This document shows, piece by piece, positions 1 to 64,000 of a stretch of DNA of 64,000 nucleotides. Made by a program: the position numbers and the translations under genes. Numbering within the stretch: the stretch's first letter is position 1; every line of letters begins with the position of its first letter. The notes under the pieces were generated by a model. The model saw only the letters and a program-made list of their open reading frames with translations, did no database searches and had not been told where the DNA came from. Source of the DNA: Nocardiopsis sp. JB363 (GTDB taxonomy: Bacteria; Actinomycetota; Actinomycetes; Streptosporangiales; Streptosporangiaceae); the NCBI RefSeq assembly GCF_900143625.1, contig NZ_FRFF01000167.1, forward strand, positions 1 to 64,000, in the 5' to 3' direction.

Positions 1-142
1 CCCGCGTGCGCGGGGAGCAGCGGGTGGGAGCCTTCCGCCTGCCCGGTGGCGCGGGGCCATCCCCGCGTGCGCGGGGAGCAGGTCGACCACCTCGGTGAGG
101 CGGGTACGCACCCGGGTCCATCCCCGCGTACGCGGGGAGCAG
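1..142 (-). CRISPR. End of a type I-E CRISPR array (three repeats, two spacers)
   Basis: Repeats occupy 1-20 (cut by the window edge), 53-81 and 114-142. The two complete copies are 29 nt and share the stem core CCCCGCGTGCGCGGGG. Spacers 21-52 and 82-113 are both exactly 32 nt, the type I-E geometry. The copy at 114-142 differs at two positions (GTACGC for GTGCGC in the stem, GGGTCC for GGGGCC at the start). By analogy with E. coli and Streptomyces I-E repeats (CTGCTCCCCGCG...ATGG) the array is transcribed on the minus strand, so 114-142 is the leader-proximal repeat. No cas genes are in the window. The array continues beyond position 1. Confidence 0.93.
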
Positions 143-235
143 CCTCGTTGACCTGCGGGTTTATCTGCGCCAAGGGCTCAAATCTGCAACTAGTTGAGAA
201 ACAGACAAACCAGACACCGAACCTCCGTGGTCACC
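143..235 (-). promoter_or_regulatory. Probable CRISPR leader
   Basis: This stretch lies directly upstream of the first repeat in the inferred direction of transcription. It contains a block richer in A and T (about 158-222) than the surrounding DNA, as expected of a leader. It holds no gene; 236-290 then runs to the end of rhaB with nothing recognisable. The assignment rests on position and composition only. Confidence 0.5.
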
Positions 236-290
236 CTGGAAGAGTCACACGGGTTCCCGGCCGGCACAAGGCGACCGAAAAACTCCCCGA

Positions 291-1757
291 TCACCGTTCC
301 CCCGGCCAGAGGAAGCGCTGGGCTCGTTCCCACACAACACTCTCCCCTTCGGGCCGGTAGATACAGATATCGAAGGAATCGGCGACCACCTGTCGCAGCT
401 CGGGCAGACCTCCCCGAATAGCCCCCACAGCCCGGGCCTGCACCAACAGGTTGCCCACGGCCGTACCCTCCGCCGGCCCAGCGATCACCGGCAGGCCGGT
501 GGCCTCGGCGGTCAGTTGACACAACAACGAGTTCCGCGCCCCTCCCCCGACGACGTGCACCACCTCGACCTCTTGGCCGGACAGCTCGGCGGCCTGTCGT
601 ACAGCCCGCCGGTAGGCCAGGGCCAAAGAATCCAGCACGCACCGGACCACCTGAACCGGATCGGTGGGTGGCGGTTGGCCGGTCTCGGTGGCGAACTCGG
701 CGATCCTGGCCGGCATGTCACCGGGTGGCGCGAACCGGGGATCGTCCACATCCACCACGCATCTCAGCTTCGGCAGACGAGCCGCCCGCTCCAACAGGTC
801 GGCCAGATCCACGTCGAGCCCTTGGGCCTGCCAGGTGCGCAAAGACTCCTGCAACAACCACAGCCCGGTCACGTTGCGCAGGTACCGGACGGTCCCGTCC
901 ACACCGAGTTCGTTGGTGAAGTTGGCGCCCCTCCCCTGCTCGGAGAGCACCGGCCGATCCAGCTCCACGCCCACCAGCGACCACGTCCCCGAGGAGATGT
1001 AGGCGAAGCGCGGGGTGCGCGCGGGCACGGCGACCACGGCGGAGGCGGTGTCGTGGGAACCCACCGCGACCAGTGGCGTCCCGGTGTCCCTCACCGTTCC
1101 GATGATGTGACCGGGATCGACCAGGTCGGGGAGCAGACCCCTGGCACGGACCCCGAAGGTGTCCTCCAGCAGCTCCAGGCAGGGCTCGGTCCAGTGACGC
1201 CCCCGCACGTCCAGCAGCCCGGTGGTGGAGGCGTTGGTCAGCTCCGCCACCTTCCGGCCGGTCAACCAGTAGCCCAGCAGGTCGGGGATCAGCAGCAGGT
1301 CGCGCGCGGCCGAGAGCTGGGCGCTTCCGGCGGCGGCCACCAGTTGGAAGAGAGTGTTGAAGGGCTGCACCTGGAGCCCGTTGACCGCGTACAGGTCCGC
1401 GGCGGAGAGGTGCTCGAAGACCCGCTCGGGCACACCGTCGGTGCGCCGGTCGCGGTAGTGGACGGGGTTGCCCAGCAACGCGCCGTCGGCGTCGAGCAGG
1501 CCGTGGTCCACGGCCCAGGAGTCGATGCCGGCGGAGGCGAGTGGGCCATGAACCCGGGCCGCTTCCGCCAGTCCGGTGAGGGCTCCGGAGTACAGCGCCA
1601 ACACGTCCCAGTGCAGTCGTTCGCCCACGGCCACCGGGGTGTTGGCGAACCTCACCGTCTCCTCGGTGCGCAGGACACCGTCGCGCAGGTGTCCGGTGAT
1701 CACCCGGCCGTTGGAGGCGCCCAGGTCGATCGCGGCGTGCGGTCCCACCGCGCTCAC
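291..1757 (-). CDS. rhaB: Rhamnulokinase (FGGY family)
   Basis: A 488-residue sugar kinase that phosphorylates L-rhamnulose with ATP to L-rhamnulose 1-phosphate in the cytoplasm, the second step of L-rhamnose use. The N-terminal phosphate-binding loop AIDLGASNGRV (about residues 8-18), the central SHDTASAVVAVP region and the C-terminal VVGGGARNSLLCQ ATP-site motif place it in the FGGY/ASKHA fold, and the length matches the family. The GTG start at 1757 overlaps the stop of the aldolase/dehydrogenase gene by 4 nt (GTGA), indicating translational coupling. It is the last gene of the rhaI-rhaD-rhaB operon. The assignment as rhamnulokinase rather than another FGGY kinase follows from both sequence and operon context. 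Confidence 0.93.
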   Translation of the reverse strand: MSAVGPHAAIDLGASNGRVITGHLRDGVLRTEETVRFANTPVAVGERLHWDVLALYSGALTGLAEAARVHGPLASAGIDSWAVDHGLLDADGALLGNPVHYRDRRTDGVPERVFEHLSAADLYAVNGLQVQPFNTLFQLVAAAGSAQLSAARDLLLIPDLLGYWLTGRKVAELTNASTTGLLDVRGRHWTEPCLELLEDTFGVRARGLLPDLVDPGHIIGTVRDTGTPLVAVGSHDTASAVVAVPARTPRFAYISSGTWSLVGVELDRPVLSEQGRGANFTNELGVDGTVRYLRNVTGLWLLQESLRTWQAQGLDVDLADLLERAARLPKLRCVVDVDDPRFAPPGDMPARIAEFATETGQPPPTDPVQVVRCVLDSLALAYRRAVRQAAELSGQEVEVVHVVGGGARNSLLCQLTAEATGLPVIAGPAEGTAVGNLLVQARAVGAIRGGLPELRQVVADSFDICIYRPEGESVVWERAQRFLWPGER

Positions 1758-3790
1758 CTCAGGAACGCGGCGGCGACCCCGCCGTCGACGGGCACGTGCA
1801 GGCCTGTGGTGTGCGCCAACTCCCCCGCACTGAGCGCGAACACGGCATTGGCCACGTGTTCGGGCAGTACCTCGCGCCCCAGAAGGGTGCGCTTGGCGTA
1901 GAAGGCGCCCAACTCCTCTTCGGGTACCCCGTACACCTTGGCGCGCTGGGCGCCCCAGCCTCCGGCGAAGATTCCCGAGCCGCGCACCACCCCGTCCGGG
2001 TTGACCCCGTTGACCCGGATGGCGTGCTCGCCGAGCTCGGCCGCCAGCAACCGCACCTGGTGAGCCTGGTCGGCCTTGACGGCGGAGTAGGCGATGTTCT
2101 TGGGCCCGGCGAACACCGCGTTCTTGGAGGCGATGTAGACGATGTCGCCGCCCATGTCCTGCTCGATCATCAGGCGCGCGGCCTCGCGGGAGACCAGGAA
2201 GGACCCCTTGGCCATGACGTCGTGTTGCAGGTCCCAGTCGCGTTCGGTGGTCTCCAGCAGCGGCTTGGAGATGGACAGTCCGGCGTTGTTGACCACCAGG
2301 TCCACTCCGCCGAAGGCCAGGGCGGCGGCGCGCAACGCCTCGGCCACGGCGTCGGCGTCGCTCACGTCGCAGCCCACCCCGACGGCGGTGTCGACGCCGC
2401 CGAGTTCGGCCGCGACCTCGGCGGCCTGTTCGGCGTCCAGGTCGGAGACGACCACGCACGCGCCTTCGGCGGCCAGGCGGGTCGCGATGGCCTTGCCGAT
2501 ACCGCTCGCGGCTCCGGTGACCAGGGCGACCCGGCCTGCCAGGGCCTTGGGCGCGGGCAGCCGCTTGAGCTTGGCTTCCTCCAGGGCCCAGTACTCGATG
2601 CGGAACTTCTCCGACTCCTCGATGGGCCGGTAGGTGGACACGGCCTCGGCACCACGCATCACGTTGATGGCGTTGACGTAGAACTCGCCGGCCACGCGCG
2701 CGGTCTTGGCGTCCTTGCCGAAGGAGAACATGCCCACCCCGGGCACCAGGACGATGGCGGGGTCGGCGCCGCGCATGGCCGGGCTGTCGGCTCCTGCGTG
2801 GCGTTCGTAGTAGGCGCGGTAGTCCTGGCGGTACTCCCGGTGGAGTTCGCGCAGGCGCTCGACCACCCGCTCCAGGGGTGCTGTGGCGGGCAGGTCCAGC
2901 ACCAGGGGACGGACCTTGGTGCGCAGGAAGTGGTCGGGGCAGGAGGTGCCCAGGGCGGCCAGGCGGGGGTGTTCGGCGCGGGCGAGGAAGTCCAGGACCT
3001 CGTCACTGTCGGTGTAGTGGCCGATCTGTCGGTGGTCGGTGGAGGCCAGGCCGCGGATCACCGGGGCCAAGGCGGCGGCGCGCCGCGCGCGTTCCTCCTC
3101 GGGCAACGCCTGGTGCCCGTCCAGGACCGGACCGAAGGGCTCGGGTCGGCCGTGTTCGGCGAGGAAGCTCTGGGCGGTGCGGATGATCTCCAGGGAGTTG
3201 GCCTCGCACTGCTCGCTGGTCCGGGCCCAGGTGGTGATGCCGTGTCCTCCCAGGATCGCGCCGATGGCGTTCGGGTTCTCCTGGGCGATGCGGGCGATGT
3301 CCAGTCCGAGTTGGAAGCCGGGCCTGCGCCAGGGCACCCACACCACGCGGTCGCCGAAGCACTCGCGGGTCAGGCGTTCGCCGTCGGCGGCGGTGGCCAG
3401 GGCGATCCCGGAGTCGGGGTGCAGGTGGTCCACGTGCGCGGCGCGCACCAGCGCGTGCATGGCGGTGTCGATGGAGGGCGCGGCCCCACCCTTGCCGAAG
3501 AGACAGTGGTCGAAGGCGGCGACCATCTCGTCCTCGCGTTCCTCCCCCGGGTAGACGTCGGCGAGGGCGCGCACACGGTCCAGGCGTAGGACGGCCAGTC
3601 CGTCCTCGGTGAGGGTTCCCAGGTCGCCACCGGAACCCTTGACCCACAGCAGGTCGACGGGCCCGCCGGTGACGGGGTCGGTGGCGCTTCCGGCGGCGGA
3701 GGTGTTGCCGCCCGCGTAGTTGGTGTTACGTGGGTCGGCCCCAAGGGCGTTACTACGTGCGATGAGCTGTGCGACGACGGGATCGGACAC
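1754..3790 (-). CDS. Bifunctional rhamnulose-1-phosphate aldolase / short-chain dehydrogenase
   Basis: A 678-residue fusion. The N-terminal half (about 1-400) is a class II aldolase/adducin-type domain expected to split L-rhamnulose 1-phosphate into dihydroxyacetone phosphate and L-lactaldehyde; zinc-ligand histidines lie in the HVDHLHPDSG segment. The C-terminal 250 residues are a short-chain dehydrogenase with the nucleotide motif TGAASGIGKAIA, the NNAG motif and the catalytic YSAVK, presumed to oxidise lactaldehyde. The length matches the known actinobacterial and proteobacterial fusion of about 680 residues. The GTG start at 3790 is preceded by AGGGAA and lies 56 nt after rhaI; its 3' end overlaps rhaB by 4 nt. 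The open frame runs further upstream, but that part would overlap rhaI. Confidence 0.92.
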   Translation of the reverse strand: MSDPVVAQLIARSNALGADPRNTNYAGGNTSAAGSATDPVTGGPVDLLWVKGSGGDLGTLTEDGLAVLRLDRVRALADVYPGEEREDEMVAAFDHCLFGKGGAAPSIDTAMHALVRAAHVDHLHPDSGIALATAADGERLTRECFGDRVVWVPWRRPGFQLGLDIARIAQENPNAIGAILGGHGITTWARTSEQCEANSLEIIRTAQSFLAEHGRPEPFGPVLDGHQALPEEERARRAAALAPVIRGLASTDHRQIGHYTDSDEVLDFLARAEHPRLAALGTSCPDHFLRTKVRPLVLDLPATAPLERVVERLRELHREYRQDYRAYYERHAGADSPAMRGADPAIVLVPGVGMFSFGKDAKTARVAGEFYVNAINVMRGAEAVSTYRPIEESEKFRIEYWALEEAKLKRLPAPKALAGRVALVTGAASGIGKAIATRLAAEGACVVVSDLDAEQAAEVAAELGGVDTAVGVGCDVSDADAVAEALRAAALAFGGVDLVVNNAGLSISKPLLETTERDWDLQHDVMAKGSFLVSREAARLMIEQDMGGDIVYIASKNAVFAGPKNIAYSAVKADQAHQVRLLAAELGEHAIRVNGVNPDGVVRGSGIFAGGWGAQRAKVYGVPEEELGAFYAKRTLLGREVLPEHVANAVFALSAGELAHTTGLHVPVDGGVAAAFLR

Positions 3791-3846
3791 GGTGTTTCCC
3801 TGTTCGGTGTCGTGGTGTTCCGGTTGTGCGGGTCGGCCGGGGCCGC

Positions 3847-5028
3847 TCATGCGCCCCATCCGGCCTGGGTTCCGCCCTTGCGTTCGTCGGCGACCCGCTC
3901 CACGTACCCGGAGGCGGCGTGGGCGGCCATGGGGTCGGGGTGCAGTCCCTGTTCCTCGCGCAGTCCGGCCAGGAGGGGGCGCACGTCGGTGTTGTAGGCG
4001 TCCATCAACGCGGCGTTGGCGCCCAGCACGTCGCCTGAGACCTGCGCGGTGGCCAGGGCCTCGGCGTCCACGAGCAGGGCCTTGGCGGTGGCCTCCTGCA
4101 CGTTCATCACCGAGCGGATCTGTCCGGCGATCTTGGGTTCGATGTTGTGGCACTGGTCGAGCATGAACGCGACCTCGGTGTCGGTGGCCAGGGCACCGCC
4201 GCGCACCACCTCGTACATGATGCGGAAGAGCTGGAAGGGGTCGGCGGCGCCGACCATGAGGTCGTCGTCGGCGTAGAAGCGCGAATTGAAGTCGAAGGCG
4301 CCGAGCTTTCCGGCGCGCAGCAGGAACGCGACGATGAACTCGATGTTGGTGTGCGCCGCGTGGTGGCCGGTGTCCACACACACCACGGCCCGCTCGCCCA
4401 GTTCGAGGCAGTGGGCGTAGGCGGTGCCCCAGTCGGGGACGTCGGTGGCGTAGAAGGCGGGTTCGAAGAGCTTGTACTCCAGCAGGATCCGCTGGTCGCC
4501 GCCCAGCCGGTCGTAGACCTCGCGCAGCGCTTCGGCGAGGCGGTCCTGGCGGGCGCGCAGGTCGTCCTGGCCGGGGTAGTTGGTGCCGTCGGCGAACCAG
4601 AGCTTGAGGTCGCGCGAGCCGGTGGCGTCCATGACGTCGACGCACTCCAGCAGGTGGTCGATGGCCTTACGGCGCACCCGGGCGTCGGCGTTGGTGACGC
4701 TGCCGAGTCTGTAGTCGTCGTCCTGGAAGACGTTGGCGTTGATGGTGCCGATGTCGGTGCCCAGGTCGCGGGCGTGGGCGGCCAGGGCGGCGTAGTCGTC
4801 CACCTTGTCCCAGGGGATGTGCAGGGCGACGGTGGGGGCGACCCCGGTGTGGCGGTGCACCTCGGCGGCGTCGGCGATCTTCTCCCAGGGGTCGCGGGGC
4901 ACCCCGGGCTGTCCGAACACCTTGAATCGGGTCCCGGAGTTGCCGAAGGCCCAGGAGGGGAGTTCGATGTGCTGGCGGCGCAGGACCGCGAGGGTGTCGG
5001 GGTGCGAGACGGCGTCCGATGTGACCAC
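3847..5028 (-). CDS. rhaI: L-rhamnose isomerase (RhaI type)
   Basis: A 393-residue metal-dependent TIM-barrel isomerase converting L-rhamnose to L-rhamnulose. Segments such as IPWDKVDDY, LKLWFADGTNYPGQDD, CVDTGHHA and FDFNSRFYADDD carry the metal-binding Asp, His and Glu residues of the xylose-isomerase-like RhaI family, which differs from the enterobacterial RhaA. The GTG at 5028 was chosen because a GGAG lies 7-9 nt upstream. An in-frame ATG at 5088 would give 413 residues but overlaps the palindromic operator at 5076-5087, so it is unlikely. It is the first gene of the rhamnose operon. No transporter, mutarotase or regulator gene for rhamnose is in the window. Confidence 0.92.
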   Translation of the reverse strand: MVTSDAVSHPDTLAVLRRQHIELPSWAFGNSGTRFKVFGQPGVPRDPWEKIADAAEVHRHTGVAPTVALHIPWDKVDDYAALAAHARDLGTDIGTINANVFQDDDYRLGSVTNADARVRRKAIDHLLECVDVMDATGSRDLKLWFADGTNYPGQDDLRARQDRLAEALREVYDRLGGDQRILLEYKLFEPAFYATDVPDWGTAYAHCLELGERAVVCVDTGHHAAHTNIEFIVAFLLRAGKLGAFDFNSRFYADDDLMVGAADPFQLFRIMYEVVRGGALATDTEVAFMLDQCHNIEPKIAGQIRSVMNVQEATAKALLVDAEALATAQVSGDVLGANAALMDAYNTDVRPLLAGLREEQGLHPDPMAAHAASGYVERVADERKGGTQAGWGA

Positions 5029-5075
5029 GATGGGGCTCCGTTCAGGTGGGGTGGGATCGCGGAGCTCGCGATCAT

Positions 5076-5087
5076 TGAATCGTTTCA
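5076..5087. promoter_or_regulatory. LacI-family operator upstream of the rhamnose operon
   Basis: TGAATCGTTTCA is a 12-bp near-perfect palindrome (TGAA at one end, TTCA at the other, central CG), the form typical of LacI-family sites in actinobacteria. It sits 48-59 nt upstream of the chosen rhaI start, so a rhamnose-responsive repressor bound here would block transcription. The repressor gene is not in the window. Confidence 0.72.
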
Positions 5088-5235
5088 TTCGCGTATCGCA
5101 GAAGCTATCCCGCCACCTGGAAGGGTGTCAACAGTCACCCTTACCCCCGCGGCTCGGGCAGTGCACGGCTCGCTGCTTACAACGTTTTACCCACAGGTCG
5201 CACCGCTCCCCCGCAACCGACCGGCCCCATACGAA

Positions 5236-5268
5236 GGGAGGGCCGGGGCTGCTCGCCCCGACCCTCCC
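5236..5268 (-). terminator. Terminator of the paaABCDE-paaI operon
   Basis: GGGAGGG (5236-5242) and CGGGGC (5244-5249) pair with GCCCCG (5255-5260) and CCCTCCC (5262-5268) around a 5-nt loop, with one symmetric mismatch. It lies 25 nt beyond the paaI stop. There is no strong U-tract, as is usual in actinomycetes. The rest of 5089-5292 shows no gene. Confidence 0.8.
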
Positions 5269-5292
5269 TCGACCTTCCCCCGGTCCCCCGAC

Positions 5293-5718
5293 CTATCCGC
5301 GCGCGGCCAGGGTACGGCTGCGTCCGCGGAACTCGGCGACGATCTCCTCGCCCCGCCGGACGGTCACGTCGTAGACGCCACTGCGCCCGTAGACCACACG
5401 TTCCTCGGCGGTGGCCACCAGCACATCGCCCTCATGGGCCGGCGCCACGAACGTGACGTCGGCGCCGGAGGCCACGGTCACCCCGCCGCCGTCCACGTTG
5501 CAGGCGCACGCGAACGCGGTGTCGGCCAGGGTGAACAGCAACCCGCCGTGGGCGATGTCGTAACCGTTGAGCATGAGCGGTCCCACGACCATCTCCACCA
5601 CCGCGCGCCCGTCGGTGGCCTCCAGCAGGCGCATGCCCAGGTTCTTGGAGGCACGGTCGGTCTCGAACATCCGCCAGGCGGTCTCGTTGCGCCCCTTGGG
5701 CGCCTCGGCCCCGCTCAC
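5293..5718 (-). CDS. paaI: Hydroxyphenylacetyl-CoA thioesterase PaaI
   Basis: A 141-residue hotdog-fold thioesterase that hydrolyses ring-hydroxylated or otherwise stalled phenylacetyl-CoA intermediates, releasing CoA. The YDIAHGGLLFTLADTAFA segment carries the HGG motif and the Asp of the PaaI subgroup. The GTG start at 5718 overlaps the paaE stop by 4 nt (GTGA), so it is coupled to the oxygenase operon as its last gene. A strong terminator follows. Confidence 0.9.
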   Translation of the reverse strand: MSGAEAPKGRNETAWRMFETDRASKNLGMRLLEATDGRAVVEMVVGPLMLNGYDIAHGGLLFTLADTAFACACNVDGGGVTVASGADVTFVAPAHEGDVLVATAEERVVYGRSGVYDVTVRRGEEIVAEFRGRSRTLAARG

Positions 5719-6818
5719 GAGTCGAAGTCCATGGTCACGGCGTCCGTCACCGGCAGCGACTGGCAGGCCAGCGCGTACCCGGCTTCCACCTCGGCGGGGG
5801 TGAGCGCGTAGTTGCGCACCATCTCGACCTCACCACCGCACACCTTGACCCGACAGGTCCCGCACACCCCGCCCTTGCAGGCGAACGGCAGGTCCGGGCG
5901 GTAGCGCTGGGCGGAGTCCAGTACCGGTACGCCCTGGGGCAGGGTCAGCGTGGTGGTGCGACCGTCCAACACGACGGTGACCTCGCTGGCGGGCCCCTCG
6001 ACCTCGGGGTCCTCGTGTCGGGCCTGGGGCGGCGGCTGGGCCCCCTCGACGAAGAACAGCTCCTGGTGGACGCGTTCCCCGTCCACCCCGTGCTCGGCCA
6101 ACACCCGCTGGGCGTCGGTGACCATCGGGTAGGGACCGCAGATCCACCAGTGGTCGACGCCGTCCGCGGCGATGATGGTCGACAACAGGGCGTCCAGTTT
6201 GGCGCCGTCCAGGCGCCCGGTGAACAGCTCCGACTCGCGCGGTTCGCGGGAGAGTACGTGCACCAGTTCCAGGCGCGGCCCGAAGGCGTCCTTGAGGTCG
6301 GCCAGGTCGTCGGCGAACATCACCGTGTCGCTGCGCCGGTTCCCGTACAGCAGCGTGACGTGGGAGCCGGTGCGGCGCAGCAGCGAAGCGGCCATGGACA
6401 GCACCGGGGTGATGCCCGAACCCGCGGCCACGAGCACGTGCCGGGCGGTCTCGGTCAGGTCGGGGCTGAAGCGGCCCGTGGGCGCGCCCACCTCGATCTC
6501 GTCGCCCGTGCGCACTTCGCGGACCAACCAGGTGGAGAAGAGGCCGTCGGCGACCAGACGCACGCCCACGCGGGGGGCCTCGCCCACCGCAGCGCAGATC
6601 GAGTAGCTGCGACGCTCCTCCACCCCGTCGATCACACGACGCAGGGTCAGCGACTGCCCGGGCGCGAACGCGAACACCTCGGCCAGGTGGTCGGGGACGT
6701 CGAAGGTGACGGCGACGGCGTCCTCGCACAGGCGCTCGACGGCGGCCACGCGCAGCCGGTGGAACGCCGCCCGGCCGCGTCCGGCGGCGGGGGCGGTCTC
6801 GGTGACGGGTGTGGTCAC
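5715..6818 (-). CDS. paaE: Phenylacetyl-CoA epoxidase reductase subunit PaaE
   Basis: A 367-residue electron-transfer subunit that passes electrons from NADPH via FAD and a [2Fe-2S] cluster to the PaaABC oxygenase. The N-terminal ferredoxin-reductase fold has the flavin motif RSYSICA and the nucleotide-binding segment VAAGSGITPVLSM. The C-terminal plant-type ferredoxin domain shows CKGGVCGTC followed by a distal ACQS cysteine. The GTG at 6818 lies 2 nt beyond the paaD stop; the frame is open further upstream, but that part overlaps paaD. The 3' end overlaps paaI by 4 nt. Confidence 0.94.
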   Translation of the reverse strand: MTTPVTETAPAAGRGRAAFHRLRVAAVERLCEDAVAVTFDVPDHLAEVFAFAPGQSLTLRRVIDGVEERRSYSICAAVGEAPRVGVRLVADGLFSTWLVREVRTGDEIEVGAPTGRFSPDLTETARHVLVAAGSGITPVLSMAASLLRRTGSHVTLLYGNRRSDTVMFADDLADLKDAFGPRLELVHVLSREPRESELFTGRLDGAKLDALLSTIIAADGVDHWWICGPYPMVTDAQRVLAEHGVDGERVHQELFFVEGAQPPPQARHEDPEVEGPASEVTVVLDGRTTTLTLPQGVPVLDSAQRYRPDLPFACKGGVCGTCRVKVCGGEVEMVRNYALTPAEVEAGYALACQSLPVTDAVTMDFDS

Positions 6819-6820
6819 GG

Positions 6821-7345
6821 TCAGATCTCCTTGACGTGCTCGAACGGTTCGAGGCAGGACCGGCAACGGTGCAGCGACTTGCAGGAGGTCGCGCCGAAGC
6901 GGGACAGTTCCTCGGTCTCGGCCGACTCGCACAGCGGACAGCGCGGGACGGTTCGGGTGGGCAGCAGGGTGAGGGGGACGGGGCCGGCGGGCCGTTGGGG
7001 CGCCCCGCCCGGCGGCGAGATCCCGTTCTCGGTGAGTTTGCGTCGCCCCTCCTCAGTGATCCAGTCGGTGGTCCAGGGCGGGGAGAGCGTGGTGCGCACC
7101 CGCACGTGTTCGAACCCGGCCGCGCGCACGGCCGTGTCCACGTCCACGCGCATCTCGGCCAGGGCCGGACAGCCCGAGTAGGTGGGGGTGATCCACACCT
7201 GGGCGGTGCCGTCCTGCGCGAGGTCGACCTCGCGCAGGATGCCCAGGTCGGCCAGGGTCAGCATGGGAAGTTCGGGGTCGGTGACCGCGGCCGCCGCCGT
7301 CCAGACGCGCCGACGTGCCTCGGTCCGGGAAACGGTGGCTACCAT
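6821..7345 (-). CDS. paaD: PaaD, Fe-S maturation protein for phenylacetyl-CoA epoxidase
   Basis: A 174-residue protein with an N-terminal MIP18/DUF59 domain (TDPELPMLTLADLGIL, then TYSGCPA with the conserved Cys) and a C-terminal zinc ribbon (CPLC about 30 residues before the CRSC pair). Members of this family are needed for maturation of the epoxidase, probably for the PaaE cluster. The ATG at 7345 lies inside the end of paaC (7-nt overlap). Confidence 0.93.
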   Translation of the reverse strand: MVATVSRTEARRRVWTAAAAVTDPELPMLTLADLGILREVDLAQDGTAQVWITPTYSGCPALAEMRVDVDTAVRAAGFEHVRVRTTLSPPWTTDWITEEGRRKLTENGISPPGGAPQRPAGPVPLTLLPTRTVPRCPLCESAETEELSRFGATSCKSLHRCRSCLEPFEHVKEI

Positions 7346-8217
7346 GTCGCCTCCGGGTGCTCGCGGGCCACCCTTTGGAGTTCCTCCAGCAGGGGCGCCA
7401 GTTCGTCGGTGTGCCGGCCCTCGCGTCCGGCGATCTCGGCCGGGGGGAAGGTCTCGGGTACCGCCAGCGTGGCCGCGGTCAGTACCTGCGACAGGACCTG
7501 GTGGACCTCCTCGCGCACCGTGGCCGGATCCACCGCCGCCCCCTGCTCGGCCAGGGCGGACTCCACCGGGTGGGTGGCGAAGAGTTCACCGGTCATCGGC
7601 CACACGTCGGCGACCGCCCGGGCCATGCGCTCGTGCGAATGCTCGGTACCGTCACCCAGGCGCAGCGCCCAGGAGACCGCGTACTCACGGTGGTAGGCCA
7701 GTTCGTTGACGCCCTTGGCGGCGATGGCCGACAGCACCGGATCCTTGCTGTCCGCCAGGCGGGTGAACAGGGCCAGCCGCCAACTGGAGAGCACGAGCAG
7801 CGTGGCGACGCACCGGGCGAAGTCACCGCGCGGGGCCTCGGTCAGGTGCACGTTGCGGAACTCCTCGGGGTCCCGGTGGTAGGCGAAGGCGTCCTCGTCG
7901 CGTCCGGTGCCGTCGGCCTGGCCGGCGCGGGCCAACAACAGGCGGGCCTGGCCCAGCAGGTCCAGGGCGATGTTGGCCAGGGCCACCTCCTCCTCCAGTT
8001 CGGGGGCGTCGGTCACCCAGTGGGCGAGCCGCTGCGCCTGGACGAGGGCGTCGTCGCCGAGCATCTGGCAGTAGAGGGCCAGGTCCTGGCCGTCGACCCC
8101 CGCGGGAAGGGTCGTGTCCACACCCGCGAGCGCCTCGGTGAAACCGGTGCCGAAGGCCCATCGCGAGTCGCTGTCGTGTTCCTCGGTCAGGCCGGTGAAG
8201 ATGTTGTCGCCACTCAT
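7339..8217 (-). CDS. paaC: Phenylacetyl-CoA epoxidase structural subunit PaaC
   Basis: A 292-residue ferritin-like four-helix protein that pairs with PaaA as the non-catalytic or scaffolding subunit of the phenylacetyl-CoA 1,2-epoxidase. Family segments include LYCQMLGDDALVQAQRL near the N-terminus and ELAYHREYAVSWALRLGDG in the second half. The ATG at 8217 starts 40 nt after paaB; the frame is open upstream but without a matching family sequence. The TAG stop overlaps the start of paaD. Confidence 0.94.
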   Translation of the reverse strand: MSGDNIFTGLTEEHDSDSRWAFGTGFTEALAGVDTTLPAGVDGQDLALYCQMLGDDALVQAQRLAHWVTDAPELEEEVALANIALDLLGQARLLLARAGQADGTGRDEDAFAYHRDPEEFRNVHLTEAPRGDFARCVATLLVLSSWRLALFTRLADSKDPVLSAIAAKGVNELAYHREYAVSWALRLGDGTEHSHERMARAVADVWPMTGELFATHPVESALAEQGAAVDPATVREEVHQVLSQVLTAATLAVPETFPPAEIAGREGRHTDELAPLLEELQRVAREHPEATW

Positions 8218-8257
8218 GTCGTTCCTTTGAAGCCTCGTGCGTCCCGGTGCGTGCGCG

Positions 8258-8569
8258 CTAGATGTGCGGGACGTCCTCGGGGATCGGATAGAAGGTCGGG
8301 TGGCGGTAGACCTTGTCACCGCTGGGCGCGAAGTAGGGGTCCTTCTCGTCCGGGCTGGAGGCGGTGATGTTCTGGGCGAGCACCACCCAGATGCTCACGC
8401 CCTCGTTGCGCCGGGTGTAGAGGTTGCGGGCGTTGTGCAGGGCCATCTCGTCGTCGGGGGCGTGCAGGGAGCCCACGTGGACGTGGTTGAGGCCGCGCTT
8501 TCCGCGCACGAAGATCTCGTACAGGGGCCATTCGGGCCGGGCCGGGCCGGCGTTGTCGGTGTTGCTCAT
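8258..8569 (-). CDS. paaB: Phenylacetyl-CoA epoxidase subunit PaaB
   Basis: A 103-residue small subunit required for activity of the PaaABCE complex. The [20 protein letters not shown] opening is the family signature, and the length is typical. The ATG at 8569 overlaps the paaA stop by 4 nt (ATGA). Confidence 0.95.
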
Positions 8570-9540
8570 GCCGCGACCTCCCGGACGCTCTTGTGCTTGT
8601 TCGCGTACGCGGTGGCGGCCTCGCGGACCCACGCACCGTTGTCGTGGGCGGCGCGACGCCGTTCCACACGCTCGGCGTTCTTGGGACCGTTGCCGGAGAT
8701 GACCTGTTTGAACTCGTCCCAGTCCGGCTCACCGAAGTCGTAGTGGCCGCGTTCCTCGTTCCAGGCCAGGTCGGGGTCGGGCAGGGTGACGCCCAACTTG
8801 TCGGCCTGCGGGACGGTCATGTCGATGAACTTCTGGCGCAGGTCGTCGTTGGTGTCGATCTTGATGCCCCACGCCAGTGACCGCTGGGTGTTGGGCGAGT
8901 CGGCGTCGGGCGGGCCGAGCATCATCAGGGACGGCCACCACCAGCGGTCCACGGATTCCTGGACCATCGCGCGCTGGCCCTCGGTGCCGTCCATCATGCG
9001 CATGAGCAGCTCGTAGCCCTGCCGCTGGTGGAAGGACTCCTCCTTGCAGATGCGCACCATGGCGCGGGCGTAGGGGCCGAAGGAGGTGCGGCACAGCGGG
9101 ACCTGGTTACAGATCGCGGCGCCGTCGACCAGCCAGCCGATCACACCGACGTCGGCGTAGCTCAGTGCCGGGTAGTTGAAGATCGAGGAGTACTTCTGGC
9201 GGCCCTCGATCAGCCGTTGGGTGAGGTCGGCGCGGTCCACGCCGAGGGTCTCGGCGGCCGCGTACAGGTACAGGCCGTGCCCGGCCTCGTCCTGGACCTT
9301 GGCCAGCAGGATGGCCTTGCGGCGCAGGCTGGGCGCGGACGCGATCCAGTCCCCCTCGGGCTGCATCCCGATGATCTCCGAGTGCGCGTGCTGGGAGACC
9401 TGACGGATGAGGGTCTTGCGGTAGGCCTCGGGCATCCAGTCACGCGGTTCGATGCGCTGGTTGGCCGCGATCCTGGCGTCGAAGTCCGCCTGGAGAGCCT
9501 CGTCGGCGCCGGGGGGCGCTTCCTGGGCCGTGGTCGACAT
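8566..9540 (-). CDS. paaA: Phenylacetyl-CoA epoxidase catalytic subunit PaaA
   Basis: A 324-residue di-iron oxygenase subunit that inserts one oxygen atom into the ring of phenylacetyl-CoA to form the 1,2-epoxide. Two carboxylate/histidine iron-binding motifs are visible: EAGHG in [13 protein letters not shown] and EESFH in [11 protein letters not shown]. The ATG at 9540 has GGGGAA 6 nt upstream. It is the first gene of the operon, immediately downstream of a palindromic operator. Confidence 0.96.
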
Positions 9541-9557
9541 TGATCATTCCCCATTCA

Positions 9558-9579
9558 TAACCGAACGTTCGGTCAGTAA
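9558..9579. promoter_or_regulatory. PaaR-type (TetR-family) operator upstream of paaA
   Basis: The core ACCGAACGTTCGGT (9560-9573) is a perfect palindrome. The 22-nt block 9558-9579 is identical to 13421-13442 except for one central base (A here, C there). The site is 18-39 nt upstream of the paaA start codon, where binding would block initiation. TetR-type PaaR repressors that respond to phenylacetyl-CoA use ACCGACCGNNCGGT-like sites. Confidence 0.85.
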
Positions 9580-9620
9580 TTAGTATCTCCGGAAGTTCCT
9601 GCTCAACGCAAGCCCCTGGC

Positions 9621-9654
9621 GGGGGTGCGCGCCGCGAACCCGGCGCACACCCCC
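9621..9654 (-). terminator. Terminator after the paaJ-F-H-G operon
   Basis: GGGGGTG (9621-9627) with GCGCC (9629-9633) pairs with GGCGC (9642-9646) and CACCCCC (9648-9654); one mismatch, 8-nt loop. It lies 8 nt beyond the stop of the last enoyl-CoA hydratase/isomerase gene and separates this operon from paaA. Confidence 0.82.
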
Positions 9655-9661
9655 GTGAGGA

Positions 9662-10453
9662 CTACCTTCCGGTGAAGGTGGGCTTCTGTTTGGCCAGGAA
9701 CGCGTTGACCGCGCCCCTGTGGTCGGCGGTCTCCCCCAGCTGGTTCTGCAGGTCCGCCTCCTCCTCCAGCAGCTCCGCCACCTCAAGGCCGCCCTCGGCC
9801 GCCGAGCGCACCTCGCGCTTGGCCGCCACGAAGGCGGCGGTGGGCCCCGAGGCCAACAGCAGGGCCACCTCGCGAGCGCGCGTCTCCCAGTCCTGGTCGT
9901 CCACCACCTCGGTGACCAGGCCCAACTCCAGGGCGCGATCCGCGACCATCATGGTGCCCAGCAGCAGAAGCTCCATCGCCCGGGCCTGGCCCAGGTTGCG
10001 CACCAGACGCATCGCCAGCCCCGAGTCCGAGCCCAGCCCGACCCCGGTGAAGGCGGTGCCGAACTTGGCGCGACGAGCCGCCACCCGCACGTCACCGGCC
10101 AGGGCGAGCCCCATGCCGGCGCCCACGCAGGCCCCGCCGATCCCCACCACGACCGGCACCTGAATGCGCTCCAGGGCCAGCACGATCGGGTTGTAGTGCC
10201 GTCGCACCGTGTCCAACGCCCCGACACCGGAGGAATCCTCCAGGAACCGCGCGTGCTCGGCCAGGTCCTGGCCCACGCAGAAAGCCTTGTCCGATCCCAG
10301 GAACAGCACCGCGCGCGCGGTGGTGGACTCGGCCGCCCGGTTCACCGCCTCCAGCAGCTCCTCCTTGACCCGAACGGTCAACGCCGGAGTGTTCAGCCGG
10401 ATCGTGGCGAGCCCGTCGGTCTCCTCGAACCACGCCGCCTTGTCTTCGCTCAC
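9662..10453 (-). CDS. Enoyl-CoA hydratase/isomerase family protein, PaaG-like
   Basis: A 263-residue crotonase-fold protein. The oxyanion-hole segment KAFCVGQDLAEH and the second glycine region GGACVGAGMGLALAGD are typical. The CVGQDL motif resembles PaaG, the isomerase that turns ring-1,2-epoxyphenylacetyl-CoA into the oxepin before ring opening. Operon position supports this role, but the symbol is withheld because the window holds two crotonase genes and the division of labour is inferred. The GTG start overlaps the preceding dehydrogenase stop by 4 nt. Confidence 0.85.
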   Translation of the reverse strand: MSEDKAAWFEETDGLATIRLNTPALTVRVKEELLEAVNRAAESTTARAVLFLGSDKAFCVGQDLAEHARFLEDSSGVGALDTVRRHYNPIVLALERIQVPVVVGIGGACVGAGMGLALAGDVRVAARRAKFGTAFTGVGLGSDSGLAMRLVRNLGQARAMELLLLGTMMVADRALELGLVTEVVDDQDWETRAREVALLLASGPTAAFVAAKREVRSAAEGGLEVAELLEEEADLQNQLGETADHRGAVNAFLAKQKPTFTGR

Positions 10454-11334
10454 GCTTTGTCTCCCTCGTCCCAGATGTGGAAACCCTCGCCGCTCTTGCG
10501 GCCGAGCCTGCCCTCGGCGACCTTACGGCGCAACAGCTCCGGAGGGGTGAACCGGTCCCCCAGTTCGGTGGCCAGGTACTCGGCGATGGCCAACCGCACG
10601 TCCAATCCGACCAGGTCGGTGAGCTTGAGCGGTCCCATGGGGTGGCGGTAGCCCAGTTCCATGGCGGTGTCGATGTCGGCGGGCGAGGCCACACCCTCCT
10701 CGACCATGCGGATCGCCTCCAGGCCCAACATGACGCCCAGGCGGCTGGTGGCGAATCCGGGGGCGTCGCGCACCACGATCTCGGTCTTGCCCAGTGCGCC
10801 CACCCAGCCGCGCACCGACTCCAGCACCGCCGGGTCGGTCTCGGGCACGGTGACGATCTCCACCAGCTTGGAGGCCGGGACCGGGTTGAAGAAGTGCGTG
10901 CCGAGGAACCGGTGCGGACGCTTGAGCGCGGCGGCCAGTTCGGTCACCGACAGCGAACTGGTGTTGGAGGCCAGTACCGTCTCCTCGCCCACGGCCGCCT
11001 CGGCCGCGGTGAGCACGGCGATCTTCAGCTCGGGTTTCTCGGGCACGGCCTCGATGACGATCCCGGCCTCGGCGGGAATGGCGGCGGTGTCGGTGACCGC
11101 GTCCATCCGCGCCAGGTAGAGGGCGGGTTCGAGGTCGATCTTGCCGCGCTCACGCGCCTTGTCCAGCCCGGCCACGACCCGACCCCGGCCCGCCTCGGCG
11201 GCTTCGACGGTGGCCTCGACCAGCACCACGCGCGCGCCGGCCATAAGGAACTGCTGGACGATACCGGCGCCCATGGTGCCGCCGCCGATGACGGCCACGA
11301 TCTCGGGCACGCCCTGTGGGGTGATCTCGCTCAA
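10450..11334 (-). CDS. paaH: 3-hydroxyacyl-CoA dehydrogenase, PaaH-like
   Basis: A 294-residue NAD-dependent dehydrogenase that oxidises 3-hydroxyadipyl-CoA to 3-oxoadipyl-CoA in the lower phenylacetate pathway. It has the Rossmann motif VIGGGTMGAGIVQQF, the NTSSLSV segment and the catalytic HFFNPV region, ending in the C-terminal helical domain. The start is TTG at 11334, overlapping the preceding stop by 4 nt (TTGA), in line with the same overlap at every other junction of this operon. A GTG at codon 9 is an alternative start. Confidence 0.9.
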   Translation of the reverse strand: MSEITPQGVPEIVAVIGGGTMGAGIVQQFLMAGARVVLVEATVEAAEAGRGRVVAGLDKARERGKIDLEPALYLARMDAVTDTAAIPAEAGIVIEAVPEKPELKIAVLTAAEAAVGEETVLASNTSSLSVTELAAALKRPHRFLGTHFFNPVPASKLVEIVTVPETDPAVLESVRGWVGALGKTEIVVRDAPGFATSRLGVMLGLEAIRMVEEGVASPADIDTAMELGYRHPMGPLKLTDLVGLDVRLAIAEYLATELGDRFTPPELLRRKVAEGRLGRKSGEGFHIWDEGDKA

Positions 11335-12079
11335 CGCTTCTTCCTCTCCAGGAAACGGGTCATGCGCTCGTGCTTGTCGGCGCTCTCGAACAGCACCGCC
11401 TGGACCAGGTCGTCGGCCAGCGGGTGCGCCCCGTCGGCGTCCAGGACCATCTTGGTCATGCGCAGAGCCATCGGCGAGGACGCCGCCATGCGGTCCAGCA
11501 GGGCGTGGGCGCTCTCGCGCAGCTCCTCGGTGGAAACGATCCGCGCGATGAGTCCGTGGCGCAGCGCGGCCTCGGCGTCCAGCCGGAAGCCGCCCAACAG
11601 CACCTGTTTGGCCACCGAGGCGCCCACCAACTCCTTGAGCCGCCAGCACGCGCCGGCGCCGGCGATGATGCCCAGGCCCGGCTCGGGTTGGGCGAACACG
11701 GCGGTGGGGGTGGCGATGCGGATGTCGCAGGAGTAGGACAGCTCGGCCCCGCCGCCCAACGCCCAACCGTCGACCGCCGCCACGGTGGGCGCCGGCAGGC
11801 GGTGCAGCCGTTCGAACAGCCGGCTGTTGATCCCGGCCAGGGCCTCCTCACGGCCGCGTTCACGCAGCTCGGAGATGTCGGCTCCGCCGGCGAAGACCGT
11901 GCCGTGCCCGGTCAGCAGCAGGGGCTTGGGATCGGCCTCCAGTTCGGCGCACACCCGGTGCAGTTCGGCGATCATCCGCCCGTTGATGGCGTTGCGGGCC
12001 TCGGGGCGGTGCAGCTCGACCACCGTGCGGTCCTCGCGCCGCTCCACCAACAGGGTCTCGAAGTCCTCGTCGTTCTCGC

Positions 12080-12083
<4 letters not shown>
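11331..12083 (-). CDS. paaF: Enoyl-CoA hydratase, PaaF-like
   Basis: A 250-residue crotonase. RPEARNAING, VFAGGADISEL (oxyanion hole) and GWALGGGAELSYSCD are the conserved blocks. It probably hydrates 2,3-dehydroadipyl-CoA to 3-hydroxyadipyl-CoA. The ATG at 12083 overlaps the thiolase stop by 4 nt. Which of the two crotonases in this operon is PaaF and which PaaG rests on motif resemblance. Confidence 0.85.
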
Positions 12084-13311
<1,228 letters not shown>

Positions 13312-13315
<4 letters not shown>

Positions 13316-13371
13316 GAACGGCCTCCCATGTTGAGCGCGGTGGCGTGCGCCACCGCCTGGTGTGAACTCAT
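13312..13371 (-). CDS. 19-residue upstream ORF overlapping paaJ
   Basis: An ATG at 13369-13371 is preceded by a full Shine-Dalgarno AAGGAG (13380-13385, 8-nt spacing). The ORF encodes MSSHQAVAHATALNMGGRS and ends in a TGA that overlaps the paaJ GTG by 4 nt (GTGA), the same junction as between all genes of this operon. The Shine-Dalgarno of paaJ (GGGAGG) lies inside it, and a hairpin with 9-bp arms (13337-13345 and 13348-13356, GCGGTGGCG/CGCCACCGC) lies in its middle. The layout suggests a leader peptide or coupling ORF; no function is known to me. Confidence 0.55.
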
Positions 13372-13420
13372 CGACACATCTCCTTGACACGGCAGGTCGG
13401 AGACTGGATAAATGCATTAG

Positions 13421-13442
13421 TAACCGACCGTTCGGTCAGTAA
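13421..13442. promoter_or_regulatory. PaaR-type operator between the paaJ operon and paaK
   Basis: The block carries the core ACCGACCGTTCGGT and matches the paaA operator at 21 of 22 positions. It lies in the divergent promoter region, 50 nt upstream of the paaJ leader ORF and 118 nt upstream of paaK, so one repressor could control both directions. Confidence 0.85.
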
Positions 13443-13559
13443 GCAAGTCGGTCCGGCCCTTGACAGGGCCGACCCACACCCGTCACCGCGCGGCGGACCG
13501 CCCACCCACCCAGGCTTCCGGCCTGCGCGGGCCACCGCGCACCGTACTCGGAGAGGCCC

Positions 13560-14918
13560 ATGGCAAGCCAGGACACCACCACGCAGCCGGCCGGCACCGC
13601 GATCCCCCGACGGCTCGGACAGGCCCCCGCACCCGAGTCGCTCGACCCGGCCGAACGCATGAGCGTCGACGAGCTCCGCGCGTTGCAGCTCGACCGCATG
13701 CGCTGGACCCTGGAGCACGCCTACACCAGCGTGCCCCTGTACAAGCGCAAGTTCGACGAGGCAGGCGTCCGCCCCGAGGACCTCAAGACCCTGGAGGACC
13801 TCGCCCTCTTCCCCCACACCACCAAGGCCGACCTGCGCGACAACTACCCCTTCGGCATGTTCGCCGTGCCCCAGGACCGGATCAGCCGCATCCACGCCTC
13901 CAGCGGCACCACCGGCAAGCCCACCGTGGTCGGCTACACGCGTGAGGACATCGACGTCTGGGCCGAGGTGGTGGCCCGCTCCATCCGCGCCGCCGGCGGG
14001 CGCCCCGAACACAAGGTGCACGTCTCCTACGGCTACGGCCTGTTCACCGGCGGCCTCGGCGCCCACTACGGCGCCGAAAGACTCGGTTGCACCGTCATCC
14101 CCGCCTCCGGCGGCCAGACGGCCAAGCAGGTCCAGCTCATCCAGGACTTCCGCCCCGAGATCATCATGATCACCCCCAGCTACATGTTGACGCTGTTGGA
14201 CGAGTTCGAGAATCAGGGAATCGACCCGCGTTCCACCTCGCTCCGGATCGGTGTCTTCGGCGCCGAGCCCTGGACCGAGAAGATGCGCCGCGAGATCGAG
14301 GAACGCTTCGACATCAACGCCGTGGACATCTACGGCCTCTCCGAGGTCATGGGCCCGGGCGTGGCCAACGAGTGCGTGGAGACCAAGGACGGCCTGCACA
14401 TCTGGGAGGACCACTTCTACCCCGAGGTCCTGGACCCCATCACCCAACGGGTCCTGCCCGACGGCGAGAACGGTGAACTGGCCTTCACCTCGCTGACCAA
14501 GCAGGCCATGCCGGTCATCCGCTACCGCACCCGCGACCTGACCACCCTGCGCCCGGGCACCGCCCGCCCCATGCGCCGCATGGACAAGGTCACCGGCCGC
14601 AGCGACGACATGATCATCCTGCGCGGGGTCAACGTCTTCCCCACCCAGATCGAGGAGATCGTGCTGGGCCTGGACGGTCTGGCGCCCCACTTCCAGCTGG
14701 TGCTCACCAAGGAGGGCCGCCTGGACCGCATGTCCGTGCGAGTGGAGGCCGCGCCCGACTGCACCACCGACCGCCGTGTGGTCCTGCGCCGCGAGATCAC
14801 CGCCACCATCAAGGACAAGGTCGGGATCAGCGTCACCGTGGACGTGGTCGACCCCGAACGGATCGAACGTTCGGTGGGCAAGTTCCGCCGCATCATCGAC
14901 CAGCGCCCCAGGGGCTGA
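13560..14918 (+). CDS. paaK: Phenylacetate-CoA ligase
   Basis: A 452-residue ANL-superfamily adenylating enzyme that activates phenylacetate to phenylacetyl-CoA with ATP, the entry step of the pathway. The P-loop ASSGTTGKPTVVGYT, the YGLSEVMGPGV core motif (A5) and the GRSDDMIILRGVNVFPTQIEE hinge region are present. The length matches PaaK. The ATG at 13560 follows GAGAGG. It is transcribed divergently from the paaJ operon, with a shared operator in between. Confidence 0.95.
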   Translation: MASQDTTTQPAGTAIPRRLGQAPAPESLDPAERMSVDELRALQLDRMRWTLEHAYTSVPLYKRKFDEAGVRPEDLKTLEDLALFPHTTKADLRDNYPFGMFAVPQDRISRIHASSGTTGKPTVVGYTREDIDVWAEVVARSIRAAGGRPEHKVHVSYGYGLFTGGLGAHYGAERLGCTVIPASGGQTAKQVQLIQDFRPEIIMITPSYMLTLLDEFENQGIDPRSTSLRIGVFGAEPWTEKMRREIEERFDINAVDIYGLSEVMGPGVANECVETKDGLHIWEDHFYPEVLDPITQRVLPDGENGELAFTSLTKQAMPVIRYRTRDLTTLRPGTARPMRRMDKVTGRSDDMIILRGVNVFPTQIEEIVLGLDGLAPHFQLVLTKEGRLDRMSVRVEAAPDCTTDRRVVLRREITATIKDKVGISVTVDVVDPERIERSVGKFRRIIDQRPRG

Positions 14919-14956
14919 CACCCCGACGATCCGGGTCCCCGGCCCCGGGACGCGCC

Positions 14957-16399
14957 CTATCGGGTCAAGCCCTCCCCCTCCACCAAGGGGAGCGCGCGCC
15001 CGCCCACGTGGACGTACTCGTGCCCCGATTCCAGGGCGTAGAAGGTGACGGGGACCCAGGTGCGCTGTTCTTCGGGACGGAACAGGTAAGCGCTTTCACC
15101 CCGCGGTGCCAACGGGTGGGCCTTGGGCGGCTCGGGTTCGATCCCGGGCAGTCCGCTCAGGTCGACCACGCGCAGCACGAGCCGTTCACCGGTGCCGCGC
15201 ACCTCCAGTCGCTGCACGGCGTTGCGATAGGTCCCCAACAGCGGCAGGTCCTCGGCCTCCGCCACGAAGCCGGATCCGGATTCGGGTTCGGGGTCGGACA
15301 CGGGAACGGGCGCCGGACGGATCCGCACCCCCGCCACCTCATCGAACACCTCCGCGTACAGCTCCTGGTACAGATCACGGGCCTGTCCACCGTTGGTCAA
15401 CAACGTCACCGCCAGACCGGCCTCCGGCAACAGGCGCAGGAAGGCCGACTGTCCGATGGTGTTGCCGTCGTGCCCCACCAGCCGGTGCCCGCCCCAGCCG
15501 TAGCGGATCCAACCCAGGCCCCAGGAGTCGCCCAGGGTGTCGGGTTCGGGCAGGTCCACCGAGTGCCCCGTCATGGCCTCGACCGACTCCGGTGAGAGCA
15601 CCCGTTCGCCCCCGACCGTGCGGCCACCCCGCAGGTGCATCGCGGCGAAGGCCAACACGTCCCCGGCATTGGCGTGAACCAACCCCGCGGGCCCCATGGA
15701 CCGCGGGAGCCCCCACACCGGGGCCGGCACGGCGTCGGGCAGACCCCTCACGTGCCCCACCGCGGCCCCGTACAGCAGCGCCTCCTCCGGCAGGGTCCCG
15801 GCCCGGGCCAACCCCAACGGGGTGTACAGACGCTCACGCATGGCCTCGTCCCACACCCGCCCAGTGAGCTTCTCGATGATCCGACCCAACAGCGGGAACC
15901 CGGAGTTGCAATAGGAGAAGGTGGCGCCCAGCGGATGAGTCGGTTCGGAGTCGCGCAACCGCTCCACGTAGCGCTCCAGGGCGTCGTCGCCGCGCCCGGT
16001 GTCGGTGAACAGGTCACCGTCGATGCCGCTGGTGTGGTTCAACAGGTGGCGGACGGTGATCCGCTCGGCGTGCTCGGGGTCGGCCAGACCGAACTCGGGC
16101 AGCACCTCGACCACCGGGGTGTCCAAGGAGAGCAGCCCCTCGTCGACCAGACCCATGACGACGGTGGCCGTCCACACCTTGGTGATCGACCCGATCTGGA
16201 ACACCGAACCGATCTCGACGGCGTGCCCGGTCCCCGTATGGAGCACCCCGTACGCGCTCTCGGCCACTTCCTCACCGCCGTCGGCGCCCAGGCGCAGGAT
16301 CCCGAGCTGGGCGCCGGGCACCCCGTGCCGTTCTGCCAGGGCGGCCAACCGCCCGCGCCAATGCTCGACGTCGATGGGGGTGTGCGCGTCTTCGGGCAC
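14957..16399 (-). CDS. Serine hydrolase of the class C beta-lactamase / penicillin-binding family
   Basis: A 480-residue protein of the PF00144 type. The nucleophile motif SITK is at about residues 71-74, Tyr-Cys-Asn (normally YxN) at about 163-165, and a His-Asp-Gly (HxG-like) motif in GHDGNTIG. A C-terminal extension of about 100 residues follows the catalytic domain. No signal peptide is seen, so an intracellular esterase or peptidase is as likely as cell-wall action. The GTG at 16399 has GGAAGGGA just upstream; the open frame continues 5' but without coding character. The substrate is unknown. It runs convergent to paaK and is transcribed alone. Confidence 0.82.
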   Translation of the reverse strand: MPEDAHTPIDVEHWRGRLAALAERHGVPGAQLGILRLGADGGEEVAESAYGVLHTGTGHAVEIGSVFQIGSITKVWTATVVMGLVDEGLLSLDTPVVEVLPEFGLADPEHAERITVRHLLNHTSGIDGDLFTDTGRGDDALERYVERLRDSEPTHPLGATFSYCNSGFPLLGRIIEKLTGRVWDEAMRERLYTPLGLARAGTLPEEALLYGAAVGHVRGLPDAVPAPVWGLPRSMGPAGLVHANAGDVLAFAAMHLRGGRTVGGERVLSPESVEAMTGHSVDLPEPDTLGDSWGLGWIRYGWGGHRLVGHDGNTIGQSAFLRLLPEAGLAVTLLTNGGQARDLYQELYAEVFDEVAGVRIRPAPVPVSDPEPESGSGFVAEAEDLPLLGTYRNAVQRLEVRGTGERLVLRVVDLSGLPGIEPEPPKAHPLAPRGESAYLFRPEEQRTWVPVTFYALESGHEYVHVGGRALPLVEGEGLTR

Positions 16400-16723
16400 G
16401 GTGATCCCTTCCGGTGTTTCGTGGGGAACCCGCGCCGGTGCGCGGGTCCGCCGCAAGGTTAGAACCCGGCACCCGGGCCCACAAGAGCCCCGTGGAGCAC
16501 GGCCGGTGCTGGTCGGGCGGCGGGCCACGCGTAGGGCGGGCGTGCCCGTGCCGATGCTCCGCTCATCGACCCCCTGGCCCACGTCCCTTCACCCCGGCGC
16601 CACGTGTTGTGCATCTGCCCATCACCGGAGGCGTGATCCAGGGTGAATCGTCATTGAGCTCGGGCTCACACACCCTGCAACCTGGGAGGGAACCCATCAC
16701 ACCGCGCCTGGAGCCCTGCCCGC
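16400..16723 (+). promoter_or_regulatory. Divergent intergenic region with a structured leader before the amidohydrolase gene
   Basis: No gene is seen in these 324 nt. The last 110 nt can fold: ATCAC (16621-16625) with GTGAT (16633-16637); AGGGTG (16640-16645) with CACCCT (16671-16676), enclosing GAGC (16656-16659) and GCTC (16664-16667); then GGGAGGGAACCC (16684-16695). The hairpins stand immediately before the coding region. I do not recognise a riboswitch class. Confidence 0.35.
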
Positions 16724-18376
16724 ATGCTCGACCTCAAACTCACCCGCGCACGCGTGCGCACCCTCGACGACGCCCACCCCCACGCCACCACCGTGGGCAT
16801 CGTCGGCGGCCGTGTCCTGGGCCTCGACGACGACGTCGCCGACCTGCCCGCGCGCGCCGAGGTCGATCTCGACGGCGCCACGGTCGTCCCCGGCTTCAGC
16901 GACGCCCACAACCACATGGCCTGGTTCGGGCAGTCCCTGACCGAACTGCCCCTGGAGAACGCCACCACCCCGACCGAGCTCTACGAAGCCGTCGCCGCCA
17001 AGGCCGCCACCCTGCCCGAGGACGCCTGGATCATCGGCTCCGGCTACGACGACACCGTGCTCGGCGCCCACCCCGACCGCGCGGCCCTCGATCGCGCCGC
17101 GCACGGCCGCCCCGTCTGGCTCAAACACCGCTCCGGTCACATGTGCGCGGTCAACAGCACCGTCCTGCGCCTGAGCGGCGCCGAGGACGCCCCCGACCCC
17201 GAGGGCGGCGTCATCGTCCGCGACGACCGCGGTGTGGCCACCGGTCTGCTCCAGGAACGCGCCCAGGAAATGGTCACCGCCCTGGTCATGCCCTACCCCG
17301 TCGACGAACTCGCCGATGCCCTGGGACACGCCTCCCGCGTCTACGCCGCCGAGGGCCTCACCCACGTCGTCGAGGCCGGGATCGGATGCGGACTCGTCGG
17401 CCGCTCCCCCGTGGAGGCCGCCGCCTACCAACGAGCCCGCGACCAGGGCCTGCTCCTGCCCCGAGTGGAACTCATGGTCGCCGCCGACAACCTCCACACC
17501 CTGCGCACCCACCCCCGAGACACCATCACCACCGGGCTCGACCTGGGTCTGCGCAGCGGCTTCGGCGACGACCGGCTACGCCTGGGCCCGATGAAGATCT
17601 GGCTGGACGGCTCCCTCATCGGCCGCACCGCCGCCGTCACCGAGCCCCTGTGCGGACACGGCCACAGCCTCTACCAGAACCCGCCCGAAGAGATGCGCGC
17701 CCTGGTCGTGGCCGCCCACCGATCCGGCTGGCGCGTGGCCGCCCACGCCATCGGCGACGACGCCATCGACCTGGCCCTGGACGCCTTCGAGGAGGCCCAA
17801 CGGCGTCACCCGCGCCCCGACGTGCGTCACCGCGTCGAGCACGCCGGGATCGTGCGCCCCGACCAGCTGCCCCGTATGGCCGCCCTGGGTGTGATCCCCG
17901 TCCCCCAACCACGCTTCCTGCACACTGTCGGCGACGCCATGGCCGCGTCGCTGGGCCCGGACCGGGTCCCCTGGCTCTACCGCCATCGTTCCTTCCTCGA
18001 CCACGGCATCCGCGTGCCGGGCAGTTCCGACCGCCCGGTCGCCCCCGGCGCCCCACTGCTGGGCATGGAGTCGATGGTCGAACGCACCAGTTCCGAGGGC
18101 GCGGTCCTGGCCCCCGACGAACGCGTCACCCCCGAACAGGCCCTGCGCGCCTACACCCTGGACGCCGCCTGGGCGAGCCACGACGAACACCACCGTGGCA
18201 GCCTCACCCCCGGCAAACTCGCCGACCTGGTGGTCCTGGACCGCGACCCGGTCGAGACCGCCGACCAGGGCATCGGCTCCATTCGGGTCCTGGCGACCCT
18301 GGTGGGCGGCCGGCCCGTCCACGGCGCCGACGCCCTCGGTCTACCGAACCGGGCGACCGCGCACCACGGTGCCTGA
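16724..18376 (+). CDS. YtcJ-like amidohydrolase (amidohydrolase family 3)
   Basis: A 550-residue metal-dependent hydrolase. The TVVPGFSDAHNHMAWFG segment carries the HxH metal ligands (AHNH). Further ligands lie in the AAHAIGDDAIDLALDAF and HRVEHAGIVRPDQL histidines and the SSDRPVAPGAPLLGME aspartate. The C-terminal GKLADLVVLDRDP returns to the composite beta-sandwich. The family hydrolyses amides, often with unknown substrates. A transporter gene follows after 74 nt on the same strand, so the two probably act on one imported compound. The ATG at 16724 has TGGAG 11 nt upstream. Confidence 0.85.
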   Translation: MLDLKLTRARVRTLDDAHPHATTVGIVGGRVLGLDDDVADLPARAEVDLDGATVVPGFSDAHNHMAWFGQSLTELPLENATTPTELYEAVAAKAATLPEDAWIIGSGYDDTVLGAHPDRAALDRAAHGRPVWLKHRSGHMCAVNSTVLRLSGAEDAPDPEGGVIVRDDRGVATGLLQERAQEMVTALVMPYPVDELADALGHASRVYAAEGLTHVVEAGIGCGLVGRSPVEAAAYQRARDQGLLLPRVELMVAADNLHTLRTHPRDTITTGLDLGLRSGFGDDRLRLGPMKIWLDGSLIGRTAAVTEPLCGHGHSLYQNPPEEMRALVVAAHRSGWRVAAHAIGDDAIDLALDAFEEAQRRHPRPDVRHRVEHAGIVRPDQLPRMAALGVIPVPQPRFLHTVGDAMAASLGPDRVPWLYRHRSFLDHGIRVPGSSDRPVAPGAPLLGMESMVERTSSEGAVLAPDERVTPEQALRAYTLDAAWASHDEHHRGSLTPGKLADLVVLDRDPVETADQGIGSIRVLATLVGGRPVHGADALGLPNRATAHHGA

Positions 18377-18450
18377 GGGCCCACCCGAACCCCGAACCCC
18401 CGTCCGTGCCCCGCTCGGCACGGACCTTCCGATTGGAGAGGACCCCACCC

Positions 18451-19785
18451 ATGCGTGACCTCGACACAGAGGCCGCCCAGGAACCGGAGCCGACCGGTTC
18501 GGCGGTGGTCAAGGAACGCGAAGCGGGCAAGATCGCCTTCGCCGCCTTCGTCGGCACCGCCCTGGAGTGGTACGACTACTTCCTCTTCGGCACCGCCGCC
18601 GCCCTGGTCTTCAACCGCCTGTACTTCACGACGTTGAACGCGACCGCGGCCACCCTGGCGGCCTTCGCCACCTTCGGCGTGGGCTTCGTCGCACGTCCCC
18701 TGGGCGCCGTCGTGTTCGGCTGGATGGGCGACCGCATCGGCCGCAAACCCGCCCTATTGCTCACCGTCGTCGCCATCGGCACCGCCACCGGCCTCATCGG
18801 CCTACTGCCCGACTACGCCTCCATCGGCCTCGCCGCGCCCCTGCTGTTGGCCCTGCTGCGTCTGGTGCAGGGCGTCGCCGTCGGAGGCGAATGGGGCGGT
18901 GCCGTCACCATCGCCGTCGAACACGCCCCACCCGAGAAGCGTGGACGCTACGCCGCCCTGCCGCAGATCGGCTCCCCCGTGGGCACCCTGCTCTCCTCCG
19001 GGGCGTTCGCCCTGGTGCTGACGCTGCCGCCGGAACAGTTCGACTCCTGGGGCTGGCGCCTGCCCTTCCTGGCCGCCTTCCCACTGCTGCTCGTCGCCGT
19101 CTACATCCGCCGCAAGGTGGAGGAGTCCCCCGTCTTCGAGGAAATGGAGAAGCAGCAGGAACGCTCCAAGGTCCCCGCACTGGACGTCTTCCGCCACGCC
19201 TGGGGCCGCCTGCTGGTGGCCATCGCCTCGGCCCTGCTGGGCGTGGGCGGTTTCTACATCATGACCACGTTCGCCATCAGCTACGGCACCGGCACCCTGG
19301 GGCTACCGCGTGAGCTGATGGTCAACGCCACCCTGGTCGCCGCGGTCGTCCAGATCGCGATCATCCTCATCTTCGGACGCATGGCCGAACGTCTGGGCCC
19401 AGGCCGTGTCACCCTGTGGGGCGGACTGGCCACCGCGCTCGTCGCCTTCCCGGTGTTCTGGCTCATCGACACCCGATCCCCCCTCCTGGTCGTCACGGCA
19501 GTGGCCGCCGGGGTGGCGGTGCTGTCCATCGCCTACGCGGTCTCCGGAGCGCTGCTCACCGAATTGTTCCCCGCCCATCTGCGCTACAGCGGCGTTGCGC
19601 TGGCCTACAACTTCGCCGGTGCGCTCAGCGGTTTCCTGCCCTTCATCGCCACCGCGTTGTTGGAGGGGACCGATGGCGGCTCCTGGGTGGCGGCCCTGCT
19701 CTTGGCCGGGATCGCCCTGATCACCGCGCTGGGCGGCCTGTACGGAGAACGGCTGCGTGTGCGCGACGAGGTCGTGGTGCGCTGA
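18451..19785 (+). CDS. MFS transporter, metabolite:proton symporter (MHS) type
   Basis: A 444-residue membrane protein with about 12 transmembrane segments. GTALEWYDYFLFG in the first helix, GWMGDRIGRKPALL in the loop between helices 2 and 3, and RLVQGVAVGGEWGGAV identify the MHS subfamily, whose members import organic acids, betaines and related compounds with protons. The ATG at 18451 follows GGAGAGGA. It lies 74 nt behind the amidohydrolase gene, with the same orientation and a shared terminator. Confidence 0.88.
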   Translation: MRDLDTEAAQEPEPTGSAVVKEREAGKIAFAAFVGTALEWYDYFLFGTAAALVFNRLYFTTLNATAATLAAFATFGVGFVARPLGAVVFGWMGDRIGRKPALLLTVVAIGTATGLIGLLPDYASIGLAAPLLLALLRLVQGVAVGGEWGGAVTIAVEHAPPEKRGRYAALPQIGSPVGTLLSSGAFALVLTLPPEQFDSWGWRLPFLAAFPLLLVAVYIRRKVEESPVFEEMEKQQERSKVPALDVFRHAWGRLLVAIASALLGVGGFYIMTTFAISYGTGTLGLPRELMVNATLVAAVVQIAIILIFGRMAERLGPGRVTLWGGLATALVAFPVFWLIDTRSPLLVVTAVAAGVAVLSIAYAVSGALLTELFPAHLRYSGVALAYNFAGALSGFLPFIATALLEGTDGGSWVAALLLAGIALITALGGLYGERLRVRDEVVVR

Positions 19786-19802
19786 CCTCTCGGAGACGAA
19801 CG

Positions 19803-19837
19803 GGGCCCCGACCGGGGGACTTCTCCGGTCGGGGCCC
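19803..19837. terminator. Bidirectional terminator between converging genes
   Basis: GGGCCCCGACCGG (19803-19815) and CCGGTCGGGGCCC (19825-19837) form a perfect 13-bp stem with a 9-nt loop. It serves the transporter operon on plus and the M20 hydrolase on minus. Confidence 0.9.
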
Positions 19838-19847
19838 GTTCGTGGGT

Positions 19848-21116
19848 TCAGTCTCGTGCGGCGGGATCGTGGACCCCGGTCGAGGGCAGCTCGCCCCTCC
19901 CCAGCCGACGCACCACCTCGGTGAGCACATCCAGCCCGGACACCAGGTCGGCGTCGGTGGTGTACTCCGCCTCGTTGTGGGAGATCCCCTCCACCGACGG
20001 TACGAACAGCATCACCGTGGGCACCCGGTTCTTCATGTTGACCGAGTCGTGCCCGGCCACGGTCCGCACCCTCCGGTGGCTCAGCCCCAGTTTCTCGGCC
20101 CCGGCCCGGGCCAACTCCACCCCCTCGGGCTGGAAGGGATCGACCCCCCAGGCGTGGGACTGCTCCAGCTCCACCGACACCGACGCCGACTCCTCCACCC
20201 GGGTCACGTGTTCGCGAAGCAGCCGGTCGGCCTCGGCCAGCACCTCCTCGTCGTTGGAACGCAGATCCAACAGCAGTTCGGCGCGCGAGGCCACCACCAC
20301 CGGCGAGTTCGGGTACACGTCCATGCTGCCCACGGCCGTGTGCAGCACGCCCGGGAACCGGTCGGCCAGATCACGGGCGGCCACCACCAACATCGAGGCT
20401 CCCAGCAGGGCGTCACGACGGTCGGCCATCACCGCCGCGCCCGAGTGCGCCTGCTCCCCGCTCACCACGACCCGGTACTTGCGGGCCGCCCAGGTGGCCT
20501 CCACCAGACCGATCGTGGCCCCGGACTCCTCCAGCACCCGCCCCTGCTCGACGTGGATCTCGGCGCAGAACGCCGCTTCGGGTCCCTCTCCCTCGCCCAG
20601 GAAACCGGTGCCGGCCAGGGCCTCGGCCACCGACACCCCGGCCCGGTCTCGCACCGCGAGCGCCGTCTCCAACGGAAGTCGTCCGGTGTACACCGCACTG
20701 CCCATCATGGACGGAGGGAACCGGGAGCCCTCCTCGTTGAACCAGTTGACCACCGCCAGGTTGTACGCCGGGTCCGCCCCCTCGGCGGTGTCGGCGCGGG
20801 CGGCGCGAGAGACGGCGTGCAGCGCGGCGAGCACACCGTAGGCCCCATCGAACCGCCCGGCCGTGGGCTGAGAGTCCATGTGCGAGCCGACCACCACGTA
20901 GGGGGCGCCGGGGACTCGTTCGACCAGACCGAACTGGTTGCCGATACGGTCGTGGACCACCCGCATCCCGTGGTCGGTCAACAGGTCCCTCAACCAGCCG
21001 CGCTGGGCCAGGTCGGGTTCGGTGGCGGCCTGCCGGTCCACCCCGCCCGCGGGGGTGGCGCCGAAGGTGCCCATGGCTTCGAAGTCGGCCAGAAAACGTG
21101 TGTCGTCGCTGTTCAA
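19848..21116 (-). CDS. M20-family Zn-dependent hydrolase (hydantoinase/carbamoylase or allantoate amidohydrolase type)
   Basis: A 422-residue amidohydrolase. The metal-binding blocks are VVVGSHMDSQPTAGRFDGAYG and NWFNEEGSRFPP, followed by a dimerisation domain with EIHVEQGRVLEE and the late TAGHDSVNMKNRVPT and SHNEAEYT histidines. The family removes carbamoyl groups from N-carbamoyl amino acids or cleaves allantoate/ureidoglycolate. The start is probably TTG at 21116, with GGGAGG 9 nt upstream; an in-frame ATG at 21191 would add 25 residues. It is divergent from a PucR-type regulator, which favours a purine or hydantoin role. Confidence 0.83.
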   Translation of the reverse strand: MNSDDTRFLADFEAMGTFGATPAGGVDRQAATEPDLAQRGWLRDLLTDHGMRVVHDRIGNQFGLVERVPGAPYVVVGSHMDSQPTAGRFDGAYGVLAALHAVSRAARADTAEGADPAYNLAVVNWFNEEGSRFPPSMMGSAVYTGRLPLETALAVRDRAGVSVAEALAGTGFLGEGEGPEAAFCAEIHVEQGRVLEESGATIGLVEATWAARKYRVVVSGEQAHSGAAVMADRRDALLGASMLVVAARDLADRFPGVLHTAVGSMDVYPNSPVVVASRAELLLDLRSNDEEVLAEADRLLREHVTRVEESASVSVELEQSHAWGVDPFQPEGVELARAGAEKLGLSHRRVRTVAGHDSVNMKNRVPTVMLFVPSVEGISHNEAEYTTDADLVSGLDVLTEVVRRLGRGELPSTGVHDPAARD

Positions 21117-21312
21117 GGGGTCGGACCTCCCGGGTGAGAACGGTGGCCCGCACGAGTGTGGACGGACCCCGTCCATCGTGGGCATGCCCACCGGCCGGGC
21201 TCAAGCGACATCCACCCACGTTTTCCTCCGTCCACTGTGCACATGACCAGCACGCGCCTCGGGGCGTGACACCATCGGGGTGGGTGACCACGACGAGCAG
21301 CAAGGACACGGT

Positions 21313-22503
21313 ATGGCCGCAGCACAGGGACCCCGCTCCTGGCCCGGGACCCTCGAACTGTTGGCCCGCGACCGCGACGACCTCGTCGAGGACTTCCTCC
21401 ACCGGCTGCGGGAACTGGGCCACTACGACGACGGCGTCATCCCCGCCGACGACCTGCGTCAGACCGCCGTGGAGACCTTCGACCTGCTCACCCGCCGGAT
21501 CGCCGGGCTTCCGGTGCCCGCGCACCTGCGCGGCCTGTCCACTCGGTTGGGCGTGCGACGGGCCCGCCAGGGTGTGGCCCGCGATGACCTTCTCGAAGCG
21601 GTGCGTATGGACTTCCGGGTGCTGTGGGCCGGGTTGGTGCGCGCCGGTGGCGACGACTCCGCGCCCGTGCTGGTCCTGCACGTGGAGGAGGTACTGGAGG
21701 CGGTCGAACAGTTCATCAGCGACGTCCAGGCCGCGTTCCTGGAGGAGCGCACCGTGCTGGAGCGGGACTCGCGCGCGGCCGCCGCGCAGGCCTTCGCCCG
21801 GTTGTTGAGCGCCGGGGAGCACACTTCCGAGGTGGCCGGGGAGGTCGCCTCGGTGTTGGGACTGCCCCTGGACGGGGTTGTGGAGGTGACCTTCGTGGTG
21901 ACGCCACCGGAAGGCGAACGCCCCATCGACACCCGTGCGCTCTCCCGCGGCGGCTGCCTGACCTGGGAGTTCAACGACGGTGTGGCTTTGGTGCGCGAAC
22001 CGGGGCGCACGCGCCCGCCCGCGCTGTCCCAGGACGTGGTCGGTGCCCGCGTCCACGACACCCGGGGCCTGGCGGAGGTGCCCGCCGCCATCGAGGCCGC
22101 GCGCGTCCTGGCCCGCTACGCCCGCCCCGGGGAGGCGCCGGTGACCCCCGAGGACGTGTGGCCCGCCCTGGCGCGCGACCGTGTGGAGGCCCTGGTGCCG
22201 GGTTTCGGCCGACGGGCGGTGGAACGCGTGGAGGCGTTGGACCCCGACGCCCGTGCCCGTCTGCTGGAGACGTTGGCCCACTACACGACCACCGGCTCGG
22301 TGAAGGCCACGGCCGCTTCGCTGTACTGCCACCGCAACACGGTGGTCAACCGCCTCCAGCACTTCCGCGAGGTGAGCGGCCTGGACCTGACCATCCCGGC
22401 CCAGGCCGCCCTGGCCCTCGTGCTTTTCGCCGACCGCGCCCCCACACCGCACCGACGAGCGACGAACACGGCGAGCACCGTCGGCCGCCAGGCCGCCCGT
22501 TGA
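21313..22503 (+). CDS. PucR/CdaR-type transcriptional regulator
   Basis: A 396-residue regulator. The N-terminal helical domain (about 10-180) resembles the RsbR/RsbRD-type sensor region of this family. The C-terminal HTH (YTTTGSVKATAASLYCHRNTVVNRL segment, about 330-370) is the HTH_30 domain found at the end of PucR and CdaR proteins. The ATG at 21313 follows AAGGA. The 196-nt gap to the divergent M20 hydrolase would hold both promoters, so it probably controls that gene, perhaps in response to a nitrogen compound. Confidence 0.82.
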   Translation: MAAAQGPRSWPGTLELLARDRDDLVEDFLHRLRELGHYDDGVIPADDLRQTAVETFDLLTRRIAGLPVPAHLRGLSTRLGVRRARQGVARDDLLEAVRMDFRVLWAGLVRAGGDDSAPVLVLHVEEVLEAVEQFISDVQAAFLEERTVLERDSRAAAAQAFARLLSAGEHTSEVAGEVASVLGLPLDGVVEVTFVVTPPEGERPIDTRALSRGGCLTWEFNDGVALVREPGRTRPPALSQDVVGARVHDTRGLAEVPAAIEAARVLARYARPGEAPVTPEDVWPALARDRVEALVPGFGRRAVERVEALDPDARARLLETLAHYTTTGSVKATAASLYCHRNTVVNRLQHFREVSGLDLTIPAQAALALVLFADRAPTPHRRATNTASTVGRQAAR

Positions 22504-22555
22504 GGGTGGTGGGCGACGAAGAGGGCGAGGCGGAGGCCTTGGAGACCGACCGTTC

Positions 22556-23359
22556 CTAGTTCTTGCGGGCGACACCGCCGTATTCGGCGACCGGGCGCGT
22601 GTCCCCCACCTCGGTGGGGTCCGGGCGCCACAGCGAGCAGGACACCACACCCGGCTCCAGCAGCTCCAGGCCGTCGAAGAGCGCCTCGATGCCCGCCGCC
22701 GTCCGGATGGTCAGCTTGGGGGTGCCCCTCTCGTTCCAGGCCTCGGCCACCTGGTGGGCCCGCTCCTGGTCGATGTCGTCGGTGGGGTGGGACACCACGA
22801 GGAAGCTACCGGGGGCCAGGGCCTCGATCAGCCGGTCCAGGATGGAGCGCACCTCGGCGTCGTCGCCGATGAAGTTGACCACGCCGAGCAGCATCAGGGC
22901 CACCGGACGCGACAGGTCCAGGGTCCGCGACGCGGCTTTCAGGATCGCCTCGGGGTCGCGCAGGTCGGCGTCGACGTAGTCGGTGGCCCCCTCTTCGGTA
23001 CCGACCAGCAGGGCCCGGGCGTGCGCGAGCACCAGCGGGTCGTTGTCGGTGTACACCACCCGGGCGTCCGAGGCCGCCGATTGGGCGACCTCGTGGGTGT
23101 TGTTGTGGGTGGGCAGCCCGGTGCCGATGTCCAGGAACTGCCGGATCCCCTCTTCCTGGACCAGGTGGGTGACAGTGCGCACCAGGAAGGCTCGATCGGC
23201 GATCGCGTTGTCGACGATCTCGGGGAAGAAGGAGCGGATCTGCTCGCCCATCTCCTGGTCGACCGGGTAGTTGTCCTTACCGCCCAACCAGTAGTTCCAG
23301 ATACGGGCGTTGTGCGGGATGGTGGTGTCGATCTTCGCTTCGGGGATCTCGGGGGGCAC
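22556..23359 (-). CDS. SAM-dependent methyltransferase of the DUF574 family
   Basis: A 267-residue protein typical of actinomycetes, where many paralogues occur. ARIWNYWLGGKDNYPVD at the N-terminus and QFLDIGTGLPTHNNTHEVA (SAM-binding loop) are family signatures. VVYTDNDPLVLAHARALL and VALMLLGVVNFI complete the Rossmann core. The substrate is unknown. The GTG at 23359 is an approximate start, since the Shine-Dalgarno AGGA is very close. The region 23360-23668 between this gene and the next is divergent and shows a possible -10 TAGGTT (23626-23631) on plus. Confidence 0.87.
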   Translation of the reverse strand: MPPEIPEAKIDTTIPHNARIWNYWLGGKDNYPVDQEMGEQIRSFFPEIVDNAIADRAFLVRTVTHLVQEEGIRQFLDIGTGLPTHNNTHEVAQSAASDARVVYTDNDPLVLAHARALLVGTEEGATDYVDADLRDPEAILKAASRTLDLSRPVALMLLGVVNFIGDDAEVRSILDRLIEALAPGSFLVVSHPTDDIDQERAHQVAEAWNERGTPKLTIRTAAGIEALFDGLELLEPGVVSCSLWRPDPTEVGDTRPVAEYGGVARKN

Positions 23360-23668
23360 GGTCCTGCTCTTTCCACTGCGGTCTCCGGCGGACGCCGGAC
23401 GGGGTACGGCACCAGTAAACGGATCTCCCACCCGTCGCACAAGTACCAAAACCCCTTCCATACCGAGAAAACGGATGTTTCAGGCAAGTCGTGACAATTG
23501 GTGATCGACCGCTGTCACAGCCACTTCCGGCGACACACATCCGGTGAGCAGATCCGATCCCAGACCGTCGACCATCGCCGCCGGCCGGCACGGAAAACCG
23601 TTCGTGACCGCGTCGGGCCGAACGATAGGTTGCGGTGACACCACGACCCACCGAACCGGGAGGCCCGG

Positions 23669-24490
23669 GTGAAGCACTCCGGCGAGGAACACGCGCGCAT
23701 CGCCGAACAAGGCACCGTGCTGCGCTGTCAGGTCGGTTCCCGCGTCCATGGCCTCGATCTGCCGGGCAGCGCCGACCGCGATGAGATGGGCATCTGCCTC
23801 GAACCGCCCGAATACGTCATCGGTCTGCGCTCCTTCGAGCAGTACATCCACCGCAGCAGCCCCGAGCACACCCGCTCCGGCCACGACGACCTGGACCTGA
23901 CCGTCTACTCCCTGCGCAAGTGGACACGTCTGGCCCTGGACGGCAACCCCACCGTGCTGCTGCCGCTGTTCGTCCCCGAGAGCGAGATCGTCACCATCAC
24001 CGACATCGGCCACGACCTGCGCGCCAACGCCCACCGCTTCCTCTCCCGCAAGGCGGGCGAACGCTTCCTCGGTTACCTGCGCGCCCAACGCGAGCGGATG
24101 GACGGGGTCCGCGGCGGCAAGCACACCAACCGTCCCGAACTCGTCGAACGGCACGGCTTCGACACCAAGTACGCCTACCACATGGTCCGGCTCGGCGTTC
24201 AGGGCGTCGAACTCCTCTCCACCGGCCGTATCACCCTGCCCATGCCCGAACCCGACCGCTCCTGGCTGCTCGCCCTGCGCCGCGGCGAGTACACCCGGGC
24301 ACAGGCCCTGGACCGCACCGGCGCGCTGGAGGAACGACTCGCCGACCTGTGCCGCGCCTCGCCCCTGCCCGAGTCACCCGACATCGAATGGGCCGACCAG
24401 TGGCTCTCGGACACCTACCGACGCCACTGGGACGAGGACCACGCTGGTCGGAGGGGCACCCGACGCGGCACCCACGAGCCGGCGGGATAG
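23669..24490 (+). CDS. Predicted nucleotidyltransferase, RlaP-like (DNA polymerase beta superfamily)
   Basis: A 273-residue protein. The QVGSRVHGLDLPGSADRDEMG segment contains the GS and two-Asp motif of minimal nucleotidyltransferases of the PF10127 group (RNA-ligase-associated protein). HDDLDLTVYSLRKWTRLALDGNP and the GGKHTNRPELVERHGFDTKYAYHMVRLG region are also typical of that group. The role is unknown; members are found beside RNA ligases, kinases or alone. None of those partners is next to it here. The GTG at 23669 has GGGAGG upstream. Confidence 0.78.
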   Translation: MKHSGEEHARIAEQGTVLRCQVGSRVHGLDLPGSADRDEMGICLEPPEYVIGLRSFEQYIHRSSPEHTRSGHDDLDLTVYSLRKWTRLALDGNPTVLLPLFVPESEIVTITDIGHDLRANAHRFLSRKAGERFLGYLRAQRERMDGVRGGKHTNRPELVERHGFDTKYAYHMVRLGVQGVELLSTGRITLPMPEPDRSWLLALRRGEYTRAQALDRTGALEERLADLCRASPLPESPDIEWADQWLSDTYRRHWDEDHAGRRGTRRGTHEPAG

Positions 24491-24601
24491 GCTGAATCAC
24501 CGAAGAGGTACATGCCGCGCCCGAAACTCCGGGTGGCCCGGTGTGCCGGTGCCGGGGACACGGCCCTCGGCACCCGGAGGACGACAAGTGAAGGAAACAC
24601 C

Positions 24602-24694
24602 ATGGTCGGAACCATCGGATTCGTGCTCATGATCATCAGCCTGTCGATGATGATCATCTCCGGTCTCCTCGCGGCCGTCGTGAAGACCCGATAG
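24602..24694 (+). CDS. 30-residue hydrophobic peptide
   Basis: An ATG at 24602 follows GAAGGA with 6-nt spacing. The product is a single predicted membrane helix rich in Ile, Met and Leu with a basic end (KTR). A longer in-frame start at 24512 lacks such a site. It lies 111 nt after the nucleotidyltransferase gene on the same strand. The function is unknown; it resembles small membrane peptides (regulatory or toxin-like), but nothing in the sequence decides. Confidence 0.5.
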   Translation: MVGTIGFVLMIISLSMMIISGLLAAVVKTR

Positions 24695-24741
24695 CACCGC
24701 GTCGGCGGGTGCGGCCGAGAACGCACCCGCCGCACCGCGCC

Positions 24742-25527
24742 CTACCTCGGGTTCTCCACCGTCTCCAGGGCCAGGCGTGCCATCTCCTGCCCGTCCGAGC
24801 CGGTGATCACCACCTCGTCCCCGACGACCTCGTACCGGGTCTGCCCGGACTCCGCCACGTAGCCCTCGTCGGTGTGTTCGGCGGGCACCACCATCGCCTC
24901 GCCGTCGCCGTGCAGGAACTCCCCGAAGTAGAACAGTTCCCCCACGCTGTTCGAGCACAGCACGATCCGGTGCCGTTCGGTCTCGTAGGCCGCCTCCAAC
25001 GAACCCGGCCCCTCCCCCGGCATCAGTTCCGAGACCCGGTCCGGACAGAACTCCTCGACGGCGGGTGTCCGCGGCGTCCCGGCCGCGTCCTCCCCGGCCA
25101 CCCTGGGCAGGACCCACACCGAAAGCAGCACCCCCGCACCGACCACCGCCAGCGTCAGGGCGCGCACCGTGCCCTGCGGCCACCGCGGCAGGCCCCCTTT
25201 CGACCGTCGACGGTGGGACTCGGCCGCCGGTTCCGGTTCGGTGCCCGCGGCCTCCGACCCGTCCCCGGCCGGTCCATCCCCGCCCGGGCGGACCCCCGTC
25301 GGGGCGAACACTCCGCTCGGATCGGTACGTCGCGGTGTTTCCATCACCCGTATCGGTGGCGCCTCCTCCGGGGAGAAGGCCGTGCTCTCGACAGGGGCGA
25401 GCAGGTCACCCTCACCGGATTCCCCACGCGTGCCCACTTCACGCACCGTGTCGCACACCATGCACGTGTGCTTGGACGGTTCGTTGTGGGCGGCGCACAT
25501 GCCGCACCGCCAGAGTCCCTCTGCCAT
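24742..25527 (-). CDS. Membrane protein with N-terminal RanBP2-type zinc ribbon
   Basis: A 261-residue protein of unknown function. Residues 6-25 form a WxCxxC(x10)CxxC zinc finger (C8, C11, C22, C25) like RanBP2-type ribbons. A Pro/Glu/Gly-rich linker (about 40-110), one membrane helix (about 121-140) and an extracytoplasmic domain with two conserved-looking cysteines follow. The topology is zinc ribbon in the cytoplasm and sensor-like domain outside. The ATG at 25527 immediately precedes the ribbon; the upstream open frame looks non-coding. It is transcribed towards the 30-residue peptide gene. Confidence 0.72.
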   Translation of the reverse strand: MAEGLWRCGMCAAHNEPSKHTCMVCDTVREVGTRGESGEGDLLAPVESTAFSPEEAPPIRVMETPRRTDPSGVFAPTGVRPGGDGPAGDGSEAAGTEPEPAAESHRRRSKGGLPRWPQGTVRALTLAVVGAGVLLSVWVLPRVAGEDAAGTPRTPAVEEFCPDRVSELMPGEGPGSLEAAYETERHRIVLCSNSVGELFYFGEFLHGDGEAMVVPAEHTDEGYVAESGQTRYEVVGDEVVITGSDGQEMARLALETVENPR

Positions 25528-25884
25528 GCGTGCGCGCTCCTCCGCCACGTGGTGACCCGGCCGCTTCCTCGGGCGCGCATCACGCGGTGCGTGCCGGGGC
25601 CTCGGCCGCTGAATCAGAGAACATGCAACACCCACGGGTACGCACGCACAAGGGGAAAAGCCACACGACCCGTACTTCACACCCGTAACGGACGAGGGGG
25701 CCGGCACGGGACACCCGTCCACGGTGCCCCACACCGACCCTTCGCGCGCCTTCGGCGCGAGAACAGCCTACGGAACCCGATCCGGTGGTCGATTCGGACC
25801 CCTGAAGCGGCACCTTTATGACGTAGATTGCCCGATTTGCCCCTTGGTAGCTTGGCGTCCATTCGTCGAGCACGAAAGCAGACC
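25528..25884. other. Gene-free interval (357 nt)
   Basis: This divergent interval lies between the zinc-ribbon gene and the MATE remnant. It includes a less GC-rich block around 25817-25860 with TAGCTT at about 25849 as a possible -10 for the MATE gene. I see no RNA structure or gene. Confidence 0.5.
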
Positions 25885-26896
25885 ATGTCCCCCTCGCCCG
25901 ATGACCATGGTTCCCCCGGCACGCCGGCCCAGGAGAACGTCGCCCCTCGCCCCTTCTCCGCACTGAGCAGGGACATCGCGGCCAAGACGTTCCCGCTGTA
26001 TCTGTCGATGATCGCCGGCGTGGTCGGCACCCTGGTCACCGCCGCCGTCCTGGGCCACGCCGGCACCGCCTCCCTGGCCGCCTACGCGATGACCGTCGCC
26101 GTGTTCAACCCGGCCGTCATGGTCGTCCAAGGCGCGCTACGCGGCACCATGCCGTTCGTCGCCCCGAGCGGTGACGACCCCGGAACGCTCGAAACCACCT
26201 TCCGCGACGCGATGTGGCTGGCCCTGTGCGCCGGAGCCCTGGGCGGCTTGGCGGTGACCGCCGTCCCCGTCCTGTCCACGCTCATCGGCGTTCCCGAGGC
26301 GACCGTCGCCGCTTTCGGACCCTTCCCCTACCTGATGGCCCTCACCCTGGTGGTCGTCTCGTTCCAGACCTCGGCCACCACGTTGCTGATCGCCCTGGGC
26401 CGCTCCAAGGAGGCCCTGTGGGTGGGCCTGGTCAACACCGGTTCCTCGATCGTGCTCATCCCGACGCTGGTCCTGGGCCCCGGTCCGCTGCCCGCCCTGG
26501 GCATGACCGGCGCGGGCGTCGCCATGTTCGTCAACGCCGTCGCGGCCCTGACCACCGCACACCTGCTGTTGCGTCGCCGCACCGTTCTGGCCGGGCGCCG
26601 GGTCGGCCTGGGCCGGCCCGTCTGGACCACCGTGTGGCGGATGGCCCGGGTCGGGCTGCCCATGGGGGCCACCATGCTGATCAAGTTCGGTGTGCTGGGC
26701 CTGCTGGCGGTGGCCGCGGCGACCACCGGAGTGGCCGACGCCGCCGCGCACCAGATCATGGTCACCCTGGCCACGTTCGTGTTCCTGCCGGCCACGGCGG
26801 TGGGGCAGGCGACCGTACCGTTCATGGCCCGGGCCGCCTCCGACGCCGACCGACACGGGTACCGAGAGGTACGCCGTTCCCTGCTGGCCGGGGCTC
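25885..26896 (+). pseudogene. MATE-family efflux transporter, N-terminal part only
   Basis: About 337 residues of a MATE transporter, from FPLYLSMIAGVVGTLVTAAVLGHAG through PATAVGQATVPFMAR to RRSLLAG, covering roughly the first nine membrane segments. The reading then runs into unrelated sequence at about 26896 and stops at 26922. The missing C-terminal part is found on the opposite strand at 27050-27304. An intact gene would be about 440 residues. The ATG at 25885 is the likely original start; one at 25828 is also in frame. Confidence 0.82.
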
Positions 26897-27040
26897 CACC
26901 ATGCAGGAGACCCAGTCCCTGACCTCGGTGGAGTCGTCGACGCTCGCCACCATCCGAAGGCGGATCTCCTCGATCTCCTCGGTGTGCTTGCGCGCGATCG
27001 CGCGCACCATACCGGCCTTGGAGCCGAAGTGGTAGGGCCT
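26897..27040 (-). pseudogene. TetR-family repressor, internal fragment (inverted)
   Basis: Reading on minus, YHFGSKAGMVRAIARKH (from 27034) is the end of a TetR helix-turn-helix and the start of helix 4, continuing to RDWVSCMV at 26897. The first 35-40 residues of the DNA-binding domain are missing at the 27040 side. The effector domain is missing at the 26897 side, where the MATE fragment begins. The continuation of the protein is found on plus from about 29143. Confidence 0.75.
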
Positions 27041-27049
27041 TGACTCTGG

Positions 27050-27304
27050 ATCCTGGACAAGGCCTAGGGAAGCCACCGCATAGGCGGCCCAGAGCCAGGC
27101 CAGCCCGCCGGCGGCCGCGATGGGGAAGGCCACCAGGGCCAACGCCCCGAAGCAGATCGCGAACGTGTACAGCGTCGTGGTGGTGGCCGATCACCAGGTC
27201 CTGCACCCGAGGGTCGGGGGTGAAAACGCCCAGCAGCGGGTGGGCCAGCAGGAAGACCAGCAGCACACTGGCCGCCACCATCGGCAGGGCCAGACAGACC
27301 GTTC
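27050..27304 (-). pseudogene. MATE-family transporter, C-terminal fragment (inverted, frameshifted)
   Basis: On minus from 27304 the translation reads GTVCLALPMVAASVLLVFLLAHPLLGVFTPDP..., a MATE penultimate region. A one-base frameshift near 27183-27186 switches to TTTLYTFAICFGALALVAFPIAAAG and AWLWAAYAVASLG. Placed after RRSLLAG of the plus-strand fragment this restores a continuous MATE sequence. So the fragment is the missing end of the same gene, turned around. It ends abruptly near 27050 against the TetR fragment. Confidence 0.78.
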
Positions 27305-28999
27305 CTAGAGACTGAGCATGAGTTGCGCATGCTCGGCCGAGCGCCCCGAACGGTCTTGGGCGTTCTGGTCCACCGCGTTCCGTCCGTGTCCAGCTCCATC
27401 GGATCGTGTCCGTGGTCCGGATGCGCGAGGGCGGTCTTCCTCACGCCCCGGGCTACGTGATTCGGCCTGGATGGTCCGATGCCCCGCACCATCACTCCGG
27501 TGATGCGGGGGCGGTGCCATCCGACGCCGGATCGCGTGCCCCAGAGCGCGCCTACCGATCGCCACCGCAGCGGCGGCGTGTCGGGAAGTCCTACGTTTCC
27601 TACCGGTCAGTGGCTTGTGCCAGTGCTGGGCGCCCCATCTGGAGGTGTAGGCGGGATCAACGGCGATCACACCGATACCGGTCTCGGCGCACATCGACAG
27701 GAGCCGGGCACGCAGTTTGCCGGTGGGCATCCCGGAGATGAGCTGCCGGAACCGCTTCCTGCGGCCGTGCTTCTCCCGACTCTTGGAGTCGGTGAAGTCC
27801 AGGTCCTCGACCGCGATCGCTCGCACACCACAGCTTTGCGCCCAGCGCAACAACCGGGTCAGGGCATGCCTGACCTGGGCATCGCGGTGGGTAGCGCTGC
27901 CGGACAACTGGTAGTCGAACCGGCGCGGGTCACCGATGGGGTTGCCATGGGTGTCCAGGCGCCAGGCGGCCAGGTGGTCGGCGTTGGTGTCCACTCCGAT
28001 CACCCCTGGGGCCAGGGCGGCCCGAAGAGGGACCTGCGGTGGCGCCGCGATCTGCCATGAGGCGGTCAGGTACCAACGCCGCCGTTCCGCGTCCAGGTGC
28101 ACTCGGTAGGCCACCGCCCGGTTCTCCGCCACCCGCTCGGCCCACTCCTGGCCTCGGTGTGCGAAGGCGGCCGTTCCCGAGAGCACATATCGGCCGTTCG
28201 GGGCGTTCGCCCATTCCTTGAGTGGCGCCGGGAGTTTGATCGACACCTCACCGTCAGGGGTGATGCGGATCGTCTCGTTACCGAACCGCTTCCCCGATTC
28301 CCCATCAGCCTGAAGGAACCAGCGGGCCGTTTCCCACCGCTCACGCCACTGAGATCGGTCCACACCCGTGGCGTCCAGGTGGTGGCGGTTGCGGGCCAGA
28401 TGTTTACCGCCGCGCACCACGCGCACCAGGCCGGCCTCGAAGTCAGCCCGCACCGTGGCCAACCGGTCTTGAAGGCTGGCCAGACGTCGGGACTTGGCGT
28501 GCCACTCCTGCCGGGACCGATAGCCGCCGGGCTTCTTCTTGGTGCCCTTGGCGCCGACCGGCAACGACAGCCGGTGCCGGATCGTCGCGATCCCCGCTTG
28601 AAGGGAGCGCAGGTGCGCCACCTGGCCACGCCGGGCCAGCGCCCACTGGTCGTGGGTGGCCTTGGTGATCGACCCCGCCCACCGCGAAGACGACTCCGGC
28701 GTCAACGCCCGCTTACGCGCCGCCCACCTCGCGCTGTCGTGGTCCAGGCCATCAGCACAGCGGGCCTTGAGGTCGGCGGAGGCCAGCGACCCCAAGTGTG
28801 CGCCGACCAGCCGCAACACCTTCTCGTCCTGGGCGGTCAGGTGTTTGAGGCGGGTGCGCACGGCCACACCGGTGGGCCCCGGAACCAGGTAGGGGCCGGC
28901 GATCGGTCGCAAACCTCGCTGGTCGGTGCCCACCACTGGCTTGCCACCCCCTGCCCTTGACCGTGTTCGATCCCCGTTTTCGAACACCACGCTAGCCAC
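27305..28999 (-). CDS. TnpB-related RNA-guided nuclease family protein
   Basis: A 564-residue protein of the actinomycete TnpB-related branch. The RuvC-like core shows GVIGVDTNADHL (D337) and AIAVEDLDFTDSK (E398). The region of the third catalytic residue reads TSRHAAAAVAIGRRALGH (about 471-488), without the usual Asp. The zinc finger normally between motifs II and III is also not recognisable: VDPAYTSRWGAQHW stands where the CxxC pairs should be. The C-terminal 75 residues are low-complexity, with RSDGAGH twice, and probably overlap the guide-RNA region at the element end. The GTG at 28999 is an approximate start. Confidence 0.8.
   Translation of the reverse strand: MASVVFENGDRTRSRAGGGKPVVGTDQRGLRPIAGPYLVPGPTGVAVRTRLKHLTAQDEKVLRLVGAHLGSLASADLKARCADGLDHDSARWAARKRALTPESSSRWAGSITKATHDQWALARRGQVAHLRSLQAGIATIRHRLSLPVGAKGTKKKPGGYRSRQEWHAKSRRLASLQDRLATVRADFEAGLVRVVRGGKHLARNRHHLDATGVDRSQWRERWETARWFLQADGESGKRFGNETIRITPDGEVSIKLPAPLKEWANAPNGRYVLSGTAAFAHRGQEWAERVAENRAVAYRVHLDAERRRWYLTASWQIAAPPQVPLRAALAPGVIGVDTNADHLAAWRLDTHGNPIGDPRRFDYQLSGSATHRDAQVRHALTRLLRWAQSCGVRAIAVEDLDFTDSKSREKHGRRKRFRQLISGMPTGKLRARLLSMCAETGIGVIAVDPAYTSRWGAQHWHKPLTGRKRRTSRHAAAAVAIGRRALGHAIRRRMAPPPHHRSDGAGHRTIQAESRSPGREEDRPRASGPRTRSDGAGHGRNAVDQNAQDRSGRSAEHAQLMLSL
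27314..27334. repeat. Subterminal hairpin, 3' end of the tnpB element
   Basis: GAGCATG (27314-27320) and CATGCTC (27328-27334) are perfect 7-bp arms around a 7-nt loop, inside the last codons of tnpB. A second hairpin-forming stretch lies at about 27482-27510 (CCCCGC...GATGCGGGG), consistent with a structured guide RNA covering this end. Confidence 0.5.
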
Positions 29000-29040
29000 C
29001 TCCGAGGGTGGGTGTCCCGCGAACCGGGAAACTCCTCTGC

Positions 29041-29060
29041 CCGGTCAGGGGGCGGACCGG
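29041..29060. repeat. Hairpin near the 5' side of the tnpB element
   Basis: CCGGTC (29041-29046) and GACCGG (29055-29060) pair around an 8-nt loop, 42 nt upstream of the tnpB start. It is a candidate element-end palindrome. Confidence 0.35.
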
Positions 29061-29103
29061 TGCCGAACCGTCTCGTCGGTGAAGTGGTTCGAGGTGTTCG
29101 CTC

Positions 29104-29544
29104 ATGAACGTTCACGCACACCGATGTGACCGCGCACACGAACAGACGAAACCCCTCGCCCGGCACCTCGCCGATCTGGGCACGCCCTCCTGGTACGCGA
29201 GGTTCACCGTCCAGGTGATGAGCGACCTCTCCCTGCGCGAGCTCGTGAGCCGAGAGGCCCTCGACTGTTCCTCCCTCGTCCGAGCGGGGGAAGCGCTGCG
29301 CGCGTGCCTGCCCGACCTTCCCGACGAGGTCCGCGCCGAACGCCAGGACATGGCGCGGCAACTCATGCTCTTGACGTTGGCGCGGCGCGAGCGTGCGCTG
29401 AGCGAGGGGACGGACACACGCCCGGACTCCTGGAACCGCACCGCCGTCGGGCTCACCGACGCCCTCACCGGGCTCTGGCTCGCGCCCGTCACCGAGGTCC
29501 CGGGACCGGCCGGGCCGGAGGTCGCGCGTTCCGCGCACTCCTGA
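29104..29544 (+). pseudogene. TetR-family repressor, C-terminal domain fragment
   Basis: From about 29143 the frame reads as a TetR effector domain: LARHLADLGTPSWYARFTVQ, LPDLPDEVRAERQDMARQL, ARRERALSEGT and a GLTDALTGLWLAPVT end. No helix-turn-helix precedes it; the matching N-terminal part lies inverted at 26897-27040. The ATG at 29104 gives an open frame of 146 residues, but the first 12 or so do not fit the family. The remnant is therefore probably not functional. Confidence 0.72.
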
Positions 29545-29638
29545 ACACCTGTGCGGTCGCACAAGCCTCGGATAAGGTCTTTCGCGCCCGCCACGCGGGC
29601 GCTAGTGTGCGAACAGGCCCCGCCGCCACGGGGCGCCA

Positions 29639-29710
29639 CGGTGTGTAGCTCAGCAGCAGAGCGCCCGGCTCTTATCCGGGAGGGCGCGGGGGCGGAACCC
29701 GCCGCACCGG
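29639..29710 (+). tRNA. tRNA-like cloverleaf, anticodon CUU, with non-canonical D and T loops
   Basis: All four stems have canonical length and pair fully. Acceptor: 29639-29645 with 29703-29709 (one G-U). D stem: 29648-29651 with 29659-29662. Anticodon stem: 29664-29668 with 29676-29680. T stem: 29686-29690 with 29698-29702. The 7-nt anticodon loop CTCTTAT has U33 and anticodon CTT (Lys). The variable loop has 5 nt. But the T loop is GGCGGAA (no U54, U55 or A58) and the D loop AGCAGCA lacks G19, so the normal elbow cannot form. No CCA is encoded. Two bases after the acceptor stem comes the ATG of the 754-residue gene. It may be a pseudo-tRNA or a cis-acting tRNA mimic rather than a working tRNA. 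Confidence 0.6.
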
Positions 29711-29711
29711 C

Positions 29712-31976
29712 ATGGAACACCGACCTCCCGTCCACGTGGGCCCGGCCTACCCCGCGAGTCGACTCGCCAAGGCGCTGACCACCGCCGCCTCCCACGACGA
29801 CCCGGATGTACGCCGGGCCGCCGAGCGGCGTGCCACGTCCTGGTTGCGCGTCCTGGGCGGCATGGGCGACGGCACCCTGACCATCGGGTCGCGCACCCCC
29901 GTCCGGGACCTGCCCCCGTGGGTCACCCCCGAGGTCGTCCACGGTGGTTTCGCCACCGGCGCGGCCGCCGCCGGTGGCCCGCTGCGCCCGCACGAAATCG
30001 AACTCATCGAACGGCACGGCCTGCGGGCCGACCGCGGTTCGCTGTACTCCCACCACCTGACCGAGACCGGGCTGTCCCACCTGAGCGCGCTGCTCGACAG
30101 CGGCGGCTACGCACTCGACCAGCCCGAACAGGCCGCGCTGCTCACCGTGGTGTGGCTGCTGCGGGCCGGGGACACCGCCGCCGCCCTGCGGCTGCTGAGC
30201 GCCTTGGACCCCTTCGGCGCGTCCCTGTGCCTGACCCCGCGCCCGGCCCCGGTCGTGGACCTGCCCGAGGGTTCGGTCTTTCGTTGGTCGGTGGCGGATG
30301 TGCGCGCCGGGTTGGAGAGGGTCGCCCGTGAGCCCGCCCCTCAGCCGACCGCTCAGCGCGAAGCGCTGCGCGTGTGGAACCCCTTCGCCGACCGGGCCCT
30401 GGCGCACTGGTGGGAGACGGTCGAGAACGGGGTGGTCGACTCGCGCCGTTCCAAGGGCTGGGAGGCGCGCGGCGCCGACCTGCTGGAGGAGTACGGGCGG
30501 CTGGCCGCCGAGCACACCCTGTGTTCCAAGCACCGTGATCCCGAGGAGAACCTGGGGATCCTGCTCGCGGCGCTGCGCGAGACGCTGTCCGAGGAGGGGC
30601 TGGGAGCGCGCCGACGCGGGCTGCTCCGGCACGCGGTGGGCTCCATGGTGGCCAAGCGGGGCGTGCCCGGTTCCGCCGAGCACACCGCCCTGCGCGACGC
30701 CCAGGCCGCGCAGGCGGCGCCGCCTACCCACGACGCGTTCGCGACCGTGCTGCTGGGCCGGTTGTCCGCCTTCGCCGCCAACTCCGGGCTGGCCGACCCC
30801 GAGTCCGTCCTGACGCCGCTCTCCCCCTCGGAGGCACGGGAATTCGACGTACCCGAAGTCACCACGATCCCGACGCCTCTGCGGGAACGAGTGGAACGGG
30901 CGGTCATCGCTCCGTTGGACACCCTGGTGGAACGCGGGCTGATCCCCTCCGCCGAGGTACTGGCCTCGCTGGTGCCCACGTTGGCCGCCACCGCCGAGGC
31001 CGCCGCGATCGATGATCCGGCCCTGAACCGCCTGGTGGCCGCGCACCACCGCGCGTTCGCCGCGCGGCGTTCCCTGCTGTTGCTGAACCTGTCCTCCCAG
31101 GTGCGGCGGGAGGAGCTGCCTTGGGTCCGGGAGGCGGCCCCCCATCACGCCACGGACGACCTGCGCCGGTCCGCGGCCCGAACCCTCATCACCCGTCTGG
31201 GTGAGACGACGCTGACCCGGTTCCCGGGGACCATCACGCCCAATCCGCTGGTGCGCGAGCTCAACGGGCTGGCCGGCACCGCCGGCTCACCGGTGCGGTT
31301 CGTGGAGGAGCTGGCCGCCGACATCTTCATGCGCGACTTCTCCGCCAAGTTCGTGCGGGCCGCCAAGGTGGCTGCGGAACTGCTGAGCGATGGCCTGTAC
31401 ACCCGCTACTACGGGATCGACACCGCCCGGGTGCTCGCCTTGGACGAGAAGCACGATCCGGCCGGCTTCGCCGCCCTGTGCGTCGAACGGGCCCACGACC
31501 CCGAGTGGTCGGTGCCCGGCAACGGCACGATCATCGAGCAGGCCCAGATCCTGACCACGCACAACCTGGCCGCCCTGACCCTGTCCGGCGCGCGCCCCGC
31601 CGACGGGTGGGTCGAGGCCGCGCGCCGGGCGCATCTGCACACGGTGCGTCTGGTCGAGACGCTGCCGAAGGTCTTCGACGTCCTGGCGCACGTGAAGAAC
31701 GCGGCGTTCGCCTGGCGACAGACGGTGTTCCTGCTGTCCCTGTGTCCCTTGGAGGAACAACGAGCGAGCCTGAAGTGGATGTCCCACCTGTCCGAGCGGC
31801 AGCCGGCCCACGTGCGCGATCGGTTGGCCCCGGCGTTGGCCGGACTGCGCGCGGTGGTGGAGGGACGGCCCCCCGATTCCGACGGAGGCACGGTGTTCCT
31901 GGGCTGGACGACCCGGCCGCACTGGATGCCGGCGATCGCTCCGGGGGCGCTACGCTCCCCGCAGGGCCCGACTTGA
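29712..31976 (+). CDS. 754-residue protein of unknown function preceded by a tRNA-like element
   Basis: I do not recognise a family. The sequence is soluble and rich in Ala, Leu, Arg and Glu, predicted mainly helical, without signal peptide, membrane segments or a clear nucleotide-binding motif. The middle contains ENLGILLAALRETLSEEGLG and a stretch of conserved-looking tryptophans and histidines (WWETVENGVVDSRRSKGWE); the C-terminal half has HVKNAAFAWRQTVFLLSLC. The only start in frame before LGGMGDG is the ATG at 29712, because an in-frame TAG sits at 29646. A GGGAGGG (29678-29684) lies 27 nt upstream but would come within about 10 nt if the T arm of the cloverleaf stayed folded. Codon use is like that of the neighbours. 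Confidence 0.75.
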   Translation: MEHRPPVHVGPAYPASRLAKALTTAASHDDPDVRRAAERRATSWLRVLGGMGDGTLTIGSRTPVRDLPPWVTPEVVHGGFATGAAAAGGPLRPHEIELIERHGLRADRGSLYSHHLTETGLSHLSALLDSGGYALDQPEQAALLTVVWLLRAGDTAAALRLLSALDPFGASLCLTPRPAPVVDLPEGSVFRWSVADVRAGLERVAREPAPQPTAQREALRVWNPFADRALAHWWETVENGVVDSRRSKGWEARGADLLEEYGRLAAEHTLCSKHRDPEENLGILLAALRETLSEEGLGARRRGLLRHAVGSMVAKRGVPGSAEHTALRDAQAAQAAPPTHDAFATVLLGRLSAFAANSGLADPESVLTPLSPSEAREFDVPEVTTIPTPLRERVERAVIAPLDTLVERGLIPSAEVLASLVPTLAATAEAAAIDDPALNRLVAAHHRAFAARRSLLLLNLSSQVRREELPWVREAAPHHATDDLRRSAARTLITRLGETTLTRFPGTITPNPLVRELNGLAGTAGSPVRFVEELAADIFMRDFSAKFVRAAKVAAELLSDGLYTRYYGIDTARVLALDEKHDPAGFAALCVERAHDPEWSVPGNGTIIEQAQILTTHNLAALTLSGARPADGWVEAARRAHLHTVRLVETLPKVFDVLAHVKNAAFAWRQTVFLLSLCPLEEQRASLKWMSHLSERQPAHVRDRLAPALAGLRAVVEGRPPDSDGGTVFLGWTTRPHWMPAIAPGALRSPQGPT

Positions 31977-32135
31977 ACCGGAAAGGCCGACGGGTGGCCG
32001 GATCCGGCCATCCACACGTGAGCATGCACGTGCACTTGCACCGCCGGTGATACCACTGGGGAGTACGCAGTCGCCCACCTCGGACCGGGAGGTCGGCTCC
32101 GCCGTCGGCCACGCGCCGTAGTTAGGGTGAGACGC

Positions 32136-32363
32136 ATGTCGATATGGGCGCGAGGAGACCGCACAGGGAGGGTCGGCGAGGCCCTCCTGATGTTGGAGGG
32201 GCAGGGGATCATCGACGGACTGGAGATCCTCCCGGCCGAGGAGAAGCCCTACCGTGTCCGCGTCCCGGCCGGCATCGTCCACATGGACGAGGACGAGGCC
32301 TCCATGTTCGCCCTGGGCGCGGTCGTCGGCGCCTTCGGGAACGTGGCCCGCCAGCGCGCCTGA
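32136..32363 (+). CDS. Conserved-looking 75-residue protein, function unknown
   Basis: A small soluble protein with an acidic patch (HMDEDEASMFALGAVVGAFG) and no known motif. The ATG at 32136 lies 7 nt after the -10-like hexamer TAGGGT (32123-32128), so the mRNA is probably leaderless; a GTG at 32127 would fall within the promoter. It is followed by a strong terminator shared with the TetR gene. Nothing in 31977-32135 suggests another gene. Confidence 0.6.
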   Translation: MSIWARGDRTGRVGEALLMLEGQGIIDGLEILPAEEKPYRVRVPAGIVHMDEDEASMFALGAVVGAFGNVARQRA

Positions 32364-32387
32364 TCCGAACTCCCTGCCTTCGGTCCC

Positions 32388-32425
32388 CCGTCGGTAGGGG
32401 CCTGTCGACGGGCCCCTACCGACGG
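32388..32425. terminator. Bidirectional terminator
   Basis: A perfect 15-bp stem joins CCGTCGGTAGGGGCC (32388-32402) to GGCCCCTACCGACGG (32411-32425) with an 8-nt loop. The TAG stop of the TetR gene lies inside the right arm. It serves both the 75-residue gene on plus and the TetR gene on minus. Confidence 0.92.
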
Positions 32426-33060
32426 CCCATGGTGCGCAGGATCGCGTCCAACAGCAGGTCCCTGACCATCGTGCGGTGTTCGGAGTCGTGCTGGACCGTC
32501 AGCTCGTTGTTGAAGGTGGACAGGCACATGCCCACCGTCATCTCGGCCAGGGGACCGGCCGGACGCCCGTCCTTGGGCAGCTCCTCCACGAAACGGGCGA
32601 CCTCGATGGCCTCGCGGACCGCTTCGATCCACGGTGCGATGCGCTCGCGCCACCACGTCCGTTGGGGTCCGGGCTCCGCGCCCATCCCCGACGCCGCCGC
32701 GAGCAGCGCGCCGGACTCCAGCCACAGCCCGATCCAGCCGTCGACCAGGCGCCCCATGTAGCCGTCGATGGACTCCATCCGCCCGAACGTCAGGTCCACT
32801 TGGGAGGAGAAGGCGGTCAGGCGTACGTCCACGGCGGCCTGGAGCACCTGGTTCTTGTGGTTGTAGTAGCGGTAGACGGTGGAGCGGTCGATGTCGACGC
32901 CCTCGGTGATCTCCTTGTAGGTGACCTGGCTGAAGGGCTTGGTCCGCAGCAACGCCACGAGGCTGTTCTGCAGCTGGAGCATGCGCTGCGCGGCGCGCAG
33001 GCTCCCGCTGGTCCCCGGGCTCGAATCCTGCGGCACCGTCATACCCGATCCGTCCGTCAT
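32416..33060 (-). CDS. TetR-family transcriptional regulator
   Basis: A 214-residue regulator with an N-terminal helix-turn-helix (VTYKEITEGVDIDRSTVYRYYNHKNQVL, about residues 45-72) and a C-terminal helical effector domain. The first 20 or so residues are Ser/Pro-rich. ATGs at 33060 and 33042 are both possible. It lies 108 nt downstream of the beta-glucosidase gene on the same strand. That gene carries its own CebR site, so the TetR target is not evident. Confidence 0.85.
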   Translation of the reverse strand: MTDGSGMTVPQDSSPGTSGSLRAAQRMLQLQNSLVALLRTKPFSQVTYKEITEGVDIDRSTVYRYYNHKNQVLQAAVDVRLTAFSSQVDLTFGRMESIDGYMGRLVDGWIGLWLESGALLAAASGMGAEPGPQRTWWRERIAPWIEAVREAIEVARFVEELPKDGRPAGPLAEMTVGMCLSTFNNELTVQHDSEHRTMVRDLLLDAILRTMGRR

Positions 33061-33168
33061 GGGCTCCCACGGCCCTCGCGTCATTGACGGAGTCCAGCTT
33101 GCCCCAGATCGAATCGGATGCCAACACGGCGTTGGCCACCGAGGCACCCCTGTGGAACGGGGTACCCG

Positions 33169-34581
33169 TCAGGCATCCGCCGCTCGCGTGCGCGTGGCCC
33201 GGTGGGCGGTCAGGTAGTCGCGGTACCAGTGGAAGCTGTCCTTGGGGTGACGTTCCAACAGGTCGTAGTCGACCCGCACCAACCCGAACCGGCGGTCGTA
33301 GCCGTAAGCCCACTCGAAGTTGTCCAGCAACGACCACACGAAGTACCCGCGCACGTCCACGCCGGCCTCGATGGCGCGGCCCAGTGCCGCCAGGTGGTCG
33401 CGCAGGTAGTCGACGCGGTCGGTGTCGCGCACACGGCCGTCGGCGTCGGGGGCGTCGGGTTCGGCCGACCCGTTCTCGGTGATGAGGATGGGCGGCAGGT
33501 CCGGGTAGCGGCGATCCAGGTCGACGAGCAGATCGGTGAGGTTCTCGGGCACCACGGGCCAGCCCATGGTGGTGTGCCGGACTCCCTCGTAGGGGACCTG
33601 TTCCACGCCGATGTCGACGGCGGTGCGGCGGGCGGGGTCGGGCTCGGTGTGCGGGGCGTCGCGCAACATGATCGGCCGGTAGAAGTTGACGCCGAGGAAG
33701 TCCAGGGGCTGACCGATCGTTTCCAGGTCGCCCTCGACCCGGTGGGAGCCGTCGGCGAGTTCGCCCCACACCTCCTTCTCGTTGTCCGGGTAGGCGCCGG
33801 TGAAGATGGGGTCGAACCAGGTGCGGTTGTGCAGGGTGCGGGCCCGTTCCACGGCGGCGCGGTCGGCCTCGGAGTCGGTGGCCGGCACCAGGTGGTCGGG
33901 GTTGAGGGTGATACCGACCTCTCCCGCGTCGGCGGCGCGCAGTTCGCCGACCGCCGTGCCGTGCGCCAAGAGCAGGTGGTGGGCGACGGCCAGGGCGGGC
34001 GCGCCCTCCTTCGTTCCGGGGGCGTGGCGTCCGATGGCGTGCCCGACGAACGCCGAGCAGAAGGGTTCGTTGAGGGTGATCCACCGGTTGACGCGGTCGC
34101 CGAGGCGTTCGGCGACGATCGCGGTGTACTCGCCGAAGCGGTGCGCCGTGTCACGGACCCGCCAGCCGCCCTCGTCCTCCAGGGCCTGCGGTAGGTCCCA
34201 GTGGTAGAGGGTGAGCACGGGTTCGATACCGGCGGCCAGGATGGTGTCGACCAGGCGGTCGTAGAAGGCCAGCCCCTCGGGGTTGGGGCGTCCCCGGCCG
34301 GTGGGTTGGACGCGCGACCAGGAGACCGAGAAGCGGTACAGGTCCACGCCCAGCTCGGCGAGCAGTGCGACGTCCTCGCCGTAGCGGTGGTAATGGTCGC
34401 AGGCGACGTCGCCGCTCTCGCCTCGGGCGACGCGTCCGGGGGTGTGAGAGTAGGTGTCCCAGATCGAGGGACCCCGACCGCCTTCGTCGGCGGCGCCCTC
34501 GACCTGGTAGGCGGCGGTGGCGGTGCCGAAGAGGAGTTCGGCGGGAAGCACTGGGTCTGCCTGGGGGTAGCGGCCGGACAT
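33169..34581 (-). CDS. Beta-glucosidase, glycoside hydrolase family 1
   Basis: A 470-residue GH1 enzyme that hydrolyses cellobiose and other beta-glucosides. The acid/base Glu is in ITLNEPFCSA, the nucleophile Glu in ILITENGSAEP, and the FGTATAAYQVEGA N-terminus is typical. There is no signal peptide, so it acts in the cytoplasm on imported disaccharides. The ATG at 34581 has AAGGAGG upstream with 9-nt spacing. A CebR-type operator lies 16-29 nt upstream. The transporter genes (cebEFG) and cebR usually found with it are not in the window. Confidence 0.95.
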   Translation of the reverse strand: MSGRYPQADPVLPAELLFGTATAAYQVEGAADEGGRGPSIWDTYSHTPGRVARGESGDVACDHYHRYGEDVALLAELGVDLYRFSVSWSRVQPTGRGRPNPEGLAFYDRLVDTILAAGIEPVLTLYHWDLPQALEDEGGWRVRDTAHRFGEYTAIVAERLGDRVNRWITLNEPFCSAFVGHAIGRHAPGTKEGAPALAVAHHLLLAHGTAVGELRAADAGEVGITLNPDHLVPATDSEADRAAVERARTLHNRTWFDPIFTGAYPDNEKEVWGELADGSHRVEGDLETIGQPLDFLGVNFYRPIMLRDAPHTEPDPARRTAVDIGVEQVPYEGVRHTTMGWPVVPENLTDLLVDLDRRYPDLPPILITENGSAEPDAPDADGRVRDTDRVDYLRDHLAALGRAIEAGVDVRGYFVWSLLDNFEWAYGYDRRFGLVRVDYDLLERHPKDSFHWYRDYLTAHRATRTRAADA

Positions 34582-34596
34582 GGGATCACCCTCCTT

Positions 34597-34610
34597 TGGG
34601 AGCGCTCCCA
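34597..34610. promoter_or_regulatory. CebR-type LacI-family operator
   Basis: TGGGAGCGCTCCCA is a perfect 14-bp palindrome identical to the known actinobacterial cellobiose repressor site. It sits between promoter and Shine-Dalgarno of the beta-glucosidase gene, so cellobiose-type sugars should induce that gene. Confidence 0.92.
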
Positions 34611-34788
34611 ATTGTGATCCACCCGATCCCGAAGATCAAGCACCACCGTGCGGTCGTCCCATCACACATCGTGACAACGGAAAGGCTACCGAGCCGAGAC
34701 CTCCCGCGTCGAACCGGGTCGCGCCCGACACCGTCACAACATCAGCGCGCCCCTGTCCCCGCACGCGCGCCGTAGAAAGGGCGAAGGC

Positions 34789-36333
34789 ATGAGTTGGACC
34801 GACTACTCGCAGAACGTGCGCATCCGTGACCTCCAGGAGAGCCTGGACAGCGCACACTCACAGATGGCCCACGAGCGCAGCCGCATGCGCTCGGAGCTGG
34901 GACGGCTCAGGGGAAGTCTGGAACAACGACTGGATCGCGTCTCCGCCACCCTGGACGCCTTCATCGAGCTCAGCGACCTGCGCGTCACCCTCACCATGTT
35001 CGACGGTGCCGCCATCGCCCGTCACCGCACCCTCCAGATGATCGACGGCGCGGTCCTGGGGAGTCTGGACCTCGACGACGTGCCCGGATACTGGCTCGTG
35101 CCCGCCGCGCGGGGCCTGCACGCCCTGCTCAACGGCGACCTCGCGCGGGCACGGCTTCGCTTCGACGAGGCCGCCGGCATCGACCCCGAGCGCGCCCGCA
35201 GCTTCAGCGCCCTGGCCTCAGCGCTCACCAGTGCCGAGCACGCCCGGGCGCTGGGAGAGAACACGGCCGCCGACCTCCTCCCCCACCTTCCGGTCCCGGG
35301 CACCCGGTCGACCCGTGGTCAGCGCGCCCTGTGGCTGTTGAGCGCCGACGGTTCCCTCGGCGACGACGCCCGCGAACGACTGCTGCTGTCCACCCTGCGC
35401 CACTGGTCGGCCGAGGGCGTCCGTACGCCGAAGGTGGAAGGCTGGTTCTCTTCCACCCCTTCGTCCGCTGGTCGCCACCCGCGGTCCGATGACGGATTCG
35501 CCGCGCGGTCCGGGGCGGCTCGCCGCCTCGCCGAGGTGCGCGAACGCGTCACCCGCGTCACCACGCTGAGCGGTGAGGACGCCCCGACCGAGGTCTTGGC
35601 CCCCGACCAGGACAGCGCCGACTTCCTCCACGAGACCCTGCGCCTTCTGGTGGAGGAGGGCAGCCCGGAGGAGGCGCCCCTGCTCACCGAGGCCAATCGG
35701 CTGCGCGCGGTGATCGAGGGTTCGGGCAAGGAGATCGTCCTGCCCTCCTGGGGTGAGAGCGTCGAGGAGGTCGGTGCTCTGCTCCAGCGCGACCTGGTCT
35801 CCGAACAGGCGCCCCCGCACCGTCGGACCTTCGCGCTGGTACTGCAACGCGCCACCGTGCTGGAGGGCGCCGAGGAGCTGGCGGCCCGGGCCACCGAACC
35901 GGTGCCCGATCGGACCAGCGTCTCCTTTCGGGGCACCTCCGTCACCATCACCTCCGCCGGCGCGGACCGCGGGCAGCTCGAACAGGCCCGAAAGCGGACC
36001 GAGGTCGCGGCCACCCCGGGCAGCGACTCCCGCACCCTGCTGTGGATCACCGTGGCCACCGCCGGCGTGCTGCTGATCATGTCCCTGCTGACGATGCACG
36101 GTTTCCTGTGGTTGCTGACCCTGGTCGCACTGGGCGGCGTCGGGCTGGCCTACCGCTCCGCTTCCCGGGCGACGGAGGACGCCGCACAGGCGCGTACCCA
36201 CGAGCTGCGCAGGATGGACGAGCGGGTCGAGAAGGCCGTCCGGGAGTGGCGCGACAGCCGGGCCGAGGCCGAGCGGAACCAGGGCGAGGCGAAGGAGGAC
36301 CTCCAGGAGATCCGCCGACTGCTCAACCCGTGA
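34789..36333 (+). CDS. Coiled-coil membrane-associated protein of unknown function
   Basis: A 514-residue protein. Residues 10-55 and 455-510 look like coiled coils (heptads in LQESLDSAHSQMAHERSR and ERNQGEAKEDLQEIRRLL). Two adjacent membrane helices lie at about 415-455 (TLLWITVATAGVLLIMSLL and FLWLLTLVALGGVGLAY). The middle part is helical, with a TPR-like stretch (ARARLRFDEAAGIDPERARSF). I know no function. The ATG at 34789 follows AGGGCGAAGG. Confidence 0.7.
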   Translation: MSWTDYSQNVRIRDLQESLDSAHSQMAHERSRMRSELGRLRGSLEQRLDRVSATLDAFIELSDLRVTLTMFDGAAIARHRTLQMIDGAVLGSLDLDDVPGYWLVPAARGLHALLNGDLARARLRFDEAAGIDPERARSFSALASALTSAEHARALGENTAADLLPHLPVPGTRSTRGQRALWLLSADGSLGDDARERLLLSTLRHWSAEGVRTPKVEGWFSSTPSSAGRHPRSDDGFAARSGAARRLAEVRERVTRVTTLSGEDAPTEVLAPDQDSADFLHETLRLLVEEGSPEEAPLLTEANRLRAVIEGSGKEIVLPSWGESVEEVGALLQRDLVSEQAPPHRRTFALVLQRATVLEGAEELAARATEPVPDRTSVSFRGTSVTITSAGADRGQLEQARKRTEVAATPGSDSRTLLWITVATAGVLLIMSLLTMHGFLWLLTLVALGGVGLAYRSASRATEDAAQARTHELRRMDERVEKAVREWRDSRAEAERNQGEAKEDLQEIRRLLNP

Positions 36334-36351
36334 GGGACTCTCCCCCGGCCC

Positions 36352-37407
36352 CTACAACCACCCGTTGCGTTTGAAGAGCAGGTACAGGACGACACTGAGC
36401 AAGGCCATGCCCGCCAGGGTGATCGGCCAGGTGAACAACCAGTGGAAACCCGGCTGGGGGGCGATGTTCATCCCGTAGACAGAGGAGATGAGCGTGGGCA
36501 CGACCAGGATGCCGCCCCAGGAGGACACCTTCCTCATCACCTCGTTCTGGGCCTGGTCCACGAGGCTGCCCTCCACCGCCATGATGTTCTGCAGCAGCTG
36601 GCGGAAGCCGTCCACGCGTTCGCGGATCGAGGCCACGTGGTCGGCGACGTCGCGCAGGTACTCGCTCAGCCCACCTCGTGGTTCCCCCACCACTCGCTCC
36701 CACCTCGCGGCGAGCCCGTCCAAGACCTCACCGAGAGGATCCACGGCCCGTTGCAGCATGATCACCTCGCGGATCAGGCCGTAGATGCGCCGGGAGACGC
36801 TCTTCTCCTCGTTGAAGACCTGGTTCTCCACCTCGTCCACGTCCTCTTGGAGTCCGGCGACCGTCGGCGCGTAGTCGTCGACCACCCGGTCCAGGACGGC
36901 GTAGACCACCCCGAGCGCGCCCTGGTCCCTCAGGTTCGCGTGTTCGTCCAGGCGGGCGCGGATCCCCTCGAAATCCGGCCCGACCCCGTTTCGGAGGGTG
37001 ACGACGAGGCGATGGGTGGCGAAGACATGGGTCTCACCGACCCGCAGTCTCTCCTCGTCCTCGTCGTAGACCGCGGGACGCAGGGCCGCGAACAGGGTGT
37101 CGCCGTAGGCCTCGATCTTGGGCCGTTGGTGGGCCACGATCGCGTCCTCCACCGCCAGGTGGGGCAGGTCGAAGTGGCGGGCGATCTCCTCCACCTGCTC
37201 ACGGTTGGGTTCGGTCAGCGCGATCCACGCGACCGAGGCGGGGTCGGCGGTGTTCGCCTCGTCGACCTCGGCGAAGGTGTCGACCACACGCGAGGACGCC
37301 CCCTCCCGGTACAGGACGATCCGGCGTTCCCCGGGCGGCGCGTCGACCGGCAGGGCGGCGCCCTCCCTGCCCAGGGCCATGGTGCGCTCGGGCGCGGACT
37401 CGGTCAT
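36352..37407 (-). CDS. corA: CorA-family magnesium/cobalt transport protein
   Basis: A 351-residue channel subunit. The large N-terminal cytoplasmic domain is followed by two C-terminal helices with the SVYGMN selectivity motif between them (VYGMNIAPQPGFHWLF). The length and the final basic KRNGWL tail are typical. The ATG at 37407 has a full AAGGAGG 7 nt upstream. CorA forms pentamers that admit Mg2+ or Co2+; some actinobacterial relatives carry other divalent ions. Confidence 0.92.
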   Translation of the reverse strand: MTESAPERTMALGREGAALPVDAPPGERRIVLYREGASSRVVDTFAEVDEANTADPASVAWIALTEPNREQVEEIARHFDLPHLAVEDAIVAHQRPKIEAYGDTLFAALRPAVYDEDEERLRVGETHVFATHRLVVTLRNGVGPDFEGIRARLDEHANLRDQGALGVVYAVLDRVVDDYAPTVAGLQEDVDEVENQVFNEEKSVSRRIYGLIREVIMLQRAVDPLGEVLDGLAARWERVVGEPRGGLSEYLRDVADHVASIRERVDGFRQLLQNIMAVEGSLVDQAQNEVMRKVSSWGGILVVPTLISSVYGMNIAPQPGFHWLFTWPITLAGMALLSVVLYLLFKRNGWL

Positions 37408-37484
37408 GGGTCGGCCTCCTTCGGTTCTCCCCATGCCCGATCCTGGCCAAGACGGTGGCATTGGGCCAGGAGGACACGCGTTGC

Positions 37485-38132
37485 TCAGTCACCGATCCCG
37501 GAGGCTCGGACGGTGATGTTGAGCCGCCCCCGCAGACCGAGTGCGGGGTCGGCGGTGCCGGGGCGGACCCGGGGCACCCCGTGGTAGGCCATGCGGGAGG
37601 GGCCGCCGAAGACGAACAGGTCGCCGCTGCGCAGTTCGACGTCGGTGTAGGGCCGGTTGCGGTTCTCGGTGTTGCCGAAGCGGAACACGCACGTGTCACC
37701 GAGGCTGGCCGACACCACGGGGGCGCGGGAGAGTTCGTCGCGGTCCTGGTGCATGCCCATGCGGGCGTCGGCGTCGTAGAAGTTGACCAGCGCCACGTCG
37801 TAGGGGTCGCCCTCGTGGAGCGCGCCGTAGGCCTCCCGGACCGCGCGTTCGGCCAGGTCGTCCAGCAGGTCGGGAAAGGGCCGGACGGGCGTTCCGTCGG
37901 GCAGGGCACGGCTGTAGGAAAACGGTTTCCAGTGCCATCCCAGCGAGACCATCGCCACGCTCATGGTCCCGCCGCGCGGCATGGTGTGCCGTCGCATCCC
38001 GGCGGGACCGCGCGCCCACTCACGGCAGTGTTCGAGTAGTTCACGCTGGGCTGGGAAAGGGATCTTCCCGGGCAGGTGGACCGCTCCGGGTGCCACGTTC
38101 ACCGGTGGAGAACCGAACAGGGCGTCGTCCAT
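37485..38132 (-). CDS. alkB: AlkB-type alpha-ketoglutarate-dependent dioxygenase
   Basis: A 215-residue Fe(II)/2-oxoglutarate oxygenase that removes methyl groups from 1-methyladenine and 3-methylcytosine in DNA or RNA. The iron ligands are H128 and D130 (MHQDRDE) and H184; RLNITVR (203-209) supplies the 2-oxoglutarate-binding arginines. Length and the VNFYDADARMGMHQD context match bacterial AlkB. It is transcribed on minus, upstream of corA with a gap of 77 nt, but a functional link is not evident. Confidence 0.92.
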   Translation of the reverse strand: MDDALFGSPPVNVAPGAVHLPGKIPFPAQRELLEHCREWARGPAGMRRHTMPRGGTMSVAMVSLGWHWKPFSYSRALPDGTPVRPFPDLLDDLAERAVREAYGALHEGDPYDVALVNFYDADARMGMHQDRDELSRAPVVSASLGDTCVFRFGNTENRNRPYTDVELRSGDLFVFGGPSRMAYHGVPRVRPGTADPALGLRGRLNITVRASGIGD

Positions 38133-38178
38133 GGACCCATTGTGCCCCGCGCGTGGCGACTTCGCACGGGGCCCGGGT

Positions 38179-39981
38179 TCAGCGTCGGAAGAGGTCGCGG
38201 AGGTTGACGAACAACAGCACCACGACGATGAGGCCGATGGGGACGGTGACGGCGATGCGCCAGTCGGCGATGAAGGCCATCACCACCCCCAAGAGGACCG
38301 CGGTGATCACGACCAGAGCCATCACCCCGGTGAGGTACTGGACGAATCTGCGGCGGGCCACGGAGTCGATGGCGGCGAACGACAGCACGACGCCGAGCAT
38401 CGCCCACAGGGTCATCTGGCCGTCGAGCAGGAACAGGGGCAGTGCCAACGAGATCAGCAACAGCGGGGTGCTCAGGGCCACCCACAGGTGCAGGAATCGG
38501 GTGGTCCGCTGCTCCCCCGAGGCGTAGGGCAGGTGCGGGGCCTTGAGGTGCCCGGTGGGAGAAGGCACCAGCGGGACGTCGCTGTCGAGGGCGCGCGAGT
38601 GGGTGTCGCGTTCGTCCGCGGTCAGGACACGCTTTTCGTAGACCTCGGCGAGTTCCTCCTCCAGCTCCTCGATCCGTTCTTCGTATTCTTGCGAGAGTGC
38701 CCTGGTCTGGGCTTCACGACACAGGACCAAGCGTGCGGACTCCAGCTGCCGCAGTTCGTCACGACGACGAAGGACGTCGGCGTCGTGGGCGCGCACCTTC
38801 CTGTCGAGGGTCCGCACGTGGGCGCGCAGTTCGGCGCGCGCCGCGGTCTCGGTGGGGGCGACCTTCTGCAACCCCACCCAGGCCAGCGGGTCGGCCCAGG
38901 ATCGGCGGATGGTGCCGTCGCGTTCGTAGCGGGGTCCGCTGGGGGCGCGTTCCCCGTCGAAGAAGTCACCGGTGTCGCGTCCCCACAGGCCGCGGAAGCC
39001 CTTGACCCAGGAGGTCTCGTCGTCGATGAGGACGGCGTTCCACTCCCGGTCCCCGCCGGGGCCCAAACGCTCGCCGTCGCCACGGGCGTAGTCGACGAAG
39101 GGCACCCCGATGCCGTGCCGGTTCAGGGCGCTGTCGGCGCGGAAGAGGCGGTTGGTGATCCGCCGCCAGAAGCGGACCAGACCGCGCAGGAACGCCGGGT
39201 CGACCTGGATGAGGTAGTCGCCGGGCAACATCTGGTGGGAGTGGGAGCCGGCACCGACGTAGACCATCGGGTGGTCGCCGTCCCGGTGCAGGTCCGGGTC
39301 CTGCCAGGAACGGCGCAGATCGTCGCCGTGGTACTCGTGCGAGGAGGCGCCGACCCAGACCGGACGGGTGGTGCCGTCGGGGTTCTCCACGACGTAGATG
39401 GTGACGCGTTCCCAGTCGGCCTCGTGGTCGTTGACTCCGCCGTAGATGGTGCGCCAGTCGTTCATCGCGTAGAAGAACCAGTACTGGAGGATGGTGTAGC
39501 CGCCCTCGCGGGTGACGCGTCCGTAGTAGGTGGCGCCCCCGTCGTCGACCCGCTCACGGAAACGGGTGACGGCGGCGAAGGTGAGGCCGCCGGGGACCGC
39601 GCCGCGGATGAGCAGGGACAGCTTCATCAGGATGTCGAGGACACGACCGAGCACGCCCACGGCAGCCAGGCGTCCGCTCTTGGGGATGACCGAGCGCGCG
39701 ATGCCCTTGAAGCGGCGAGCCTCCTCGCGCAGGGTTTCCTCTTGGACGAAGCGCAGGTGCTTGTGGCGGCGCGGCCACTCCTCCTCCGCCTGCGCGAGGC
39801 GATCGAGGGTGAGTTCTCCAACGGGGACGATGACGCTCTCGCGTCCGCCGGGTTCCTCGATCCAGAGACTGCAGTTGCGGACATAGGCGTCCACGTCGGT
39901 GGGGAAGAAGAGTTCGCCCTTGGTGCACATGAGCACCGGTTCGTGGGCGCGCAGAAGTTCGAGGTCAGTTGTCTCGGCCAT
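38179..39981 (-). CDS. Vps62-domain membrane protein
   Basis: A 600-residue protein. The central region (YWFFYAMNDW, GVNDHEADWERVTIYV, ASSHEYHGDDL and VYVGAGSHSHQM, about 165-270) matches the Vps62/DUF946-type fold, with an HEADWE variant of the usual HEGDWE. A coiled coil follows at about 395-450. Four hydrophobic segments close the protein at about 495-595. The N-terminal 100 residues are unique. The function of such bacterial proteins is unknown. The ATG at 39981 is chosen; a GTG four codons earlier is possible. Confidence 0.72.
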   Translation of the reverse strand: MAETTDLELLRAHEPVLMCTKGELFFPTDVDAYVRNCSLWIEEPGGRESVIVPVGELTLDRLAQAEEEWPRRHKHLRFVQEETLREEARRFKGIARSVIPKSGRLAAVGVLGRVLDILMKLSLLIRGAVPGGLTFAAVTRFRERVDDGGATYYGRVTREGGYTILQYWFFYAMNDWRTIYGGVNDHEADWERVTIYVVENPDGTTRPVWVGASSHEYHGDDLRRSWQDPDLHRDGDHPMVYVGAGSHSHQMLPGDYLIQVDPAFLRGLVRFWRRITNRLFRADSALNRHGIGVPFVDYARGDGERLGPGGDREWNAVLIDDETSWVKGFRGLWGRDTGDFFDGERAPSGPRYERDGTIRRSWADPLAWVGLQKVAPTETAARAELRAHVRTLDRKVRAHDADVLRRRDELRQLESARLVLCREAQTRALSQEYEERIEELEEELAEVYEKRVLTADERDTHSRALDSDVPLVPSPTGHLKAPHLPYASGEQRTTRFLHLWVALSTPLLLISLALPLFLLDGQMTLWAMLGVVLSFAAIDSVARRRFVQYLTGVMALVVITAVLLGVVMAFIADWRIAVTVPIGLIVVVLLFVNLRDLFRR

Positions 39982-40134
39982 GATTCGCACCAAGTTAGTG
40001 CATTCGACGCTGTGTGCGCGCTTCGCGGGAACGTGGGACGTGCCATGACCCAGTATGTTTCTTTGTGGAAATCACTTGCCGACATGGAAAGTAAATGTCA
40101 GCATAGAAACATGACGACCACGGGAGGCGTGCAC

Positions 40135-40560
40135 ATGCGCAGGGAAGATGCCTGGGACGCACTGGAACAGGCCCAGGACATGAACGAGAAGGTCCGTCCC
40201 ATGGGCGGTTGGTACGCGTTCTACGGAATCGCGTTCGGGATGACGAGTCTGGGTCTGGTGCTGACCCTGGGCATCACCAACTCCGCCGCCGGAGCCCTCG
40301 TGGCCAGCATGGTGGCCGTGCCGATCATCTGCCTGCTGAGCGTCTACGCGGCGCGACAGCCGGTCAAACCCCTGGGGTACGGCCCACTGCACGTGTGGGG
40401 CATCGCCGTCTGGGGCGTGATCTACGGCGTCGCCCTGTTCGTGGGCATGTACCTCTTCCCCGGAGACCTGCTCTGGTGGGCCCCGATGGCGGTGCTGAGC
40501 GCCCTGCCGACCACGATCACCGGACTGATCGCCCTGCGTCGCAGCAGGAGCACGAAGTGA
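40135..40560 (+). CDS. Small four-helix membrane protein
   Basis: A 141-residue protein with about four hydrophobic segments (GWYAFYGIAFGMTSLGLVL, AAGALVASMVAVPIICLL, WGIAVWGVIYGVALFVG and LWWAPMAVLSALPTTITGL). The ATG at 40135 follows GGGAGG with 7-nt spacing; an ATG at 40111 is in frame. Its last codons overlap the GTG of the next gene by 4 nt. The pair small membrane protein plus winged-helix regulator is common in actinomycetes; the membrane protein's role is unknown. Confidence 0.75.
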   Translation: MRREDAWDALEQAQDMNEKVRPMGGWYAFYGIAFGMTSLGLVLTLGITNSAAGALVASMVAVPIICLLSVYAARQPVKPLGYGPLHVWGIAVWGVIYGVALFVGMYLFPGDLLWWAPMAVLSALPTTITGLIALRRSRSTK

Positions 40561-40889
40561 CCCATCCACGCGTTCGACTGGACGAGGTCATCCACTCCCC
40601 CGTCCGCTTCTCCGTCGTGGCCGCACTGGCCTCGGCCGCCACCATCGAGTTCCGTGTCCTGCGCGACCTGGTGGAGGTCAGCGACTCGGTGTTGTCCAAG
40701 CAGATCGCCACCCTGGAGGAAGCCGAGTACGTCGCGGTGAGCAAGTTCCGGGTGGGGCGGCGTACGCGCACCTCGCTCACGCTGACCTCGCAGGGGCGCA
40801 AGGCCTTCGACCAGCACGTGCGGGCGCTGCGCGACATCGCCGACGGGGTGACGTTCCCCCTGCCCACGGACGACCAGGAGAACGGGTAG
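40557..40889 (+). CDS. Winged-helix transcriptional regulator (HTH_34 / PadR-MarR-like)
   Basis: A 110-residue single-domain DNA-binding protein. RFSVVAALASAATIEFRVLRD, VSDSVLSKQIATLEEAEYVAV (recognition helix) and the wing RRTRTSLTLTSQGRKAF are the family pattern. The GTG at 40557 overlaps the preceding stop (GTGA) and has AGGAG upstream. It probably regulates the operon it shares with the membrane protein. Confidence 0.88.
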   Translation: MTHPRVRLDEVIHSPVRFSVVAALASAATIEFRVLRDLVEVSDSVLSKQIATLEEAEYVAVSKFRVGRRTRTSLTLTSQGRKAFDQHVRALRDIADGVTFPLPTDDQENG

Positions 40890-40920
40890 GGGCGGGCGGC
40901 CGCCTCGGGCCACCCGCCCC
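40889..40920. terminator. Bidirectional terminator
   Basis: GGGGCGGG (40889-40896) and GGCC (40898-40901) pair with GGCC (40908-40911) and CCCGCCCC (40913-40920); one mismatch, 6-nt loop. It lies between the regulator on plus and the exporter on minus. Confidence 0.85.
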
Positions 40921-40925
40921 CGTTC

Positions 40926-41993
40926 TCAGGCCGCGATCCCGCGGCCGGACTCCCGACCCTCGAACCTGGGGGGCTCGGGGGTCGCGATGTGCGCGGGTCC
41001 CCCCACCTGTCTCCCTTCCGCCCGGGTGTGCGGTCCGGGGACGCCGTCCTTCGCCCCCGGACCCGTTCGGATGTGGCGTTCGCGCACCACCTTCTTCTCT
41101 GGGACGGCCGGGCCCGAACCACGGTCGCCTCGCGCCGCCCCGATACCGGCGATCACCACCAGCCCCATACCCACCAGTTGGATGCCGACCGGGGCCTGGC
41201 CGATGATGATCATGCCCATCACCAGGGCCACCGCCGGCTCCAGGCTGGAGAAGGTGCTGTAGCCGGTCCGGCTCATCCGCTGGAGGGCGAGCATCTCCAG
41301 CAGGAACGGCACCATCGGGAACAGCAGCGCGATGAGCAGGGTGAAGCCGATCAGTTCCAGGTTCGGCTCGGCGATCACGCCCGGGGCGCCCAGCGGTGCG
41401 GTGACCACCGCGCCCACCACCATAGACAGGGTCAGCCCGTGTACGGCGCCGAAGCCCGCGCCGACCTTCTGGGTGAGGATGATGTAACCGATCACGCAGA
41501 CCGCTCCGGCGAGCGCGAAGCCGATACCGATCAGGTCCAGGTCGCCGTGCCAGGGGCGGGTCAGGCACACCACGCCGACGACGGCGGCGACGATCCACAC
41601 GAGTTCGCGACGGCGGCGCATCGCGGCCACCGCCACCACGAGGGTGCCGAGGAACTCGATGGAGGTGGCGGTGCCGAGCTCGATCCGCGCCGTCGCCTCG
41701 GAGTAGAACAGCATCATCCCCGCACTCGCTGTGCCCAGGATCACCACCGCACCCAGTTCACGCCGCTTCGCCGCGCGCACGGCCCGCCACAGGGGGCGAC
41801 CACCGATCATGAGCAGCAGCAGCGCGGCCCACGCGAGTCGGAGCCAGGTGACCGTGGCGGGGTCCGCGTGTTCGAAGGCGGTCACGGCCAGCGCGCTGCC
41901 GGTGTGCAGCGTGAACATGCCGATGAGCAGCATCAGAGGGGCCGGGACCCGGAAGCGGGCAGGGCTGAATGAGGGGAGGAAGGAGCGGATCAC
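40926..41993 (-). CDS. EamA/RhtA-like inner-membrane exporter
   Basis: A 355-residue DMT-superfamily protein with ten hydrophobic segments in two EamA repeats (for example ASAGMMLFYSEATARIELGTATSIEF in the first and GYSTFSSLEPAVALVMGMIIIGQ in the second). This resembles RhtA-type amino-acid exporters. A hydrophilic C-terminal tail of about 60 residues is unusual in length. The GTG at 41993 is preferred, because one at 42029 would place the start against the LysR operator; neither has a clear Shine-Dalgarno. It is divergent from a LysR gene. Confidence 0.82.
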   Translation of the reverse strand: MIRSFLPSFSPARFRVPAPLMLLIGMFTLHTGSALAVTAFEHADPATVTWLRLAWAALLLLMIGGRPLWRAVRAAKRRELGAVVILGTASAGMMLFYSEATARIELGTATSIEFLGTLVVAVAAMRRRRELVWIVAAVVGVVCLTRPWHGDLDLIGIGFALAGAVCVIGYIILTQKVGAGFGAVHGLTLSMVVGAVVTAPLGAPGVIAEPNLELIGFTLLIALLFPMVPFLLEMLALQRMSRTGYSTFSSLEPAVALVMGMIIIGQAPVGIQLVGMGLVVIAGIGAARGDRGSGPAVPEKKVVRERHIRTGPGAKDGVPGPHTRAEGRQVGGPAHIATPEPPRFEGRESGRGIAA

Positions 41994-42034
41994 CCGACCA
42001 TTCGATCCAAGCCCTTCGTTTCTGTCCACGAACT

Positions 42035-42052
42035 CATGGTTGATGAACCATG
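42035..42052. promoter_or_regulatory. LysR-type palindromic operator in the divergent promoter
   Basis: CATGGTT (42035-42041), a GATG spacer and AACCATG (42046-42052) form a perfect inverted repeat. It directly precedes the -10-like TAGTTT (42053-42058) of the LysR gene, so binding would both repress the regulator and control the exporter on the other strand. Confidence 0.7.
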
Positions 42053-42064
42053 TAGTTTTGGTGG

Positions 42065-43000
42065 ATGGATTTCACCCGCCTGCGTCTCCTCGTGGAGTTG
42101 GACCGACTCGGCACGATGGCGTCGGTGTCCGAGGTCACAGGCATGAGCACCTCGGCGGTCTCCAAGCACCTCGCCGTCTTGGAGAAGGAGGCGGGGGTGG
42201 ACCTGCTCGCCCCCGACGGACGCCGGGTGCGCCTCACCCCGGCCGGGCGCAGGCTCGCCGAGCACGCGGTCGACATCCTCGCGCGCGTGGAGGCGGCCCA
42301 GGCCGAGTTCGACGGCGAGGCCGACCCGGTGGGCCGCGTCGACCTGGTCATGTACACCTCGGCGGCGCCGATCGTACTGCCGGCGCTACGTCGACTGCGC
42401 CGCGACCACCCGGGGATCGACATCCACCTGACCGAGTACGAATCGGAGCAGGCGCTGGCGCTGTTGCAGGACGGCGAGGCGGATCTGGGGGTGGTGTACC
42501 AGTACAGTCTTCTCCCCCGACGATTCCCGGGGACGTTGACGGTACATCCGGTGGGGACGGAGGGGCTGTTGCTGTCCCAGCCCTCTCATGGGGCGGACAG
42601 CCGTACCCTCACCCGTCGGCGACTGCGCGAGCTGACCGACGCCGCCTGGATCGCCAGTCCCTACCGGGGTGACGAGGAGGCGCTGGTGCACCGGATGTGC
42701 GCCGACGCGGGGTTCACCCCCCGGATCGTGCACCGGATCGACACCTTGGAGCTGTTCGAGGAGCTGGTGGCCACCGGGCTGGGCGTGGGTGTGGTGCCCC
42801 GCCTGTCGACCGTCACCCGTCGAGGCGTGGCCCACGCGCCACTGGGCGAGTTGGGCGGGGTGCGTCAGGTGTACCTGGCCGGGCGTACCGGCGGCTGGTC
42901 CTGGCGGCCGATCCGGGTGGTCGCCGCCTACCTGCACCAGGCCGCCGAGGACGTGCTCGACGACGTCCCGCCCCTGCCGTGGTCCACGGTGCCGGACTGA
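42065..43000 (+). CDS. LysR-family transcriptional regulator
   Basis: A 311-residue regulator. The N-terminal winged helix (ASVSEVTGMSTSAVSKHLAVLEKEAGV) is followed by a periplasmic-binding-protein-like effector domain. The ATG at 42065 is only 6 nt from TAGTTT, so the transcript is probably leaderless. It is divergent from an EamA exporter, which is the likely target. Confidence 0.9.
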   Translation: MDFTRLRLLVELDRLGTMASVSEVTGMSTSAVSKHLAVLEKEAGVDLLAPDGRRVRLTPAGRRLAEHAVDILARVEAAQAEFDGEADPVGRVDLVMYTSAAPIVLPALRRLRRDHPGIDIHLTEYESEQALALLQDGEADLGVVYQYSLLPRRFPGTLTVHPVGTEGLLLSQPSHGADSRTLTRRRLRELTDAAWIASPYRGDEEALVHRMCADAGFTPRIVHRIDTLELFEELVATGLGVGVVPRLSTVTRRGVAHAPLGELGGVRQVYLAGRTGGWSWRPIRVVAAYLHQAAEDVLDDVPPLPWSTVPD

Positions 43001-43016
43001 CCGGTGCGGCGCCGAC

Positions 43017-43063
43017 CCCTTCGCGATCGCGGCCCGACCGGGTCAGCCCGCGATCGCGAAGGG
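43017..43063. terminator. Bidirectional terminator between two LysR genes
   Basis: A perfect 16-bp stem, CCCTTCGCGATCGCGG (43017-43032) with CCGCGATCGCGAAGGG (43048-43063), has a 15-nt loop. The right arm lies inside the last codons of the second LysR gene. Confidence 0.92.
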
Positions 43064-43972
43064 ACCCACCGATGGCACCGGCACCTTGCTGGCGGCCTCA
43101 CGGACCGCGGTGAGCAGGGGTTCGGGTGTGGCCCCGGCCCGAGAGAGCACGATGACGTGCCGGCGGGCGGTCTCGCGCACCCCGCGTACGACGATCTGCG
43201 GGTGGTGGAGGCCGGTCCAGGCCAGACGGGGCATCAGGGCGACCCCCAGGCCCGCTTGGACCATGGAGAACACGGCGCTGAAGTCGTCGACGGTGTGCAC
43301 CACGCGCGGCTGGAAGCCTGCCTGGTTGGCGGCGGCGGTCACGCAGGCGTGCCAGGCCGTGCCAGGTGCGGACATGATCCAGTCCTCCTCGGCCAGGTCG
43401 TCGGCCAGGTGGAGGCTGGTGCGCGTGGCCAGGGGGTGTTGGTAGGGCAGGATCGCGTCGAAGAGCTCGACCATCACCCGGTCGGTGCGAAAGTCCGGGT
43501 CACCGGCGGCCGGCAGGTGGCTGGAGGACATGGTGACGGCCACGTCCAGTCGGCCCGAGCGCACCATCTCGGCGCTCTCCTCCGGTTCGGCCTGCACGAC
43601 CTCGAAGCTCCACCCGGGGTGGCTGTCGCGCAGCCGGGCCAGGGCGGGCGCCACCAGGTCGCTGATGCCGGTGGAGAAGGAGCCGACGCGAACGACGCCG
43701 CGGTCTCCGCCGGAGTACTCGGCGAGGTCGGCGGTGGCGCGTTCCATCTCCGCGAAGATCACGTGCGCGCGTTTGAGCAGCACGCGGGCGGCCCCGGTGA
43801 GTAGGAAACGTCGGCCCTGACGTTCCACCAGTGGGACACCCGTCTCTTTGGCCAGGGCGGCCAGCTGTTGGGAGACGGCAGAAGGTGTGACGCTGAGCGC
43901 CTCCGCGGTGGCGGCCACCGTGCGGTGGTGGTCGAGGGCCTGGAGGAGCTGCAAACGCCGGACATCGATCAT
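43043..43972 (-). CDS. LysR-family transcriptional regulator
   Basis: A 309-residue regulator with HTH TVAATAEALSVTPSAVSQQLAALAKETGV and the usual effector domain. It is convergent with the other LysR gene and divergent from a GNAT acetyltransferase gene. A TTATGG-N5-CCATAA palindrome stands 10 nt upstream of its ATG, a position typical of LysR autoregulation. Confidence 0.9.
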   Translation of the reverse strand: MIDVRRLQLLQALDHHRTVAATAEALSVTPSAVSQQLAALAKETGVPLVERQGRRFLLTGAARVLLKRAHVIFAEMERATADLAEYSGGDRGVVRVGSFSTGISDLVAPALARLRDSHPGWSFEVVQAEPEESAEMVRSGRLDVAVTMSSSHLPAAGDPDFRTDRVMVELFDAILPYQHPLATRTSLHLADDLAEEDWIMSAPGTAWHACVTAAANQAGFQPRVVHTVDDFSAVFSMVQAGLGVALMPRLAWTGLHHPQIVVRGVRETARRHVIVLSRAGATPEPLLTAVREAASKVPVPSVGPFAIAG

Positions 43973-43981
43973 GAACCCAAG

Positions 43982-43998
43982 TTATGGCAGGACCATAA
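43982..43998. promoter_or_regulatory. Palindromic site upstream of the second LysR gene
   Basis: TTATGG (43982-43987) and CCATAA (43993-43998) are separated by 5 nt, giving the T-N11-A-like layout of LysR sites. The remaining intergenic stretch to 44268 is comparatively AT-rich (about 44075-44165) and shows no other gene. Confidence 0.55.
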
Positions 43999-44268
43999 GG
44001 TTTCGATGTGATTTCGATCCGATCATGGGTTCTTTCCAGGTGATTCGCTGCACACCACCCGGGCCGCCACGCCACACTTCGACGAACCCCAAATGGAAAG
44101 ATTCGCACTTTTTCTCTATTGACGATGCCGTGCGCAGTTTTTCCTCGTGTCGCGTCTTCCCCTTCCGTTACCGGCACGTAGAGTCAGACTCACAGCTCAA
44201 CCACGAATCCGCATCGAGCGGCTTTCAGGGGTGCCAGTGCCCAAGCTGGTGGAACGGGTGAGAAGAAA

Positions 44269-44826
44269 ATGCAAACTTCGCTGATGACCAAACCTCGACC
44301 GAACAACGTCGGAGTCCTCGGTTTCCGTTACCTCGGTACCCACGAGGTGGAGGAACTCGCGGACCTGTGGGGTGCCCTCCACCAGAGGCACACGGTGACC
44401 GCTCCCCACATCGAGGACATCATCAGCGCCGTGAGCCTGGACGAGTCCTGGCGCAGGCGCCGTGCCCAGTACCTGTCCTGGATGTCCGACCCCGACACCA
44501 TGGCGATCCTCGCCGAGAACGAGGGCGACCTGGCCGGGTACGCGATGGTGACCCTTCGCGAGAACGCGCAGGGCAGCTGGGATCGGGGCGACCAGATCGC
44601 GGTCGTGCAGACCTTCGCCATCGACCCCGAGTACACCGGCACCGGGGTGGGATCCAAGCTCTTGGAGGAGGTCCGCCGGCAGCTGGCCGCCATGAACGTG
44701 CGGGACGTCGAGTTCTCCGCCCTGGCCACCGCTTCCGAGGACATCCACTTCCTGGAGGAGGAGGGTTTCCGACCCTTCGTCACCACCATGGTGTGCCGCG
44801 TCGACGGCTTCGGCGCCCACGACTGA
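44269..44826 (+). CDS. GNAT-family N-acetyltransferase
   Basis: A 185-residue acetyltransferase. The acetyl-CoA-binding motif A is visible in QTFAIDPEYTGTGVGSKLLEEV, followed by the motif B region FLEEEGFRPFVTTM. The substrate is unknown. The ATG at 44269 follows GAGAAG. It is divergent from a LysR gene 296 nt away. Confidence 0.85.
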   Translation: MQTSLMTKPRPNNVGVLGFRYLGTHEVEELADLWGALHQRHTVTAPHIEDIISAVSLDESWRRRRAQYLSWMSDPDTMAILAENEGDLAGYAMVTLRENAQGSWDRGDQIAVVQTFAIDPEYTGTGVGSKLLEEVRRQLAAMNVRDVEFSALATASEDIHFLEEEGFRPFVTTMVCRVDGFGAHD

Positions 44827-45003
44827 GACAGTGTTCGCCTTGGTCCTTCACTGACGACGCGGACCACGTTCGGACGCCAAGGGCACGGGAGCTTTACTTC
44901 CTCCCCTGCCACGTCCGACGCTCGTTCCTCGCCGACGCCCGGCGTCGCGCAGCGGACCGCCGGCGCCCGAAGGTAAGGATCCGGCCGACCTGTCCTCGAA
45001 CCG

Positions 45004-45040
45004 GCCCCCGCGCGGTCATACCCACGTCCCGCGCGGGGGC
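45004..45040 (+). terminator. Terminator-like hairpin
   Basis: GCCCCCGCGCGG (45004-45015) and CCGCGCGGGGGC (45029-45040) form a perfect 12-bp stem with a 13-nt loop, followed by TTCTCC. It stands 178 nt behind the GNAT gene. The stretch 44827-45003 between them shows no gene, so the hairpin may end a long 3' untranslated region or a small RNA. Confidence 0.7.
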
Positions 45041-45107
45041 TTCTCCCTGTCCGGCCCCCGGCGACACACCCCGGCGGCGCTCCGGCCGAAGGCGCTACGC
45101 TCGCCCC

Positions 45108-46310
45108 GTGGCCTCCTCCGACTCGAACACCTGTGTTTTTCCCGGCTGTAGCCGACCGGTCCCCCGCGGTTCCTCCCCCGGACGTCCGCCGCAATACTGC
45201 GACCTGCCCGAACACACGCGGTGGCGGGCCTGGAAGGAACGCCAGCGACAGGCACAGGAGGCGGAGAACGCTCAGAGCGAGGCCCTCGCCGAGCAGCGGG
45301 AACAGGGCCCCGCCATCGCGCCGCGGGCCGCCGAGCCCGTGACCGCCGCACGACTGCGCGCCGACGATCTGCTCACCCGCTTCGCCGTGCAGACCGAACA
45401 GCTGAGCGCGACCCTGAACGCGGCCACCGAGGCCTTCTCGACCATGTCCGACCCCGCCGCCGCCGAGGCCCAGGTGGAGGCGGCCCGTCTGGAGTCCGCC
45501 CGTAGGGTCTCGGAGGCCGACTCCGCCCGGTTGGAGGCGGAGAACCGTCGCCGAGAGGCCGAGGCCGCCCGGCGCGCCGCGGAGGAGGCCACCGCCGCGG
45601 CCGTGGCCGACACCCAGGAAGCCGAGCGCATGGCGGAGGAGGCCCTGAATCGCAGGGACACCGCCGAGGCCGAGCGCGACCGGTGGGAGGAGTCCGCCCG
45701 TGTCGCGGGTCTGGAACGAGATGCGGCCGTGGCCGAGGCCAATGCCGGGTTGGCAACCGCCGAGCGTCGGATCACCGACACGATCGAACGTGCCCGCGCC
45801 GACCTGGAGCGTGAGCGCACCGAAGCGGCGCTGCGCCTGGACCGGTCACGTGGCGAGGCCGAGCGGGCCCGGGTCGAACTGAGCGAACAATCCCGGTTGC
45901 GCGAGGATGCCGATCTGGCCGCGCGGGAGGCCCGTACTCGCGCGGAGGCCGCCGAGGATCGGTCCCACCGGGCCACCCGGGATCTGGAGACGGAGCGGTC
46001 CCGGTTCGACACCGAGCTGGAGCGCGCCCATCAGCGGCTGGAGTCGGACCGTACGGCCGCCGAGGGTGAGCGCGCACGTCTGACCGCCGAGCTGGAACGG
46101 TCGACCGCGGATCGCGAACGACTGGCCTCGGAGCTGGAGTCCCAGCGCCGTAACGCCGAGTTGACCCTGAACGAGGCCCGCGAGGCCGGGGCGGCGCGGC
46201 TGTCGGTGGCCGAGGAGGCCCGTGACCTGGCCCTGGAGCGGGCCGAACGGGCCGAGGCGGAACTCGACTCCCTCCGAGACCGCGCACGTGAGGAGGCGGG
46301 CTCCACCTGA
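45108..46310 (+). CDS. Long coiled-coil protein with N-terminal Cys-rich motif
   Basis: A 400-residue protein of unknown function. The first 40 residues hold CVFPGCSRPVPRG and QYCDLPEHT, a probable zinc site (C-x4-C ... C-x4-H). Residues about 90-400 are an almost continuous heptad-type coiled coil rich in Ala, Glu and Arg. The GTG at 45108 follows the -10-like TACGCT (45096-45101) by 6 nt, so the gene is probably leaderless. A role as scaffold or DNA/replicon-associated filament is possible but not shown. Confidence 0.72.
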   Translation: MASSDSNTCVFPGCSRPVPRGSSPGRPPQYCDLPEHTRWRAWKERQRQAQEAENAQSEALAEQREQGPAIAPRAAEPVTAARLRADDLLTRFAVQTEQLSATLNAATEAFSTMSDPAAAEAQVEAARLESARRVSEADSARLEAENRRREAEAARRAAEEATAAAVADTQEAERMAEEALNRRDTAEAERDRWEESARVAGLERDAAVAEANAGLATAERRITDTIERARADLERERTEAALRLDRSRGEAERARVELSEQSRLREDADLAAREARTRAEAAEDRSHRATRDLETERSRFDTELERAHQRLESDRTAAEGERARLTAELERSTADRERLASELESQRRNAELTLNEAREAGAARLSVAEEARDLALERAERAEAELDSLRDRAREEAGST

Positions 46311-46372
46311 GCCCGCCCTGCATATGACTTACGTCCCCTTTAGTACCTTTTATTCGGCTTAGGATGGTGGCC

Positions 46373-48487
46373 GTGCGAGATCTGGGAACCACTGGTGACA
46401 CCGGCGCGATGCCTCTGGGCGACGGTCGGCCCGATCAAGGTCCCCAGCGTGCGACCGTGGGCGAACGCCCGCGTCCTCGGCTGGACCTCAGGGCGATCTT
46501 CGGTCTGGAGGCCGGGACCTGGGCGTGGACGACCGCCCTGAAGGCGACCGTGGCGATGACGTCGTCCTTCGCCCTGGCGGCGCTGCTCTTCGGCCCCCAG
46601 GTCGGCACGCTGGCCGCTCTGGGTTCCATGACCGTCCTGTACGAGAAGAAGACCCCCTACTCCTACCGGGCCGCGGCCCTGGCCCTGGTCGGTCTGGGAT
46701 TCGTCGTCGCGGTGGCGGCCAACTCTCTGGCCGCGTCCCTGTCCCCCTGGGCCGCGGTGGCCTCCATCGGGGTGACGGCCGGACTGGCCACCTGGGTGTG
46801 CGCGGCTTGGCGGGTCGACAAGCCCGGCCCCATCTTCTTCGTCCTGGTCGCCAGCATCTCCACCATCGCCCCCGGCGGCCCGGCCGACGTGCCACTGCAC
46901 GCGCTCATCGCCGCCTTGGGCGCGTCCGTGGGCTGGCTGGTGTCGATGTCCGGTGCTCCGCTGCGATCCCGTCGCCCCGAGTACCAGGCGGTGGCCGCGG
47001 CCTACCGCACCCTCGCCACCCTCCTGAGGGCGGTGGGCACCCCCGAACTCGACCACGCTCAGCACAAGGCGTCGGTGGCGGTGGCCGACGCCTGGCGCAT
47101 CGTGCTGCTGGGACAGACCCGCGGCTACCGCACCACCGCGGAGGCCGCCCGGCTGCGCGCGCTGCTGCGTTGGGTCTCCGACGTGCACTTGGCGGCGACG
47201 CAGGTCTGTATGGCCAGAACCGCTCGCCTGCCCGAGGAGTCCGCGGACTTCGCCGACCGGATGGCCGTGGCGGTGGCCGATCCGGAACGCGCACCCGATC
47301 CCGGGTCGTTGAACGAGCTGCGCCGCGGCATGCGGCCCCGTTCGTTGGAGGCACGCCTGTACAGCCTCCTGGCCCGGGCGGCCCAGACCGCGCACCGTGG
47401 TCCCGACGAGGAGGACGAGCGTCGTACCGCCGACCTGCACGACGAGCGTTATCCGGCCCTGTTGTCGGCCCTTCGCTCCAGTCTGAGCAAGGACTCCCTG
47501 ATCCGTCCGACCGCACTGCGGATGGGACTGACGGTGACCGCCGCCGGGGTCTTCGGGCTGTGGATGGGGCTGGACCACTACTACTGGGTGGCGCTGACCA
47601 CCACGGCGGTGCTCCAGGCAGGCAGCGTGGTACTGACGCTCAACCGTTCGGTGCAGCGTTCCCTCGGCACCCTGCTGGGCGTGGTGGCCGGGGTGGGCCT
47701 GCTCATGTTGGAGCCGCCGTTGGCCGTGGTGATCGTTCTGGCCGGGCTGATGCAGGGTGCCACCCAGCTGGTGGTGGCGCGTAACTTCCTGTACGCCTCG
47801 GTGCTGTTGACCCCGATGGCGCTCATGCTCTCCTACACGGCCAACCCCTACCCGCTGGCCGAACTGGCCGGATCACGGCTCATCGACACCGTGGTGGGGT
47901 CGGCGTTCGGTCTGGCCGGCTCGCTGCTGCTGTGGCGCAAGGCGTCGGCGACCCGGTTGCCACAGGCCATCGGCAAGGTCCTGGAGAGCACCCGTCAGTG
48001 CATGATGGCCGCGCTGGACCAGGACGTGGTGCTCGACGAGGAAGACCGTTACCTGCTGCGTCGGGACATGCGGGCGGCCACGGTCAGCCTGCGGGGCGTG
48101 TACGACAGCGCCATCGGCGACGTGCCCCGGTCGGCCTCCACCCGACCGCTGTGGCCGGTGGTGGTGGCCACCCAGCGCATCGGCTATCTGGCGCTGGCCG
48201 CGCTCTCTCAGGACCGCGGCCCCGAGCCGGTGGGCACCATCACCCTTCAGCGCGTGGACCTGGCGTTCCGTGAGCTCATCTCGGCCATGGAGGAGCGCCG
48301 GACCCCGCGGTTGGGCGCGCTTCCCCGACTGTCCGCCTATCCGCGGATCAACATGGAACTGCGGGCGCTGGCCACCGCCATGACGACCGCGGTGGCCCAG
48401 GATGAGAGGTCGGCCCATCAGGAGGCCGAGCGAAGGGCCCGCCGAGAGCGGCGCCGTGCCCAGCGCGACGTGGACGCCGACCTGTAA
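46373..48487 (+). CDS. FUSC-family membrane protein
   Basis: A 704-residue protein with two clusters of hydrophobic segments (about 55-190 and 385-520) separated by a helical cytoplasmic region, plus a charged C-terminus (EAERRARRERRRAQ). The arrangement matches the fusaric-acid-resistance-like (FUSC) family, which includes aromatic-acid exporters. The GTG at 46373 is preferred because the -10-like TAGGAT (46360-46365) ends 7 nt before it; an ATG at 46364 overlaps that hexamer. The substrate is unknown. Confidence 0.82.
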   Translation: MRDLGTTGDTGAMPLGDGRPDQGPQRATVGERPRPRLDLRAIFGLEAGTWAWTTALKATVAMTSSFALAALLFGPQVGTLAALGSMTVLYEKKTPYSYRAAALALVGLGFVVAVAANSLAASLSPWAAVASIGVTAGLATWVCAAWRVDKPGPIFFVLVASISTIAPGGPADVPLHALIAALGASVGWLVSMSGAPLRSRRPEYQAVAAAYRTLATLLRAVGTPELDHAQHKASVAVADAWRIVLLGQTRGYRTTAEAARLRALLRWVSDVHLAATQVCMARTARLPEESADFADRMAVAVADPERAPDPGSLNELRRGMRPRSLEARLYSLLARAAQTAHRGPDEEDERRTADLHDERYPALLSALRSSLSKDSLIRPTALRMGLTVTAAGVFGLWMGLDHYYWVALTTTAVLQAGSVVLTLNRSVQRSLGTLLGVVAGVGLLMLEPPLAVVIVLAGLMQGATQLVVARNFLYASVLLTPMALMLSYTANPYPLAELAGSRLIDTVVGSAFGLAGSLLLWRKASATRLPQAIGKVLESTRQCMMAALDQDVVLDEEDRYLLRRDMRAATVSLRGVYDSAIGDVPRSASTRPLWPVVVATQRIGYLALAALSQDRGPEPVGTITLQRVDLAFRELISAMEERRTPRLGALPRLSAYPRINMELRALATAMTTAVAQDERSAHQEAERRARRERRRAQRDVDADL

Positions 48488-48511
48488 CGAGGGCGACGGG
48501 CCCGCCTCGGC

Positions 48512-49171
48512 TCAGTCCTCGTCGAGGACGGCGAAGGCCCGGACCGGGAAGGCCGCCACCGCGCGCACCTTGGCGGGAACCGCGTGGAAGGTGAAGCCCT
48601 CGGCGGGGAGTCGATCGAGCAGGCACAGGTGGCTGACGATCGGCACACCCGCGGTGAGCAGGGTGGCCTGGGCGGGACGGGACCCCTCGGTGGCCGGTGA
48701 GGTGTCGTCGACCCCGATCGAGTCGATGCCGACCAGCGTGACCCCCGCCTGGACCAGGGTCTTGGCGGCCGTCTCGGTCAGGTGGGGGTGCTCATGGGTG
48801 CCGTAGGTCTCTGTGCGCCAGTGCCGGTCCCAACCCGTGCGGAGCAGGACGGCGCGGCCGCGCAGGTCCAGACCGGAGAAGACCTCGGGACCGATCTGGC
48901 GGTGCCCGGTGGCGTCGACCACGATCCCGCGCAGGCACGCGACACGGTCCAGGTCCAGGTCGGCGGGGTCGGCGGCGTCGCGGTAGGAGTGTGCGGGGAT
49001 CTCGACGTAGGTTCCGGTCGCCCCGACCATCGAGACCCGGCCGCTGCTGTCACCGTGCCCGGGGACCGCGCCCGCGACGGTGGTGCTCTCCTTGATCACG
49101 GGCTCGGGCAGTCCGGGGCAGGTGGTCATTCCGTCGGTGATCTGGTGGCTGACGTCGACCAGTTTCGGCAT
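48512..49171 (-). CDS. Cyclase-family protein (kynurenine formamidase-like fold)
   Basis: A 219-residue protein of the PF04199 type. The family motif HxGTHxDxPxH appears as ATGTYVEIPAHSY, so two metal-ligand histidines and the Asp are replaced. The later LRTGWDRHW, YGTHEHPHLT and GIDSIGVDD blocks are conserved. Such Tyr variants form a known branch, but whether it still binds metal is unclear. The ATG at 49171 starts at MPKLVDVSH as in relatives. It is convergent with the FUSC gene. Confidence 0.8.
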   Translation of the reverse strand: MPKLVDVSHQITDGMTTCPGLPEPVIKESTTVAGAVPGHGDSSGRVSMVGATGTYVEIPAHSYRDAADPADLDLDRVACLRGIVVDATGHRQIGPEVFSGLDLRGRAVLLRTGWDRHWRTETYGTHEHPHLTETAAKTLVQAGVTLVGIDSIGVDDTSPATEGSRPAQATLLTAGVPIVSHLCLLDRLPAEGFTFHAVPAKVRAVAAFPVRAFAVLDED

Positions 49172-49395
49172 GGGTGTGCTTCCTCGCTCGCGTCCGGAAA
49201 GAGGGCCTCTGAACAAGACCAGAGGTCTAGACCACAACTCTAGCGCGCGTGGCGCAGATCACGACAGTGGTTCAGGGCCCCGATCGAACGCCGTCCGGCC
49301 CCCGCTAAACTCGTAGGGCACCTCAGCGGACCGTCGCCCCCGACGGCCGCGCACCCTCACAGCGCACTCACCCACCGAGAAGGGGCGACTCCATC

Positions 49396-50079
49396 GTGTC
49401 ACTGTACGGAGCGGCCAGGTCCGTCGTCGCACCCGCCAGCCGCATGGCGTGGCCCCAGCGCGTGGAAGGCGTCCACCACGTCCCCGCGAGCGGCCCGGTG
49501 ATCCTGGCCGTCAACCACCTGTCATTGATCGACCCCCTCTTCGTCGGCGTCGCCTGCCCCCGCCAGGTGCGCTTCATCGCCAAGCAGGAGCTGTTCGACG
49601 AGAGCACCCTGGTGAAGAAGGCCTTCGCACGAGCCCTGCGGGCCCTGGGGCCGCTCTCGGTGGACCGTCGTCCCGGACAGAGCTCCCAGGAGGCCATGGA
49701 CAACAGCCTGGCCGTCCTCGAAAGCGGCGAGGTGTTCGGGATCTTCCCCGAGGGCACCCGCTCCCCCGACGGTCGCCTGCACAAGGGGCAGACCGGGCTG
49801 GCCTGGCTGGCCCTGACCACGGGCGCACCGGTCGTCCCGGTCGCGCTGGCCGGCACCGGACGTATCCTTCCGCCAGGGCGCAAAGTGCCCTCCTTCAACC
49901 GGGTGGGGATCCGGTTCGGCGAGCCCGTGGACCTGTCGCCGTGGCGGGACAAGGCGCACAAGGCCAAGCCCCGCCGGGAGGCGACCGACGCGATCATGGA
50001 CGCGATCGCCAAACTGTCGGGACAACGGCAGGTGGCGCGCTTCGCCGCTTCGGTCAAGGCCGAACTGGAACAGGAGTGA
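49396..50079 (+). CDS. 1-acyl-sn-glycerol-3-phosphate acyltransferase (PlsC-like)
   Basis: A 227-residue acyltransferase of phospholipid synthesis. The catalytic NHLSLID (HX4D) and FPEGTRS motifs are present, and VPVALAGTGRILPPG follows as in the family. It has no long membrane helix and so probably binds the membrane peripherally. The GTG at 49396 follows GAAGGGGCG. In actinomycetes several paralogues occur, so the acyl acceptor is not certain. Confidence 0.9.
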   Translation: MSLYGAARSVVAPASRMAWPQRVEGVHHVPASGPVILAVNHLSLIDPLFVGVACPRQVRFIAKQELFDESTLVKKAFARALRALGPLSVDRRPGQSSQEAMDNSLAVLESGEVFGIFPEGTRSPDGRLHKGQTGLAWLALTTGAPVVPVALAGTGRILPPGRKVPSFNRVGIRFGEPVDLSPWRDKAHKAKPRREATDAIMDAIAKLSGQRQVARFAASVKAELEQE

Positions 50080-50282
50080 CTTTCCCCACAGCTTTTTCCG
50101 GGCTGATTCACCCTTGACGGGGCGTTGACCCGAGATCGAGGGCCCCTTTTTCGAGCCCGAATCCGGGCGCCGGCCTGGCCTTCGAGCATGCGGGGCCCTT
50201 GGAGCGTCCTCGTTCTCCCTGGAAGCGGGAACGAGATTCCCTACCCTTATAGTGGGTTTTCCCGGTGGCCACACCGGATAGT

Positions 50283-50301
50283 TTAGGCAAGCCTTACCTT
50301 T
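50283..50301. promoter_or_regulatory. DtxR/IdeR-type iron box upstream of fprA
   Basis: The 19-bp sequence TTAGGCAAGCCTTACCTTT matches the consensus TTAGGTTAGGCTAACCTAA at 13 positions, including both half-site cores (TTAGG and CCT). It overlaps the end of a possible -10 TAGTTT (50279-50284) and lies 42-60 nt before the fprA start. Confidence 0.7.
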
Positions 50302-50342
50302 CGATGGCGTCCGACCCTGGCGCGAAGACTTGGAGCTGTGCG

Positions 50343-51707
50343 ATGACGCGACCACTGCGAGTGGGAATCGTGGGTGCGGGCCCGGCGGGCATCTACGCCG
50401 CGGACCTGCTCACCAAGGACGAGACCCTGTCCGCGTGCGGCACGTCCGTCAGCATCGACATCCTCGACAAGCTGCCCTCGCCGTACGGCCTGGTCCGCTA
50501 CGGCGTGGCCCCCGACCACCCCCGGATCAAGCAGATCCAGGGTGCGCTGCACAAGATCCTCGACAAGCCCCAGATCACCTTCTACGGCAACGTCGAGTAC
50601 GGCGTGGACCTCAAGCTCGAAGACCTGCGTCGCCACTACGACGCGGTCGTCTTCGCCACCGGCAGCGACCGCGACCGTCCGCTGGACATCCCCGGCGTGG
50701 ACCTGCCCGGCAATCACGGCGCCGCCGACTTCGTCTTCTGGTACGACTCCCACCCCGACGTCAACCCGTCCTGGCACGTGGACGGCACCAGCGTCGCGGT
50801 GATCGGCGCGGGCAACGTCGCCGTCGACGTCGCCCGCATCCTGGCCAAGGACGCCGACGACCTGCTGTCGACCGACATCACCGACAACGTCTACGAGGGT
50901 CTGCGCGCCAAACAGATCACCGACGTGCACGTGTTCTCCCGTCGCGGCATCGCCCAGTGCAAGGCCACCCCGATGGAGCTGCGCGAGCTGGACAAGCAGC
51001 CCGGCGTGGAGGTCCTGGTCTACGCCGAGGACTTCGACATGGACGAGGGCAGCCTCAAGGCCTGCGAGGACTCCAACCAGGTCAAGACCAACGTCAAGGT
51101 CCTGCAGAACTGGGCGATCCGGGACGAGCGCGGGGCCGAGCGGCGCCTGCACCTGCACTTCCTGCACTCACCCGCCGAGATCCTGGGTCAGGACAAGGTC
51201 ACCGGGATCCGCACCGAGCGCATGGAGCTGACCGGCGAAGGCAACGTCAAGGGCACGGGCGAGTTCATCGACACCGAGGTGCAGGCCGTCTATCGCGCCA
51301 TCGGCTACCTGGGCTCACCCCTGGCCGACCTGCCCTTCGACGGCGAGCGGGGCGTGGTCCCCAACTCCGAGGGCCGGGTCCTGGACCTGGACGAGGCCCC
51401 CATCGACGGCGTGTACGCCACCGGTTGGATCAAGCGCGGCCCCGTCGGCCTCATCGGACACACCAAGGGCGACGCCCTGGAGACCGTCACCAACCTGGTC
51501 GCCGACCGGGACTCCTTCACCCCCGCCACCGAACCCGACCCGGTGTCCTTCCAGGCCCTGCTCTCCGAGCGCGGTGTCGAGTACACCACGTGGGAGGGCT
51601 GGCAGCGCATCGAGGCCAAGGAGGAGGAGCTGGGCGCCGAGCGCGGCCGCAAGCGCCTCAAGTTGCTCAGCCGCAAGGAACAGACCAGCGTCGCACGCCA
51701 GGCATAG
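50343..51707 (+). CDS. fprA: Ferredoxin/flavodoxin-NADP+ reductase FprA
   Basis: A 454-residue FAD- and NADPH-binding oxidoreductase of the adrenodoxin-reductase type. The N-terminal FAD motif GIVGAGPAGIYAAD, the YGLVRYGVAPDHPRIK segment, the NADP motif VIGAGNVAVDVARIL and the C-terminal GWIKRGPVGLIGHTKGDA are characteristic. It supplies electrons to ferredoxins for cytochrome P450s and other enzymes. The ATG at 50343 follows GGAG with 7-nt spacing. The iron box suggests repression when iron is plentiful. Confidence 0.94.
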   Translation: MTRPLRVGIVGAGPAGIYAADLLTKDETLSACGTSVSIDILDKLPSPYGLVRYGVAPDHPRIKQIQGALHKILDKPQITFYGNVEYGVDLKLEDLRRHYDAVVFATGSDRDRPLDIPGVDLPGNHGAADFVFWYDSHPDVNPSWHVDGTSVAVIGAGNVAVDVARILAKDADDLLSTDITDNVYEGLRAKQITDVHVFSRRGIAQCKATPMELRELDKQPGVEVLVYAEDFDMDEGSLKACEDSNQVKTNVKVLQNWAIRDERGAERRLHLHFLHSPAEILGQDKVTGIRTERMELTGEGNVKGTGEFIDTEVQAVYRAIGYLGSPLADLPFDGERGVVPNSEGRVLDLDEAPIDGVYATGWIKRGPVGLIGHTKGDALETVTNLVADRDSFTPATEPDPVSFQALLSERGVEYTTWEGWQRIEAKEEELGAERGRKRLKLLSRKEQTSVARQA

Positions 51708-51724
51708 CCTCGCGCGAGCTTCCC

Positions 51725-51756
51725 GGCCGGTCCCGCGCCCCTTTGCGGGACCGGCC
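51725..51756 (+). terminator. Terminator of fprA
   Basis: GGCCGGTCCCGC (51725-51736) pairs perfectly with GCGGGACCGGCC (51745-51756) around an 8-nt loop, 17 nt beyond the fprA stop. Confidence 0.9.
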
Positions 51757-51860
51757 CTCGCTCTTCACCCGTCGCCGCCGATTCCGGCATCGTGAGATTG
51801 CACATTCGGCTCTCTCCGGATTCGTGGAACAACTCCCCGGACCGATGGGTTAGAGTCACT

Positions 51861-52050
51861 GTTGGTCGGTGTGGTAGCAAGTGTCCCCCGGGCCTCAACT
51901 ATTGCCTTCGCGGAATACCGCGTCCGGCACCCGCCCTTCGGGGTGGGACGGACCGGACGGCCAGGAGCCCCGTTGTGCCCCGCGCCGAGAGGCGACCGCC
52001 ATGCCGACCATCAACCTCGTGCCCCGCTCCCACCGAAGTGGGAGCGGGGC
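51861..52050 (+). ncRNA. Rod-shaped small RNA, probable 6S RNA
   Basis: A -10-like TAGAGT (51851-51856) is followed by about 190 nt ending in a perfect 13-bp terminator (52021-52033 with 52038-52050, CGAA loop). The 5' end 51861-51875 pairs with 51998-52015 in a long closing stem with one 3-nt bulge. Inside is a large open region with two small hairpins (CGCGG/CCGCG at 51909-51922 and CGCC/GGCG at 51983-51994). An apical stem follows: GTCCGG 51922-51927 with CCGGAC 51953-51958, and CCCGCCC 51930-51936 with GGGTGGG 51941-51947, UUCG loop. Closing stem, central bubble and apical stem with this length is the 6S RNA architecture. No reading frame fits. The 6S identity is inferred from shape only. 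Confidence 0.62.
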
Positions 52051-52091
52051 ATCGTGGTCTCTCCCGGAAACGTAACGAAGGACGGTCAGGC

Positions 52092-54983
52092 GTGGACGAA
52101 TGGTCCCCCCGACAGCCGGATTCCTCTGGCCCGCCCGACGATCAGTCGGACGGTACCGACGCGCGGCAGCCGCGCCCGGAGAATCCCTACCGCATCCCCC
52201 AACGGCCACCCGGGGCTCGCCCCAAGGACACCGGCGGTCTCGGTTTCGGGCACCCGCGCCCCGCGGACCCCGAACCGAGCACTCCCGCCACCGAGGCCTG
52301 GGAAGCGCAAGGGGATACCGGTGGGACCGAGGACGCCGAGCGCCCGGACCGCGCGCTCGGTGGCGGTGACGCGCCCTGGAGCCCACCCGAGCCCGAGACC
52401 TCCTCCGAGCGGAACCCCGCCGACAGCCCGCGCCCCTGGGACGTGGCCCCCGCCGATTCCGCGTCGCAGGATCGTGAGCGGCCCGCGGAGAACCTGTGGG
52501 ACACCCCCGGCGGTGGCGGTGCTGCTTCCTGGGACGTCGGTGCCGAGCCCGCGCAGCAGAGCCCGACCTCTTCCTTCGAGCCCGAACCCGAACCCGAACC
52601 CGGCCCCGCCGGCTGGGGTCTGGCCCCCGAACCACCGGCCGGCCAGGACAGCTGGAGCCACGGCCGAACCGAGGAGCAGGGGCTGGACCAGGATCACTGG
52701 AACGCACCGGCCCCCGAGACCTCGTGGGACGACGCTCAGAGCGGTCGGGAAACCTCCGGCGACCACCCCGAGTGGGGCCGGCCCGCACAGTCCGCGCCAG
52801 GCGACCACGGCGGGCAGGCCGGCGACCCACGCAGATCCTGGGGCGAGGAGACCTTCCCGGAACGCCCCGAGAACGAGTGGGGCGAACCAGCACAGAACGC
52901 CCCCTGGGAGCACCAGGCGGCCTCTGGGGCCGGCGAGGACCACTGGGGCGCCCCGGCCGCGGCCGAGTCCGCTCCGGGCGGCTGGGAGCCCTCCACGGAG
53001 TCCGCTCAGAACCACTGGGGAGCGCCCGCCCCCGACCCCCGGGAAGGCTGGGGTCAGACCCCGCCGGAACCGGCCTCCACCGAGTCCTGGGAGACGCCCT
53101 ACCGCGGGCAGGCCACCTACGGGGGCGATACCCCCTACCCGGGTTCGGCCCCGCTTCGGCCCGAGGACGGCATCACCCCTCAGCAGGAGAACCAGGGCCA
53201 GGGATACGAGTACCTCTACAGCGGTCCCGGCGGCCAGGGTCCCGGAGGCCCCCAGGGCCCCGACGGCCCCGACGACGGCTACCACGACAACGACGCCTAC
53301 GACCCCGGACCGCCGCGGAAGAAGTCCCGCCGCGGACTGTTCATCGGTCTGGCCGCGGTCGTGGTCGTCCTGGCCCTGGTCGGCGGTGGAGTGGGCTGGT
53401 ACGTCTACACCCTGCCCGAGCCCGAGGAGGCCACCACCGAGTACGAGGCCGCCTGGGAAGAGCAGGACTTCGCCCGACTGGCCGCCGTCACCACCGGTGA
53501 CGACGCCGAGGCGATCCTCGGCGGAATCGACGCCGGTCTGGGTGTGGACGGGGTCGACGTGGAGATCGGTACCCCGGTCACCGACGGCGGCACCGGAAGC
53601 GCCTCCTACGAGGTGACGCTCTCGCTGACCAACGCCTCGGACTGGGGCTGGGAGGGCGAACTCCCGCTCGTGCGCGAGGACGGTGAGTGGTGGGTCGACT
53701 TCTCCCCCGAGGTCGCCTACCCGGGACTGGGTGAGGGCCAGGTACTCGCCCGCACCGCCGTGTTCGGCGAGCGCGGCCAGATCCAGGCAGCCGACGGCAC
53801 CCGCCTGGACACCCCGGACGTGTCCGGTTCGCTGCAGATGATCATCGGCGGACTGGGCGAGGCCGACGAGGACGACATCGAGCGGTTGGGCCCGGCCTAC
53901 AGCATCGGCGACACCGTCGGTAAGAGCGGGCTCCAGCGCACCTACGAGGAGCGCCTGGCCGGTGAGGCCGCGACCACCATCCTGATGGTGGACGCCGCCG
54001 CGGCCGAGGAGCCCGACTCGTTGGAGGCCACCGAGGACAACACCCTGGCGACCCTGGACGGGTCCGACGGCGAGTCCATCACGACCAGTGTCGACATGGG
54101 GGTCCAGAACGCGGCGTCGAACGCCATCATCGACGCCGACGACCCGGCCGGGCTGGTCGCGATCCGCCCTTCCACCGGGGAGATCCTGGCCGCGGTGAAC
54201 GTGCCCGGCGGGTTCAACCGGGCCTTCGAGGGCCAGTACGCGCCCGGTTCGTCGTTCAAGATCGTCACCTACAGCGCGCTGTTGGACAACGGTCTTTCCA
54301 CGGACGCCACGATGGACTGTCCCGAGGAGTACGAGCTGGGCGGGTGGCCGTTCCGCAACGCGGGCGAGGCCGAGTACGGCGAGCAGTCGGTGACCGAGGC
54401 GTTCGCGACCTCCTGCAACACCGCGCTCGTGCACGAGATCGGTGAGCACCTGAACCCGGAGACGCTGCTTTCCAGCGCCGAGCAGTTCGGGATGAACAAG
54501 CCGTTGGACATCGGAGTGACCACCCACGAGCCCAGCTTCCCGCCGGTGGACAGCACCACCATGATGGGCGCGCAGGGCATCGGTCAGGGCCAGATCCTCA
54601 CCTCGCCGCTGCACATGGCGACGGTGCCCGCGGCGGTCGCCGACGGTTCGTGGCGGCACCCGGTCCTGGTGACCGAACCGGCCTCCGAGGAACTGCCGGA
54701 GCCGACGGCCATCGCCAACGCCGAGGCGCTGCGGCCGATGATGCGCGCGGTGATCACCGACGGCACCGCCAAGAACGTCGACTTCGATGGCGAGGTGTAC
54801 GGCAAGACCGGAACCGCGGAGTACGGGACGGCCGAGGACGCCGACGAGGACGACGAGCTGCCCAGCCACGCGTGGATGGTCGGTTACAAGGGCGACGTGG
54901 CCTTCGCCGTGGTGGTGGACGGCGGCGGTGGCGGTTCGGCCGTGGCCGGTCCGCTGGCCGCGAAGTTCACCAACGCGCTCTAG
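52092..54983 (+). CDS. Class B penicillin-binding protein with a long disordered N-terminus
   Basis: A 963-residue protein. Residues 1-405 are disordered and rich in Pro, Glu, Gly and Trp, with repeated Trp-Gly-x-Pro-Ala-like units (about 200-320). A membrane helix at about 412-434 is followed by an NTF2-like/MecA_N-type domain (about 437-545), a linker domain and the transpeptidase. Its motifs are SSFK (720-723), SCN (774-776) and KTG (905-907). It cross-links peptidoglycan outside the membrane. The cytoplasmic 400-residue tail is much longer than usual and may bind division or polarity proteins. The GTG at 52092 has GAAGGA 9 nt upstream. Confidence 0.9.
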   Translation: MDEWSPRQPDSSGPPDDQSDGTDARQPRPENPYRIPQRPPGARPKDTGGLGFGHPRPADPEPSTPATEAWEAQGDTGGTEDAERPDRALGGGDAPWSPPEPETSSERNPADSPRPWDVAPADSASQDRERPAENLWDTPGGGGAASWDVGAEPAQQSPTSSFEPEPEPEPGPAGWGLAPEPPAGQDSWSHGRTEEQGLDQDHWNAPAPETSWDDAQSGRETSGDHPEWGRPAQSAPGDHGGQAGDPRRSWGEETFPERPENEWGEPAQNAPWEHQAASGAGEDHWGAPAAAESAPGGWEPSTESAQNHWGAPAPDPREGWGQTPPEPASTESWETPYRGQATYGGDTPYPGSAPLRPEDGITPQQENQGQGYEYLYSGPGGQGPGGPQGPDGPDDGYHDNDAYDPGPPRKKSRRGLFIGLAAVVVVLALVGGGVGWYVYTLPEPEEATTEYEAAWEEQDFARLAAVTTGDDAEAILGGIDAGLGVDGVDVEIGTPVTDGGTGSASYEVTLSLTNASDWGWEGELPLVREDGEWWVDFSPEVAYPGLGEGQVLARTAVFGERGQIQAADGTRLDTPDVSGSLQMIIGGLGEADEDDIERLGPAYSIGDTVGKSGLQRTYEERLAGEAATTILMVDAAAAEEPDSLEATEDNTLATLDGSDGESITTSVDMGVQNAASNAIIDADDPAGLVAIRPSTGEILAAVNVPGGFNRAFEGQYAPGSSFKIVTYSALLDNGLSTDATMDCPEEYELGGWPFRNAGEAEYGEQSVTEAFATSCNTALVHEIGEHLNPETLLSSAEQFGMNKPLDIGVTTHEPSFPPVDSTTMMGAQGIGQGQILTSPLHMATVPAAVADGSWRHPVLVTEPASEELPEPTAIANAEALRPMMRAVITDGTAKNVDFDGEVYGKTGTAEYGTAEDADEDDELPSHAWMVGYKGDVAFAVVVDGGGGGSAVAGPLAAKFTNAL

Positions 54984-55013
54984 TCGGTCCCGCGCTCGAA
55001 ACCCACCGATGAG

Positions 55014-55066
55014 ACTGCTCCCTGGGAGTGGGACCGCAAACCCGGTCCCATCGACCAGGGAGCAGT
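55014..55066 (+). terminator. Terminator of the penicillin-binding protein gene
   Basis: ACTGCTCCCTGG (55014-55025) and CCAGGGAGCAGT (55055-55066) form a perfect outer stem enclosing a second stem (GGGACC with GGTCCC), followed by TTTCG. It starts 31 nt beyond the stop. Confidence 0.9.
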
Positions 55067-55551
55067 TTCGTGAGAGCGGATGGCTCGCTCGTCCCTCCCG
55101 ACGCCCGAAGACGTGATCCTTGCGTGCTCCGGGCACGCAAGCGCAAGTGCAAGGGAATGGCGAGGAGTCGTTGGTCCGGCCGGGGCGGGCTCGACCGTCG
55201 ATTCCGCCGATCGACGAGGGGCCGGACCAGCCGATGCGAAGGCCGGCGGGGCGAGAGTCCCGCATGTGCTCGCCTTCGGCCATCGGAGTGATGTCCGAGT
55301 CGGTCGAGTTCGGGTGAGAAGCAGGCTTTCCCCACGCCACTGCCGTCTCTCCGACGCGCAAGAAGGAGGTCGGGGTTGCACAGAGCGAGTCATTATTACT
55401 TTAAGTAACTAGACAGATGCATAGTGTTATGAACAAAGGTGTGCGGGCATTCCCTTCAGCGGCGCCGAAAACGGATTCCGCTGACCGAGGGTCGGAGGAA
55501 CAGGCGCTTCCCGGACCGACACGGTGTCGGTCCACGTCGGAAGGACAAAGC
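55067..55551. other. Gene-free interval (485 nt) with an AT-rich promoter-like block
   Basis: No credible gene is seen. A long inverted repeat is present at about 55174-55227 (GGTCCGGCC with GGCCGGACC). At about 55389-55440 the sequence becomes strikingly AT-rich (ATTATTACTTTAAGTAACTA) compared with the rest of the window, probably the promoter of the secreted repeat gene that follows. The 110-nt leader to its start is long. Confidence 0.5.
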
Positions 55552-55821
55552 ATGAACCGCAAGACTGTCGCTCGCATCGCCTTCGCCGCCGTCGTCGCCC
55601 CGACCCTGGCCTTCGGCGCTCCCGCCGCCGCGATGGCGGACAGCTACTTCAACGCGGAGTCGACCGCCGCCGGTTTCGAGGGCGCCGCCAGCAACAGCGT
55701 GACCGCCATCGCCGTGGATGGTAGCCACAAGCACGACGGTGGCTCCTACTTCGAGCACAACGCCAGCGCTGCGGGCCCCCTGGGTGCCGCCAGCAACAGC
55801 ACCACGAGTGCGGCCAACTAA
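55552..55821 (+). CDS. Small secreted protein with two tandem repeats
   Basis: An 89-residue protein. The N-terminal 30 residues are a Sec signal peptide (MNRKTVARIAFAAVV, then APAAAMA before the likely cleavage). The mature part consists of two similar units of about 20-25 residues: SYFNAESTAAGFEGAASNS and SYFEHNASAAGPLGAASNS, separated by a His/Lys/Asp stretch (DGSHKHDGG). The ATG at 55552 has GGAAGG upstream. The family is unknown to me. The next gene encodes a protein with the same repeat, so the two are paralogues and probably act together on the cell surface. Confidence 0.72.
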   Translation: MNRKTVARIAFAAVVAPTLAFGAPAAAMADSYFNAESTAAGFEGAASNSVTAIAVDGSHKHDGGSYFEHNASAAGPLGAASNSTTSAAN

Positions 55822-55894
55822 CTCTGATCCTGCCGGGCGCGGCGATTCCCGAGCCGCCGCGCCCGGCCATGCACCGGAGGAAGAGGTAACGCCA

Positions 55895-56143
55895 ATGCCC
55901 TCAGTAAGAGGAGCGCTGTGCGTGGGTATCGCGGCAGTGGGCCTGACGGTGGGCGCGCCCTCACTGGCGATGGCCGACGCGGGTTTCCAGCACGACTCCA
56001 GCTCCGCGGGGCCGGAGGGCGCCACCCTGAGCCTGGTTCGCAGCCACGTGAGCGATGACGGAAGCGTGAGCTACGAACATGTGACCTACACCGCTGGTCC
56101 TGGGAGCGCGGGAGTGGACCGGATCAACAGCATGGCCGAATGA
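55895..56143 (+). CDS. Small secreted protein, paralogue of the preceding one
   Basis: An 82-residue protein with a signal peptide (GALCVGIAAVGLTVGAPSLAMA) and a mature part with two diverged copies of the same unit: AGFQHDSSSAGPEGATLSL and SYEHVTYTAGPGSAGVDRI. The shared pattern is aromatic-x-His/Asn-x-x-Ser/Thr, then a small residue, Ala, Gly, Pro, x, Gly/Ala. The ATG at 55895 follows GGAGGAAGAGG and lies 73 nt behind the first gene, so both are probably cotranscribed. Confidence 0.7.
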   Translation: MPSVRGALCVGIAAVGLTVGAPSLAMADAGFQHDSSSAGPEGATLSLVRSHVSDDGSVSYEHVTYTAGPGSAGVDRINSMAE

Positions 56144-56158
56144 ACCATCACGGCCAGG

Positions 56159-56181
56159 GCGGGCAGTCGTCGACTGCCCGC
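56159..56181 (+). terminator. Hairpin after the repeat-protein genes
   Basis: GCGGGCAGT (56159-56167) pairs with ACTGCCCGC (56173-56181) around a 5-nt loop, 15 nt beyond the stop of the second secreted protein. Confidence 0.72.
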
Positions 56182-56252
56182 TCACGTGTGTCCGGGCCGA
56201 GGGCCCGATCGCGCACACGGCTGATCGCACGAACGGTGAGCGGAAGGAAGAG

Positions 56253-56819
56253 ATGCGCCACCATTGGAAACCCATACTCATGGGAACGGCTCTGACGTTG
56301 TGCTGCGCGGGTGTGACGGGCGGAGCGCACCCCGACGCGACCGGCCCGAACCCGAGCGCCACGTCCCCGGTCGCCCAACCCGGCGTCACCGCCGAATGGC
56401 CGCCTGCCTGGCTCGACGCCTCGTCGACGGAGTCGTGGCCCGAGGCGGAAGAGGAGACCCTGCGCCTGGTGAACCAGGAGCGGGCCCGAAGCGGCTGTGA
56501 TCCGGTCCAGGTCGACGAACGCCTCGCCCAAGCCGCTCGCGAGCACAGTCGCCACATGGCCGGGCAGGGCAAGGTCACCCACGTCGGTTCCCAGGGTCGA
56601 TCCTTCACCCAACGGGCCAAGGCAGCGGGTTACGACCGGCCCTCGGGCGAGGTCACCGCCGCCGGCTACGACACGGCCGCCGAGACGGTGCGCACCTGGG
56701 TCGAAAGCTCGGGACACCGGAAGGTACTCCTGAATTGCGACTCGGTGGACACCGGTGTCGGGGTGGTCACCGCCGAGGACGGCGTCTACTGGACCCAGGT
56801 CTTCGGGCTCGGTTCCTGA
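56253..56819 (+). CDS. Secreted CAP (SCP/PR1-like) domain protein
   Basis: A 188-residue protein with an N-terminal signal peptide (about 1-26, with a CC pair) and a CAP domain. LRLVNQERARSGCDPVQVD, REHSRHMAGQGKVTHVGSQG and GYDTAAETVRTWVESSGHRKVLLN are the conserved blocks, with the two histidines of the CAP cavity. The function of bacterial CAP proteins is mostly unknown. The ATG at 56253 follows GGAAGGAAGAG. Whether it belongs to the same unit as the repeat proteins is doubtful, since a hairpin intervenes. Confidence 0.88.
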   Translation: MRHHWKPILMGTALTLCCAGVTGGAHPDATGPNPSATSPVAQPGVTAEWPPAWLDASSTESWPEAEEETLRLVNQERARSGCDPVQVDERLAQAAREHSRHMAGQGKVTHVGSQGRSFTQRAKAAGYDRPSGEVTAAGYDTAAETVRTWVESSGHRKVLLNCDSVDTGVGVVTAEDGVYWTQVFGLGS

Positions 56820-56988
56820 GGCCGCTTCCCGTCCACGGAGCGGCCATCGCGCACACACGCGCCACGCCTCGCCCGCGGTCGGGTTCGTCCACACTCTGAA
56901 ACCCGCACGCCCATGGGGAAGGTTCCGTCGGTCGACGGGACCTTCGCCCATGTCCGAGGGTCGCCGGTGCCGGCCGTGGTCGACCGAA

Positions 56989-57027
56989 GGGCCCCGCTCC
57001 GGACACGATGTCCGGGCTACGGGGCCC
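56989..57027. terminator. Bidirectional terminator
   Basis: GGGCCCCG (56989-56996) pairs with CGGGGCCC (57020-57027), with an inner stem CCGGACA/TGTCCGG. It lies between the CAP gene on plus and the DUF3040 gene on minus. Confidence 0.82.
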
Positions 57028-57060
57028 CTTGAGCGTGACGAACCGGGTCCGCCCGGTGAG

Positions 57061-57414
57061 CTATCCGACCGGGTCGGCGGGTTCGGTCCGGCCGTCCGCG
57101 GTCTCCCCCTCTGGGACCGGGTCCGGCACGGTATCGGTTCCCTCGCTGCTCTCCGAGGTTCCGGTGGCTCGTGGCTGGTCCGGTTGTGGGGCACTCGGAG
57201 TGAGGACGAACAACAGCACCAAGAGCCCCGCGGTGACCGCGGCGATCAAAGCGCAGGCCACCCATGGTCTCCAGCTCCGTAGCCCAGGGTCGGCCGGGGC
57301 GTCCGGATCGTCGATTCCGAAGGCCTCTAGACGGCCGGCCAGTTCCGGAGCGTCCTCGCTGAGCTGTTTCTCGATCTCAGCGAGAATCCTCCGTTCGTGT
57401 TCTCTCAGGGACAT
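57061..57414 (-). CDS. DUF3040 membrane protein
   Basis: A 117-residue protein typical of actinobacteria. The opening MSLREHERRILAEIEKQL is the DUF3040 signature. One membrane helix follows at about residues 52-72 (VACALIAAVTAGLLVLLFVL), with an acidic, disordered outer tail. The ATG at 57414 has GAGGAGG upstream. The function is unknown. Confidence 0.88.
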   Translation of the reverse strand: MSLREHERRILAEIEKQLSEDAPELAGRLEAFGIDDPDAPADPGLRSWRPWVACALIAAVTAGLLVLLFVLTPSAPQPDQPRATGTSESSEGTDTVPDPVPEGETADGRTEPADPVG

Positions 57415-57600
57415 GGCACCCTCCTCAACCGCCGGGGAAGGACTTCGTCGTCGGGTGCTAACAGTCTCCCCCAGGCGGGCGGCGCTTATCCAAGCGTCCA
57501 CAGGTTTTTCCGGGTCCCTTTTCTGCCGGTTCGCGAAATCGGGGCGAGAGCCCTCATCGCGCGAGGGCCATAGGTCCCCGACCAGAGGGGAAAGAGGCCC

Positions 57601-58701
57601 TCATCCGGGGTAGCACTCGACCTCGGTGGCCTTGACCCCGGCCCAGACCTCCTCGCCCCGGGCGAGCCCGAGTTCGGCCAGGGCCGCCGGAGTGATGTCG
57701 GCCGCCAGGGACAGAACACCCTCCAGGTTCACCCGCACCTGATCGCCGAAACGTTCGATCCCCTCCACCCGCAGCCGCCACATGTTGCGCGGGCTGCCGT
57801 GGGGACGCTCCTGGTACAGGGCCACGGCGCGCGGGGGGAAGGCCACCAGGACACGCCCGTGACGGGCTTCCCGGACCTCCACCCCGGCGGGCTCTCCCGA
57901 GCCGTCTCCGTCCAGGGTGACGGTGCCTCCTCGCGCCTCGCCCCGGAACAGGTTGAGGCCCACCAGTCGGGCGACGTAGGTGGTGCGGGGGCGGCGGGCC
58001 ACCTCGGCCGGTGTGCCCTCCTGCACCAACCGGCCGTCCTCGATGACGGCGATGTGGTCGGCCAGCACCATGGCGTCGAGCGGGTCGTGGGTGACCAGGA
58101 CCGTCACCCCGTCGAACTCCTCCAGAAGGTGTCTCAGGCGCGAGCGCACCGCCACACGCGTACTGGCGTCCAGAGCGGCCATGGGTTCGTCCATCAGCAG
58201 CATGCGAGGGCGGACCGCCAGGGCACGGGCCAGAGCGACCCGTTGGGCCTGGCCACCGGACAGCCGCGGTGGCCGGGACGCGGAGTGGTCGCCCAGGTCC
58301 ATGTGGTCCAGCAGGGCACGGGCGCGTTCGCGTGCCTCGGCGCGCCCCACGCCCTGACAGCGCGGCCCGAAGGCGACGTTGTCGAGGGCGCTCATGTGCG
58401 GGAACAGCAGGTAGTCCTGGAAGACCATGCCGATGGGGCGGTGCTCGACGGCCGTGGTGGTGTGGTCGTCACCGTTCAGGCGGATGTGTCCGCCCGTGAG
58501 CGGGACCAGACCGGCCAGGGCGCGCAGAGCCGAGGACTTCCCGGCCCCGTTGGGCCCCAGCAGCGCCAGGATGCGGCCGGGCGGACAGGACAGGCGGACG
58601 TCCAGATCGAACGAACCCCGACTCAATCGCAGGTCCGCGTCCAGACCCGGGTGCGGCGAGGGATCGGAGTCGGTCGGGGCAGGGGTGGTCCGGGTGGCCA
58701 T
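57601..58701 (-). CDS. modC: Molybdate ABC transporter ATP-binding protein
   Basis: A 366-residue ATPase that powers molybdate import. Walker A is GPNGAGKSS, the signature LSGGQAQRVALARAL and Walker B MLLMDEPMAAL, with the H-loop in VTHDPLDAM. The C-terminal 130 residues hold a TOBE/Mop-like regulatory domain (MWRLRVEGIERFGDQVRVNL). The ATG at 58701 overlaps the modB stop by one base (TGATG). It is the last gene of the operon. Confidence 0.9.
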   Translation of the reverse strand: MATRTTPAPTDSDPSPHPGLDADLRLSRGSFDLDVRLSCPPGRILALLGPNGAGKSSALRALAGLVPLTGGHIRLNGDDHTTTAVEHRPIGMVFQDYLLFPHMSALDNVAFGPRCQGVGRAEARERARALLDHMDLGDHSASRPPRLSGGQAQRVALARALAVRPRMLLMDEPMAALDASTRVAVRSRLRHLLEEFDGVTVLVTHDPLDAMVLADHIAVIEDGRLVQEGTPAEVARRPRTTYVARLVGLNLFRGEARGGTVTLDGDGSGEPAGVEVREARHGRVLVAFPPRAVALYQERPHGSPRNMWRLRVEGIERFGDQVRVNLEGVLSLAADITPAALAELGLARGEEVWAGVKATEVECYPG

Positions 58702-59525
58702 CAGGGGTTCACCCACCTCTCGCGCAGGGTGACCAGGACGGCCAGGGAGACCAGGAGCAGGACCAGACTGAGCACGATGGCGGCCTCGGGGTCGCGTTGC
58801 ATGGCCATGTAGACCGCCAACGGCATGGTCTGGGTGGTACCGGGGAAGTTTCCGGCAAAGGTGATGGTGGCGCCGAACTCACCCAGGGCGCGCGCCCAGC
58901 ACAGGATCGCGCCCGCGCCGATGCCGGGAAGCACCATGGGCAGGGTGACACGGGTGAAGATCGTGACGCGGCTCGCGCCCAGGGTCGCGGCGGCCTCCTC
59001 GTACCGTCGGTCGGCGCCGCGCAGCGCCCCCTCGACGGTGATCACCAGGAAGGGCATGGCCACGAACACCTGGGCGATGACCACGGCGGCGGGGGTGAAG
59101 GGCAGGGTCAGTCCGAACCAGGCGTCCAGGTAGCGGCCGACCAGCCCGTTGCGGCCCAGCACGAGCAACAGGGCCACACCACCGACCACCGGGGGGATGA
59201 CCAGGGGGATGGTGACCAGGGCCCGCACGACGCGGCGGCCGGGGAACTCGGTGCGCGCCAGCATCCAGGCCAGCGGAACACCGAAGGACAAGGAGACGAG
59301 GGTGGCCACCGTGGCGGTGGACAGCGACAGCCACAGGGCGGCCAGCACCTCGGGTTCGGTGACGCGCTCCACCATGGTGGGCCAGGGCGCGCGGACGAGC
59401 AGCCCGGCGAAGGGCAGGATCAGGAACGACAGGCCCACCAGCGCGGGCAGGACGAGGATCCAGGGGACCCGCCCCGACCGGGTGCGCGGGGCACGCCGAT
59501 CGGAGCGGGTCGCGACGGCGGTCAC
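58701..59525 (-). CDS. modB: Molybdate ABC transporter permease
   Basis: A 274-residue membrane protein with about six helices. The EAAATLGASRVTIFTRVTLP segment is the EAA loop contacting ModC. The GTG at 59525 overlaps the modA stop by 4 nt. The order modA-modB-modC is standard. Confidence 0.92.
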   Translation of the reverse strand: MTAVATRSDRRAPRTRSGRVPWILVLPALVGLSFLILPFAGLLVRAPWPTMVERVTEPEVLAALWLSLSTATVATLVSLSFGVPLAWMLARTEFPGRRVVRALVTIPLVIPPVVGGVALLLVLGRNGLVGRYLDAWFGLTLPFTPAAVVIAQVFVAMPFLVITVEGALRGADRRYEEAAATLGASRVTIFTRVTLPMVLPGIGAGAILCWARALGEFGATITFAGNFPGTTQTMPLAVYMAMQRDPEAAIVLSLVLLLVSLAVLVTLRERWVNP

Positions 59526-60373
59526 GGGGTGCCGAACCCCGCGTCCCGCAGGACCGGGGCACCCTCGGTGGTGACGAACTCGACCCAGGCGGCGGCCAGG
59601 TCGGTGTCGCCCGAAGCGGAGAGGACACCGATCGGGTAGTCGTTGATCGCCTCCTCGGACTCGGGGAAGTCCAGGCCCTCCACCCGGCCCTCGGCGGAGA
59701 TGACGTCGGTGGCGTAGACCAGGCCGGCGTCCACCTCGCCCAGCTCGACCTTGGTCAGGACGGCCCGTACGTCCTCTTCCAGGGTGACGGGGGTGACGTC
59801 CAGGTCGGCGGCCTCCAGCGCGGTCACCGTGGCGGCGCCGCAGGGCACCTCCTGCGAGCAGAAGGCCACGTCGACGTCGTCCTCGGCCAGGTCGGCGAAG
59901 CTCTCGACGCCGGCGGGGTTGTCCGGTGGCACCGCGATCCGCAGGTTGTTGGTGACGAAGACCTGTCCGTCCTCGCTGTGTTCAGCGGCCCAATCGGCGT
60001 CCAGACCCTCGCCCTCCACGACCTGGCCCATGGTGTCGGTGTCGGCGGCGGCGAACACGTCGGCGGGTGCGCCGGAGTTGATCTGCTGGGCGAGTTCGCT
60101 GCTGCCGGCGAAGTTGAAGGTGACCTCCACCTCCGGGTTCTCCTCCTCGAAGGAGGTGGCGATCTCCTCGAACACGTCGGTGAGGGACGCGGCGGCGAAC
60201 ACGGTGAGCTCACCACTGAACGCGGCGCCGTCGGCCCCTCCCCCGGACCCTTCCTCGGTGTCGGCGCCCCCGCCGGAGCAGGCGGTCAGCGCCAGGACGA
60301 GTGCGGCCGTGGCCGCGGTCGGTCCGTGGGCGGTACGCCTCGGGCGGGGGGAACGAGCGGTGGGCTCACGCAT
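59522..60373 (-). CDS. modA: Molybdate-binding lipoprotein
   Basis: A 283-residue periplasmic-type binding protein anchored as a lipoprotein. The lipobox LTAC lies near residue 32 after a hydrophobic stretch (TAATAALVLALTAC). SGELTVFAAASLTDVFEEI, NFAGSSELAQQI and GAPADVFAAAD line the oxyanion site of the ModA family. The ATG at 60373 overlaps the preceding regulator gene by 8 nt. Confidence 0.93.
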   Translation of the reverse strand: MREPTARSPRPRRTAHGPTAATAALVLALTACSGGGADTEEGSGGGADGAAFSGELTVFAAASLTDVFEEIATSFEEENPEVEVTFNFAGSSELAQQINSGAPADVFAAADTDTMGQVVEGEGLDADWAAEHSEDGQVFVTNNLRIAVPPDNPAGVESFADLAEDDVDVAFCSQEVPCGAATVTALEAADLDVTPVTLEEDVRAVLTKVELGEVDAGLVYATDVISAEGRVEGLDFPESEEAINDYPIGVLSASGDTDLAAAWVEFVTTEGAPVLRDAGFGTP

Positions 60374-60767
60374 GGTGTCCTCCGGTGGTCTCGATGATGA
60401 CGTTGGTGGACTTGACGACCGCGGTGGCCACGGTCCCGACCTCCAGGCCGAGCTCGTCGGCGGCCTCACGGCTCATCAGGGAGACCACCCGGTGTGGTCC
60501 GGCCTGGAGTTCGACGGCGGCCATCACCTGGTCGCGGACCACATTGGTCACCAGGCCCTGGAAGCGGTTGCGGGCGGAGGAGACGCGACGGCCCGGGTCG
60601 TCGTCGACGCCGGCCCGCATGAAGGCCGCGAGTTCGGCGCCGTCGAGACGGCGACGCCCGGTGGTGTCGCGTTCGGCTGGCAGTCTCCCGGAGTCGACCC
60701 AGCGTCGGACGGTGTCGGCGCTGACCCCGAGCAGCTCGGCGGCCTCACTGATCTGGAAGGTGGGCAT
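60366..60767 (-). CDS. Mop-domain protein with N-terminal helix-turn-helix (molybdate-responsive regulator)
   Basis: A 133-residue protein. The N-terminus is an excisionase/MerR-type HTH (FQISEAAELLGVSADTVRRW). The C-terminus is a Mop/TOBE molybdate-binding domain (ARNRFQGLVTNVVRDQVMAAVEL ... TVATAVVKSTNVIIET). It probably senses molybdate and controls the operon of which it is the first gene. It is distinct from ModE, whose HTH is of the LysR type. Confidence 0.88.
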   Translation of the reverse strand: MPTFQISEAAELLGVSADTVRRWVDSGRLPAERDTTGRRRLDGAELAAFMRAGVDDDPGRRVSSARNRFQGLVTNVVRDQVMAAVELQAGPHRVVSLMSREAADELGLEVGTVATAVVKSTNVIIETTGGHHA

Positions 60768-60779
60768 ACGAAGAACCTA

Positions 60780-60818
60780 CTAGCCGCAGTCGCGAGGCCA
60801 TAATGGACCTTTGGCTAG
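60780..60818. promoter_or_regulatory. Inverted repeat in the promoter of the molybdate operon
   Basis: CTAGCC (60780-60785) and GGCTAG (60813-60818) are exact inverted copies 27 nt apart. They flank the probable transcription start on minus, with TATGAT just upstream (about 60822-60827). A candidate site for the HTH-Mop regulator. Confidence 0.45.
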
Positions 60819-60874
60819 CAGATCATAACTTTTTCCCTGTCCTCCTGTGGCATACGCCGACTCATCGCATACAA

Positions 60875-60910
60875 GACGGGCCCGTTCCCCGGCCGGGGAA
60901 CGGGCCCGTC
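60875..60910 (-). terminator. Terminator of the GHL10 gene
   Basis: GACGGGCCCGTTCCCC (60875-60890) and GGGGAACGGGCCCGTC (60895-60910) form a perfect 16-bp stem with a GGCC loop, 19 nt beyond the stop. Confidence 0.92.
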
Positions 60911-60929
60911 TCAGGTTCGGGCGATCGGA

Positions 60930-62561
60930 TCAGCTGCGCACGTCGGCGACCTCGCTGACCGGCCCCTCGGCCCGGTAGTCGTCCAGCGCGGTGACCACGT
61001 AACCGGCGCCGTCCTCCAGGGGCTCGTTGTCGGTCAGGAGGGAACCACCGGTCATACCGACCAGGTTGTCCGCGGTCAGCGCCGTGCAGTAGGCGTCCTC
61101 GTCCCCGGACTCCAGGGCCTGGGCGGCCTCGGCCGACAGTCGGTACAGGGCGTAGAAGCGGGCGTCCTCGATCTCGTTCCACGCCACCTCGACGCCGCCG
61201 TCGACGCTCTGCGCGGCCACGTCGTTGACCGCTCCGACCAGGGGCTCCTCACCCTCGGGGTTCTCGATCACCGGCGGCAGCGCGGCGTTGGAGTAGTGAC
61301 CGTCGAGCAGGTGGTCGACCACGTCGCCGTTCTCGCGCAGGTTCTTGATGGAGAAGTAGATGTCGCCGGAGACCTCGTCGAGCTCACCCGAGTAGTCGAG
61401 TTGGTTGCTCAGGGCGTCGTCCCCGGTCCAGCCGTCCTCACCCAGGCGGTAGGCGCCCTGACCGACGTACAGGTCGACGTCGGTGCCCTCGACCTCGTTC
61501 GACCACCAGTCGGTCATCGCCTCGTAGTCGGCGGTGTCGAAACCGCGCTCCCAGTACAGCTGAGGGGCGATGTAGTCGACCGTGCCCTCCTCGATCCAGG
61601 TACGGGTGTCGGCGTACTGGGCGTCGTAGGACTGCAACCCGGAGCTGGGCGAACCGGAGGAGTCGGTGTTGTCGTTGCGCCAGATGCCGAACGGGGACAC
61701 ACCGAAGCTCACCCAGGGCTTGGTCTCCTGGATCCGTCCGTGCACGTCCCGCATGAGCTGGTCGACGTTGTCGCGCCGCCAGTCCCCTCGGTCGTCGAAG
61801 TCGTCCCCGTGGGCCTCCCAGCTGGCGTCGTCGTCGAAGGTCGCGCCGTCCTGCGGGTAGGGGTAGAAGAAGTCGTCGAAGTGCATGCCGTCGACGTCGT
61901 AGCGGTCGACGACGTCCATGATGACCGAGGTGACCCACTCACGGACCTCGGGGTTGCCCGGGTCGACGTAGGCCTCGCTACCGAAGTCCACCAACCACTC
62001 GGGGTTCTCCTTGACCGGGTGGTCGTCGGCGAGGTTCTCCACGTCCGGGTCCTGTAGGCCCACGCGGTAGGGGTTGAACCAGGCATGCAGTTCCAGGCCG
62101 CGCTCGTGCGCCTCCTCGACCGCGTACTCCAACGGGTCGTAGCCGGGGTCACCGCCCTGCTCACCGGTGAGGTAGCGGGCCCAGGGCTCCAGCTCGGAGT
62201 CGTAGACGGCGTCGGCGGTGGGGCGAGCGTGCAGGAAGACGGCGTTGAGGCCCATCTCCACCGAATCGTCGAGCCAGGCGTCGAGTTCGGCCTTCTGCTC
62301 GTCGGCGGACAGACCGGGTTCGGAGGGCCAGTCGATGTTGCGCACGGTGGTGAGCCACGCACCGCGCATCTGGCGCTTGTCGTCGTCGGCCTGACAGGTG
62401 GCGGGGGCCGCGATGCCCTCGCCGCCGGGCTCGGGGGCGTCGTCGGAGGCGGAGTCGCCATCGTTGGCGGAACAACCCGCCAACAGCATGGTCGTGGCCG
62501 CGATCGCCGCCCACCGTCCCCCGGCGCGTGGCGTGGTCAGGGCCCGTGCCTTGGATCGCAT
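60930..62561 (-). CDS. Lipoprotein of the glycosyl hydrolase-like 10 (GHL10, DUF187) family
   Basis: A 543-residue exported protein. A signal sequence with lipobox LAGC (about residues 27-30) is followed by an acidic linker. The TIM-barrel domain shows MRGAWLTTVRNIDWPS, LNAVFLHARPTADAVYDSELEPWA, ELHAWFNPYRV, DVDGMHFDDFFYPYP and VDYIAPQLYWERGFD. The acidic residues in HFDDFFYPYP and the Tyr/Trp cleft are family features. The relative DigH of E. coli acts on peptidoglycan glycan strands, so cell-wall turnover is likely. A fibronectin-like C-terminal region closes it. The ATG at 62561 follows AAGGAG. Confidence 0.88.
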   Translation of the reverse strand: MRSKARALTTPRAGGRWAAIAATTMLLAGCSANDGDSASDDAPEPGGEGIAAPATCQADDDKRQMRGAWLTTVRNIDWPSEPGLSADEQKAELDAWLDDSVEMGLNAVFLHARPTADAVYDSELEPWARYLTGEQGGDPGYDPLEYAVEEAHERGLELHAWFNPYRVGLQDPDVENLADDHPVKENPEWLVDFGSEAYVDPGNPEVREWVTSVIMDVVDRYDVDGMHFDDFFYPYPQDGATFDDDASWEAHGDDFDDRGDWRRDNVDQLMRDVHGRIQETKPWVSFGVSPFGIWRNDNTDSSGSPSSGLQSYDAQYADTRTWIEEGTVDYIAPQLYWERGFDTADYEAMTDWWSNEVEGTDVDLYVGQGAYRLGEDGWTGDDALSNQLDYSGELDEVSGDIYFSIKNLRENGDVVDHLLDGHYSNAALPPVIENPEGEEPLVGAVNDVAAQSVDGGVEVAWNEIEDARFYALYRLSAEAAQALESGDEDAYCTALTADNLVGMTGGSLLTDNEPLEDGAGYVVTALDDYRAEGPVSEVADVRS

Positions 62562-62785
62562 CTACGTTCTCCTTCGGGGATGTCCGGCGCGTCGCCGTTC
62601 GGCCTGGCGCCACGCCGGGACCCAGATTAGGGCAAGATGTCAAGTTTCGGATACGATTCGGCCAATGTGTGGATAACATCGCACACGGTGGACCATGGGA
62701 ATGTCGCCGCAGGTCAATGAAGCACCGTGGCGACGGAGTCGGGGCGGGCTCTGACCCTCCGACCGAGGTTCTAGACTCGATTCCC

Positions 62786-64000
62786 GTGAACGCAGTACAG
62801 AGCCCACCCAAACTCTTCGTCCGCACCATCCCGCTGGACGACCGCGCCGGCAGCCTGATCGACCAGCTGCCGCAGGAGACGCCCCTGGCCTGGTTGAGCG
62901 GAGACGACGGCCTCGTCGGATGGGGACGGGCGGCGCGGTTCGAACCCGAGATCGCCCCCGAGGGCACCACCCCCACCGACAACTCCCGCATCGGGCAGGG
63001 GGCCCGCTGGTTCGCCGACCTGCTGGCGAACGCCGAGGTCGAGGACGAAGTGGGCTTGCCCGGCACCGGCGCGGTCACCTTCGGCACGTTCACGTTCGCA
63101 CCCACATCCCCCGGTTCGGCGCTCGTGGTGCCCCGAGTACTCGTGGGCCGGCGCGGTGACCACTCCTGGTTGACCACCGTCACCGACGAACCCGGCGAAC
63201 GCCCCGCGCCACCATCGCGTTCGGTCACCGAGCCACGCCCTGTCGGCCCCTTGCGATGGCGCCCCGGTTCCCTCACCCCGGAGCAGTGGATGGACGTGAT
63301 CGCCGCGACGATCGCGCGCATCCGCGCGGGCGAACTCGACAAGGCCGTGCTGGCCCGCGACGCCCACGCCGAGGCCGACGCGCCCTTGGACGTGCGGATG
63401 CTGTTGAAGCGGCTGCACGCTCGCTTCCCCGGCTGCTTCACCTTCTCCGTCGACGGCATGGTCGGCGCCACCCCCGAACTCCTGCTGCGTATGGAGGGCA
63501 GCGAGTTCGACTCCCTGGTACTGGCCGGGACGCGTCCGCGCGGAGAGGACGAGGAGTCCGACCGGCGTCTGGGCCGGGAGATGATGGCCTCCGCCAAGGA
63601 CGTGGAGGAGCACGGCCTGGCCGTGGACTCGCTGCGCGCCGCCATGGAGCCGCTCACCGAGGAGCTCACCGTCCCGGACCGGCCGCACCTGCTCAAGCTC
63701 GCCAACGTCCAGCACCTGGCCACCAGCGCTCACGCGCGCCTGGCTCCCGGAGTCTCCGCCCTGGACGCCGTGGCGGCGCTGCACCCGACCGCCGCCGTGG
63801 GCGGTACGCCCACCGAGGCCGCGATGCGGCTGATCGCCGCGACGGAGGGCATGGACCGTGGCGGCTACGCCGGCCCCGTGGGCTGGCTGGACGGCGCGGG
63901 CAACGCCGAGTGGGGCATCGCACTGCGCAGCGCCCACGTGGACGGGGCGCGCGCCCGCCTGTACGCGGGCGGTGGGATCGTCGCCGGGTCCGACCCCGAG
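62786..64000 (+). CDS. Isochorismate synthase (chorismate-binding family), 3' end outside the window
   Basis: 405 codons are visible, open to the window edge. The chorismate-binding core shows LDKAVLARDA, GATPELLLRM, LAGTRPRGEDEESDRRLG, SAKDVEEHGLAVDSLR, LHPTAAVGGTPTEAAM and GYAGPVGWLDGAG, which is the isochorismate synthase pattern (MenF/EntC). The product feeds menaquinone or a salicylate/DHB siderophore; the neighbours that would decide are beyond the window. Only about 20-30 residues should be missing. The GTG at 62786 lies 8 nt after the -10 TAGACT (62772-62777), with a -35 TCTGAC (62750-62755), so the mRNA is probably leaderless. Confidence 0.88.
   Translation, partial: MNAVQSPPKLFVRTIPLDDRAGSLIDQLPQETPLAWLSGDDGLVGWGRAARFEPEIAPEGTTPTDNSRIGQGARWFADLLANAEVEDEVGLPGTGAVTFGTFTFAPTSPGSALVVPRVLVGRRGDHSWLTTVTDEPGERPAPPSRSVTEPRPVGPLRWRPGSLTPEQWMDVIAATIARIRAGELDKAVLARDAHAEADAPLDVRMLLKRLHARFPGCFTFSVDGMVGATPELLLRMEGSEFDSLVLAGTRPRGEDEESDRRLGREMMASAKDVEEHGLAVDSLRAAMEPLTEELTVPDRPHLLKLANVQHLATSAHARLAPGVSALDAVAALHPTAAVGGTPTEAAMRLIAATEGMDRGGYAGPVGWLDGAGNAEWGIALRSAHVDGARARLYAGGGIVAGSDPE

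Follow-up and report, generated by a model that had tools for sequence, protein, structure and literature searches.

It is nearly certain that a module of tRNA-like RNA and protein exists in actinobacteria. At 95 of the 102 examined loci encoding homologues of a 754-residue protein from Nocardiopsis sp. JB363, one to three tRNA-like elements (124 in total) lie directly 5' of the gene. With a probability of roughly 0.5, we read this module as one in which the tRNA-like part is excised from the transcript, a nearly leaderless mRNA is left behind, and the RNA serves as a partner of the protein in trans. The window, i.e., the 64,000-nt stretch of Nocardiopsis DNA analyzed here, carries one such element and its gene (Table 1).

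A tRNA-like element in the window

ARAGORN called a tRNA-Lys(CUU) at positions 29639 to 29711, and the Rfam tRNA model (RF00005) matched positions 29639 to 29710 at 49.5 bits (gathering score, 29). This was the second-lowest score among the 56 tRNA matches in this 7.07-Mb genome. Both calls, together with stems of 7, 4, 5, and 5 bp and a variable loop of AGGGC, agree with a first-pass annotation of this DNA, which had described a tRNA-Lys(CUU)-like cloverleaf set against the ATG at 29712. The minimum-energy fold of the window's lone sequence differs from the cloverleaf (z score, -1.28), and the case for the cloverleaf therefore rests on comparison. Under a covariance model of the family, built from 61 elements of which the window element is one, this element scored 93.3 bits, and no ordinary tRNA in its genome exceeded 63.5 bits. 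The genome also has ordinary tRNA-Lys genes (two CUU and one UUU). The cloverleaf at 29639 to 29710 is real, and it is not a tRNA-Lys.

Other classes of tRNA-related RNA were not found. RF00005, and no T-box model, reached its Rfam threshold in the window, and it was the sole Rfam match to positions 29500 to 29800 at E values up to 1. For tmRNA, there was neither an ARAGORN call nor an Rfam match in the window.

Table 1. Features of the tRNA-like element and its partner gene in the window, with three further tRNAs of the same genome
Feature	Position	Strand	Basis or remark
Candidate -10 promoter box TAGTGT	29603..29608	+	sequence; 36 nt 5' of the tRNA-like element
tRNA-like RNA, nucleotides 1 to 73	29639..29710	+	ARAGORN, Rfam, family comparison
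Acceptor stem of tRNA-like RNA	29639-29645 with 29703-29709	+	
D stem of tRNA-like RNA	29648-29651 with 29659-29662	+	
Anticodon stem of tRNA-like RNA	29664-29668 with 29676-29680	+	
Anticodon loop CTCTTAT	29669..29675	+	C32 and U33 fixed; 34 to 38 variable
T stem of tRNA-like RNA	29686-29690 with 29698-29702	+	
T loop GGCGGAA	29691..29697	+	main-lineage form, GGCRGNN
G73 of tRNA-like RNA	29710	+	
Encoded C74	29711..29711	+	seen in 124/124 family elements
754-residue partner protein gene, ATG at 29712	29712..31976	+	mostly helical
Short-arm leucine-anticodon tRNAs	L096 (G000:C11:51277-51350), L103 (G000:C126:45693-45766), L106:498-572 (G000:C64)		

Stem covariation and the tertiary elbow

The family falls into a main lineage (114 elements) and a second lineage (8 loci and 10 elements: L142, L143, L144, L145, L146, L148, L150, and L057). 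Across 60 distinct elements, standard pairs were found in 99.5% of 1,256 pair cells and in 100% of the cells of the acceptor (7 bp) and T (5 bp) stems. When the partners were slid by 1 to 3 columns as a control, at most 47.8% of cells were paired. Two-sided changes occurred at 11 of the 21 pairs, in 113 cells (a count of sequences, not of independent events). These changes, and the presence of the element at 95 of 102 loci, bear out the first-pass proposal that a tRNA mimic is conserved beside homologues of the 754-residue protein. A decaying copy of a tRNA-Lys gene, which the same annotation had raised as the alternative, was not seen.

The elbow had initially been taken as lost. Among the 124 elements, positions 54 and 58 are G-G in 106, T-A in 15 (10 from the second lineage and 5 from the main lineage), and another combination in 3; positions 18 and 55 are A-G in 110, G-T in 9, and unassigned or other in 5. 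The T loop does not start with TT in 114 elements, including that of the window, and starts with TTC in 10. C56 is kept in 113/114 main-lineage and 10/10 second-lineage elements. Because positions 54/58 and 18/55 change together, the elbow is better read as rebuilt than as lost, and it looks remodeled in the main lineage, as predicted from these co-changing sequence positions. The 18/55 change falls on a single deep split between the lineages and may have happened only once. The D loop had also been said to lack G19. This is not clearly so, as A18-G19 occurs together with G55 in 110/124 elements when placed by D-loop position.

Variability of the anticodon loop

The 106 seven-nucleotide anticodon loops of the main lineage all have C32, and 105 have U33. 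Positions 34 to 38 of these loops take 39 forms, with 23 different anticodons, and four of the loops carry anticodons that would read stop codons (two amber and two opal). CTT occurs in only 3 of the 106, which speaks against the earlier suggestion that the RNA senses lysyl-tRNA or its synthetase. Position 37 is a pyrimidine (T or C) in 20 of the 106, the window element itself having a seven-nucleotide loop with a purine at 37, and loops of 3 to 6 nt are found in 12 of all 124 elements. Among the positions compared (D loop not included), entropy is highest at 35 and 36, followed by 59, 37, and 34.

The loop varies among close relatives as well as within loci. For instance, the window's CTCTTAT stands against CTCTAGC and CTTCGGA in two close relatives whose compared body differs by 0 to 2%, and all loops differ from one another within 20 of the 21 multi-element loci. 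We compared 15 disjoint sister pairs with seven-nucleotide loops and a fourfold-site difference of ≤0.35, drawn from 63 full genes. The loop differed at 22 of 75 positions, compared with 15.7 expected from fourfold sites (P = 0.055), and the compared body, which leaves out the D loop and the variable loop, differed at 28 of 780 positions. From these sequence comparisons, the loop appears to change at about the neutral rate or faster, roughly eight times the rate of the body, and diversifying selection on it is possible. The loop might be largely unconstrained; some constraint is indicated by the bias toward C or T at position 34 (99/106) and by the recurrence of particular loops.

Linkage of the RNA to one protein gene

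One element was found at 74 loci, two at 13, and three at 8. The seven loci of 102 that lack an element (L033, L034, L151, L177, L179, L180, and L196) are partial gene matches; L033 retains an N-terminal remnant, and L196 is within a 668-residue open frame matched only over residues 499 to 747. Among the 60 loci that were not used in building the covariance model, 53 matched it, and the other 7 were again partial gene matches. It is important to note how these counts were made. Strain duplicates were taken out of the 95 loci where noticed. Weak second matches in G253, G288, and G290, the G1156 piece on C527, and L152 were left out of the RNA counts, and false parses at L011, L041, L042, L052, L055, L057, L059, and L063 were excluded by hand. 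The total of 124 leaves out a 25-bit match in L016 and includes a 37-bit match in L020, and alignment A2 was made without L020's second, degenerate element and without L011, which is a duplicate.

We also searched genomes with exact patterns for the element. Matches were found in 16 of 40 Nocardiopsis genomes (17 places) and in 23 of 199 genomes of a second genus, taken as Streptomyces (23 places), and every place was at the gene. No match was found in the 17 and 169 gene-less genomes of the two genera, respectively. Since the patterns hit 16 of the 23 Nocardiopsis genomes and 23 of the 30 second-genus genomes that carry the gene, divergent orphans could escape them. After removal of gene-overlapping frames at 21 loci, the widest neighbor family was present at 8 loci, two of these outside the genus, and no neighbor family was common to more than 3 loci outside the genus. 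Thus, the shared unit is the RNA and one protein. In the window, upstream neighbors at 29104 to 29541 and 25828 to 26919, which match a TetR-type C-terminal domain and a MatE-type transporter, lie outside the module. Two plasmid records (L060 and L062) skip one locus-tag number at the element, suggesting a RefSeq RNA gene there; the gene table used for these records omits RNA genes.

RNA ends, start codons, and putative promoters

C74 is encoded in every element, including 29 that do not adjoin the gene's start codon, and nucleotide 73 is G in 109/114 main-lineage and T in 9/10 second-lineage elements. In 84 of the 87 main-lineage loci the start codon lies 1 to 3 nt past nucleotide 73, as ATG in 82, as GTG in one, and as a decayed GTG/TTG in one. 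Of the other three loci, one is decayed and two are from Curtobacterium; in the Curtobacterium loci the first in-frame ATG lies 11 to 13 nt past nucleotide 73 (one record annotates the start there) and a second ATG is preceded by AGGGGAA.

An in-frame TAG at the base of the window element had been thought to prevent any other start from bypassing the structure. The TAG is present, but it is the ordinary U8-A9-G10 of the element and is in frame in only 18 of the 78 adjacent main-lineage elements that contain it. Similarly, the AGG of the variable loop had been tied to the start codon, but it is also found in 25 of the 29 elements away from a start.

Ahead of the first element, a TANNNT motif starts at a distance of 13 to 24 nt in 78 of 95 loci, compared with a mean of 6 after shuffling, and at -36 or -37 in a few loci, the window among them. 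Judged by these motifs, transcription appears to begin shortly before the tRNA-like RNA. Where the RNA and the gene abut, there is no room for a second promoter, and we place both on the same transcript.

The second lineage

In the second lineage the T loop is canonical, CCA is encoded in 4 of 10 elements, and 4 of 10 have six-nucleotide anticodon loops. By visual inspection, the gene begins with GTG or TTG, preceded by a Shine-Dalgarno-like sequence. This lineage may represent the ancestral state.

A separate observation concerns the tRNAs of the window's genome. Bacterial tRNA-Leu usually has a long variable arm. Three tRNAs of this genome with the leucine anticodons UAG, CAA, and UAA are without one, and the UAG leucine-anticodon tRNA was found in 40/40 Nocardiopsis genomes searched.

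Distribution and character of the protein

The closest named relatives of the 754-residue protein are from Nocardiopsis listeri (87 to 88% identity). The gene was found in 23 of 40 Nocardiopsis genomes (fragments counted), 53 of 298 genomes of a family sample that includes Nocardiopsis, 28 of 394 genomes of a class sample, and 30 of 199 genomes of the second genus, which was taken as Streptomyces because the element and the protein's N-terminus are common with named Streptomyces plasmid loci. There was a single occurrence in another class of the phylum (G523), and six plasmid records of Streptomyces, Embleya, and Curtobacterium also carry the gene. The distribution across actinobacteria is thus patchy, and several copies are fragments. 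Searches of viral contigs and phage records turned up no relatives. Fragmentary copies (L174, L175, L176, L178, L181, L032, and L195) in several cases have an intact-looking element upstream.

The predicted structure is mostly helical (mean pLDDT, 85), and many residues are invariant across 35 aligned members, which indicates that the protein is under strong constraint. Searches of Pfam and other sequence libraries gave no convincing family match, and structure searches with the protein model returned only helical proteins, none of them significant, with no convincing fold match and no clear match to the Ro fold. Eight Pfam families were listed at E values up to 1 for 26 members, and the TROVE domain was not one of them. 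We found no recognized RNA-binding domain in the protein, could name no catalytic site in it, and obtained no match to it in the defense library PADLOC.

Discussion

In our preferred reading, one to three dedicated tRNA-like RNAs and one conserved helical protein would be expressed from one transcript that starts shortly 5' of the first RNA. Excision of the tRNA-like RNA by RNase P and tRNase Z, or through cleavage inside the CCA, would leave an mRNA that starts ~3 nt or less from its AUG, to be translated as a leaderless message. Once freed, the RNA would be the protein's partner in trans. Its variable anticodon loop would contact external molecules, the most plausible being anticodon-cleaving nucleases and other RNAs. 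The role is perhaps that of a tRNase sensor or decoy. A role in trans is favored because at the 8 second-lineage and 2 Curtobacterium loci the RNA is retained even though translation of the gene begins farther along. According to an excerpt of a study of Streptomyces coelicolor (PMC4681348), most CCA-encoding tRNAs in that species are cut between the Cs, tRNase Z is present, and 264 mRNAs have leaders of <10 nt. Several points count against this reading. RNase P, tRNase Z, or the CCA-adding enzyme may reject the unusual T loop. The mycobacterial tests of leaderless translation described in PMC4633059 used mRNAs whose first nucleotides were the start codon itself, and the mRNA proposed here would carry 1 to 3 nt more. 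The protein has no recognized RNA-binding domain, and the loop might simply be unconstrained.

The cloverleaf could instead remain in the mRNA, and the adjacent start codon could stay hidden until the structure is opened, and GGAGGG exposed, by a ligand or by a cut in the anticodon loop. The close fit between nucleotide 73 and the start codon in 84 of 87 main-lineage loci makes this gating conceivable there, and in the window GGAGGG (29679 to 29684) runs from the anticodon stem into the variable loop, and the T arm could serve as its spacer. As a general function it does not hold, because distant homologues keep the RNA and start downstream behind their own Shine-Dalgarno-like site, and because the 29 elements of tandem loci do not adjoin the gene's start codon and yet mostly retain AGG. 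With the separate Shine-Dalgarno-like sites (read by eye) at the two Curtobacterium and eight second-lineage loci, and an anticodon that varies, we regard a gate in cis as unlikely. It is no more probable that the elements are decoys, i.e., expendable tRNA copies that are cut by, or resist, the anticodon nucleases of phages, rivals, or toxin-antitoxin systems while the protein senses the state of the RNA. The concentration of entropy at positions 35 and 36 (position 59 ranking third with the D loop left out), the different loops within 20 of 21 multi-element loci, the patchy spread, and the broken gene copies all fit such a role, and part of one report (PMC10264068) proposes that phage tRNAs escape host anticodon nucleases through loop mutations. 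On the other hand, no neighbor gene is linked outside the genus and no defense-library match was found, the excess over fourfold sites is marginal (P = 0.055), and independent drift would also give different loops within a locus. Host loops are also not closely copied: position 37 is a pyrimidine in 20/106, and the anticodon UCG is absent among the tRNAs of the window's genome. Similarly doubtful is an undescribed actinobacterial conflict system in which the helical protein would present small arrays of tRNA-shaped RNAs, their anticodon loops all different and quick to change, as baits for, or readers of, anticodon nucleases or target RNAs, excision again making the mRNA leaderless.

More conventional explanations fare worse. 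That these are ordinary decoding tRNAs sharing a transcript with the gene by chance is highly improbable. ARAGORN and Rfam do call tRNAs, and the second lineage has a canonical elbow and a partly encoded CCA. However, an ordinary tRNA would not be expected to have loops of 3 to 6 nt (12/124), a pyrimidine at 37 (20/106), a stop anticodon (4/106), or a T loop that does not start with TT (114/124), and here anticodons differ between near relatives and the RNAs are linked to one protein family. A decaying copy of an ordinary tRNA-Lys gene, suggested by the ARAGORN label Lys(CUU), is refuted by the comparative data, with its compensatory changes, family features at 95 loci, and a best ordinary tRNA of the genome that falls 30 bits lower under the family model; we consider it to have almost no chance of being correct.

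A tRNA scaffold maintained through compensatory changes, altered in its elbow, freed from the genetic code in its anticodon, and linked to one protein in distant actinobacteria would be a new use of tRNA. It offers a testable case of a tRNA-like RNA outside translation and a possible bacterial form of tRNA punctuation that yields leaderless mRNA. It may also represent a novel defense or tRNase sensor. The RNAs of such modules may now be annotated as odd tRNAs with arbitrary anticodons. We found no description, in the openly licensed literature, of an association between such RNAs and one protein, and the two-part system looks undescribed.

Several known systems share part of this design. In mitochondrial tRNA punctuation, tRNAs are cut from the transcript, and leaderless mRNAs with a start codon at or near the 5' end would result; here, one to three specialized tRNA-like RNAs precede a single gene and would be cut out. 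Bacterial Y RNAs (YrlA) are tRNA-like RNAs that associate with Ro/Rsr, a helical partner protein, whereas no TROVE domain was found in the protein described here, and its RNA folds as a complete tRNA cloverleaf whose anticodon loop varies. T-box riboswitches, which read tRNA and are not themselves cloverleaves, and tRNA-mimic operators such as Escherichia coli thrS, which imitate one fixed tRNA identity, likewise place a tRNA-related RNA before a gene, but unlike in such operators, the anticodon varies here. Type III toxin-antitoxin systems, in which an RNA antitoxin inhibits a ToxN-type endonuclease, were also considered; PADLOC gave no match to the protein, and Pfam none that was convincing. 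The phage tRNAs with altered loops are phage borne and, in the relevant part of PMC10264068, proposed to be nuclease resistant, whereas the protein of this family has no viral relative among the records searched. The closest described RNAs are the allo-tRNAs and irregular tRNA polycistrons from soil, which, in the section of PMC7609411 that discusses Mukai et al. (2017), have diverse anticodons and are in some cases polycistronic, with one pseudogene overlapping an ORF and the function of some unexplained. The allo-tRNAs, reported there from Clostridia, Proteobacteria, and Acidobacteria, have an 8/4 or 9/3 acceptor domain and serine identity elements. As far as that section describes them, they resemble the family presented here in tRNA shape and in very diverse anticodons and differ from it in that the actinobacterial RNAs have the 7/5 form, an elbow that looks remodeled in the main lineage, and an association with one protein family.
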